A DNA stretch of 41,204 nucleotides from the NCBI GenBank assembly GCA_903919615.1, contig CAIXIX010000503.1, positions 1-41,204 on the forward strand, given 5' to 3'. The notes beneath the pieces were generated by a model that saw only the letters and a list, made by a program, of their open reading frames with translations, did not search any database and had not been told where the DNA came from. The position numbers and the translations under genes were made by a program. Source of the stretch: an uncultured Chthonomonas sp. GTDB lineage: Bacteria > Armatimonadota > Chthonomonadetes > Chthonomonadales > Chthonomonadaceae. Of this stretch, positions 1-41,204 are shown piece after piece. How positions within the stretch are numbered: the first letter of the stretch is position 1; each line of letters starts with the position of its first letter.

Positions 1-222
1 TAACCCAAGGTTGTTGACCTTCGCTGCCCGTTTCGTGGCTCAATGGGCCATGGTAAAACTCTACGAGATAGCTCATAAACGGTCTCTTGCGTATCTGGAT
101 ACCGATCGGTGTCTTTAGCAAGCGGTCAATGTAGGTTGATTTCTTCTATCAAATAGGCGAACAGGCGAAGCAGTGTCACGTGATTCTACCTAATTTGTTT
201 AATATGCGACAAAACCGGAGCC
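1..222. other. Window edge without a recognisable gene
   Basis: I see no credible coding region, RNA gene or promoter here. The reading frame of the RHS fragment that follows is closed by several stop codons in this stretch (the last is TGA near 169-171), so any original 5' part of that gene has been lost or scrambled. Confidence 0.4.
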
Positions 223-699
223 GTGTGCAAGGCAACGACCTACTCGCTCGACTCCTGGGAGCGGGTTGTCACAACGGCGTATCCTGACTCGTCAACGCAT
301 ACGTTCGCTTACGATGCTGACAGTAACCTGACGTCATTTACGGATGCGACTGGAACCACATCAAGGACTTACGATGGCGATTCGCGAATCACTTCGGAGT
401 ACAAGGGTGGTTCAGCCGTTGTGTCGTATGGATACGATGCGACTGGCAAAAAGGGATTGCTGAGTACGATTACAGACTCCAACAGCCGGACACTCACTCG
501 AAGCGATGATGGCCTCAAAAGGCTGACCAGCGTCGCTGAGACGGCTGGAACAGCCTATTATTCCTACGATGCTAGCACAGACGATCGTGGCACCGGCAAT
601 CAGGTGTGCTGGTGCCACGGCGAGCCTTTATCGGTAACCGCCCAACAATGCCTGCTCTCGCAAAATCTGCTTTTAGATCGCGCAAGTGCCTGTCTTTAG
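223..699 (+). pseudogene. RHS/YD-repeat protein fragment
   Basis: The first ~120 residues are tandem YD-type repeats: FAYDADSNLTSFTDATG, RTYDGDSRITSEY, YGYDATGKKGLLSTITD and YYSYDAS. These are typical of RHS/YD-repeat cell-surface or polymorphic-toxin proteins, which normally run from over a thousand to several thousand residues. This piece is about 158 residues, has no signal peptide and no toxin tip, and stops abruptly. After about base 580 the protein loses YD character (a Cys-rich low-quality tail), which suggests a junction or frameshift there. A perfect 8-bp inverted repeat (GTGGCACC at 587-594, GGTGCCAC at 611-618) lies at that junction. GTG at 223 is only a convenient start; no Shine-Dalgarno is evident. 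I infer a decayed remnant of a larger RHS gene. Confidence 0.65.
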
Positions 700-806
700 A
701 CCACCCGTATCGTTCCTTAAAGGAGATGGTTTGGTCACCATAAAGGCCAAAGAGGCACATTCGCATTTTGGCGACGCGCTGGTTGAGTCTCAGCGCATGG
801 TACTCG

Positions 807-1136
807 TCAATGATCTCCGGCCTGCTCCTCAGTGTCGTCCCAACGTACATCCGAACAGGCGTACTCAATTCGCGTGTAAGTCTCCAGGCTCGGCGCGAGT
901 GGCAGCAATCCGGGGCCTTCGTCCCAATTCCGAGCTACTATCGGATCACCGCCTTCTTTACCAATCGGCCAATAAAAGCAGTGCCAATATTGAGACTCAA
1001 TGAACCGCCAGAATAGACTGCCAGATAGCGTATCGGCCGCGCTGCCCCAGCGCACCTCACCATCCGCAGTGCAGACAACGTTTTGATAGTAGCCGACGCC
1101 TGCTGGTTTGCCGGCGATATTTTGGGGGATTTTCAT
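807..1136 (-). CDS. Hypothetical protein, possibly frameshifted
   Basis: I do not recognise this 109-residue protein. The start ATG at 1136 is preceded by AAGAGGCG, a passable ribosome-binding site. The N-terminal ~90 residues look protein-like (MKIPQNIAGKPAGVGYY, then a Trp/Tyr-rich stretch GSLFWRFIESQYWHCFYWP), but the last ~20 residues are acidic and unconvincing. Another minus-strand frame that opens around 868 and runs to 572 (it contains RSRPEIIDEYHALRLNQRV) could be the true continuation after a frameshift. It lies beside other broken genes (RHS fragment, antitoxin), so decay is plausible. It has no signal peptide, membrane helix or known motif. Confidence 0.3.
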   Translation of the reverse strand: MKIPQNIAGKPAGVGYYQNVVCTADGEVRWGSAADTLSGSLFWRFIESQYWHCFYWPIGKEGGDPIVARNWDEGPGLLPLAPSLETYTRIEYACSDVRWDDTEEQAGDH

Positions 1137-1167
1137 TTTCGCCTCTTAGGCGAAACATGCTTGTTCT

Positions 1168-1356
1168 TCACTTCGCCGTCTTGCCCATGATCCATCGGCT
1201 CCCAACATAAATCAATAACACGGTAACACCTATGGGACCAACGACGGGACGTCCTTCGGTCTCTGGCATCCTGTGGATGAACAGGTTGTAGAATATCCAT
1301 CCCATCAGCGATAGACCTACGAGCAGTGTAAACGCGCCGCCAATACGTCGGATCAT
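1168..1356 (-). CDS. Small two-helix membrane protein
   Basis: A 62-residue protein with two predicted transmembrane helices: about residues 7-28 (GAFTLLVGLSLMGWIFYNLF) and 41-56 (VVGPIGVTVLLIYVGSRW), joined by a short polar loop (HRMPETEGRP). I chose the ATG at 1356 because AGGAGG lies about 6 nt upstream on the minus strand; an in-frame extension to 1425 lacks such a site. The strong Shine-Dalgarno and clean hydrophobic pattern support a real gene. I cannot assign a function. It is probably monocistronic, because its neighbours on both sides look degraded. Confidence 0.6.
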   Translation of the reverse strand: MIRRIGGAFTLLVGLSLMGWIFYNLFIHRMPETEGRPVVGPIGVTVLLIYVGSRWIMGKTAK

Positions 1357-1509
1357 TTTTGCCTCCTGAATTGAACTACGGACCGATTGAAAGCAAACAT
1401 TGTTGTACCCTTGTTCTCGGTGCAAAAATCAAGCCCCTTGTATCATTGACAACATTCAATAATCTGCATATGCTCTATTCATAATTCCAGAACGTTGAAA
1501 GGTATTACG

Positions 1510-1741
1510 ATGGCCGTAACTCAAGTAACCTTAACCATTGACGGCTGGCTTGTTGACGAAGCTCTTCTTTGTGAGTGGTGGTAACTTAAGTCGATTCGTC
1601 AGCGGTGTGCTCGCGGAGAAATTCGAAAGTATTCGACGTCATCGGTTGCGCGAAGCACTACGCGAGGGCTATATAGCGGAAGCGGCTGCCGATCAAGAAA
1701 TAGCCTGTGAGTACCCATACTCGATAGAGGAGCCGAGTTGA
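1510..1741 (+). pseudogene. Frameshifted ribbon-helix-helix antitoxin-like gene
   Basis: ATG at 1510 (AAAGGT upstream) opens MAVTQVTLTIDGWLVDEALL, which resembles the beta-strand and first helix of CopG/RHH antitoxins, but hits a stop at 1582-1584. The +1-shifted frame supplies the rest: NLSRFVSGVLAEKFESIRRH, then RLREALREGYIAEAAADQEI and an acidic tail ending at the TGA at 1739-1741. Spliced together these give a protein of about 76 residues, normal for an antitoxin that pairs with a PIN/VapC or MazF toxin. One extra base, or two missing, in 1555-1580 explains the break. No toxin gene follows: the next gene is an unrelated secreted protein. In this family the antitoxin binds its own operator and neutralises the toxin; here it is probably dead unless the frame is rescued. 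Confidence 0.6.
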
Positions 1742-1803
1742 CCTAAAGCGAATAGTCGCGTGCGAGGTATCAACCACTGTAATCACCCGCCCGGAGACCG
1801 AAA

Positions 1804-4011
1804 TTGACTTTGCGCCCTCTCTCTAGCCGCTTCTCGAATTTCAGCTTTATTTCTTTATCGTTGAGCCTTTGTCTGCTAGGCGCAACCAGGCTAGCTGGAG
1901 CAGATAATAGTGGAGGCGTCCGCGTGACCGATCAGAATGCCGACTGGCTGGTGAATCCGGCGGGATACGTATCAAAAGTCCATCTGGACGCTGCTCATAA
2001 AGAGCTGATCCTGGAGAACGGGCTCGCAAAGCGGGTATTGAGGCTGCAGCCAAACGCCGCAACGGTTGCGATCGATAACCTTACTAACGGTCAGTCGCTA
2101 CTGCGCGCTGTCGGGCCGGAGGCACGCATTAGCATCAACGGAACGGTGTATGCGATCGGCGGCCTCTTCGGGCAGCCGATTGCAAACTATCTGCGTCAGG
2201 AGTGGATCGATCAGCTCAAAGATGATCCAATGGCATACCACTATACCGAATGGCACGAAGAGCCAATTACTGCACGGTTTCCATGGAAGAAGCATCCAGA
2301 GTGGCTGTCGAAAGATCTTGCCTGGCCGCCGCCTGGCCGCCATCTGGTGATGCGCTATGCTGCTCCTCAATCGCGCGCCGACCTGCCTTCAGTGGAGGTC
2401 CACTACGAGATCTACGATGGTTTGCCTCTCTTCTGTAAGTGGATTGTTGTGAAGAACACGACAGGAAAACCAGTCAATGTTGATAGCTTTGTCTCCGAGG
2501 AGATCCGGCTCACCGAGCCAGAATCGAATGTTGAGGCGGTTCCGGATCGTGAGCGGCCCGACATCTGGGTGGAATCCGACTACGCCTTTGGCGCGATGGA
2601 CGCGCCGCACGCTGCCGCTAAGGCCGTCAGTCTGGAGTCGGATCCGGACTATCCGACACAGGTAAACTACGACCGCAAGACGCCCTGCTTACTGAAGTGT
2701 AAGCCACCGATCGGCCCGAATATCACTGTGCAGGCGGGACAGAGCTTCGAATCTTTCCGCGCGTTTGAGCTGCTGCTCGATGCCACCGAGCGGGAAAGGC
2801 GCGGCCTTGCGCAGCGGCGGATGTATCGCACCATCGCGCCGTGGACCGCCGAGAACCCGCTGATGTTCCATCTGCGCAATGCAGATCCGGCGTCGCTCCA
2901 TAACGCCATCGATCAGGCGCATAAGTCTGGTTTCGAAATGATAATCATGTCGTTTGGCAGCGGCTTCAATTTTGAGAACCGCGATCCGAACTACATCCAG
3001 AAGTACAAGGACCTGGCGGACCAGGCGAAATCCAAAGGCATAGCACTGGGCGGTTACTCATTGCTCGCGTCTCGCGGCGCAGCGACGGCTGCGGATAACA
3101 CGCAGGGCCAGCCAGCGATGTATGGCACGATGCCCTGCCTTGGTGCCGCATGGGGAATCGATTATCTCAAGCAGATCAAGCGCTTCCTCTCGGAAGCGAA
3201 CCTAACCGTTCTGGAGCATGATGGCTCCTATCCGGGCGATCGCTGCACCTCGACCGAGCATCCCGGTCACAAGGGGTTGGAGGATTCGCAATGGGTGATG
3301 TGGAGGGCCATCACGGATCTGTATAAGTGGTGCCGCGGCAACGGTGTATATTTGAATATTCCCGATTGGTATTTCCTGAACGGCGGAAACAAATGCGGGA
3401 TGGGGTACCGGGAATCGAACTGGTCTCTGCCGAGGGCAGAGCAGGAGATCATCGAGCGGCAGAACATCTTTGACGGCACCTGGACCAAGACCGGCTCCAT
3501 GGGCTGGATGATGGTGCCGCTGAGCGAGTATCAGGGTGGGGGCGAAGCCGCGACGATAGAGCCTTTGCACGCGCATCTTGATCACTATGAGGCGCGCCTG
3601 GCCAACCTGATTGGAGCGGGTGTGCAGGCTTGCTATCGGGGTCCGCGACTGTTTGATACCGACGGAACACTCAAGGTTGTCTCTCACTGGACAGCCTTCT
3701 ACAAGAAGCATCGGCAGGTTCTGGATGGCGACATGATCCACCTGAGGCGCGCCAACGGGCGCGATTGGGATGGGTGGCTGCATGTGAATCCGGCGGGTGA
3801 AGAGAAGGGACTTGCATTCCTCTACAATCCGCTAGCCGAGCAAATCACCCGAACCGTGAAGATCCCGCTACACTACACCGGGCTGTCCGGCCAATGCCTG
3901 GTATCGATTGACGGCGGCAAATCGGAACGCGTCGCGCTAAGCGGTGACAATACTGCTGCGATTAAGGTCACGATCCCGGCACGTGGGAGAGTCTATCTGA
4001 TTTTTAGGTGA
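1804..4011 (+). CDS. Secreted alpha-galactosidase-like glycosidase
   Basis: A 735-residue protein. It starts at TTG 1804 with GGAG 7 nt upstream. Residues 1-33 form a signal peptide (hydrophobic SFISLSLSLCLLGATRLAGA), so it is exported. Residues ~40-330 look like the beta-sandwich N-terminal region of GH36/GH31-like enzymes (ending FRAFELLLDATERERRGLAQRR). Residues ~350-640 resemble a TIM barrel (FEMIIMSFGSGFNFENRDP; KSKGIALGGYSLLASRG). LEHDGSYPGD near 470-479 resembles the strand-4 segment that carries the nucleophile Asp in alpha-galactosidases, so D473 is a candidate. The C-terminal ~80 residues look like a small beta domain (GLAFLYNPLAEQ to RGRVYLIFR). Substrate and family number cannot be fixed from the sequence. 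It stands alone, with decayed genes upstream and a repeat-rich gap downstream. Confidence 0.7.
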   Translation: MTLRPLSSRFSNFSFISLSLSLCLLGATRLAGADNSGGVRVTDQNADWLVNPAGYVSKVHLDAAHKELILENGLAKRVLRLQPNAATVAIDNLTNGQSLLRAVGPEARISINGTVYAIGGLFGQPIANYLRQEWIDQLKDDPMAYHYTEWHEEPITARFPWKKHPEWLSKDLAWPPPGRHLVMRYAAPQSRADLPSVEVHYEIYDGLPLFCKWIVVKNTTGKPVNVDSFVSEEIRLTEPESNVEAVPDRERPDIWVESDYAFGAMDAPHAAAKAVSLESDPDYPTQVNYDRKTPCLLKCKPPIGPNITVQAGQSFESFRAFELLLDATERERRGLAQRRMYRTIAPWTAENPLMFHLRNADPASLHNAIDQAHKSGFEMIIMSFGSGFNFENRDPNYIQKYKDLADQAKSKGIALGGYSLLASRGAATAADNTQGQPAMYGTMPCLGAAWGIDYLKQIKRFLSEANLTVLEHDGSYPGDRCTSTEHPGHKGLEDSQWVMWRAITDLYKWCRGNGVYLNIPDWYFLNGGNKCGMGYRESNWSLPRAEQEIIERQNIFDGTWTKTGSMGWMMVPLSEYQGGGEAATIEPLHAHLDHYEARLANLIGAGVQACYRGPRLFDTDGTLKVVSHWTAFYKKHRQVLDGDMIHLRRANGRDWDGWLHVNPAGEEKGLAFLYNPLAEQITRTVKIPLHYTGLSGQCLVSIDGGKSERVALSGDNTAAIKVTIPARGRVYLIFR

Positions 4012-4053
4012 ATGGGTGTTGGCTTTTCGGTTTTAGGTCGGACATATAGCTAT

Positions 4054-4161
4054 ATCGAACGCACCACTTTGGAGCCCGCCTGTCCCCAGGCGGCAATACC
4101 TTCCACTCTCTGTTTGCTTGAATCGAACGCACCACCATAGAGCCCGCCTGTCCCCAGTCGG
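4054..4161 (+). repeat. Two direct copies of a 40-bp repeat with hairpin core
   Basis: Copies at 4054-4093 and 4122-4161 are offset by 68 bp. Each begins ATCGAACGCACCAC, then has 3 variable bases, then a 23-bp core (4071-4093 and 4139-4161, 2 mismatches between them). The core folds on itself: CCGCCTG and CAGGCGG flank TCCC in the first copy, while the second carries a mismatch in its right arm. This is a REP-like element. Confidence 0.8.
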
Positions 4162-5338
4162 CAACAACGCCGCCTTTATAGGACCTTATTGGAACGATAA
4201 GGTGGCGTCTCGCTCGTTTCTCCTCGTGGCTGGAGAGGACATAATCCAATGTGATAACGAGCGTGGCCCCTTAGTGCTTGACGTGGATGACTTAAGGTAT
4301 CACCTCAATAACTCGGGTAATTGACGACGAAGCAAGTCGACAACTCCCGCAAGATTGTTTGAACCTCCTGTCGCCAATCTGTTACCACACTATCAGGTCG
4401 TGCATCGATGTGTACGAATTTTGCATCGGGAGGCAGAAAATAAGTTCAGGGAAGCGAGAGTTGCGAGACTAGTTAATGGTAGCTGATGACAGGCGTCTCC
4501 TCCAATCTTTCAGGAAGGATTGAATGTTCGATGGTAAACGAGCCCAATGCCGACGAATGTTATTTGGACGATAATAACTGGCTCATGCCAGATCCAAGCG
4601 ACGTTGAGATGTATTAGACACTGCCCTATCGCTGGAACTCTACATCTAAACGCCAACTAACTCCGCCAATTCTCATCGCACCGCAAGTTGGCGGACTTAG
4701 CAACGAGCGGATGCCGGGATCGTTGAAAACAGACACATGGCATAAATGCCATGCCTCTAAAAAAAATACCCTGCGGGCAAGATGCAATGACGGAATATCC
4801 GGCTGCGTTACGGCGGACCTGTGCTACGGCTACCCGGCCGAAGATTGCCGTCAGGGAATGTACACACCGGTGGCAATCTTCGTTAGCCGCCTTGTCATCC
4901 CAAAACGACGGTATGTGGTCGTATTGCCAGCGAACCCCTCGGCAGACTCCAGGTGGCTGCGCGGTCACATGAGTCTTTGCAGGCGAAAGGTGGGGGATTT
5001 CTCGATCGCTGGGGCTCACGTCGAAATGACGTGGGCCGGGAGCGCTTCTATATTTGATGATGTGTTGTGCGTGCCAAATCTGTCCGCGCTAAATGGTACA
5101 TTTCATGTCGAAATTACGGGTGGTGCAGGCGCTTCTTCGTTGGACGATGGCAAAGAGGAGACTGGAAGCCTTCGGTCGCAGCAAGCGGCGACCCTACCAT
5201 CCCACAGGATTCTCGTCAAAGCCCGTAAGTATCTACTCTGCCGTTCCACTCTTGTGCTACGCGCCTCCTGTCTAAGAACGCCAATGGCATATTCACACAG
5301 CGTTGGCGTCCTTAACGATGTCTGGCGTTCCGCGGGGA

Positions 5339-5361
5339 CCGCCTGGGGACAGGCGGGCTCC
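5339..5361 (-). repeat. Inverted third copy of the 23-bp hairpin repeat
   Basis: 5339-5361 is the exact reverse complement of 4071-4093 over all 23 bases. Only the core is shared; the 14-bp leader (ATCGAACGCACCAC) of the left copies is absent here. The pair at 4071 and 5339 therefore bounds a 1.29 kb gene-poor segment as perfect inverted repeats. It could be a dispersed REP-like hairpin or the termini of a decayed element. Confidence 0.8.
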
Positions 5362-5431
5362 AGGATTACGCGTTAGATGGCGGCGGCCTACATACTCGCG
5401 TGATGGCGGATAACCCCAAAATTCCCCCGCA

Positions 5432-5440
5432 TGCTATAAT
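5432..5440 (+). promoter_or_regulatory. Extended -10 promoter upstream of gatC
   Basis: TGCTATAAT at 5432-5440 is a perfect extended -10 (TGnTATAAT). The -35 region 17 bp upstream is poor, which is normal for this class. It lies 41 nt before the gatC start and would drive gatC-gatA. Confidence 0.6.
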
Positions 5441-5480
5441 GTTTATCACCTGAAAACCTGCCGCAGGAGAGCCTGATATA

Positions 5481-5771
5481 ATGGCGTTAACACGCGAAGA
5501 TGTGAAGAAAGTGGCGCTGTTATCGCGCCTGGAGCTTACCGACGAGGAGGTCGACGTACAGACCAAACCTCTTAACGACCTGCTGCAACAGTTTGAAGCC
5601 CTGCTGGCGCTGGATGTCACCGGAGTTGAGCCGACATCCCACTCCATGCCCGTTGTAAACGTATTCCGACAGGACGAAATCAAGCCCTCATTAACTCGAG
5701 ACCAGGTGCTGGCAAACGCTCCTGAAGCGAGAGATGGCTGCTTTGTAGTGCCCAAAATTATTGCCGAATAG
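5481..5771 (+). CDS. gatC: Asp/Glu-tRNA amidotransferase subunit C
   Basis: A 96-residue protein, the normal GatC length. It opens MALTREDVKKVALLSRLELT, the conserved GatC start, and contains VEPTSHSMPVVNVFRQDE (the family's EPT.H...N.FR.D pattern) and ends APEARDGCFVVPKIIAE (family: AP....G.F.VPK). GatC wraps around and stabilises GatA in the GatCAB complex, which converts Glu-tRNA(Gln) to Gln-tRNA(Gln), and often Asp-tRNA(Asn) to Asn-tRNA(Asn), in the cytoplasm. AGGAGAG lies about 9 nt upstream of the ATG. gatA follows after 23 nt with its own ribosome-binding site, so the two are almost certainly cotranscribed. Confidence 0.95.
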   Translation: MALTREDVKKVALLSRLELTDEEVDVQTKPLNDLLQQFEALLALDVTGVEPTSHSMPVVNVFRQDEIKPSLTRDQVLANAPEARDGCFVVPKIIAE

Positions 5772-5794
5772 TGGCACAATAAGGAGTTCCGTTT

Positions 5795-7255
5795 GTGTCT
5801 GATTTAACCACACTTACCGCACTCGAATGCAGCCGGAAGTTGGTCTCAAAAGAGATCTCTTCGCGAGAGCTTACTGAGGCGGCATTAAATCGCATCGAAG
5901 CGGTCGATGGCAAGGTAAGAGCATTTCTCACCGTTACGCCTGAAAGGGCGCTCGCCGCTGCAGACAGGGTCGACGCGAAGCGCGCTTCCGGTGAGCCGCT
6001 GTCACCCCTCGCAGGCGTGCCGATCGCTCTCAAAGACAATATGTGCACTCCCGGGGTGCGCACTACCGCAGGCTCAAAGATACTTGGTAATTTCGTGCCG
6101 CCGTACAGTGCGACCGTCGTTTCCAAGCTCGAGCAGGCTGGCTTGATTATTGTTGGCAAGACCAATCTTGATGAGTTTGCGATGGGATCGTCCACCGAGA
6201 ACTCGGGATTCCATACGTCTCGAAACCCGTGGGATCTCGACCGCGTACCGGGTGGTTCATCTGGCGGCTCCGCTGCTGCCGTTGCGGCCCTCGAAGTTCC
6301 GGTCTCCCTTGGCTCAGACACCGGTGGATCGATCCGACAGCCGGCTTCGCTCTGTGGCATCGTTGGAATGAAGCCGACCTATGGTCGCGTCAGTCGCTAC
6401 GGCCTGATCGCCTACGCCTCCTCACTCGATCAGATCGGCCCCATGGGGCGAACCGTTCTGGATTGTGCCCTGACCCTCAATGCGATCGCCGGGCACGACA
6501 CTATGGATTCCACCTCGACAGAGGTCGCGACTGAGGATTTCTCCGCCGGTTGCGGGAAATCGATCGCAGGGCTGCGGATCGGTGTGCCGAAGGAGTACTT
6601 CGGGCAGGGCGTAACGCCAGATGTTGCCGCTGCCGTACAGGCCGCCATCGCAAAGTACACAGAGCTTGGAGCGATCGTCGAGGAGTGCTCTCTGCCAAAT
6701 ACGGAGTACGCTCTTGCCTCCTACTACATCATCGCTCCTGCAGAGTGCAGCAGTAACCTCGCACGTTTCGATGGAGTGAAGTACGGACACAGAACTAACG
6801 AGCTTGCCGGCCATATCGGCCTGACTGAGAAGACGCGCGATGAGGGATTTGGCGCTGAAGTGAAGCAGAGAATCATGATCGGCACCTATGCGCTCTCTGC
6901 CGGCTATTACGATGCCTACTACAAGCGTGCTCAGCAGGTGCGAACGCTGATCCGGAGAGACTTCGATACAGCCTTTGAGCGCTTCGATGTGCTGATCACC
7001 CCAACCTCGCCAGGTACTGCATTTAAGATCGGAGAGAAGGCCGACCCACTCGAGATGAAACTCGCGGATGTCTGCACCATTCCCATCAATATGGCGGGGC
7101 TGCCGGCGATATCGATCCCATGCGGGTTCGCGGAGGGACTTCCAATTGGGCTGCAGCTCATTACGCGTCCCTATGCCGAAACAAAGCTGTTCAACGCGGC
7201 GCATGCATATGAGCAGGCGACGCAGTGGGGACAAAAGTTCGCACCGCTCACTTGA
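5795..7255 (+). CDS. gatA: Glutamyl-tRNA(Gln) amidotransferase subunit A
   Basis: A 486-residue amidase-signature enzyme, typical GatA length. It starts at GTG 5795 with AAGGAG about 9 nt upstream. It hydrolyses glutamine and passes ammonia to GatB in the GatCAB complex. The Ser-cisSer-Lys triad is intact and positioned as in characterised GatA: K80 (VPIALKDN), S155 (GGSSGGSAA) and S179 ([13 protein letters not shown]). The downstream [20 protein letters not shown] and [12 protein letters not shown] segments are also canonical, as is the C-terminal [10 protein letters not shown]. It follows gatC by 23 nt; gatB is separated from it by a ~300-nt region holding two palindromic repeats. Confidence 0.97.
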
Positions 7256-7570
7256 GGACACCGATTTCCTCCCTCTCCTCGCTTGCGTGGGGAAGGGGTG
7301 AGGGGCAGATTGCAATTAGCTTCGGTGCTGGCTGGGCGGAGCTATGTTTAGCATGACGGGGTGCACCCGATAGGCTCGAATTGGGCCGCCGTGCGTGATG
7401 TGAAGCCGATAAGACTGGACCGCTCTCTGCTTTCGGAGATTCGCCCCTCGCCTTACCCTCCCCTGATTCGCTCGCAAGCTCGCAGGGGAGGGGATTGAAG
7501 CAATGCCAGCCGGATGGAATGAATTCGTGCAGACAAGCCCTTAAACAGTGTGAAACAGGGAAATGAAAAG
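7256..7570. repeat. gatA-gatB spacer with GC-rich palindromes
   Basis: The 315-nt spacer has two related palindromic units. One spans about 7267-7307 and reads cctccctctcctcgcttgcg followed by a G-rich arm. The other has a perfect 10-bp stem, CCCTCCCCTG (7456-7465) with CAGGGGAGGG (7483-7492), around a 17-nt loop that contains gctcgcaagc. These look like dispersed CCCTC...GAGGG intergenic repeats. No gene is seen. The hairpins could attenuate transcription into gatB or stabilise mRNA ends. Confidence 0.6.
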
Positions 7571-9034
7571 ATGAGTGAGACTGTTACTGATGTCGAATAT
7601 GAGCCGGTCGTGGGGATGGAGTGTCACGCAGAGCTGCTGACGAACAGCAAGATGTTCTGCGGATGCAAGAATGAGTTTGGCGGCGAGCCGAACACGCGCT
7701 GCTGCCCGGTCTGCGTCGGCATGCCCGGCGCGCTGCCCGTGATGAACAAGGGCGCCGTGGAATTCGTGATACGCGCCTCACTGGCTCTCAATTGCCAGAT
7801 TAATCCGCATGCAAAGTTCGATCGCAAGAACTACTTCTATCCAGACCTTCCCAAAGGCTATCAGATCAGCGAGTATGATGTGCCGATCGGAGTGAAGGGC
7901 TGGCTCGATATCGAAGTGAATGGCGTTACGAAGCGAATCCATATTCGGCGCGTTCACCTTGAAGAGGATACAGGCAAGCTATTCCATGTTGCAGGCGACG
8001 ATAGCCATGTCGATCTCAATCGAAGCGGTGTGCCGCTGATGGAGATCGTTACGGATTTTCCGCCGGATATCCAGAGCGCGGAAGAGGGCAGAGCCTATCT
8101 CGTGAAGCTCCGGGCGATCCTCACCTACATTGGCGTCTGTGACGGAAAGATGGAGGAGGGGTCTCTTCGCTGTGAGCCCAATGTCTCCGTCCGACCGGTA
8201 GGTTCAAACAGTTTTGGCACGAAGACGGAGATTAAAAACCTTAACTCGTTTCGGGCCGTATTTAAGGGTATAGAGTTTGAGACGCTGAGGCAGGGAGAGA
8301 TCCTGAATAGCGGCGGTAGAGTGATCCAGGAGACCCGTGGATGGAACGATGCCAAGCAGGTTACTTTCTCGCAGCGCTCCAAAGAGGGCGAAGAGGAGTA
8401 CCGCTATTTCCCGGAACCCGACCTCGTTCCGCTGTTTATTTCGGAAGAGTGGATCGAGCAGGTCCGTGCATCTATGCCTGAACTGCCCGATGCGCGCCGA
8501 GATCGGTTCTCCGCTGAATATGGCCTGTCGGCCTATGATGCAGCATTTCTAACGGAAAACAGAGCGCTTGCAGACTATTATGAGCAGAGTGCGAAGCTAT
8601 CGGGAGACCCGAAATCTGCAGCGAACTGGATGATGGGAGATCTCTCCAAGCTGCTGAATAGCTCGAGCACGGAAATCGGGGATTGCCCCGTTTCTCCTGA
8701 GGCGCTCGCACAGATGGTCGGGTTGATCAATGATGGGACGATCAGTGGCAAGATTGCGAAGGCGCTTATCGAAGAGATGTACTCGACCTCCGGCGTGCCG
8801 CTGGAGATCGTAGAGGCCCGTGGCTGGCGCACCATTCGGGATGCTGGCGCGGTTCAGGCGGCGGTCGACAAAGTGTTTGCAGCAAATGCCGATGTGGTTA
8901 CCGCAATTATTGAGAAGGGGCTCGTCGCAAAGCGTGGTTTCCTGGTCGGGCAGGTAATGCGCGAAACGCAGGGGAAAGCCGACCCTGGAGAGGTAAACCG
9001 GCTCATCGATGCAAAGCTGGGTCTGCAGGGATAA
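7571..9034 (+). CDS. gatB: Asp/Glu-tRNA amidotransferase subunit B
   Basis: A 487-residue protein from ATG 7571, which has AGGGA about 9 nt upstream; an in-frame GTG at 7550 would add 7 residues but lacks a ribosome-binding site. GatB binds the mischarged tRNA and activates its side-chain carboxylate with ATP. The GatB signature is clear: [18 protein letters not shown], the zinc-ligand pattern CGC...[63 protein letters not shown] and [13 protein letters not shown]. The C-terminal ~140 residues form the Yqey-like tail domain ([14 protein letters not shown] to [16 protein letters not shown]). The downstream HEAT-repeat gene overlaps or directly abuts its stop codon, implying translational coupling. 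Confidence 0.96.
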
Positions 9035-10250
9035 AAAGCGAGCTGTGTTGCGCACGGCGATAGCCGCTGCGCTGTCGCTTTGCGCCGTTCTCGTGCCTCT
9101 CGTTGCGAAAGCGGATCGGGCTGACGACTTGATTGCAGCGCTGAAATCGAGCAGCGTCGCAGCGCGCGCAAACGCGGCTGAAGCGCTCAACAAACTCGCA
9201 GATCCCAGGGCGCTGCCCGCATTGCTGCAGGCATTGGGCGATCCGGTCGAGAGCGTCCGGAAACAGGCTCTGCGAGCGGCGGCAACTACCCTTCAAAAAG
9301 ACAAGGTTGATCTTCCGCGCGTTGCCGCTCTTCTTGCCGACGTCGATGCAAATCGACGTGCGGCCGCCGCGCAGCTATTGGGGATCTATCCCGTCAAAAC
9401 CTACGTCGGGCAGTTGGAGAAAGCCACGCACGATGCCAGCGCCGCGGTACGTGCGGCAGCGAGCGAAGCGTTAGGTGCAACCGGGGATACTGCCGCAGCG
9501 CGGTCACTGGAAAACCTGTTGAACGATGCTTCTGCCAGAGTGAGGCTGCAGGCTGTGACCGCGCTTGGAGCCCTCCGCGATCCACAGGCGAGCGCAAAAC
9601 TGCTCCCCCTGCTTCGCGATAAAGAGGCCCAGGTTCGTGCAAATGCTGCCGTCGCAATCGCTCGCATCGGCAATCCTGCCGTTGCCCCAGACCTAATCCG
9701 CATTCTCAACGACAAGCGCACGGCAGTGGATTCGAACGTTCGCTTCTATGCCTCGTATGCGCTGGGTGCTTTAGGCGATCATCGGGCAACCCCGGCGCTT
9801 ATCGAGGCGATTAAGAGCAAGGACTACCTGATCCGTTCGCAGGCGGCGCAGGCCATCGGCCATCTAAAAGAGACCCGAGGCGTACCGGCGCTAACGCATG
9901 CTTTAGCCGCAGATCAGTCTGAACTGGTGCGCTGGTGTTCCGCCCAGGCACTGGGCAATATTGGCGATCCCAAGGCTGTTCAACCTCTCATTCGCGGCCT
10001 GAAAGACAAGAATGAGGATGTGCGCGAGCAGTCCGCCAAAGCGCTCGGACGCCTGCAGGCGAAGGCAGCGGTTGGGCCGCTTATTGCTGCGCTGGACGAT
10101 TCGGACGAGGCCATACCCAAGGCTGCCGTTCTTGCGCTTGGCAGAATAGGGGATCGATCCGCGTTGCCTGCTCTTCGCCGCATGTTGAAGCACTCTGACG
10201 CAACCGTTCGGCAGGCCGCCGCAGATGTAATATCGCGTTTCTCGCTCTGA
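9009..10250 (+). CDS. Secreted HEAT-repeat protein
   Basis: A 413-residue protein made almost wholly of HEAT / PBS-lyase-type repeats of about 31 residues, e.g. [68 protein letters not shown] and [21 protein letters not shown] hydrophobic segment ([22 protein letters not shown], about residues 14-35) is probably an export signal, so the repeats would act outside the cytoplasm as a protein-binding scaffold. ATG 9009 overlaps gatB by 26 nt; GTG at 9045, just after the gatB stop, gives a shorter and more typical signal peptide and is a good alternative. A TPR protein follows 16 nt downstream. No catalytic motif is seen and the partner is unknown. Confidence 0.8.
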
Positions 10251-10266
10251 TACAGGAGGTGGAAAG

Positions 10267-10950
10267 ATGTCGCTGAGACCACAGAACATGTGCGCTATCG
10301 CTGCCATTATCGCAATGGCTTCAGCCTCGCTTTGTATTTCTGCTTCAGCTCAGAGGGCGAATGCAAAAGAGCCGCCGGGATCGTTCACGGGTCCCAAGCC
10401 TGGTGGCGTCAGCAAGGCGCCTGCTGCGCTTGCCTCACCTGTGGAGGAACCAGATGTTGCGGATGCGATCCTTGGGGAGACATTGGACCAAATCTACAAT
10501 CAGGCAGATAAGCACTTTGAAAAGGGCGAATGGAATCACTCTGTCGGATTGTTCAAAATGGTAGAAGAGGGCGATCCCCACGATGTTAAGACCTACTGCG
10601 ATGTGGCCTACATGCTCTGGAGCAGCGACCGTAACGACCAGGCAATTGAGCAGCTAAAGGTAGGGCTTGCGCGAAACCCGAACACCTCCTATATGTATGA
10701 TGAGTTAGGGACGCACTACTGGCTGCATCTTCACGATGCTGAGAAGGCGATTCCCTACCTGGAGAAGGCAATTAAGTTTCCGTGTAAATGGCCGACGTAT
10801 CACACCCTGGCCTTTTGCTACCAGAAGCTGGGCCAATGGGACAATGCGGTCAAAACATGGCGCGAGTCCACAAAATTTGGCGATGACCCAATAGCCGCGA
10901 TGCGGCTGAAGCAGGCCGAAGCTCATTTAAAGGGAACTACAGGGAAATAG
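10267..10950 (+). CDS. Exported TPR protein
   Basis: A 227-residue protein. AGGAGGT lies 6 nt upstream of the ATG, the best Shine-Dalgarno in this operon. Residues 1-30 are a signal peptide (CAIAAIIAMASASLCISASA). A Pro/Gly/Ala-rich linker (~31-65) is followed by three to four TPR-like units: LDQIYNQADKHFEKGEWNHS, VKTYCDVAYMLWSSDRNDQA, SYMYDELGTHYWLHLHDAEK and PTYHTLAFCYQKLGQWDNAV. TPRs bind peptides or proteins, so with the HEAT protein just upstream this is probably an envelope scaffold or assembly factor. That role is inference; no enzyme motif is present. Confidence 0.8.
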   Translation: MSLRPQNMCAIAAIIAMASASLCISASAQRANAKEPPGSFTGPKPGGVSKAPAALASPVEEPDVADAILGETLDQIYNQADKHFEKGEWNHSVGLFKMVEEGDPHDVKTYCDVAYMLWSSDRNDQAIEQLKVGLARNPNTSYMYDELGTHYWLHLHDAEKAIPYLEKAIKFPCKWPTYHTLAFCYQKLGQWDNAVKTWRESTKFGDDPIAAMRLKQAEAHLKGTTGK

Positions 10951-10983
10951 TGCGCTGACGCAAGCTGCGTGAGAGGAATCGAT

Positions 10984-11268
10984 ATGCTGCTCTTTGTGCC
11001 GATCTATAATATTCAGACACTCCTGATTAACCTGCTTTCGATCGCGATGATCCTTATTTTTGTCGAGATTCTGGTTAGCAATCTGATCTGCTTTGGCGTA
11101 AAAATCTCCCATCGGAGCCCATTTGTCAAAACACTGCGATCGATCGTATATCCATTGGTTAACCCGATCCGAAAGATCATGCCGCCTCCTTCGCGAACCG
11201 GCAATCTCGATTTTGCACCGATGATTGTTCTGTTCATTCTGCAAGCCGTGCGAAACGCGCTGCTCTAG
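10984..11268 (+). CDS. YggT-family membrane protein
   Basis: A 94-residue protein from ATG 10984, with GAGAGGAA 5-6 nt upstream; an in-frame GTG at 10969 is less well placed. It has a first hydrophobic helix (IQTLLINLLSIAMILIFVEI, LVSNLI) and a C-terminal one (FAPMIVLFILQAVRNALL). The loop YPLVNPIRKIMPPPSRTGNL followed by DFAP is the YggT/YlmG signature (P..P.R...P......DFSP). Members are small inner-membrane proteins linked to cell division, osmotic tolerance or, in plastids, nucleoid organisation. The CPBP protease starts 3 nt after its stop. Confidence 0.75.
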   Translation: MLLFVPIYNIQTLLINLLSIAMILIFVEILVSNLICFGVKISHRSPFVKTLRSIVYPLVNPIRKIMPPPSRTGNLDFAPMIVLFILQAVRNALL

Positions 11269-11271
11269 CAG

Positions 11272-12882
11272 ATGTCACCTAACCGCCGAGTAACCGTTTA
11301 CGGCTCCTTCGTTGGCGCCGCTCTTGTGCTCCTCGTGGTGTTCGCCATTGCTCGAACACACAGTACTGCAACGACTCCCGCCGATCGCGCGAGTTCGAAT
11401 TACGCTTCGGGTTTTTACGATGCGCTGAGAGAGACGAAGTTCGCATACGCGGTTGCATCGACGTCAGCCAGCCAACTGCGTCCGGTGCAAGATCGGGCAG
11501 CGAAGTTGTCACGAATGGCGCCTTTGCCAGTTAAGGCTACCCGCGAAAGTCGATCTGTCGACGCTGTCATTCGATCCTGGCGCAGCATAGCCTCACCTCA
11601 GCATCGCAGAGCTCAGCGGTGCCTCGGCATATGCCTTGGCGCATTTGGACGTACGGGTGCGTTTATCGAACTGATGAAAGCATCTGTCCCGCCACCGCAG
11701 GTACCGGCACGCACCTCACAGCGCAAATCCCGCCTGAGTGTTGAGAGCCCGAGCGCCTCTAAAGTGAGCCGAGCGGATGAGCAGGCTCTGTGGTCGGCGC
11801 TGTATTCAGAACCTCCACCCGCCCCTGAAACCATCAATGCGACAGCCCTGCACAACAGTATAAAGCTATTGGATCTTGGCTGGTTTGAGCATTTGGCCCT
11901 GCTGCGACTCAGCGAGCGTAAGGGAGATGCCACAGGCGCCTCTCGAGAGCGACAGGCTGCACTGTCCTCCGCGATGCAGTACACCTCGTTTGAGTCCCTG
12001 TATATCGCCCTGATTGTCGTTGGAACCTGCACGCTTGTTATCTTCTTGCTTCACCGCGCCATTCAGCTCGGAACTGGTCAAAAGCTGCAGCAAGCTGAGC
12101 CCGTTACGGAGGTTGAGGCGGCTGAATCGGTACCAACAGGGTTGACCTATCGCTCTAGAGCGAGCGCTTTTGTCTTCTACCTCTGCGTCTATCTCTTCAT
12201 TGGCTACCCGTTGAGGCGCCTCACACCGAATACGAGCGGTTGGTCGGCACAGCAGTTACTTCGATTTACGGCTTTCCTTCAAATCTCACTTTCACTCGTA
12301 CTTGTCGCTTGCGCGCTCGTGCTGCTGAGGCGACTGGTAAATCGTGAGAGCCTGGCGGCAGGCGATAAGACCAGGATCACAATGCGCCAGATGCTCGAAT
12401 CCGTGGGGTTTGTGAGCCAGGATGCTGCCGGGGATATACGGACGGCGCTGTTTTCATATCTAATCGCAATGCCGGTTTTTATTGGCCTGAGCATAGTGTC
12501 ATCCTACATATTCCGGTCGGTTCACACACCGATCAATCCCGTTCAGCTTGAGGGAATGTTGGCGAGTTCACCGCTAGATCGCATCTTGTTGTTGATCGAG
12601 ACTGCTGTGGTGGCACCTATCGTCGAGGAGACGATGTTTCGTGGTGTGCTAATGCCAGCGCTCATGAGCCGATGGGGGCGCGCCGGCGGAATGGTCGTGT
12701 CTTCAGCGATCTTTGCGCTTCTGCATCCAAACCTGCCCGAGGGATTTCTGCCGCTGTTCGGTATCGGTCTGGCCTTTGCTATCGTCTTTTCAAAGCGCCG
12801 GACGCTGCTGCCTAGCATCGTGATGCACTCAGTTCACAATGGCATCATCACCATTACCATGATCCTGCTGTTTTCGTCGTGA
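11272..12882 (+). CDS. CPBP-family intramembrane protease with large N-terminal domain
   Basis: A 536-residue protein. An N-terminal membrane anchor (~10-26, FVGAALVLLVVFAIA) is followed by a ~220-residue soluble region without recognisable motifs, a TM near 240-260, and then a C-terminal multi-spanning CPBP (CAAX protease/bacteriocin-processing, Abi) domain. The three CPBP motifs are intact: EETMFRG (E452, E453, R457), FALLHPN (H485) and HSVHN (H519, N523). These are the glutamate/histidine residues of the glutamic-type intramembrane protease active site. The substrate is unknown; relatives process prenylated or signal-like peptides, or act as immunity or anti-sigma proteases. ATG 11272 is 3 nt after the YggT stop and lacks a strong Shine-Dalgarno, consistent with coupled translation. 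Confidence 0.85.
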   Translation: MSPNRRVTVYGSFVGAALVLLVVFAIARTHSTATTPADRASSNYASGFYDALRETKFAYAVASTSASQLRPVQDRAAKLSRMAPLPVKATRESRSVDAVIRSWRSIASPQHRRAQRCLGICLGAFGRTGAFIELMKASVPPPQVPARTSQRKSRLSVESPSASKVSRADEQALWSALYSEPPPAPETINATALHNSIKLLDLGWFEHLALLRLSERKGDATGASRERQAALSSAMQYTSFESLYIALIVVGTCTLVIFLLHRAIQLGTGQKLQQAEPVTEVEAAESVPTGLTYRSRASAFVFYLCVYLFIGYPLRRLTPNTSGWSAQQLLRFTAFLQISLSLVLVACALVLLRRLVNRESLAAGDKTRITMRQMLESVGFVSQDAAGDIRTALFSYLIAMPVFIGLSIVSSYIFRSVHTPINPVQLEGMLASSPLDRILLLIETAVVAPIVEETMFRGVLMPALMSRWGRAGGMVVSSAIFALLHPNLPEGFLPLFGIGLAFAIVFSKRRTLLPSIVMHSVHNGIITITMILLFSS

Positions 12883-12931
12883 TCACGACTATCGCTCGGC
12901 GCTGATGTCGGCTACAAAGTAGCTCGTGCGG

Positions 12932-12937
12932 TATAAT
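12932..12937 (+). promoter_or_regulatory. Candidate -10 box upstream of DUF167-purSQ
   Basis: TATAAT at 12932-12937, 19 nt before the GTG start of the DUF167 gene. The -35 region is poor and the leader would be very short, so this is only a candidate start for the DUF167-purS-purQ unit. Confidence 0.35.
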
Positions 12938-12956
12938 CCAAGCGGGAAGGTGAGTT

Positions 12957-13274
12957 GTGGAGATCAGTACAGTTTTGCGAGTGCGGCTGACCCCGCGCGG
13001 CGGTCGCGATGCAGTTTCGCGTTACGAAGCAGGTGTATTGCACGCGCGCGTAGCGTCTCCGCCGATTGATGGCGCAGCGAACAAGGCTCTTGTTGAGCTT
13101 ATTTCTCGAGTACTGGATATTCCACGTTCCCAAATTTCAATTATTGGCGGTGAGAGCGCTCGCGAGAAGACGCTTCGAGTTTCTGGAATTGACCAGGGTC
13201 AGGTTGTTCTTCGCGTTCAATCTGCAATTGATCAGGTCGAAAACCGGAAAGCAAAGCTGCGAAATCCGGCGTAG
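12957..13274 (+). CDS. DUF167 (YggU-like) family protein
   Basis: A 105-residue protein starting at GTG 12957, with AAGGTGAG just upstream. It matches DUF167/YggU: RVRLTPRGGRDAVSRYEAGV (family VxPxAxxxxI), LHARVASPPIDGAANKALVE (family V..PP.DGkAN..li..ls) and IIGGESAREKTLRVSG (family i.sG..sr.K...i.g). Family members are small alpha/beta proteins of unknown biochemical role. It is usual to find them beside yggT, as here with the CPBP gene in between. purS follows 20 nt downstream, so this gene probably heads the purSQ transcript. Confidence 0.88.
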   Translation: MEISTVLRVRLTPRGGRDAVSRYEAGVLHARVASPPIDGAANKALVELISRVLDIPRSQISIIGGESAREKTLRVSGIDQGQVVLRVQSAIDQVENRKAKLRNPA

Positions 13275-13294
13275 CCTCAGGAGAGTTACACCCA

Positions 13295-13549
13295 ATGCCC
13301 CATATTAAAGTTATTGTTACGCTCAAGCCGACGCTTCTGGATGCACAGGGACGTGTCGTGCAGAACGCACTCCATTCGCTGGGGTACGAAGACGTAACTC
13401 AGGTTAGAATCGGCAAGTATATGGAGCTAACGGTCTCTGATGATGCGGCGTCCGATCCTGCAGCCCTGGATACGACCGTGCGCGAGATGTGTGATAAGCT
13501 TCTGGTAAACCCGGTTATCGAAAACTACACCTTTGAGGTGATGGAATGA
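13295..13549 (+). CDS. purS: FGAM synthase, PurS subunit
   Basis: An 84-residue protein, standard PurS length, opening [20 protein letters not shown] and continuing [20 protein letters not shown], both diagnostic, and ending in ENYTFEVME (family: NPVIE.Y.ie). PurS bridges PurL and PurQ in the three-subunit formylglycinamidine ribonucleotide synthase of purine biosynthesis. CAGGAGAG lies about 9 nt upstream. Its stop overlaps the purQ start as ATGA (13546-13549), giving tight coupling of two subunits of one enzyme. Confidence 0.96.
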
Positions 13550-14295
13550 CAGTACTCGCACCTGATTCCACCCGTGTAATATCCGGAGTTAAGCCCAAAT
13601 TTGCGGTGATACGCTTCCCTGGCTCCAACTGTGATCAGGATGCCTACTTTGTGGTCAAAGACGTCCTGGAGTGCCCGGTCGAATATGTCTGGCATCAGGA
13701 GAAATCGCTAAGCGGATTCGATGTCGTTATTGTGCCTGGCGGCTTTTCTTATGGAGACTACCTGCGCACAGGAGCGGTCGCCCGATTCGCGCCGATCATG
13801 AATGCTGTTCAGCAGCATGCGGCGAGCGGGAAGCTTACGATCGGCATCTGTAACGGATTCCAGATTCTGTGTGAGGCGGGCCTGCTGCCGGGTGCGCTGG
13901 TGCGCAACACGGAATGCAGATTCATTTGCAAGTACGTCGGTCTCCGTGTTGAAAATGAAGACACGCCCTTCACATCGCTCTATAAGCATCATCAGCTTCT
14001 TCAGATACCGATAGCACATGGCGAAGGTTGTTATGTTTGTGACGATGCCACCGAGGCGGAATTAGAGCAGCAAAAGCGCGTTCTGTTCCGATATGTCGAT
14101 GCAGATGGTGAGCCATCCGAGGCGGGTAACCCGAATGGCAGCCGAAGCAATATCGCTGGAATTGCGAACGCAACGTTTAACGTCATGGGAATGATGCCAC
14201 ACCCCGAGCGGGCGAGTGAGAAGATCCTTGGCACAGCAGATGGTAAGCCTCTGTTTGAGTCGATCGTTGCGACCGCACTGTCGGTGATTGCGTAG
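13546..14295 (+). CDS. purQ: FGAM synthase, PurQ glutaminase subunit
   Basis: A 249-residue class I glutamine amidotransferase that supplies ammonia to PurL. The nucleophile C102 sits in GICNGFQIL, and the His/Glu pair in [10 protein letters not shown] (H219, E221). [12 protein letters not shown] and [15 protein letters not shown] are PurQ-specific signatures. Length is slightly above the usual ~225-235 because of a ~15-residue N-terminal extension before KFAVIRFPG; a later start is therefore possible, although the ATGA overlap with purS favours this one. The catalytic partner purL lies about 4.3 kb away, beyond an esterase and an opposite-strand sigma operon. Confidence 0.96.
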
Positions 14296-14403
14296 TCAAG
14301 AGGCATCGAGCCGGTAGGTTGCTGCTTGCTGCGACCGCGCGTTTTGGATTTAAAATGCGATGCCGGTTGGACCATTCATTCAGTCTTTAGGGAGAAGCAG
14401 CCA

Positions 14404-15306
14404 ATGATGTCGGCGATAGCGAGTCTGTTTTTAACCGGGGTTCTTGCAACCTCAGCGCTAGCTGCGGGCGGGGACGCCACGGCGCAGGCGCATCCGGAGT
14501 TACGGCTATGGGCGGGAGATGCTCCAGGCGCAAAGGGCAGCGCACCCCAGGATATCCCGACCATAACTGTGTTTCAGCCGGCCGAAGGAACAGCGAACGG
14601 CTCTGCCATCGTCGTGTGCCCAGGCGGCGGCTACGGTGGACTGGCGGGGCATGAAGGCGCGCCAATTGCCGAGTGGCTAAACTCGATTGGAGTGACTGCC
14701 TTTGTTCTAAAATATCGGCTCGGCCCAACGTACCATCATCCAGTTGAGATTGGCGACGCCCAACGTGCGATCCGCACGGTTAGATCCAGAGCGGCAGAGT
14801 GGAAGGTCGATCCCGACCGAATTGGTATTATCGGCTTCTCGGCAGGAGGACATCTCGCATCTACCGCAGCAACGCACTTTGACAAGGGAGATGGCGCTGC
14901 AACCGATGCTATCGATCGTGTGAGCTGCCGGCCCGACGTGGCCATCCTCTGTTATCCCGTTATTACGATGACCGATCCATTCACGCATGGTGGTTCTCGA
15001 TCCAATCTTCTTGGACCGAATCCATCCCCGGCTCTAATCGACCTTTTGTCTAACGAGAAGCAAGTAACGCCTCAGACGCCCCCGTGCTTCATTTTACAGA
15101 CAGCAGATGATGCTGTGGTACCCTGTGAAAACGCGCTGCTCTTTGCCATGGCTTGCCACAAGAACGGCGTGAACGTTGAGCTGCACATGTATGCACACGG
15201 GCCACACGGGATCGGGCTCGGTGGCAATGATCCTATCTTTAAGACCTGGCCGCCGCACTGCGCTGCCTGGCTTGGAACGCTAGGATTTCTTACGAAGGGT
15301 AATTGA
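14404..15306 (+). CDS. Secreted alpha/beta-hydrolase (carbohydrate esterase-like)
   Basis: A 300-residue protein from ATG 14404, with GGGAGAAG about 7 nt upstream. A signal peptide is present (residues 1-21, SAIASLFLTGVLATSALAA). It has the alpha/beta-hydrolase fold of the BD-FAE/acetyl-xylan-esterase-like group: oxyanion motif CPGGGYGGLAGHEG (72-85), nucleophile S146 in GFSAGGH, acid D236 in TADDAVVP, and base H268 in HGPHGIGL. Such enzymes remove acetyl or feruloyl groups from plant polysaccharides. The substrate is not determined by sequence. It lies just downstream of purQ with a 108-nt gap and converges on the minus-strand HtrA-like gene, so it is probably its own unit. Confidence 0.88.
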   Translation: MMSAIASLFLTGVLATSALAAGGDATAQAHPELRLWAGDAPGAKGSAPQDIPTITVFQPAEGTANGSAIVVCPGGGYGGLAGHEGAPIAEWLNSIGVTAFVLKYRLGPTYHHPVEIGDAQRAIRTVRSRAAEWKVDPDRIGIIGFSAGGHLASTAATHFDKGDGAATDAIDRVSCRPDVAILCYPVITMTDPFTHGGSRSNLLGPNPSPALIDLLSNEKQVTPQTPPCFILQTADDAVVPCENALLFAMACHKNGVNVELHMYAHGPHGIGLGGNDPIFKTWPPHCAAWLGTLGFLTKGN

Positions 15307-15339
15307 GAAACCACACACCGAATCCCCAACCCCAATATT

Positions 15340-17034
15340 TTAGTGCGTTTCCATTGGGCGAGGGATTGTCGTTGGACGCAAGGAGATAAATCCAGACAAA
15401 GTCAACTTGCTCGAAGCTTGACCTGCAGGTCGCATCAGTTCGATCGTCAGTGGATCGCCGGGCCGGGACAACATCGATACGATGCGCACGTCGACTTCAT
15501 CTTTCACGGGCCGACCATTAATCGATAACACCTGGTCTCCTGTGCGCACACCCACTTTTTGGGCGGGAGAATCCGGGTAGATGGCGCTAACCACAACGTT
15601 GCGAACGAGGTCAATTTTCCCGTTCGATGTGTCATGGCTGAGGTGCGCAACCACGCTCATACCTATCCAGCAGTGCTCCACCTTTTTGCCAGCCTTCAAG
15701 TCTTCGAGGACAGGTTTCATGTTATTTGTAGGCAAGGCATAGGCTGCGCTTGGTACGCCAAATCTAAAATCCGGTCCGAAGCCAATTCCTGGGTTAATGT
15801 TGCCTGGACCTCTGCCACGGTTTGGCGTTCCCTGGCCAGGCGATGCACCCCGGTCGATTCCGGGACCACCGGGTCCAGGGCCACCCAAAGCAGTACCGCT
15901 GTTCGGTTGAAAGGCGAATGGACCTCCGGGGCGATTATCCGCCATCGGCGCTGCTACGATCATACCTACAACTTCGCCAGCCGAGTTTAGGATGGGTGAG
16001 CCGCTAATCCCAGCTGCCGATGCGCCTGAGACCTGAAAGAGGCGCGGATAGAACCTTCGACCGGAGAACATGCCTTCCGAGCGTATTGCAGCTACCGTGT
16101 TCAGCGCGACCGTGTTAAAGCTGCCAGGCTGACTTCCAATGCATATTGCAAAGTTGCCCGTTGTTACCGTGTCGGAATTGGCAAGGTTCAGTGTTGCCAA
16201 CTGTGTTGCGGCGACAAGGCGGACCATACCTATGTTCGTCTCGTTGTCCATGCCAACGATCTGAGATCGCAGTCTCGATCCATCGGAAGTAATGATGATC
16301 GGCTCTGACATCCCGTCGAGAACGTCCGCAGTCGTTACTACGAGACCCTCGCCGATTGAAAAACCCGCCCCAACTTTAGGTACTTCGAATCGATTGCCGC
16401 CTTCGGCCTCAAACTTCTGTCGGTATACAGCCAACTCAGCCTGTACGGTCTGAACCTGAGTCTGCAGAAAAGTACGGGCATGTTGAAGCTGAACTGCGTG
16501 GGTACCGCCCGGCTTCAGCGTTGGGCCAAGTTGTGTTATCTCGGCATCAACCTTCGCCTTCTCTGCCGTTAGTGCATCCAGATGTCCCTGCCACACGTCA
16601 ACACGTGTGCGCGAGGCCTGTGGCATACGAGTGATATCTGCCTTCAGCGTATCAATTTCACTATCGATCGCTTGAATTGCCTTTTGCGCGCTAGCTACAG
16701 CGGATGGAGACGGCTTGATAGATTTATTCAGAAGGTAGAGTCGGAGTTCGGCTTCCGACTTTCTGTTGAACGCATCAATCGTCTGATGCCTTAATCCCCT
16801 TCGGCGCCCGGCGATGGCCATCCGAAACAGGTCTTCGGCCTCAATTCCGCGCAGGTCTTCAATCGTAACAACACAGGAGTTTGTGCGCGCGAAGATTGAG
16901 GAGACTTGAGACTGAATAGCGCCAAGCACATCGCTCCCTTGTGAGGGAGCAGGCGTCTGCTGCGCATATGCCACAGCAGACATCTGGATGCAAAACGCCA
17001 TGGCTGTTACGCCAAATGCTTTGCTCCTCACCAC
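15340..17034 (-). CDS. HtrA-like pseudo-protease with PDZ domain
   Basis: A 564-residue exported protein with a signal peptide at 1-25 (AFGVTAMAFCIQMSAVAYAQ). Residues ~110-210 are heptad-like and Ala/Gln-rich, probably coiled coil. Residues ~221-362 form a trypsin-like HtrA/DegP fold, ~365-425 a Gly/Pro-rich linker, and ~455-545 a PDZ domain (IYPDSPAQKVGVRTGDQVLS, INGRPV). Aligned by eye to DegP, the catalytic His is D237 (VVTTADVLD, where VVTNNHVVD is expected) and the catalytic Asp is N267 (ETNIGMVRL, where SDIALIQI is expected); only the Ser is kept, S344 in GISGSPIL. It should not be an active serine protease and may bind or sense misfolded proteins. The GTG start overlaps the end of the anti-sigma gene. 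Confidence 0.85.
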   Translation of the reverse strand: MVRSKAFGVTAMAFCIQMSAVAYAQQTPAPSQGSDVLGAIQSQVSSIFARTNSCVVTIEDLRGIEAEDLFRMAIAGRRRGLRHQTIDAFNRKSEAELRLYLLNKSIKPSPSAVASAQKAIQAIDSEIDTLKADITRMPQASRTRVDVWQGHLDALTAEKAKVDAEITQLGPTLKPGGTHAVQLQHARTFLQTQVQTVQAELAVYRQKFEAEGGNRFEVPKVGAGFSIGEGLVVTTADVLDGMSEPIIITSDGSRLRSQIVGMDNETNIGMVRLVAATQLATLNLANSDTVTTGNFAICIGSQPGSFNTVALNTVAAIRSEGMFSGRRFYPRLFQVSGASAAGISGSPILNSAGEVVGMIVAAPMADNRPGGPFAFQPNSGTALGGPGPGGPGIDRGASPGQGTPNRGRGPGNINPGIGFGPDFRFGVPSAAYALPTNNMKPVLEDLKAGKKVEHCWIGMSVVAHLSHDTSNGKIDLVRNVVVSAIYPDSPAQKVGVRTGDQVLSINGRPVKDEVDVRIVSMLSRPGDPLTIELMRPAGQASSKLTLSGFISLRPTTIPRPMETH

Positions 17035-17783
17035 GGATGAGCCTCCTCGGCAACTTCTGTGGCCGAGGCGCTGGCCACGAGGTCAATCACGTAGCGGCGA
17101 CTCTGATCTTCGTCGCTTCCATTTGATGCCGATGCAAGCACGTAGTCATTCATGGCCACGCGCGTTCCATCCTGATCTTCGTCTGTCGCAGAAGGCGCAG
17201 ATTTTACGTTATGAGCAAGAGCGGGGTGCGGTGCCTTGGATCGCCGCGCAGAGGTGACCAAATATGAAGGAGTGGCATACTTAATGCCTGGAACCGTTGG
17301 CCCATGGTCGGATTCCTTTGCAAGGGAGCGGTCACTTGCTTCCGTGCCGCTGGGAACGCCATCCGCTTTGAGGGTATCGGGGACCGCGACTTTAGCCTGC
17401 CCCTGGTTGATCAACGCTTGATGGTTCGGCAGCCTAGAGTTTTGAGCCGTGAAGAACAGCACTGCAGCGGTTGCGGCAAGCACGCCAGCGCCCAGGCCGA
17501 AGCGCAAACCGGATATAGACCAAACGGAGGTGCGCGCTGGCTGAGCTGTCAGCTTATGCTCCAGATCTCTCCAGCCGAGTCGAGACTCTGGCTGGGATAC
17601 CGATCGGTAATTTGTGATCAGGTTCCGCGCAACTGAATAACCCGCAAGCTCTTCTGCGCACTTATCGCATGTCGTGATATGTGCAGCGATAGACTTTCGC
17701 TCAGAGTCGCTGAGCCCACCGCCGGCATAATCCCACAGCGACTTACGCACTTCGCTGCACTCATTATATATAGAGAATCTCAT
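17028..17783 (-). CDS. Zinc-finger anti-sigma factor, membrane-anchored
   Basis: A 251-residue protein from ATG 17783, with GAGGGCAGAG just upstream; an extension to 17903 would overlap the sigma gene and lacks a site. The N-terminus has the zf-HC2 anti-sigma motif: C9 and then HITTCDKC (H35, C39, C42). A single transmembrane helix spans ~92-112 (GLRFGLGAGVLAATAAVLFF). The ~140-residue C-terminal part, predicted extracytoplasmic, is polar and low in structure. It should hold the adjacent sigma factor at the membrane until stress. It lies 29 nt after the sigma gene and overlaps the start of the HtrA-like gene by 7 nt, so the three are translationally coupled. Confidence 0.88.
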   Translation of the reverse strand: MRFSIYNECSEVRKSLWDYAGGGLSDSERKSIAAHITTCDKCAEELAGYSVARNLITNYRSVSQPESRLGWRDLEHKLTAQPARTSVWSISGLRFGLGAGVLAATAAVLFFTAQNSRLPNHQALINQGQAKVAVPDTLKADGVPSGTEASDRSLAKESDHGPTVPGIKYATPSYLVTSARRSKAPHPALAHNVKSAPSATDEDQDGTRVAMNDYVLASASNGSDEDQSRRYVIDLVASASATEVAEEAHPW

Positions 17784-17812
17784 CTCTCTGCCCTCTTGAA
17801 TGAAGCCGACGA

Positions 17813-18403
17813 TCAGTCGGCCGTTCCCATAAGCGACGCAACTCGTTCTTTCAGACTGCGTCTCGCACGGAATAGTCTTAGCTTGATGCTCGTTCTGGAG
17901 CAACCCAGCACTGCTGCAATCTCCTCGTAACTCAGGTCCTGAATTTCGTGGAGAACAATTATTTCCCTTTGCGCAGGAGGCATCCCCTGCAGGGCCTTCA
18001 TGATTATTCCTGTTAGCTCTTTCCGCTCAGCGAGCGCTTGCGGGCCATCGTATTCATCGGAACAGCCAAGCTCGTCGTCTCGCAGAGTCGAGTCGTAGGT
18101 TACTTTTCTTCGATCCCAGGATTTAATCTTGTCGCGGCAGAGGTTGCCGCAAATTTTTAGGAGCCACGTTTGCAGGCTTGATTCACTGCGAAACGTGTTA
18201 ATGGCCTGAAACGCTTTCAGGAATGTTTCTTGTTTAATATCGTCCGCATCTTCACGGTGACCAAGAATGTGGTAGGCGTAACGAAAAACCTGACGCTCGT
18301 ACTTGTCGTACACCTGTGAATAAGCGTCCAGGTCGCCTGCGCGACACCGCGCGACCAGTTGATCTTCGGCAACCCGCATTATCACCCCATGTGCCGCTAC
18401 CAT
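17813..18403 (-). CDS. ECF RNA polymerase sigma factor
   Basis: A 196-residue sigma-70-family protein of ECF (RpoE-like) type. I chose ATG 18403 because AGGAGGT (18414-18420) is ideally spaced; the longer frame to 18484 has no such site. Region 2 runs from DQLVARCRAGDLDAYSQVYD through the -10-recognition segment HREDADDIKQETFLKAFQAI to SLQTWLLKICGNLCRDKIKS. Region 4 is LQGMPPAQREIIVLHEIQDL, SYEEIAAVLGCSRTSIKLRL and FRARRSL. It directs RNA polymerase to its regulon when released by the anti-sigma encoded next to it. A palindrome over a putative promoter lies upstream, which suggests tight control of the operon. Confidence 0.93.
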   Translation of the reverse strand: MVAAHGVIMRVAEDQLVARCRAGDLDAYSQVYDKYERQVFRYAYHILGHREDADDIKQETFLKAFQAINTFRSESSLQTWLLKICGNLCRDKIKSWDRRKVTYDSTLRDDELGCSDEYDGPQALAERKELTGIIMKALQGMPPAQREIIVLHEIQDLSYEEIAAVLGCSRTSIKLRLFRARRSLKERVASLMGTAD

Positions 18404-18437
18404 CGTATTAGCAACCTCCTGATGGTACTGACGACTC

Positions 18438-18465
18438 ATATTATGACGCGTATCACTCATTTCAA
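18438..18465 (-). promoter_or_regulatory. Candidate sigma-70 promoter of the sigma/anti-sigma operon
   Basis: On the minus strand, TTGAAA (18465-18460) and TAATAT (18443-18438) are separated by 16 bp. The transcript would begin near 18431, just before the strong AGGAGGT of the sigma gene. The -35 element is embedded in a perfect palindrome. Confidence 0.5.
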
Positions 18466-18476
18466 ATACTTGAAAT
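18459..18476. promoter_or_regulatory. Perfect 18-bp palindrome, candidate operator
   Basis: ATTTCAAATACTTGAAAT has 7-bp arms around a 4-bp centre (ATAC). It overlaps the putative -35 box of the minus-strand sigma operon and lies about 40 bp from the purL candidate -10. Half-site symmetry and position fit a dimeric regulator, but the protein is unknown. Confidence 0.5.
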
Positions 18477-18489
18477 CTCCGCATGCCGT

Positions 18490-18519
18490 TTGATCGTGCC
18501 CAACGGTGTTGGGTATACT
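18490..18519 (+). promoter_or_regulatory. Candidate sigma-70 promoter for purL-purF-purM
   Basis: TTGATC (18490-18495) and TATACT (18514-18519) with an 18-bp spacer, giving a leader of roughly 100 nt before purL. It is divergent from the sigma operon promoter. Confidence 0.45.
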
Positions 18520-18626
18520 ATCTTTAACAATTGAAACCGAGTGTGTTAAGGTTTGATTAGCAATGAATCCATCGTGGGATCATTGAGATAGGCGCCTGAT
18601 CGGCGCGGAGCGAGGGAGCCGGAAAT

Positions 18627-20888
18627 TTGATCGATCCACAGATGGTCCGCGAGATGGGCCTTAACGATGCGGAGTATCAGCAGATCCTCGGAACCCTTAA
18701 GCGAGAGCCTACTGTCACCGAGCTTGGCATGTTCTCTGTGATGTGGTCGGAGCATTGCGGCTATAAGTACTCCCGTCCTGTACTTTCACTTTTTAAGAAC
18801 TATAAGGCGGCGCAAGAGCAAGGCGCCCTGGAAAATGCCGGCGTTATCCCTCTCGATGACAAAATAGGAATCGTCTTTAAGGTTGAGAGCCACAATCATC
18901 CGTCCGCCGTTGAGCCCTTTCAGGGCGCCGCAACTGGAGTTGGCGGAATCTTGCGAGATATTTTTACAATGGGCGCCCGTCCCATCGCGAACCTGAATTC
19001 ACTTCGATTTGGACCTCTTGAAGAGCCCCGGAACCGCTATCTGTTTGAGCATGTTGTCGCTGGGATCAGCCACTATGGAAACTGTGTGGGAGTGCCGACC
19101 GTTGCCGGCGAGATCTACTTCCATCCGTGCTATTCGGGTAATCCACTTGTAAATGCGATGGCAGTGGGGGTTGTTGACCTCGATAGCATCGCAAGTGCTG
19201 CAGCCAGCGGTGTTGGAAACCCTGTTATCTACGTGGGCAGTTCGACTGGCAAAGATGGTATCCATGGCGCAACCTTTGCAAGTGTAGAGCTCGGGCCGGA
19301 CAGTGAGAGCAAGCGCCCCAATGTCCAGATGGGCGACCCTTTCCTTGAAAAGCTGCTGATTGAGGCAACCCTGGAGGCTCTCGCAAGCGGGCATGTCGTC
19401 GGTATTCAGGACATGGGCGCCGCAGGTTTGACCTGTTCCACGAGTGAAACAGCCGCTAAAGCCGGCACCGGTATGGAGATTGATGTACGCAAAGTCCCCT
19501 TGCGCGAGGCGGACATGACGCCCTACGAAATCATGCTCTCCGAATCTCAAGAGAGAATGCTCTGTATCGCGAAGGCGGGCACCGAGCAGCTAGTAATGGA
19601 CATCTTCCGAAAGTGGGAGCTAAGTGCAGCCGTAATAGGTTTTGTCACTGACGATGGCCTTGTCCGAGTTAAGGACAACGGTGTTGTGGTAGCCGAAGTT
19701 CCGGCGCGTGCGTTAACGAATGAGTGCCCTACCTACTACCTTGAGACAGAAGAGCCGGACTACATTGCGGCTATTCAATCGTTTGATCTCACCTCGATTA
19801 GCGAGCCCGAGTCGTACGAAGATGCGTTGTTGGCGCTGCTAGATTCGCCTTCTCTTGCGAGCAAGGCGTGGGTTACGGATCAATACGACAGTATGGTTCA
19901 GACTCAAACGATACATATGCCCGGCTCCGATGCTGCGATTTTGCGGATTCGAGGAAGTAAGAAGGGCATTGCCGTTAAGCTAGATGGAAATGGGCGGTAC
20001 GGATATCTTGACCCCTTTGTTGGCGGTCAGATCGCGGTAGCCGAAGCGGCCAGAAACGTAGCGTGTACGGGAGCCAGACCCGTTGCAGTAACCGATAATT
20101 TGAACTTTGCCAACCCGGAGAAACCGACTGGCTTCTGGCAGTTTCGGCGCTCAGTTGAAGGCCTAGCGGCTGCGACCGAAGCGTTCGATACTCCCGTTGT
20201 CTCGGGCAACGTATCTTTCTATAATGAGACAGCCGCAGGTCCAATCTTCCCGACTCCAACCATTGGAATGCTTGGCGTTCTTGATGATGTAAATCGACGG
20301 TGCGCTGCCGCTTTCAGGCCGGATGGCGAAGGCGACACGATCGTCTTGCTAACTGCCTACGACGATCCAACGTATGGTCTGGGTGGCAGTGAGTATTTGA
20401 GTAAGGTTCATGGAGTTGAGGCAGGAAAGCCACCACTTGTAAACCTGCAACAAGAGCGTGCGCTTGCGGACCTTCTCGTCTCGTGTATTGGCGACGGATT
20501 GTTTGCTTCGTGCCATGATATCTCGGATGGCGGGCTTGCGGTTTGTCTCGCCGAAAAGGCGATTTCTTCCAGCCAGGGCGCATTAGTTTTGTTGAGCAGG
20601 TGCGATTTTGGAGAAACTGTGTTACCGTCTGGTTTGTTATTTGGTGAAGCGCAAGGACGATGTGTGGTTACCATTCGTACAGAGAAACAGTTCACTGTAC
20701 TAAAGGAGCGCGCTTCCGCTGTGGGTATCCGTGCAAATTGGATTGGTACTGTCGGTGGAGACACGCTTAGAGTCGCCCTTGGGCCAGATATCTTGTTTGA
20801 TACACCGGTGACGCGGTTGTCGGAAATTTCGGCAGCAGCAATTCCTGGCCGTATGGAGCGGCCACTGGCACACAGCCAGACTGAGTAG
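18627..20888 (+). CDS. purL: FGAM synthase, PurL catalytic subunit (small type)
   Basis: A 753-residue protein, matching the short PurL that needs PurS and PurQ; the large single-chain PurL has about 1300 residues. It uses ATP and ammonia to turn FGAR into FGAM. Signatures: SEHCGYKYSRP with catalytic-site H43, KVESHNHPSAVEPFQGAATG, GGILRDIFTMGARPIA and LNSLRFG, QDMGAAGLTCSTSE, then the second-half SGNVSFYNE and SCHDISDGGLAVCLAE. The start is TTG 18627 with GAGGGAG about 9 nt upstream; ATG at 18642 is an alternative. It heads a purL-purF-purM unit, separate from purSQ. Confidence 0.97.
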   Translation: MIDPQMVREMGLNDAEYQQILGTLKREPTVTELGMFSVMWSEHCGYKYSRPVLSLFKNYKAAQEQGALENAGVIPLDDKIGIVFKVESHNHPSAVEPFQGAATGVGGILRDIFTMGARPIANLNSLRFGPLEEPRNRYLFEHVVAGISHYGNCVGVPTVAGEIYFHPCYSGNPLVNAMAVGVVDLDSIASAAASGVGNPVIYVGSSTGKDGIHGATFASVELGPDSESKRPNVQMGDPFLEKLLIEATLEALASGHVVGIQDMGAAGLTCSTSETAAKAGTGMEIDVRKVPLREADMTPYEIMLSESQERMLCIAKAGTEQLVMDIFRKWELSAAVIGFVTDDGLVRVKDNGVVVAEVPARALTNECPTYYLETEEPDYIAAIQSFDLTSISEPESYEDALLALLDSPSLASKAWVTDQYDSMVQTQTIHMPGSDAAILRIRGSKKGIAVKLDGNGRYGYLDPFVGGQIAVAEAARNVACTGARPVAVTDNLNFANPEKPTGFWQFRRSVEGLAAATEAFDTPVVSGNVSFYNETAAGPIFPTPTIGMLGVLDDVNRRCAAAFRPDGEGDTIVLLTAYDDPTYGLGGSEYLSKVHGVEAGKPPLVNLQQERALADLLVSCIGDGLFASCHDISDGGLAVCLAEKAISSSQGALVLLSRCDFGETVLPSGLLFGEAQGRCVVTIRTEKQFTVLKERASAVGIRANWIGTVGGDTLRVALGPDILFDTPVTRLSEISAAAIPGRMERPLAHSQTE

Positions 20889-21037
20889 CCTGACGTTTTG
20901 AGCACTGTTTCACTTTACAGGGTGGAATTCTTAACTTTCTGTTAGTTGGAATCGCGCTGCCGACGGCGTTATTAGCCGGTCCGACATCTCCCTTCCGAGT
21001 TCCGGGTGGTCGCGCTGACGAAGGAGCACTTCGCAAA

Positions 21038-22591
21038 ATGCATACGGTAGCGGATTCGCGGTTAAGTTTGGCGAACCTCGGTGACCCATTCAGTGACGAC
21101 CAGGAGTTGTCTATGGATGACGAGTGGGATCACCATGCTCCGAACGACGAGTGCGGGGTATTTGGAATTTATGCGCCTGGTGAAGAGGTAGCCCGAATTA
21201 CCTTTTTTGGCCTTTTTGCGCTGCAGCATCGAGGTCAGGAGAGTGCAGGTATCACCGTAACGGATGGTACGGCGATTGTTACCCATAAAGATATGGGGCT
21301 CGTAACGCAGGTCTTTAGTGAGAAGACCGTAGAGGGCCTGGTTGGCTGTGCTGCGATCGGGCATACACGTTACTCGACTACAGGCTCCAGCACGCTCTGT
21401 AATGCGCAACCACTAGAAGGCAACAGTGCATTTGGTCCTTTTGCAGTTGCGCACAACGGCAACCTAATAAATACGGCTGAGCTCAAGGCGGAGCTTTCGG
21501 CGCTGGGATGCAACTTTGCTTCGACGAATGACAGTGAAGTGATTGCACAGCTTTTGGCTAGAACTGAAGCAGCGTCGTTTGAAGAGGCAATCATCGAGGT
21601 GATGAAGCGCATTCAGGGCGCGTATTCACTCGTGATACTAACCCCGGACAAGCTCTATGGTGTCCGAGATCCATATGGAATTCGGCCGCTCTGCATTGGC
21701 AAGATCAATGGCAGCAAATATGTGCTTGCATCGGAATCGTGCGCACTTGGACCGGTAGGCGCCAAATTCGTTCGCGACGTAGAACCCGGCGAGCTCATCA
21801 TTATCGATCGCAACGGCCAAACCGAGGTTCAGGCGCTGCCGGTCGTGAGACATGCTACTTGCCTGTTCGAGTTTATCTACTTCGCGAGGCCAGACACAAT
21901 GCTCTACGGCAAATCGCTTCATCAGGCTCGACGCCGAATGGGGCAAGAGCTTGCTCGAGAGCACCCCGCTGATGGCGCTCACGTCGTGATTCCCGTGCCA
22001 GACACCAGTATTCCGGCTGCCATTGGATATGCAGAAGCTGCACGCATACCGTATGGTGAGGGTGTGATTAAGAACCGATACATCCAACGGACCTTCATTC
22101 AACCCAGCAAGCGCATGCGAGACCTTGGCGCCAGGATGAAGTATTCACCATTAACAGAAACTCTTGCTGGCAAGAAGGTCGTGATGGTGGATGACTCGAT
22201 CGTAAGAGGCACCACGACTGGTAAGCTTGTCCGCATGTTGTTTGAAGCCGGCGCCCGAGAAGTTCATGTTCGCATAACTGCGCCGCCCGTGAAGAACCCA
22301 TGCTACTACGGAATCGATATGGCGGATCAGAGGGACCTGGTTGCGGCGCACATGTCTGTTGAAGAGATTCGAGAAATGATCGGCGCAACATCGCTCGGTT
22401 ACCTGTCGCTCGAAGGTGTCGTGCGCGCCATCGGAATTAACAAGGATAAATTCTGCCGCGCGTGCTTTGATGGCAAGTATCCGATTCCGGTTCCCAAACA
22501 GCTTCGCGAAAGCAAATTGATGCTTGACGTCAAATCAGAGGATGATGGACCCGTCGAACAGTCTACAAAGGCGGAATACGCAGTAGTTTGA
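21038..22591 (+). CDS. purF: Amidophosphoribosyltransferase
   Basis: A 517-residue protein that catalyses the first committed step of purine synthesis (PRPP + glutamine to phosphoribosylamine). The Ntn-type glutaminase begins at C39 (DECGVFGIY), so the first 38 residues are a propeptide that must be removed, unusually long compared with ~11 in Bacillus; ATG at 21113 (MDDEWDHH) would give a 13-residue propeptide. GLFALQHRGQESAGI and GHTRYSTTGSS are canonical. The PRPP loop is VVMVDDSIVRGTTTGK (near 387-402). Cysteines in TCLFEF, NPCYYGIDM and FCRACFDG fit the four ligands of the Bacillus-type [4Fe-4S] cluster. AAGGAG is 11 nt upstream of the chosen ATG. Confidence 0.96.
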   Translation: MHTVADSRLSLANLGDPFSDDQELSMDDEWDHHAPNDECGVFGIYAPGEEVARITFFGLFALQHRGQESAGITVTDGTAIVTHKDMGLVTQVFSEKTVEGLVGCAAIGHTRYSTTGSSTLCNAQPLEGNSAFGPFAVAHNGNLINTAELKAELSALGCNFASTNDSEVIAQLLARTEAASFEEAIIEVMKRIQGAYSLVILTPDKLYGVRDPYGIRPLCIGKINGSKYVLASESCALGPVGAKFVRDVEPGELIIIDRNGQTEVQALPVVRHATCLFEFIYFARPDTMLYGKSLHQARRRMGQELAREHPADGAHVVIPVPDTSIPAAIGYAEAARIPYGEGVIKNRYIQRTFIQPSKRMRDLGARMKYSPLTETLAGKKVVMVDDSIVRGTTTGKLVRMLFEAGAREVHVRITAPPVKNPCYYGIDMADQRDLVAAHMSVEEIREMIGATSLGYLSLEGVVRAIGINKDKFCRACFDGKYPIPVPKQLRESKLMLDVKSEDDGPVEQSTKAEYAVV

Positions 22592-22613
22592 GCCAAATGA
22601 GAGAGGTCGTTAC

Positions 22614-23660
22614 TTGAGCCAGGAACGGATTACGTATAAAGATGCCGGAGTCGACATCGACGCAGCTAATGAAGCTGTCCAGAGAATGCGCGAGCATATC
22701 CGAACAACATTCACTCCAGGCGTTCTAACAGACGTAGGCAGCTTTGGCGGCATGTTCGCCCTCTCATCGCTTGGGGCTTACCAGAACCCGGTGCTCGTAT
22801 CCAGCATTGATGGCGTCGGTACGAAGCTAAAAGTCGCAATTCTCTCCGGCAAGCACGACACAATCGGGAAGGATCTTGTTAACCATTGCGTGAACGACAT
22901 TCTCGTTCAAGGCGCAAGGCCGCTCTTCTTCCTCGATTACTTTGCTACTGGCAAGCTCTCTCCTGCCGTGGTGGTCGACGTTGTAAAAGGATTATCAGAA
23001 GGGTGCCGCGAGGCCGGATGCGCCTTAATCGGGGGCGAAACGGCTGAGATGCCCGGCCTGTATGCTGAAGGCGACTACGATTTGGCCGGGACGATCGTTG
23101 GGATCGTCGAACGGTCAAAGATTGTGAATGGTCTGACGATCGAGCCGGGAGACACACTCGTTGGGCTTGCATCTAGCGGGCTTCATACCAATGGCTACTC
23201 CCTGGCAAGACGCATCTTGCTGGATTCCGGCGACAGCTCATTCTCTCTTTTCGAGCACATTCCCGCGATCGGGCGAACGCTCTCCGAGGAGTTGCTGGCG
23301 ACGCACCGTTGCTATGCAAATGCGGTGCTGCCTGCATTAGAAGAGTTTGAAATTAAAGGGATGGCACATATTACTGGCGGTGGCTTCTACGACAATATCC
23401 CACGTATTCTGCCGCCAACCTGCAGCGTGACGATTGAGAGAAGGACGTGGCCCGTGCCGCCGATCTTTAGCCTTATTCAAGAACGGGGCAATGTGCCAGA
23501 GCCTGAGATGTATCGCACATTTAATATGGGCATCGGTTACGTGCTCGTGGTTCCTGCCGAGCAGGCGCCTGCGCTGGCGCATCGAATGAATGCTGTTGGG
23601 GAATCCGCTTATATCATTGGAAATGTGCATCGTGGAGTGCACGAAGTCGATATCGTCTAG
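22614..23660 (+). CDS. purM: Phosphoribosylformylglycinamidine cyclo-ligase (AIR synthetase)
   Basis: A 348-residue protein, normal PurM length. It closes the imidazole ring of FGAM to give AIR using ATP. Motifs: TYKDAGVDIDAANEAVQRM at the N-terminus, SIDGVGTKLKVA, VNHCVNDILVQGARPLFFLD, GGETAEMPGLYAEGDYDLAG, SSGLHTNGYSLAR, AHITGGGFYDNIPR and FNMGIGYVLVV. The start is TTG 22614 with GAGAGG 7 nt upstream. It follows purF by 22 nt and so is cotranscribed with purL-purF, placing the steps before and after FGAM synthase in one unit. Confidence 0.97.
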   Translation: MSQERITYKDAGVDIDAANEAVQRMREHIRTTFTPGVLTDVGSFGGMFALSSLGAYQNPVLVSSIDGVGTKLKVAILSGKHDTIGKDLVNHCVNDILVQGARPLFFLDYFATGKLSPAVVVDVVKGLSEGCREAGCALIGGETAEMPGLYAEGDYDLAGTIVGIVERSKIVNGLTIEPGDTLVGLASSGLHTNGYSLARRILLDSGDSSFSLFEHIPAIGRTLSEELLATHRCYANAVLPALEEFEIKGMAHITGGGFYDNIPRILPPTCSVTIERRTWPVPPIFSLIQERGNVPEPEMYRTFNMGIGYVLVVPAEQAPALAHRMNAVGESAYIIGNVHRGVHEVDIV

Positions 23661-23689
23661 CCAGAACGCTTATGCCTTAATGGATGTGA

Positions 23690-24637
23690 GTGCCAACTTC
23701 GATGGAAACCGACACCCACAAACCCCCGGTTACTACAACGGTCCCGTCTGAGACAGTGGGCACGTATCGTCATTCTGGTGCGATCCCAAATATTGTTCCA
23801 ACTTCGAAACAGGTTCTTCGAGATCTGGCATCGATGAACCATGCTGTGCGCTGCGCTGCCCTCAATCGTCTCGCATCCCTCTCCGATGATGAGTTCACTC
23901 GCCTCACCCAGGATTGTCGTCGCCTCTCGCAGATAATGCGGCAGCGTTTTGCTGTGTATCAGGTGAGCTTTTTTGTTGGCATTTGGACCATCCTGTTGCT
24001 GCTATCGCACTTTTACAAGGACGATACACCTGCGGATACAGCGGGATTTTTTCTGCTTGTAGCACTTGTCGTTGGCATGATTGTAGGCGGCTGCTGGTTC
24101 GAGGCCAGGAACTCGGCGTACCGTCGACTTCTTGCTGAGGTTGATAAGCACGGCTCAAAGCTATCTGCATCGGTAATGCTCATGCGCCTTGAAGATACTA
24201 CCGGCTCCCATACCAGGCCCTCCAATAAGGCGATATATGAAGCCCTGTTGCAGTTGACACCTGAGATGGAAGAAAGCCTCGGCGCAGCAGATCGAGCAAC
24301 ACTTGCCAATCTACTGGCCGATCCATATTCTTATGTTCCGCTAACTCTGCACATTATTAATCTCTTGAAGCGGATTGGCGCAACCGAGTGTGTTTCTGCG
24401 ATTTCGCTACTGTGCGCTGAGCCGCTGGCAACAGTAAATATGCGAGCAGTTCGTGCTGCTGCCCGTGAGTGCTACCCTGTGGTAAAAGCGAGGGCAGACC
24501 GCCTGGCTGCAGGAAGTGATCTGCTGCGAGCCTCCGCAGCTCACATCACGTCCGGTAACGAGTTGGTTCGCCCGGCAGCATCAACACAAACCGCAAGCGA
24601 AGAGCTGCTGCGATGTGCAACTCAAGAGCAATTCTAA
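23690..24637 (+). CDS. Membrane protein with HEAT-like C-terminus
   Basis: A 315-residue protein with two adjacent transmembrane helices, ~92-109 (SFFVGIWTILLLLSHFY) and ~118-137 (AGFFLLVALVVGMIVGGCWF), so both ends should face the cytoplasm. The region before the helices (LRDLASMNHAVRCAALNRLA) and the part after ~185 (IYEALLQLTPEMEESLGAAD and later LLAD, INLLKRIGATECVSAISLLC) look like helical HEAT/ARM-type repeats. No enzyme motif. Start GTG 23690 or ATG 23702 is uncertain because no strong ribosome-binding site is present. It follows purM by 29 nt and may be read through from it, but nothing links it to purines. Confidence 0.65.
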   Translation: MPTSMETDTHKPPVTTTVPSETVGTYRHSGAIPNIVPTSKQVLRDLASMNHAVRCAALNRLASLSDDEFTRLTQDCRRLSQIMRQRFAVYQVSFFVGIWTILLLLSHFYKDDTPADTAGFFLLVALVVGMIVGGCWFEARNSAYRRLLAEVDKHGSKLSASVMLMRLEDTTGSHTRPSNKAIYEALLQLTPEMEESLGAADRATLANLLADPYSYVPLTLHIINLLKRIGATECVSAISLLCAEPLATVNMRAVRAAARECYPVVKARADRLAAGSDLLRASAAHITSGNELVRPAASTQTASEELLRCATQEQF

Positions 24638-24702
24638 CCTAAATTACGTCGAACCAAAGTGTTTTTTATCGAGAGCAGGCACGAATCCAGCCGTCGCAGC
24701 TC

Positions 24703-25179
24703 TTACTTGCCGCTAACATTCCCAGGGCCCTTAACATCTTCAATCTCAATCTCAATACAATCAATCGATAGTGCAACTTCCCAGATTTCCATCGCGATTG
24801 CAACGAGCACAAGCGTAATAGCAGTTACAAACAGCGGGATTGCATTGCCTGGATTGTGCAATCGGCCCCGCTCATCCAACAGGATTATTAGGATCATCAC
24901 CACAAATGCGACGATCGCAGAGTAAAGCAATGCGAGCGAAATCCACGTTAGGCGAAAGCGGACAAAGAACAGTCGAATCTGCTCGGCAACCTGGTGGTCA
25001 CGTTCTGGCGTTACGCAGCCTGCCCGCCGTTCGCCTGCGAATACTCTAAGCCTATCCGCGATAGCTGTGTGTTTGTTGTTGACGCCAAGAATCAGCGCGG
25101 CGCACGCCGATATAAGTACTACCGGTGTAACCGCCGCGCTGACAATCTGAAGTAATCCCGATTCAGCACCCGGGTTCAA
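24703..25179 (-). CDS. DUF2721-family membrane protein
   Basis: A 158-residue protein with three predicted transmembrane helices (VSAAVTPVVLISACAALILG near the N-terminus, ISLALLYSAIVAFVVMILII in the middle, and IPLFVTAITLVLVAIAMEIW near the C-terminus). TPVVLISACAALILGVNNKH followed by TAIADRLRVF matches the conserved N-terminal signature of DUF2721 (hydrophobic helix, N.R......DR.R). I place the start at TTG 25179 with AAGGG about 11 nt upstream, 8 nt after which the upstream isomerase stop falls; a longer frame to 25263 overlaps that gene deeply and is unlikely. Family function is unknown. It overlaps neither neighbour and is probably cotranscribed with the TIM-barrel gene. Confidence 0.7.
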   Translation of the reverse strand: MNPGAESGLLQIVSAAVTPVVLISACAALILGVNNKHTAIADRLRVFAGERRAGCVTPERDHQVAEQIRLFFVRFRLTWISLALLYSAIVAFVVMILIILLDERGRLHNPGNAIPLFVTAITLVLVAIAMEIWEVALSIDCIEIEIEDVKGPGNVSGK

Positions 25180-25187
25180 TGATTCAA

Positions 25188-26216
25188 TTAACCCTTCAGG
25201 AAGTGGCGCAGAATAAAGATCTCGAGACCTTCGTAATCCTGCGCGGTCACATAACCGGCCCACTCATTGCGATCGATGGTAGCTGAGACGGCTACTAGCC
25301 TTTCAAAGATCTCCTTGCTGTTTGCTAGGTGCTTCCACGAGATGTCTGCGGGTTGAGTTCGCATTGCCTTGACGTCGAGGCCAACGACTTCGCCGTTCTT
25401 ACCATAATCATTTCTCGCGAGCACATCTACCTGGTTGAATGCTCTGCGCAGATCGACAGCGCCGAAGGATTTATCCTGGTCGTACTTGAGACCGTTCTGA
25501 TCGTTGAGGTGAACGCCCCACAGCTTCTTGTGCCATAGCGCATACGCCATCTCGTCCGATGGATCGAGGCCGAGCAAGATGCAGTGGGCCGACTCAATCA
25601 GGGCGCCAACGCGTGAAGGGTCTGAGCACTGATAGGCCATTGCAAGCATATGGCCAGTGCTTGGCAAATACATCAGGTCCATCGGCTCGTTGGGTTTCAT
25701 TTCGGCCAGGATGCGCACCTTTGGATCGTAAGCTAGAATGGCGTTGCAGTAGTCGCGCAGCCGATCAAATGAGTCGAGCGGATTCTTAGACTCACGAATG
25801 TAAGTGCCTTCGCGCGCTGGCCAGAGAACGATTCGGTCGGTTCCTAGCTCATTCGCGATATCCACACTCCTATGGGCCCTGTCGAGGGCCAGCGCACGTG
25901 AAGCCGCGCTGTTTGCCGTGATACCGCCATCCGCGAACCGCGGGTCTTCCCATAGGCGGGGCGCAATAAACTCAACCGTGAGGCCATGATCGTCGCAGAT
26001 CGTCTTAAGGCTCTTGCATGCGGCCGGAATCTCGCTGGCAGGCACCGACATCGGAACGGCGTCGTCGTCGTGAAGCTGAAGGTACGTAAAACCGAGTTTC
26101 TGCAGGATCTGAACCTTTTCAAGGAGTTCGCGCTCGGGTCGAACTTCTGGCCCGAACGGGTCTGCCCCCGGGTGAAGGTTCCAGACTCCCGCAGAGAAAA
26201 CAAAACTGGTATTCAT
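25188..26216 (-). CDS. Xylose-isomerase-like TIM-barrel protein
   Basis: A 342-residue protein of the xylose isomerase-like/AP endonuclease family 2 fold. Conserved pieces: LGFTYLQLHDDDAVP, GLTVEFIAPRLWEDPRFADG, LGTDRIVLWPAREGTY, RILAEMKPNEP (the metal-ligand Glu), LGLDPSDEMAYALW and LWGVHLNDQNGLKYDQDKSF (His and Asp ligands). Together they resemble bacterial xylose or L-rhamnose isomerases, so metal-dependent sugar isomerase activity is likely but the sugar is not defined. I chose ATG 26216 because GGAG is 9 nt upstream; the frame extends to 26255. No signal peptide, so it is cytoplasmic. It lies between DUF2721 and GxGYxYP genes on the same strand. Confidence 0.82.
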   Translation of the reverse strand: MNTSFVFSAGVWNLHPGADPFGPEVRPERELLEKVQILQKLGFTYLQLHDDDAVPMSVPASEIPAACKSLKTICDDHGLTVEFIAPRLWEDPRFADGGITANSAASRALALDRAHRSVDIANELGTDRIVLWPAREGTYIRESKNPLDSFDRLRDYCNAILAYDPKVRILAEMKPNEPMDLMYLPSTGHMLAMAYQCSDPSRVGALIESAHCILLGLDPSDEMAYALWHKKLWGVHLNDQNGLKYDQDKSFGAVDLRRAFNQVDVLARNDYGKNGEVVGLDVKAMRTQPADISWKHLANSKEIFERLVAVSATIDRNEWAGYVTAQDYEGLEIFILRHFLKG

Positions 26217-26398
26217 CGGATCTATCTCCATTGGCATTGTGTCAGCCGCTGCCAAACGATCGTGATCGATCGGCAGTCAGGCAACCCATTGACGTTAGAT
26301 TCAAATTAGGAAGAGTAAATCCCTGCACTGATTTCCTCTTGGCTTGAGTGTCACAGGATCATTAGTAGGCCGACGCCCTGGCTCGTCGCTTGAATGCG

Positions 26399-28393
26399 TC
26401 ACACATGGTCGAGCAATGCTCGGGCAGCTTTCCCCACTTCAAATGCGTCATGGTATCGTCGGGCATGCAGGTATGCCTCAGCCTGTTTCAGTTTAGACTT
26501 GAGTTTAGACTGTTGCGATTGTGGCAATCTGGCGACCGCTCGAGTCAACTCGGCAAGTCCGTTTGCGATCGTCGGTTCCGGATGCAGTCGTAGGCGCATC
26601 ATCCACATGTATTCACCGGGGCGCAGGGTGCGAATCCAGGGCTTAAACTGGCTGGCACACCAAAATGCCGATCCTGCGCCGCGCCCAGTGCCTGTTGAAC
26701 CGCCTTGCCGCTGGTCAATCTCTGCCGCATCGCCTCCTGGTGCCTGCGGAACCTTAAACCAGGACCATGCGTGTATCATCACGGTGCTGAATCGTTCCGC
26801 GCTGTCAACAGAGCCATCGTGTGGCATCGCATTAACAAGAGCGGCGACCTTGCCTGGATTGCCCTGTCCGGGGTCGGATGCGTGATTCCACACCACAAAT
26901 CGGACCGAAGAGACGGGCGTCGAACCATCCTGTCCACCATGAACCCAAAAGGCGGCTCCTCGTCCTGCCGTGTACGGTGCGTAACTGAAGGCAAAGATGC
27001 CAAGCAGATCAGGGGCGACCGCAGCAAAATTACTGTACGCGCGCACACCTGCATCAGAGTCCCACTGCTTCAGGTTAAACATCAGCAGTCTGATTCCACC
27101 CAAGTGCATCCATTCGCAGAAATGACGGGCATGCTGATCAAGGTTTCGCTGAGCATCGGGCCTCGATGCGCTGTAAAGGTCTGGATAGAAGTAGCCGCCG
27201 CCAAAAAGCACAAAGTCGTCCAGCTTTCCCGCTGTGGAAAACAGATGCTGCTGTGCGTAAGGGCCGATCTGAACGAGGTTGTCGTAGCAGCTTGTCCAGC
27301 CAAGTGGTACTTTGCCTCGATATGAACTGTCCCACCAGCTATGTTCTGTAGAACTTGCAAAATCTCCAAGCGACCACTGGACATTGTCGCCATCGCTCAT
27401 GATGAAGCAGACATAATGAACATTATCTTCCCAGTTAAGGTCCCACATTGCTGGCGAGTTAGCTTGCCTCAAGCGTGATGTTGGTATCGTTACTCCCGGC
27501 GTCTCCGTGCTCATTAAGGGCAAATTGGTGCACCAGTCGGTGTCGGTCATAAAGTGCGCATAGCGCGTAGCCCGAGATGCGATTTCGAACTCATCTCCGA
27601 TACCCCAGCCAAGAACCGGGGTACCAGGCTCGGCCCAGGCGAGAACCGATTCATACAGACTGTCGGGCATCGATACCACTATCGCGTTCATGGCGACCAC
27701 CGCATCGCGCACCTCAGCAACCTTTGGGTCCTGCATCGCGACGACACGCCGGTTTAGCCGGCTCTTGTAGCGTTCGAAGCAGTCCGCCTCTGAAATTGTA
27801 CGAGCGTCAAACAGTTCGTGCAGTCCTAGAGCTTTGTACTTCCCTGTCTCTCCTTCGGCAACTGCGATGCCATGAAAAACAGCACACAGGGTCGTCGCAA
27901 CATTCACCGATCGTTCTTGCGGATTGCCTTGATGCAGATCGCGTATCGAATCATCTGGCCGGTAGGTGATATATCCGTTAACCACTCCGGCTGCAATCAT
28001 TCTCTTTAGCAGCAGGTCCAAAGAAAGTGGGCCCGAGAGACTTGCTCCCGTTTGAGCAAGCATGGCTTTGAGCCACATATCGTATGCGTTCGGCGCCTGC
28101 TGCTTAACCCAGATCATGCTGTCGGTTCGACCTTCGTTACAGGCGCGCGCCGCAAGACCTGAAAGTGTCATAAGGGTGAAGTATTCGTCTGCGCTGGACG
28201 GGCGAACGGCAAGCAGTACCCGGTGTGGCCGACGAAATGCTGGCCACCAGCGCCCTGGCGTTATCTTTTGAGATGGCTGTGCCTGTACGCAGTTCGGCGC
28301 GACGGCGAACAGGCTAACAGCGGTCACGATCTTAGAAATCCACTTTAGGAACGCACTGAATCTGAAGTTGAAACGTACGCTGGCGCCAATCAT
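26399..28393 (-). CDS. Secreted GxGYxYP-family putative glycoside hydrolase
   Basis: A 664-residue exported protein. ATG 28393 has TGGAGG 5 nt upstream, so I reject the longer frame to 28432. The N-terminus is a signal peptide (KWISKIVTAVSLFAVAPNCV, AQA at ~35-40). FGGGYFYPDLY is the motif that names the GxGYxYP family (PF14323), and the preceding region (RVLLAVRPSSADEYFTLMTL, GLAARAC) matches its N-terminal companion domain. Acidic residues in WGIGDEFEIASR and FIMSDGDNVQWSLGD are candidates for the active site. Members are found in polysaccharide-using bacteria, but the substrate is unknown. The C-terminal ~100 residues are helical (QQSKLKSKLKQAEAYLHARR) and may be a separate add-on. Confidence 0.85.
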   Translation of the reverse strand: MIGASVRFNFRFSAFLKWISKIVTAVSLFAVAPNCVQAQPSQKITPGRWWPAFRRPHRVLLAVRPSSADEYFTLMTLSGLAARACNEGRTDSMIWVKQQAPNAYDMWLKAMLAQTGASLSGPLSLDLLLKRMIAAGVVNGYITYRPDDSIRDLHQGNPQERSVNVATTLCAVFHGIAVAEGETGKYKALGLHELFDARTISEADCFERYKSRLNRRVVAMQDPKVAEVRDAVVAMNAIVVSMPDSLYESVLAWAEPGTPVLGWGIGDEFEIASRATRYAHFMTDTDWCTNLPLMSTETPGVTIPTSRLRQANSPAMWDLNWEDNVHYVCFIMSDGDNVQWSLGDFASSTEHSWWDSSYRGKVPLGWTSCYDNLVQIGPYAQQHLFSTAGKLDDFVLFGGGYFYPDLYSASRPDAQRNLDQHARHFCEWMHLGGIRLLMFNLKQWDSDAGVRAYSNFAAVAPDLLGIFAFSYAPYTAGRGAAFWVHGGQDGSTPVSSVRFVVWNHASDPGQGNPGKVAALVNAMPHDGSVDSAERFSTVMIHAWSWFKVPQAPGGDAAEIDQRQGGSTGTGRGAGSAFWCASQFKPWIRTLRPGEYMWMMRLRLHPEPTIANGLAELTRAVARLPQSQQSKLKSKLKQAEAYLHARRYHDAFEVGKAARALLDHV

Positions 28394-28656
28394 GACTGCC
28401 TCCAGGAATGCTAGTCTCAGCACACAACTCAATTTTGTTAAATGTAAGATTAGCTCTGCTCATTGACTGCACCTGCCAAGGCAGCAGGATAGTATCCGGC
28501 TTGCACTTCAATCAACACGCCATCTGGCAACCAAACGTTCAAAATCTGTGAGTACAATACTACAGTTACAAATGATCGATTTGGCAACGACTAGAGTCGT
28601 CAAGCGTTGATGCCCTGCATCCAAACCGCCCATCTACCGATTCTGCAAGGACGCAA
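28394..28656. promoter_or_regulatory. Divergent promoter region, GxGYxYP and sedolisin genes
   Basis: This 263-nt spacer separates divergent genes. It is more AT-rich than its flanks, with AT-rich blocks around 28430-28455 and 28545-28585, as expected for two outward promoters. I could not pick a convincing -35/-10 pair. It does not encode a sedolisin prodomain in any frame. Confidence 0.4.
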
Positions 28657-29727
28657 ATGCAAAACATACACTCTGCCGGTGTTAGACCGTATGCATTGGT
28701 AAGCAGTGCAATATCCTACCAGGTACCTGATCTGTGCAATGACTATCAATGGCCTCATGGGCTTGGCGGTGGGGGCGTGATCGCAATCGTTGAAATAAAC
28801 GGCGGTTGGACAGCCTCAGATATGCAGAGCTATTTTGCGTCCATTGATCAGCCTGTGCCAAGTATTGTTGATGTCTCCGTCGATGGTACAGTCAACAATC
28901 CTAACCAGTATGTTGGTCAACCACATGATCCCGACATCGAGGTGGTTATGGATATCCAGGTGTCTGCTGCATCGTACTACTGCGCAACTGGTAAGCCCGC
29001 CACGATTCGAGTGTATTGGTCGCAGAGTATTGCGGCTGCGGTAGCTAAAGCTTCTGCAGATGGATGCGATGTTTGCAGCATTTCGTGGGGATCAGACGAG
29101 GCTTTGTGGGGTACGACAGCAGCACAGTCGATGGAGGCGGCAGCGGCGGCAGCTGTTTCCGCCGGTATGGTCGTGCTTGCAGCGTCTGGTGATAACGACT
29201 CGAGCGATGGGGGGGCAACTCCTGCCAACGTTGATGTCCCTGGATCTTGCCCCCACGTGATCTGCTGCGGTGGAACCCACAAGGCTGAGCACATAGAAAC
29301 GGTCTGGAACAACGATCCGGGCAAGAGCAACGGGCAAGGCACTGGCGGAGGCTATTCCACGATCTTTCCGGTGCAGGCATTTCAGGTTGGCGCGCCTGCG
29401 CCACCAACAGGTTTGGGCAGAATGGTTCCGGATATAGCCGCAGTGGCGGATCCTTCAACCGGATATACCATCTTCGTGCATGGCCAAACACAGCAGGGTG
29501 CGGGAGGTACAAGCGCCGTCGCACCGCTCTACGCTGGTCTGTTTGCATCCTTTGGTCGCAAACTTGGCTTTATATCGCCAAAGCTATGGGCGAACGCGCA
29601 CTGTTTTAACGACATCGTTGTTGGTGAGAATGGCAGTTACAAGGCTGGCCCTGGCCCCGATGCCTGCACGGGCCTGGGTAGCCCTAATGGCGCCAAATTG
29701 GCTTCTCTGTTTTCCGTGCAGTCCTAG
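28657..29727 (+). CDS. S53 sedolisin (kumamolisin-like) catalytic domain without prodomain
   Basis: A 356-residue protein that starts right at the S53 catalytic domain (GVRPYALVSSAISYQVPDLC). AAGGA is 6 nt before the ATG. The catalytic Ser-Glu-Asp set is intact: E95 and D99 (IEVVMDIQ), oxyanion D179 (ASGDNDSSDG) and S286 (GGTSAVAPL). A calcium site is present: D319-I320 (FNDIV) and GPGPD (G331, G333, D335). S53 enzymes are acid endopeptidases made with a ~180-residue inhibitory prodomain and a signal peptide; this protein has neither. It may be cytoplasmic or exported by another route. The cyclase-STAND gene starts 28 nt after its stop, so they are likely cotranscribed. Confidence 0.9.
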   Translation: MQNIHSAGVRPYALVSSAISYQVPDLCNDYQWPHGLGGGGVIAIVEINGGWTASDMQSYFASIDQPVPSIVDVSVDGTVNNPNQYVGQPHDPDIEVVMDIQVSAASYYCATGKPATIRVYWSQSIAAAVAKASADGCDVCSISWGSDEALWGTTAAQSMEAAAAAAVSAGMVVLAASGDNDSSDGGATPANVDVPGSCPHVICCGGTHKAEHIETVWNNDPGKSNGQGTGGGYSTIFPVQAFQVGAPAPPTGLGRMVPDIAAVADPSTGYTIFVHGQTQQGAGGTSAVAPLYAGLFASFGRKLGFISPKLWANAHCFNDIVVGENGSYKAGPGPDACTGLGSPNGAKLASLFSVQS

Positions 29728-29755
29728 TTAGTTGGTGTGGAGCGATGGTTCCAAA

Positions 29756-32530
29756 ATGTCATATGAATTGAACAGACTGGATGCCAAACTTCCAGACGGA
29801 ACTGTAACATTCCTGATGACGGATGTTGAAAACAGTACCGAGACCTGGGAACGCGTGCGTGAAGGCATGCGCCTCGCAATCCTGAAGCACGATCAGCTTG
29901 CAGAAGACATTATCAGGCTCAATGCGGGAATTCTGCTGAAGCACCGTGGCGAAGGCGACAGTCTGTTTGCCGTCTTCTCTAAAGCTGAAGACGCACTTGC
30001 GGCCGCCGTTGCCATGCAGATAGCTTTTCACGGGGAAACATGGCCGGAGGGTATCCAGATACGGGTAAGAATGGCGCTGCACACGGGGGTTGCAGATCTG
30101 CGAGACGGAGATTACTACGGGCCGGCAGTAAACCGATGCGCCCGGTTGCGCGGATTCGCCCATGGCGGCCAGACTGTGCTGTCTGGTACTGCAGCACGAT
30201 TGGTGCGCGAGGAGCTGCCTTCCGGCGTCACTCTGCTAGATCTAGGTGAGCACAAGCTTAAGAACCTGCAGCATCCGGAGCATGTGTTTCAGGTGGGCCA
30301 CCCAGACCTGCCCGATGATTTTCCTCCGGTCCGATCAGCAAACCGACCCAGCTCCAATCTGCCCATCCAGCTTACTCATTTTGTCGGACGAACTCAGGAG
30401 CAGGCCGATGTCCGGAGACTGCTTCTATCGTCTCGCCTGCTAACCCTTGTCGGGGTCGGCGGCATCGGCAAAACGCGTCTTGCAGTTGAGGTAAGTTCCA
30501 ATACTTTGGAGGAGTTTGCAGATGGCGCCTGGTTCGTGGACCTTTCGCGGATCACGGAACCTGCGCTGGTTCCGTTCGCAATTGCAGATGCGTTGAACCT
30601 TAAAGAGTCTGCGCAAGCGGCGGTCGAGGAGACGCTGGTTTCTTCACTGCGTGAGAAATCTGTCTTGCTAGTTCTGGATAATTGCGAGCATCTGATTGCA
30701 GCATGTGGATTTATCGTCGATCGACTTCTGAAGGCGTGTCCTGGACTTAGAGTTCTGGCAACCAGCCGGGTTGCGCTCGAAATCGCTGGTGAGACTGTAT
30801 GGAGCATGTCGCCTCTTTCCTACCCGGATGCGTCTCAGGTTGCAGGCAGCGATCTGGTTGAGATAGCGCAAAACGAGGCCGTGCGGCTATTTATAGATCG
30901 TGCCAGAAATATCTCACCAAAATTTGCGCTTACCGAGAAAAACCTTTCCTCAGTCGTATCGATTTGCAGGCGGGTTGGTGGCTTACCATTGGCGATCGAA
31001 CTTGCGGCTGCCAGGGTACATGTGATGCAGCCTGCAGATATCGATAAGCGTCTATTTGACCTACTGGAGAATAATTCTGCGGTCGCGCAGGGCAGGCATC
31101 GATCACTTCAGGCGCTAATGGAATGGAGCTTCGACTCGCTGCTTCCGGATGAACGCGGCCTGTTCATGCGTCTTGCTGTATTTACGGGTACCTGGTCGCT
31201 TGAAGCTGCTGAGGCAGTGTGTTCAGGATATGGTATTGCCCAGCGCAAAGTCATGAAATTGCTGCACAATCTGGTGCGTGGTTCGCTCGTTGTGACTGTC
31301 ACGGATGAACGTGAGCTGACGATGCGTTATCGCCTGCTGGAAGTTGTTCACGTGTTTGCGATGGAACAGTTGACCGATTCTGACGAAGAGCAAGTTTGGA
31401 GACAGGCGCACTGCGAATATTTCCTTGGGTTGGCAGAAGAGGCGGCCGGCTACCTTGACGGTCCACAGCAGGCTCAATATCTTGAACGGCTCGAAGTAGA
31501 CCACAGTAACCTTCGGGCGGCGATGAGCTGGACGTTAGACCCAGATATCCGACTGCGCTTTGCCGCATCCCTGTGGAGATTTTGGCATGCTCGCAGCCAT
31601 TTGAGTGAGGGGCGCGGCTGGCTCGAAAATGCGCTTGCTCGAAGCAGTGACACAACCAATGTGTTGCGCGCTCAGGCACTGAATGGCCTGGGCATTCTGT
31701 CGACAAGTCAAAGCGACTATGCCAAGGCTCAAGTGTATATTGAAGAGGCAGAGGAGTTATTTCGCATCCACGGCGATGAGCGAGGTATCGCAGAGGCTCA
31801 GACAAATTTGGGTAGTATTTTCCTTGAGTGTGGCGATCAGGTGCGGGCCATGAATTGCTTTGACCAGAGCCTCACAATCTGGGAGCAAACGAACAACCGG
31901 AGAGGCATAGCAAGTGCATCGAATAACATTGGGATGATCCTGCGATCTCAAAATAAGTATGCTGATGCCGAAAAGTACTTCCTTCGCGGTCTGCAATTGT
32001 ACCAGGAGCTAGAAGACGGTTTCAGAATAGGAATAATGTACAACAATCTTGGTGGAATAGCTTATGAGCTGGGAAGATACGAGGAGGCTCGTGACAAATT
32101 CCGATCTAGCCTTAACTCGTTTCAAGCGATTAATAATCGCCACATATCTGCTATTTTACTATACAATCTAGGTGAACTCGAGACGAAAATAGGCAGCCTT
32201 GATGCTGCGCTGCCACTATTCGTCGAGAGCTTACGGCTCCGCCGAGCAATGGGTGACCGCAGTGGGTGCGCTTTGGTTATTGGCAGCATTGCATCTGCTG
32301 CATTTCATTGCAATCACAATGTTGAGGCTGTCCGGCTCTATGCCGCAGCAGACCTGATTCACCGTGAAACTGGCAAAGCCTATCCGGAATTAGAACGGCA
32401 AGACTACGAAATTCGACTAACAACGCTGCGCACCAGACTGGGCGCGAGCATTTTTTCAGCAGAATGGGAAGCTGGCGCGCTGCTTACTTTCGATCAGGCA
32501 GCGGACTATGCGCTTTCCCAGCAGGTCTGA
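29756..32530 (+). CDS. Class III nucleotide cyclase-STAND (NB-ARC)-TPR protein
   Basis: A 924-residue cytoplasmic protein. Start ATG 29756; an in-frame TTG at 29732 is possible. Residues ~15-180 form a class III adenylate/guanylate cyclase domain: metal Asps D23 (FLMTDVENST) and D68 (GEGDSLFAVF), and N126/R130 (VNRCAR), so it looks active. Residues ~200-480 form an AP-ATPase: Walker A GVGGIGKTRLA (~232), Walker B VLLVLDNCEH (~303), VLATSR and GGLPLAIELAAAR. After ~590 come TPR repeats (ALNGLGILSTSQSDYAKAQV, ASNNIGMILRSQNKYADAEK, MYNNLGGIAYELGRYEEARD). Mycobacterial relatives end with a LuxR HTH; none is seen here, so output may be cyclic nucleotide or a partner protein. Confidence 0.9.
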   Translation: MSYELNRLDAKLPDGTVTFLMTDVENSTETWERVREGMRLAILKHDQLAEDIIRLNAGILLKHRGEGDSLFAVFSKAEDALAAAVAMQIAFHGETWPEGIQIRVRMALHTGVADLRDGDYYGPAVNRCARLRGFAHGGQTVLSGTAARLVREELPSGVTLLDLGEHKLKNLQHPEHVFQVGHPDLPDDFPPVRSANRPSSNLPIQLTHFVGRTQEQADVRRLLLSSRLLTLVGVGGIGKTRLAVEVSSNTLEEFADGAWFVDLSRITEPALVPFAIADALNLKESAQAAVEETLVSSLREKSVLLVLDNCEHLIAACGFIVDRLLKACPGLRVLATSRVALEIAGETVWSMSPLSYPDASQVAGSDLVEIAQNEAVRLFIDRARNISPKFALTEKNLSSVVSICRRVGGLPLAIELAAARVHVMQPADIDKRLFDLLENNSAVAQGRHRSLQALMEWSFDSLLPDERGLFMRLAVFTGTWSLEAAEAVCSGYGIAQRKVMKLLHNLVRGSLVVTVTDERELTMRYRLLEVVHVFAMEQLTDSDEEQVWRQAHCEYFLGLAEEAAGYLDGPQQAQYLERLEVDHSNLRAAMSWTLDPDIRLRFAASLWRFWHARSHLSEGRGWLENALARSSDTTNVLRAQALNGLGILSTSQSDYAKAQVYIEEAEELFRIHGDERGIAEAQTNLGSIFLECGDQVRAMNCFDQSLTIWEQTNNRRGIASASNNIGMILRSQNKYADAEKYFLRGLQLYQELEDGFRIGIMYNNLGGIAYELGRYEEARDKFRSSLNSFQAINNRHISAILLYNLGELETKIGSLDAALPLFVESLRLRRAMGDRSGCALVIGSIASAAFHCNHNVEAVRLYAAADLIHRETGKAYPELERQDYEIRLTTLRTRLGASIFSAEWEAGALLTFDQAADYALSQQV

Positions 32531-32547
32531 TAACGAGGATCGTAACG

Positions 32548-32573
32548 CTCGTGCGACAACAGATTCGCACGAG
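32548..32573. terminator. Hairpin after the cyclase-STAND gene
   Basis: CTCGTGCG (32548-32555) pairs perfectly with CGCACGAG (32566-32573) around a 10-nt loop, 18 nt past the STAND stop. No T-tract follows, so it is a weak terminator or mRNA-stabilising hairpin between the STAND gene and the small protein gene. Confidence 0.45.
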
Positions 32574-32648
32574 AGCAAGCGATAAATCTACCAAGGCATC
32601 ATGTCGTTGCCGCATCTCACCTTGTAGCCCAGAGGAGCCGATAAGTCT

Positions 32649-33191
32649 ATGTCATCCGATATGCCCAGTATTGATCCAGATAGCGGAATTCAGTTCATAC
32701 CGATTTCCCACGAAACGACTGCACAAGGCGCCTCAACGGAACCAACCGTTGCATCTACGCCTTCTGAACCGTCCGCTCAGCCGGCACCATCCGACTTGCA
32801 GCCACATGATGGAATTCAATACATTCCGATCTCCAACTCGGTTGCGCTACCACCTGCGCCCGGGGAGCCTTACACGCTTTCGATCCTGTCTCAGATACCA
32901 GCAGGCGCGAGCGGTTCAAACGGCTACGTAAATGTCGTGTATTTGCTGGAGAACTTGACGCTCACCACGAATGGCACTCCCATTACTTCTCCAAAAAGCG
33001 CTACACAGCTAGGCGCGACAATTGTCCAGGTACCCGCAAAATCTGTCGACAGCGCAGGAAACGCCAACCATCAAAGCCAGTTCACCGCAGTTCCGGTCGA
33101 TCCAACCAAGAAGAGTGGCTTCACCATCCTCACTTTCGGACACCATATAGCGCTGCCGCCTGCTCAAACCACAGTGCCTACTGGGTCCTAG
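32649..33191 (+). CDS. Small protein with duplicated GIQ[FY]IPIS motif
   Basis: A 180-residue protein I do not recognise. AGAGGAG lies about 11 nt before the ATG. Two imperfect repeats, DSGIQFIPISHETTAQGA (~12-29) and HDGIQYIPISNSVALPPA (~53-70), are separated by a Ser/Pro/Thr-rich linker (STEPTVASTPSEPSAQPAPS). The C-terminal ~110 residues look beta-rich (YTLSILSQIPAG, VNVVYLLENLTLTTNG, ATIVQVPAKS, SGFTILTFGHH) and end with a third echo, HIALPPAQT. No signal peptide, TM helix or Cys. It is the last gene of the sedolisin-STAND cluster (118 nt after STAND) and ends before a hairpin. It could be a substrate, inhibitor or effector; that is inference only. Confidence 0.7.
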   Translation: MSSDMPSIDPDSGIQFIPISHETTAQGASTEPTVASTPSEPSAQPAPSDLQPHDGIQYIPISNSVALPPAPGEPYTLSILSQIPAGASGSNGYVNVVYLLENLTLTTNGTPITSPKSATQLGATIVQVPAKSVDSAGNANHQSQFTAVPVDPTKKSGFTILTFGHHIALPPAQTTVPTGS

Positions 33192-33216
33192 TATCCCCGC
33201 TAATCCGGGTTTTGGT

Positions 33217-33236
33217 GCCGCCGTCCTGACGGCGGC
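33217..33236 (+). terminator. Strong hairpin closing the sedolisin-STAND cluster
   Basis: GCCGCCGT (33217-33224) and ACGGCGGC (33229-33236) form an 8-bp GC-rich stem with a CCTG loop, 26 nt past the small-protein stop. Only a short T run (TTT, 33242-33244 region) follows, so intrinsic termination is likely but not perfect. Confidence 0.6.
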
Positions 33237-33406
33237 ATGTTTACCCAGACAGCTAACCGAATTGCCGTGCATCAGGCTGCCACTTTCCCTCTTCGCGCCC
33301 TTAGAAGGACTCTGTCACCCCGATGTAAAATTAAGGCTCGTTAACCTTGTTACAGGCACTGCACCTGTGATAACCGTTATATGATTTCAAATCGGAGGTG
33401 CAACAC

Positions 33407-34738
33407 GTGGTTGATGCAATCGACTATGCAATCTCGCGACGCCAGATGCTGGCGCGCAGTATCACAGGGCTAGCAGCGGCGGGGCTGCCGGAGTGGTATA
33501 CAAAAGAGGCAATTGCCAATGAGCGCGAGCGCGACTCTCAGCTTCCCAAGAAGTTCGGCCCGAACGACCAGATCAACGTTGGCGCCATCGGAGTCGGTGG
33601 CAAAAAAGGCGGATATCGGCAGGGGATGGGCGATACCCAGCGCATAGGCGGCCAGCATGGCGTGAAGGTTGTTGCCATCTGCGATCTGGATGACGTTCAC
33701 CGCAACGACGCTGCTGATTACTTCGGCCCGGATACGGCAAAGTTCAAGGACTTCCGAGAGCTGCTCTCTCGCAAAGACATCGATGCAGTCGTCATTGGCA
33801 CCCCTGATCACTGGCATGTTCCCATCGCGATGGCTGCGCTGAAGGCTGGCAAGCATGTGTACTGCGAAAAGCCGTTGACTCTGTATATTGAGCAGGGCCG
33901 CAAGCTCGTAAAACAGTACAAATCGTCCGGTCGTGTGTTCCAGGTAGGCAGCCAGCAGAGGTCGGACGAGAGATTCCGCATGGCTTGCGAACTGGTTCGT
34001 AACGGCAGACTTGGAAAGATAAGCAAGGTAAACGCCAACTTGCCAACCGGACCAACCGGAGGTCCCTTCGCTGCAGAGCCGCTTCCAACCGATCTCGACT
34101 GGGATTGGTGGCTTGGCCCGGCGCCGAAGGTGGACTTTACGCATGAGCGACTGCATGGTGTGTTCCGATGGTGGCTGGACTATTCCGGCGGTATGATGAC
34201 GGACTGGGGCGCACACCACAACGATATCGCACAGTGGGGGTTGGGAACCGATCGTTCCGGACCCGTTACGATACAGGCGTATGGTAAGGGCCCGCTCGTA
34301 GGTGAGAACTGCTACACCACATTCCCAGAGTTCGATGTGGACTATACCTATGCGGATGGCGTTGTTCTGCACACCTCGAACAAGGGCGAGAATGGCGTTG
34401 AGTTCTTTGGCGAGCACGGCAGCATTTTTGTTAGCCGCGGCACCATCAGGGCAAGCGACCCGAAACTGCTGGATGAACCGCTGCCGTCGAGCGCTACCCG
34501 CCTTTACGAGTCGAACGATCATGCCAAGAACTACATTCAGTGTATCCGAGCCAACAAACCGGCGATCTGCGACGCGGAAATCGGGCACAGATCTGCGTCT
34601 GTATGCCATCTAGGCAACATCTCGCTTCGCTTAAATGGTCGAAAGCTCCATTGGGATCCCGCCGCTGAGCATTTTGTCGGTGATCCGGAAGCACAGGCGA
34701 TGGTCTCTCGAGTGCAGAGAAAGCCCTGGGCGGTTTAA
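33407..34738 (+). CDS. Tat-exported Gfo/Idh/MocA-family oxidoreductase
   Basis: A 443-residue protein from GTG 33407, placed 7 nt after GGAGGT; the frame extends to a GTG at 33398 that overlaps this site. An N-terminal twin-arginine signal is visible (ISRRQMLARSITGLAAAGLP). The Rossmann region follows (INVGAIGVGGKKGGYRQ, VVAICDLDD), then AVVIGTPDHWHVPIAMAALK and the diagnostic GKHVYCEKPLT with the catalytic-site Lys. The C-terminal beta-sheet domain includes DWDWWLGPAP and the metal/substrate-site-like GGMMTDWGAHHNDIAQWGLG. Members oxidise or reduce sugars with NAD(P). This subtype, with Tat signal, is common in Planctomycetes and Armatimonadetes. A sugar isomerase gene follows with a terminator between. 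Confidence 0.9.
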   Translation: MVDAIDYAISRRQMLARSITGLAAAGLPEWYTKEAIANERERDSQLPKKFGPNDQINVGAIGVGGKKGGYRQGMGDTQRIGGQHGVKVVAICDLDDVHRNDAADYFGPDTAKFKDFRELLSRKDIDAVVIGTPDHWHVPIAMAALKAGKHVYCEKPLTLYIEQGRKLVKQYKSSGRVFQVGSQQRSDERFRMACELVRNGRLGKISKVNANLPTGPTGGPFAAEPLPTDLDWDWWLGPAPKVDFTHERLHGVFRWWLDYSGGMMTDWGAHHNDIAQWGLGTDRSGPVTIQAYGKGPLVGENCYTTFPEFDVDYTYADGVVLHTSNKGENGVEFFGEHGSIFVSRGTIRASDPKLLDEPLPSSATRLYESNDHAKNYIQCIRANKPAICDAEIGHRSASVCHLGNISLRLNGRKLHWDPAAEHFVGDPEAQAMVSRVQRKPWAV

Positions 34739-34757
34739 TCGAACGGTAGAAGAAGTG

Positions 34758-34802
34758 CGGCCCCTTCATGTTGACCCACTGTCACGCGAATGGGGCCGTT
34801 TT
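34758..34802 (+). terminator. Terminator between oxidoreductase and isomerase genes
   Basis: CGGCCCC (34758-34764) pairs with GGGGCCG (34792-34798), loop 27 nt, followed by TTTT (34799-34802). It lies just past the oxidoreductase stop and could attenuate read-through to the isomerase gene. Confidence 0.55.
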
Positions 34803-34831
34803 GGGAATCCGCAAAACACATAACAACAAAT

Positions 34832-35785
34832 ATGAATCTCTCGCTTAATCGAAGAGAATTGCTGGCGGCCGGCGCCGTTGCGCTCGGATCTGCCATGGAG
34901 GTCGGTGCGATGACTACAAGTGAGTCAAATGAGTTACGCCCGAAGACTGGCTTTCGCTATTGCCTGAATACGAGCACCATTCAAGGGCAAAAGCTGTCCC
35001 TTGAGGATGAGATCGAGATAGCTGCGAAGGCAGGCTATCATGCTATAGAGCCCTGGATTGGTGAGATCGAGCACTATGTGCAGTCCGGTAAGAAGTTATC
35101 CGATCTGCGCAAGCGTATCCAGGATCATGGGATGACAGTTGAAGATGGAATCGGCTTCGCAGAATGGATAGTCGACGACGACGCTCGTCGGGCAAAGGGC
35201 CTTGAGACCGCAAAACGAGACATGGATTTGCTCGCACAGTTAGGTTGCCCGCATATTGCGGCGCCAGCGGCCGGCGCCACAGACCAGCCACACCTCGATC
35301 TGCGGAAGGCTGCCGAACGCTATGCGGTGCTCGCGGAGATTGGCGAATCCCTTGGAGTCATTCCCATGGTTGAGGTATGGGGTTTCTCACAATGCCTCAC
35401 GAGGCTTGGCGAGGCCGCACTTGTTGCAATAGAGAGCGGATACTCAAAGGCATGTATCTTGCCAGATGTCTATCATCTCTATAAAGGCGGATCGCCCGTA
35501 AGCGGCTTGAAGCTCCTAAGCGATAGCTCCATACGTGTGTTTCACCTGAACGACTATCCCGCTAGCCCACCACCTGCAACAATCACCGACGCAGATCGGG
35601 TTTATCCAGGCGATGGTATCGCACCATTGGGCGAGGTGTTCAAGATCCTGCGCAGCATGAACTATGACGGCGTGCTTTCCATCGAGCTGTTTAACAAGAC
35701 GTACTGGGCTCAGGATGCCCTTACGGTCGCAAAGACTGCCCTCACGAAGGCCAAAGAAGCCGAAGCACGAACATTTGGAGGATAA
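34832..35785 (+). CDS. Exported sugar phosphate isomerase/epimerase-like protein
   Basis: A 317-residue TIM-barrel protein of the AP_endonuc_2/xylose isomerase-like family. I chose ATG 34832, which leaves a Tat-like N-terminus (LNRRELLAAGAVALGSAM); the longer frame from 34790 puts 14 extra residues before it. No clear Shine-Dalgarno precedes this ATG. Barrel signatures are AAKAGYHAIEPWIGEIEHYV, LGCPHIAAPAAG, GVIPMVEVWGFSQCL (metal Glu), ACILPDVYHLYKGG (Asp, His), IRVFHLNDYPASPP and YDGVLSIELFNKTYW. It resembles TIM-barrel isomerases that pair with Gfo/Idh/MocA enzymes, as here. The substrate is undefined. Confidence 0.85.
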   Translation: MNLSLNRRELLAAGAVALGSAMEVGAMTTSESNELRPKTGFRYCLNTSTIQGQKLSLEDEIEIAAKAGYHAIEPWIGEIEHYVQSGKKLSDLRKRIQDHGMTVEDGIGFAEWIVDDDARRAKGLETAKRDMDLLAQLGCPHIAAPAAGATDQPHLDLRKAAERYAVLAEIGESLGVIPMVEVWGFSQCLTRLGEAALVAIESGYSKACILPDVYHLYKGGSPVSGLKLLSDSSIRVFHLNDYPASPPPATITDADRVYPGDGIAPLGEVFKILRSMNYDGVLSIELFNKTYWAQDALTVAKTALTKAKEAEARTFGG

Positions 35786-36098
35786 CTCCCCACTATCCTA
35801 CACTTAAATAGGTTATCGCAGATCAATGTCGACTGCGCTGTCGTCCAAAACAGGAGGGCTGCGCAGTTTTGTCTGCGGCGAACGTGCCAGCTTCAGCAGC
35901 CTGAAGGAATATTAAGGTTAATTTAATATTCATTTCATGTTGGTCACACAAAATGACTTAAGCGGGCACATTACAGAGGCGCGCAATCCCATGGCTGCGC
36001 CAAGCTCCATTCAGCCACCAGGAGCTTATAGGCAACACAGGAGATCGACATGTTAGGCTGAACGATCGATCGGTACCGCACGAGGAGAGTGAGGCTAC
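35786..36098. promoter_or_regulatory. Terminator and structured leader before the pseudopilin gene
   Basis: A 313-nt gap. A probable terminator for the isomerase lies at 35832-35870: ACTGCGC (35832-35838) with GCGCAGT (35861-35867), then a short T run. An AT-rich block at 35910-35940 could hold the promoter. Then come two tandem hairpins: GCGCA/TGCGC (35981-36000), and AAGCTCC (36002-36008) with GGAGCTT (36021-36027). GAGGAGAG near 36082-36089 is the pilin ribosome-binding site. No gene is seen. Confidence 0.5.
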
Positions 36099-36866
36099 AT
36101 GAAATACACAGGCAGATCAGCATTTACCCTGATTGAACTGCTCGTTGTCATCGCTATCATTGCCATTCTGGCAGCTATTTTATTCCCTGTCTTTGCGCAG
36201 GCACGCGAGAAGGCAAGACAAACGAGCTGCATAAGCAACGAGAAGCAGATTGCTCTCGCCAGCACGATGTATGTTCAAGATTTCGACGAGACATTTGCTA
36301 TCGAGAGAGAGCCAAATGTATACAACCCTCCCGGACCGTTCGGAATTACCTGGAGAGCTACTATTCAGCCGTACCTAAAGAACACTCAGGTTTTCTACTG
36401 CCCGGATGATGTTAGCAATGTTCAGTGGTCGGAAGGCTATCTGGATCAGCAGATCTACAAATGCGCACCAGACAATCCGAACAATAACCACCTCTCCTAT
36501 ACATACAACGGTTACCTGTTCAATAACTCGGACGGAACATCACTTTCCGATATCGACAAGCCTGCACAGGAGATCATGATCCTCGAGACTCGCCTCGAGT
36601 ACCCTGATCTTGGGCTTTGGGTATTCCCCTGGAACCTTAGCGGATTGCCAGGCGGCTTCCCAGGCGAAGGGCCGTTTACGAGCCACAACGGTATGCTTGA
36701 CCTTGCATTCTGCGATGGCCACGTGAAGGCGATGAAGCTTGCTGCTACTGTATCGCCAACATGGGACTGGGATAACAACGTGCTACCAAATCCCGAAACG
36801 AGCGACCCCAATGTGGTGTCCAGGGTTATGGCGGGAATTCAGAATCCGAATACGGAATACAAGTAA
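36099..36866 (+). CDS. Type II pseudopilin-like protein (DUF1559-like)
   Basis: A 255-residue protein. The prepilin leader MKYTGRSA ends at the F of [18 protein letters not shown], where prepilin peptidase would cleave and methylate; E at +5 is present. The sequence [16 protein letters not shown] follows and is very typical of Armatimonadota. The C-terminus has [19 protein letters not shown], the H..G.....DGHV motif shared by this large family of secreted pseudopilins. GAGGAGAG is about 9 nt upstream. Members often occur in tens of copies per genome and probably form short pilus-like or secretion-system structures; its exact role is unknown. Confidence 0.92.
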
Positions 36867-36901
36867 ATACTGCGCGATGCACGAACTTTCGAAAAACGAA
36901 G

Positions 36902-36933
36902 GCGGGGGGCGGCGAATGCCACTCCCCGCTTTT
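36902..36933 (+). terminator. Rho-independent terminator after the pseudopilin gene
   Basis: GCGGGG (36902-36907) pairs with CCCCGC (36924-36929), with an inner GGC/GCC pairing, followed by TTTT (36930-36933). It lies 35 nt past the pilin stop, in the convergent gap with the PEP-CTERM gene. Confidence 0.7.
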
Positions 36934-36965
36934 GCTCCGTCTTGGGAGCCGTCGGTACAGGTAAC

Positions 36966-37616
36966 TTAGAGTCGCTTGCGAAGTCGCACCCGCCGAGCAG
37001 CGAACGCCGTACCAATCAGGCAAAGGCAAGCCGAGAGTGCACTTGGTTCGGGGGTTGAAACAGCACCTATTTGAATGCTTATATTGGGGCTGTCGACGAT
37101 TCCGACGTAGGTGGTAGGTGCGGAATCGCTATAGAGCGTCAGTTCCGTAACACCGGCATATGTGTAAGCCAGGCTGTAGTCCCTATCGTATAGCCCTTGT
37201 GCCGTGGATGAGTCGATAAAAATCGAAGATAGGATGCCCGATAGGGTCGCGCCCGGCGCAATCGCCTCGTTTGTATTGAAGAGCTCGCTCACTAGTCCTG
37301 CTGCATACGGTCCGGACACATAGTGATTATTCTGAAAGTCGAGTCCCTGACCGTCTCCTCTGTTGATGCCATATACCGTGTAAGTACTGACATACAGTGT
37401 ATCTGTCGAGGTATTCGTAATCGTGCCTGTTAGATCTAGCCGCTGTCCTGATGTCGATTGTCCATCGGGAATTGCCGGTGGTGTAACCGTGGAAACCGGA
37501 AAAGCGAAGTGACCTCCGCTGTCCCAAATAATGTTGAGCTGTGCGCTGGATTTCGACCCCAGAAAAGCGAGTCCAATGGTTGCCAGTGCGCCAATCACCT
37601 GGCATGTCTTATACAT
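36966..37616 (-). CDS. PEP-CTERM sorting-domain protein
   Basis: A 216-residue exported protein. ATG 37616 has GGAGG about 9 nt upstream. The signal peptide covers residues 1-25 (VIGALATIGLAFLGSKSSA, then AQ). The middle part (~26-185) is Ser/Thr/Gly-rich and beta-like (LTGTITNTSTDTLYVSTYTV) without a known domain. The C-terminus is a PEP-CTERM anchor: STPEPSALSACLCLIGTAFA followed by the basic RRVRLRKRL. Exosortase would cleave near PEP and attach the protein to the surface or release it to the matrix. No exosortase gene is in the window. It is convergent with the pilin gene. Confidence 0.88.
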   Translation of the reverse strand: MYKTCQVIGALATIGLAFLGSKSSAQLNIIWDSGGHFAFPVSTVTPPAIPDGQSTSGQRLDLTGTITNTSTDTLYVSTYTVYGINRGDGQGLDFQNNHYVSGPYAAGLVSELFNTNEAIAPGATLSGILSSIFIDSSTAQGLYDRDYSLAYTYAGVTELTLYSDSAPTTYVGIVDSPNISIQIGAVSTPEPSALSACLCLIGTAFAARRVRLRKRL

Positions 37617-37778
37617 CCTGTTGAACCTCCATGAAGTCTTGTTCTAGATGAACGCGGTTATACTAGCAGTCTGGTCCGAAAATTCTCCGAAAGCCGTAAG
37701 TATCGGTCTTCAGTTTGAGGTGTATACTTTTGACTTAGTATCTGTTTATTATTGGACGGGAACTCGTGGGGGACTGCA

Positions 37779-40700
37779 ATGGAGACAGGCGCCTGCCAGC
37801 TCAAGCTCTTTGGAACAATCCGATTGTGCGCGAGTGATAGTTCGGAGTTGCCTCTACCCAGCAGAAAAGCACGTCTTCTTCTGGTATTTCTTGCACTTCA
37901 TCCCAATCAAGATGTTTCCCGCGAGCGGCTCATCGACCTATTCTGGCCAGAGATGGACGAGGAATCTGGGCGAGACAACCTGAGCACAACCCTTGCTCGG
38001 CTCCGCAAGACCCTCTCTCTGGCAGGTATCGATAATGCTCTTGTAGCCAACAGGCAGTTTGTATCGCTTCGTTCGACAAGGATCTACTGCGATATTGCCG
38101 CATTTGAATCTGCATTACGTGAATACGATGCAGCTCATTGCGACGAACAGAAGATAACCGCCCTCGAGAAAGCAGTTTCGCTCTACGCGGGTGAACCTCT
38201 GCCAGGTGTTTATGGCGATTGGGCAATCGAAATACAGGATCGGCTTATCGCTTCCTACCATTCAGTGCTCCACAGTCTCCTAAAACTGCATATGACGCGT
38301 GCCGACTATCCTGCTGCAGTCTATATCTCAACGCTCGCCACCTCACACGACCCCCTAGATGAAATTTCCGTTAGAGCGAGAATGCGCGCGCTGGCTGCAC
38401 TTGGCAGGATCAACGAACTAGAGGATTGCTTCAATGCGTTAGGCCGGGCGTTGCTTGTTGATGCACGAGTTTCGCCATCCCAGCAGACTCGAGAGCTGTA
38501 TGAAAGGTTGAAGGCGCAGTATAGTGAGGAAGAGCTCTCCATTGCGAATTCGGTTGCACCTTACCTTTCAACCGCTCCGAATGTTGAACCTAGGTGGTCT
38601 CTGCCCGATCCGCGAACATCCTTCTTTGGCAGAACTGCTGAGATTGAACGCATATATCAGGTTCTGACCCTGCCAACTTGCTTTGGTCGCCTCGTCACAC
38701 TCACCGGAATAGGTGGTATAGGGAAGACGCGAACAGCGATTGAATATGCGGCTCGTTTTCAAGAATGCTATCCAGAAGGGGTGTTCTATATTCCCGTTGC
38801 AGATGTAGTAGACACAAATTTGTTGCTTTCAACTATCGTTCGTGCGCTTGTGCCAAACCAAAATACCCCAACTGCGGAGAGGATCAAATCGATTGCCAGT
38901 TCATGTCGAACCGGCACGCGGCTACTCATCCTAGACAACTTTGAGCAACTGGTTGTTGCTGGTTCGTCGGTCATTGCAGAACTTCTAGCACAGTGTAGTG
39001 GCCTAAAGATTCTCATTACATCACGCCTGCGGCTAGGTATTGAAGCTGAAACAGAAGTAAATCTTGAACCACTATTGGCAGCGACATCTGCGGGAAAAGT
39101 GACCGGCGACGATGGCGCGTCCGATGCAGTTTCTATCTTTATCGACCGTTCCGGTCTAACACGATCAGAGTATTCCGACAGTGGGGTGCGTTCGGCGGTG
39201 ATCCGCCGCTTGTGCACACAGCTCGAGGGGATTCCGTTAGCGTTGGAGTTAGCAGCATCATGTACAGCGTTGCTAACACCTGAGCAGATCCTGGATAACC
39301 TGTCGTGCAGGTTCGACCTTCTTGTAAATCGCAATCGCGATGTCTTGCCTCGCCACCGAACCCTGAGCGTAGCGATAGGTGCGAGTTATACGATGCTTAC
39401 TTATGAACAGCAAGCATTATTCAGGGAATTGAGCGTGTTTCGAGGAGGAGTGGCGATCCCGGAGTTAATCAGCTGTTGGAATCAATGTAAGGAAAGCCCA
39501 TACGCATCCTTTGATCAAACTCAATTGCTGGAGAGTCTGGCTGTGCTGCGAGCGCATTCGCTTGTTGAATGTGAGCGTGCAGTTTCGGGCGCATCCGTTC
39601 GGATGCGCTACAGGATGCTCGAAACAGTTCGAGAGTACGCAGTAAGTGTGAGTCCTGAAGTAGAGAGGCAAGATCGTGATTTGAGGCATGCACATTGTTT
39701 TGCCGGCGTACTCAGGTCGTTGAGATCTGAGTCTGAGCAGTCCGGCGTGCTTGCGCCAGGCGAGCTCGGGCGACGTCTGGAATCACTGGATATTGACATT
39801 GATAACTTACGATATGCGTTCAAGCACCTACAGGGCAGCGAGTATAACGAGGCTATGGCTGCCCAGTTCGCTCTCGACTTCGATTGGTTTCTTATGGTAC
39901 GTGACTATCAGGAGGAGCGGCGCGAGGTTGCGATTGCGGCCTATGAGCGGTTTCAACACAGTGCGCTCCCAGTCGGCTTGATAGATTTGCTCGGAATCGG
40001 CAGAATGCACCATGCCCCAATGGAGGTAAAGCGAGCATGGTACTGCAGTCAGGTTGCGTTGATCAGGGAATCAGATAATCAAAATAGGCTGGCTGGAATA
40101 CTTGGGCTGTATGGCGATGTAGCAGTTGATGAGCGTTCAAAAACAGCGTCATTCGCAGAAAGTATGGATATTTACACGAAGCTGGGATGCCTTGATGCCG
40201 CCAATGTATCTCGAGCTAGCCTGGCCGGCGTATACACCCAATTTGGCCGACTGGGACGCGCAACGGCACTTCTGAAAGAGTGCCTGGAGTACAACTTGAG
40301 CTCTGGCCGTGATTGGGATGCTGCCCGTATTCGCTTTGCTCTGGGCCAAATTGCTCTTCGGAAAGGCCGGACATGTGACGCTATCTCAAGGTTTGAACTA
40401 GCTCTGGATTTCTTCCGAACCGCAAATATCCGCAGGCTGGAAAGCAGCCTACGCGGTTGGCTTGCTGCGGCACACTGTTTAAGTGGTCACCACGACTTGG
40501 CACAGGCATATGCCGATGAGGAATTACAATCAATCGAAAGCCTGGGCGGGCAGATTCGCCCTGGCGATGGAACGGAAATGTACTGTTACGCACTTATTCA
40601 CATGCGTCGCCTTGAAGAAGCCACTCGGGTTTTGACAGGGCTCAGTATGAGTGTCCACTTTACCTCAATGGGTGTATCTCAGCAGAAGTTCAATCTCGCC

Positions 40701-41180
40701 ATGGCGAGAGGCGAAGATGCGGCAGCAAAACACCAGTTGTGTGAGTGGGCTGAGTGTCTTCAATCCGATGACGGTGATGCCTGGGGAGCAGTTTGGCATA
40801 ATGCAAATGCAAATTTGGCTGGGAGGCTTGGTGACCTGAAAACCGCGGCGAGCTCACTTCGGGCCTGCCTTGCCGCCGCTGTTGCAAATGAACTGCTGCC
40901 ACTCATTATCACCTCACTCGCAACCGCCGCAGATATCGCTGTGCAAACCAGAAAGATTCCTTTCGCCATCAAAATGCTTGATGTGCGTGAAACACTAATG
41001 GGGTTTTACGGCTTTTGCCCGATCTGGTACGAACAAGCCGGATGCGAGTTGCTCCGTAGACGATGCTTCGAGACGGAACCAAGCGTGCTGAATAGTGAGT
41101 GTTCGTTTTCTAGTTATGTGACACCGACAATTGACGGTGCAACTAACGAGATACTCTTGTTTCTCGAAACATTGTTGTAG
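37779..41180 (+). CDS. BTAD (SARP-like)-STAND-TPR transcriptional regulator
   Basis: A 1133-residue protein from ATG 37779, with GGGGGA about 5-8 nt upstream; a TTG at 37752 is a weaker option. Residues ~5-95 form an OmpR/SARP-type winged helix (LKLFGTIRLCASDSSELPLP, LLVFLALHPNQDVSRERLID, NLSTTLARLRKTL). Residues ~100-245 form a bacterial transcriptional activator domain (AVSLYAGEPLPGVYGDWAIE). Residues ~295-560 form an NB-ARC NTPase: Walker A GIGGIGKTRT (~310), Walker B RLLILDNFEQ (~381), KILITSRLRLG and GIPLALELAAS. The rest is TPR-like helical repeats. Such proteins activate genes after ligand-driven NTPase assembly. The target genes are not obvious from the context. Confidence 0.9.
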   Translation: METGACQLKLFGTIRLCASDSSELPLPSRKARLLLVFLALHPNQDVSRERLIDLFWPEMDEESGRDNLSTTLARLRKTLSLAGIDNALVANRQFVSLRSTRIYCDIAAFESALREYDAAHCDEQKITALEKAVSLYAGEPLPGVYGDWAIEIQDRLIASYHSVLHSLLKLHMTRADYPAAVYISTLATSHDPLDEISVRARMRALAALGRINELEDCFNALGRALLVDARVSPSQQTRELYERLKAQYSEEELSIANSVAPYLSTAPNVEPRWSLPDPRTSFFGRTAEIERIYQVLTLPTCFGRLVTLTGIGGIGKTRTAIEYAARFQECYPEGVFYIPVADVVDTNLLLSTIVRALVPNQNTPTAERIKSIASSCRTGTRLLILDNFEQLVVAGSSVIAELLAQCSGLKILITSRLRLGIEAETEVNLEPLLAATSAGKVTGDDGASDAVSIFIDRSGLTRSEYSDSGVRSAVIRRLCTQLEGIPLALELAASCTALLTPEQILDNLSCRFDLLVNRNRDVLPRHRTLSVAIGASYTMLTYEQQALFRELSVFRGGVAIPELISCWNQCKESPYASFDQTQLLESLAVLRAHSLVECERAVSGASVRMRYRMLETVREYAVSVSPEVERQDRDLRHAHCFAGVLRSLRSESEQSGVLAPGELGRRLESLDIDIDNLRYAFKHLQGSEYNEAMAAQFALDFDWFLMVRDYQEERREVAIAAYERFQHSALPVGLIDLLGIGRMHHAPMEVKRAWYCSQVALIRESDNQNRLAGILGLYGDVAVDERSKTASFAESMDIYTKLGCLDAANVSRASLAGVYTQFGRLGRATALLKECLEYNLSSGRDWDAARIRFALGQIALRKGRTCDAISRFELALDFFRTANIRRLESSLRGWLAAAHCLSGHHDLAQAYADEELQSIESLGGQIRPGDGTEMYCYALIHMRRLEEATRVLTGLSMSVHFTSMGVSQQKFNLAMARGEDAAAKHQLCEWAECLQSDDGDAWGAVWHNANANLAGRLGDLKTAASSLRACLAAAVANELLPLIITSLATAADIAVQTRKIPFAIKMLDVRETLMGFYGFCPIWYEQAGCELLRRRCFETEPSVLNSECSFSSYVTPTIDGATNEILLFLETLL

Positions 41181-41204
41181 AGGTTATTGAACCACTAGTG
41201 CAGA

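Follow-up and report, generated by a model that had tools for sequence, protein, structure and literature searches.

An HtrA-fold protein lacking the standard catalytic triad in an ECF sigma/anti-sigma factor operon of Armatimonadota

In the textbook circuit of the envelope stress response, an HtrA protease cleaves an anti-sigma factor in a regulated manner. DegS and AlgW, the regulatory HtrA proteins serving as site-1 proteases of RseA and MucA, combine a trypsin-like domain with one PDZ domain and act in a circuit of an ECF sigma factor and a membrane anti-sigma factor. In E. coli it is established that PDZ domains bind C-terminal peptides, that DegS senses the C-termini of OMPs via its PDZ domain and that RseB shields RseA (PMC8103513). 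The periplasmic proteins RseB and MucB are encoded by the third gene after the sigma and anti-sigma factor genes and have a fold unrelated to that of HtrA proteins. HtrA-type proteins kept without catalysis beside an active paralogue have been described for magnetotactic bacteria: MamO has retained His and Asp, has Thr for Ser and binds a metal by a di-His motif (PMC4794232). The mycobacterial sigE/rseA-htrA locus presents the gene order sigma, anti-sigma and HtrA, and its HtrA (Rv1223) is an essential active protease degrading an amidase (PMC10027907).

A three-gene unit of this layout is read leftward, on the minus strand, in the window, a stretch of 41,204 nucleotides from an uncultured Chthonomonas sp. 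of the Chthonomonadaceae (Armatimonadota). The ECF sigma factor gene (17,813-18,484; ORF list and Pfam) probably starts at 18,403, as comparison with relatives indicated. It is followed by the gene of an anti-sigma factor with a zf-HC2 domain (17,028-17,783), which encodes 251 amino acids from the ATG at 17,783; this start matches the relatives, the longest open reading frame beginning at 17,903. The last gene (15,340-17,034; 564 amino acids, GTG start at 17,034) codes for a probably secreted protein with a trypsin-like domain and one PDZ domain, named pseudo-HtrA in the following, and its start overlaps the anti-sigma stop by seven bases. Gene order and Pfam domains bear out the sigma/anti-sigma operon context proposed in the first-pass annotation, and the third place in an ECF sigma/anti-sigma/HtrA operon was found for all pseudo-HtrA copies whose contigs include upstream DNA. 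The components of regulated intramembrane proteolysis are present, namely an ECF sigma factor, a zinc-finger anti-sigma factor with a transmembrane segment and, in the genome, RseP. The N-terminus of the pseudo-HtrA, MVRSKAFGVTAMAFCIQMSAVAYA-QQ, reads by eye as an apparent cleavable signal peptide and not as a DegS-type membrane anchor, which would be a difference from DegS and AlgW. Other parts of the window encode two large proteins with NB-ARC and tetratricopeptide repeats (29,732-32,530 and 37,752-41,180), the latter also carrying a BTAD/Trans_reg_C regulator part, and an ORF of 735 residues on the plus strand (1,804-4,011), a putative gene without Pfam match at E 0.001.

HMMER alignments to MucD (8k2y) and DegP (3mh5) placed D237 on the catalytic His (vTTaDVldG against LTNNHViDG), N267 on the catalytic Asp (netNigmv against prtDvavl) and S344 on the catalytic Ser (aaGiSGsP against npGNSGGP). 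The corresponding codons, computed from the start at 17,034 on the minus strand, are 16,324-16,326, 16,234-16,236 and 16,003-16,005. The Gly-X-Ser-Gly of the oxyanion loop is retained. The three residues and the remaining PDZ domain had been called by eye in the first-pass annotation, and the calls were correct. The His-Asp-Ser triad that characterizes S1C peptidases is absent; the window protein has D237-N267-S344 in its place. We infer from these replacements that the pseudo-HtrA is proteolytically inactive. It would in this respect resemble MamO, its inactivity being read from the sequence, but it keeps the Ser and loses His and Asp, and it has no conserved His. DegS and AlgW differ by their catalytic His and Asp.

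The domain order is that of HtrA/DegP proteins (MEROPS S1C), a trypsin-like domain with a C-terminal PDZ domain. Pfam searches assigned Trypsin_2 to residues 222-358 (64.9 bits) and a PDZ domain to residues 453-539 (15,418-15,678, minus strand; PDZ_2, 42.5 bits), with the carboxylate-binding-loop motif WIGM at 456-459; this loop, X-hydrophobic-Gly-hydrophobic, is present in the pseudo-HtrAs. The match to the NCBIfam Do family TIGR02037 scored 127 bits, below the cut-off of 416. Since the protein has neither the triad nor a score above this cut-off, it should not be classed with the HtrA proteases. RseB and MucB have an unrelated fold, and a MucB/RseB domain found no Pfam match in the window protein at E up to 0.1. 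The AlphaFold model, built with 8 sequences, had a mean pLDDT of 69.7, with about 85 near D237 and N267 and about 64-78 near S344. Its structural matches were MtbHtrA, MucD, DegP, AlgW and DegS with Z of about 25-30, the best being M. tuberculosis HtrA structures (Z about 30); matches over both domains had an rmsd of 2.3-5.6 across 264-312 residues.

The loops LA and L2 control the activity of HtrA proteins (PMC11642142), and both are rebuilt in the pseudo-HtrA in comparison with DegS and AlgW. In the model, helices 67-210 follow the first strand and precede the GSGF strand, at the place of the LA loop in HtrA proteins; this helical insert comprises about residues 61-216 (16,387-16,854, minus strand; model and loop comparison). 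A Gly/Pro-rich insert at the L2 position (about residues 364-428; 15,751-15,945, minus strand; alignments and model) lies within the protease domain, ahead of the last strand (429-435), and not between protease and PDZ domain; the protease domain closes with this strand and a final helix, which together take residues 429-447. The coiled coil and the Gly/Pro linker of the first-pass annotation are therefore present, but they are inserts into the LA and L2 loops, the linker is part of the protease domain, and neither is found throughout the system. A long LA insert occurred in 7 of 9 close relatives, the window counted, and a short one elsewhere. LA and L2 were both mostly long in the close relatives; in distant relatives they were estimated at about 8-90 and 12-44 residues, respectively. 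These shorter loops place the inserts outside the core design.

The core of the pseudo-HtrA (residues 217-365; 15,940-16,386, minus strand) was the region of the family alignment A2, and the core alignment served as query in a search of 291 Armatimonadota genomes. Twenty-eight copies from two families, Chthonomonadaceae and a second family of the phylum, scored at least 168 bits. A clear gap separated them from the rest: one copy scored 142, and a third family reached at most 133 bits; canonical HtrAs, which score about 118 bits or less, are interspersed among the weakest matches of this family. The replacement of His and Asp at positions 237 and 267 turned out to be a property of the orthologues, as all 28 relatives carry Asp or Glu, Asn and Ser at the triad positions. 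The constancy of this pattern in two families, together with His-Asp-Ser in the paralogues of the same genome, excludes a chance substitution. The 142-bit copy (L113, 13-1,299), located at a contig start, has Ser-Asn-Asn. In the third family (12 loci) the His position is Glu or Asp and the Asp position Gly in 12/12, while the Ser position is Pro in seven, Ser in three and Gln in two. Thus the acid has proved the most stable of the features, and part of the group no longer has the nucleophile; with Ser lost in 9/12 and the acid kept, nucleophilic catalysis is dispensable in this family. A scan of genome contigs with the single sequence gave zero matches. A scan with a nine-row alignment retrieved only members of the Chthonomonadaceae type (seven loci) and two outside matches, one Akkermansia-titled and one from a Bacteroidetes MAG, both His-Asp-Ser. 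A description of the pseudo-HtrA family was not found in an open literature library, which covers few subscription journals.

Canonical HtrAs occur side by side with the pseudo-HtrAs. In the genome of the window the triad positions were scored in nine further trypsin-like proteins, a tenth match at a contig end being left out, and all nine have His-Asp-Ser; one of them, on contig C420, is also third in a sigma/anti-sigma/HtrA operon. Canonical loci fetched across the phylum had His-Asp-Ser in 20/20 and the sigma/anti-sigma/HtrA layout in 12/20. At three loci of the third family (L102, L103 and L108, the first cut at the contig edge) both operon types are adjacent. In trees built with the triad columns removed, the HtrA proteins split into a canonical side (support 99.8/100) and a pseudo side (89.9/83). 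Orthologues with an intact triad were sought, and the pseudo-HtrA clade contained none; the proteins that have the full triad form a separate clan of paralogues. The sigma factors split into the same two groups (100/100 and 96/99) with a branch of 1.67 between them. A recent tandem duplication, considered as their origin in view of the three adjacent pairs, is not put forward; given this distance between the sigma factors, we claim parallel operons of the same layout only.

The anti-sigma factor of the window consists of a helical zf-HC2 domain, one hydrophobic transmembrane helix (hydrophobicity and predicted helix, 97-115) and a tail ending in ..RRYVIDLVASASATEVAEEAHPW. Disorder is predicted for this tail, as pLDDT stays under 50 from residue 114 to 249 in a model from a shallow alignment of six sequences. 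Tail sequences vary widely apart from their end, where a [YF]-[VI]-[MIL] or a related EYLPV segment is found roughly 10-30 residues before the C-terminus. The final residue of 39 anti-sigma factors linked to pseudo-HtrAs was Phe (11), Glu (10), Tyr (9), Trp (8) or Leu (1). Trp, Tyr or Phe hence ended 28/39, compared to an aromatic content of 4.1% in the tails; these end counts are not independent, the groups being related by descent. A separate C-terminal signature marked the 14 anti-sigma factors beside His-Asp-Ser HtrAs (L121, L124, L129, L131-L139, L103, L108): the final residue was Arg in nine, His in four and Asn in one, thus Arg or His in 13/14 (..RYYR, ..FSIH, ..ETPR). The constancy of the Trp and Phe ends may be due in part to the overlapping HtrA gene, since the terminal Trp codon TGG falls inside the seven-base overlap with the HtrA start (ATGGTRA) and, at Phe ends, the anti-sigma gene overlaps the signal-peptide region of the HtrA gene. 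The overlap was at most one base in 8/9 Tyr cases, and besides these only the Glu family is essentially overlap-free. Four genomes possess two pseudo-HtrA operons (L033/L043, L035/L044, L037/L045 and L038/L048), one of the Asp type with an anti-sigma factor ending in Trp and one of the Glu type with an anti-sigma factor ending in Tyr. Possibly these pairs form insulated parallel channels.

A search of the upstream DNA for the classical ECF promoter GGAAC gave no match. A promoter-like element GATAAC-N(13-17)-CGT(CTA) was present upstream of the sigma genes in 9/9 Tyr-ending operons and in the five tested operons of the second family (L039, L043-L050; L040-L042, L119, L120), and this shared element suggests autoregulation. 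The GATAAC-CGTCTA type element was not found upstream of the operon of the window.

The gene order, the conserved replacement in the triad, the PDZ domain with its loop motif, the anatomy of the anti-sigma tail and the RseP encoded in the genome are features of the sequence, and on their basis we consider it fairly probable that the dedicated pseudo-HtrA is a binding partner, a co-anti-sigma factor or sensor, of its own anti-sigma factor. The first-pass annotation had likewise suggested sensing by binding, a reading which these features support in part. Its PDZ domain would hold the carboxyl end of the anti-sigma tail, which is Trp, Tyr or Phe in most lineages, and the former active-site groove may accommodate the [YF]-V-[MIL] segment just before the tail end. 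With the tail held, the anti-sigma factor would be shielded in the way RseA is by RseB, or kept able to bind sigma. The tail would be freed by envelope stress, probably in the form of misfolded-protein C-termini competing for the PDZ domain, and would then be open to cleavage by a true site-1 protease, for which an ordinary His-Asp-Ser HtrA paralogue is a candidate. Cleavage by RseP would then release the sigma factor. The pseudo-HtrA would thus work like RseB and in its place, binding the tail without cutting it, on an HtrA scaffold and not as a member of the RseB family; in comparison with DegS and AlgW, the putative PDZ ligand would be located on the anti-sigma factor itself. Some observations speak against parts of this model. 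Two families never vary at Ser344 or at the oxyanion Gly342, a constancy for which binding alone gives no obvious reason. A terminal Glu, as in one family, is an unusual ligand for the PDZ domain of an HtrA protein, and the gene overlap at Trp and Phe ends partly confounds the C-terminal residue.

The loss of two catalytic residues might also indicate a decaying pseudogene. This reading is refuted by the open frame, by the conservation of the replacement in dozens of genomes and of the operon, and by dN/dS ratios of 0.08-0.14 in four close pairs (dS was saturated in a fifth), values which show that the genes are maintained by purifying selection; its probability is negligible. The main rival, which we regard as unlikely, holds that the pseudo-HtrA works via an active His-Asp-Ser paralogue, by mixed assembly or allostery, and that this paralogue cuts the anti-sigma factor in the manner of MamO and MamE. 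HtrA cores are trimers, which counts for mixed assemblies, and the same genome provides nine trypsin-like proteins with intact triad, including the one in a parallel operon. The promotion of proteolysis by an active HtrA through a pseudo-HtrA is established (PMC4794232). A metal site like that of MamO was rejected for the window protein, which is devoid of a conserved His. A role as periplasmic chaperone within the sigma regulon, with the gene placed in the operon for co-expression only and the anti-sigma factor left untouched, appears rather improbable. DegP-type proteins have chaperone activity, and this counts for such a role, as do the membership of DegP in the sigma-E regulon (PMC8103513) and the case of M. 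tuberculosis, whose htrA is co-transcribed with rseA but has no clear part in controlling the sigma factor (PMC10027907). However, the adjoining anti-sigma factors have a C-terminus type of their own, unlike those beside active HtrAs, and sigma factors and HtrA proteins fall into the same two groups.

A DegS-like site-1 protease for the anti-sigma factor, active through an unconventional site of Asp/Glu-Asn-Ser type and possibly adapted to low pH, would account for the invariance of Ser344 and Gly342 in 28/28 copies and for the always acidic His position of the two families. Sedolisins, which have a different fold, are a precedent, as an acid replaces His as general base in these enzymes; to our knowledge, this chemistry is not known in the trypsin fold. 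In a comparison of 27 copies, with Asp and Glu counted as one at position 237, the polar residues conserved at 85% or more were T234, D/E237, N267, S287, S308, Q334, S344, D500 and R535. A conserved His, Lys or Cys was absent from the whole protein at this threshold, and the conserved acids were limited to D/E237 and D500, the latter a residue of the PDZ domain. This list leaves no alternative base, so a supply of catalytic residues from other positions, which the first-pass annotation had named as a refutation of its reading, is unsupported by the 27 sequences. Position 267 is always Asn in the two families, and the domain offers no other conserved titratable residue. The third family has Gly at this position and, in 9/12, a Ser replaced by Pro or Gln; one relative reads S-N-N, and the window protein has heavily remodelled activation loops, LA and L2. 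We therefore give an unconventional protease little credence. Very improbable is the combination in which the anti-sigma factor carries its own C-terminal PDZ ligand, gated by the pseudo-HtrA, and the acid-Asn-Ser site is a working serine protease in the families with invariant Ser.

Returning to the pseudo-HtrA as a binding partner of its anti-sigma factor, an HtrA protein has lost the standard triad long ago and in many species, alongside a matching change of the anti-sigma C-terminus. The phylum runs the textbook HtrA circuit of envelope stress in parallel with a version without the triad. An active and a presumably inactive operon in one genome are natural pairs in which the roles of catalysis, PDZ ligand and loops could be told apart. 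If true, the proposed binding role would show a route from a sensor protease to a binding switch.
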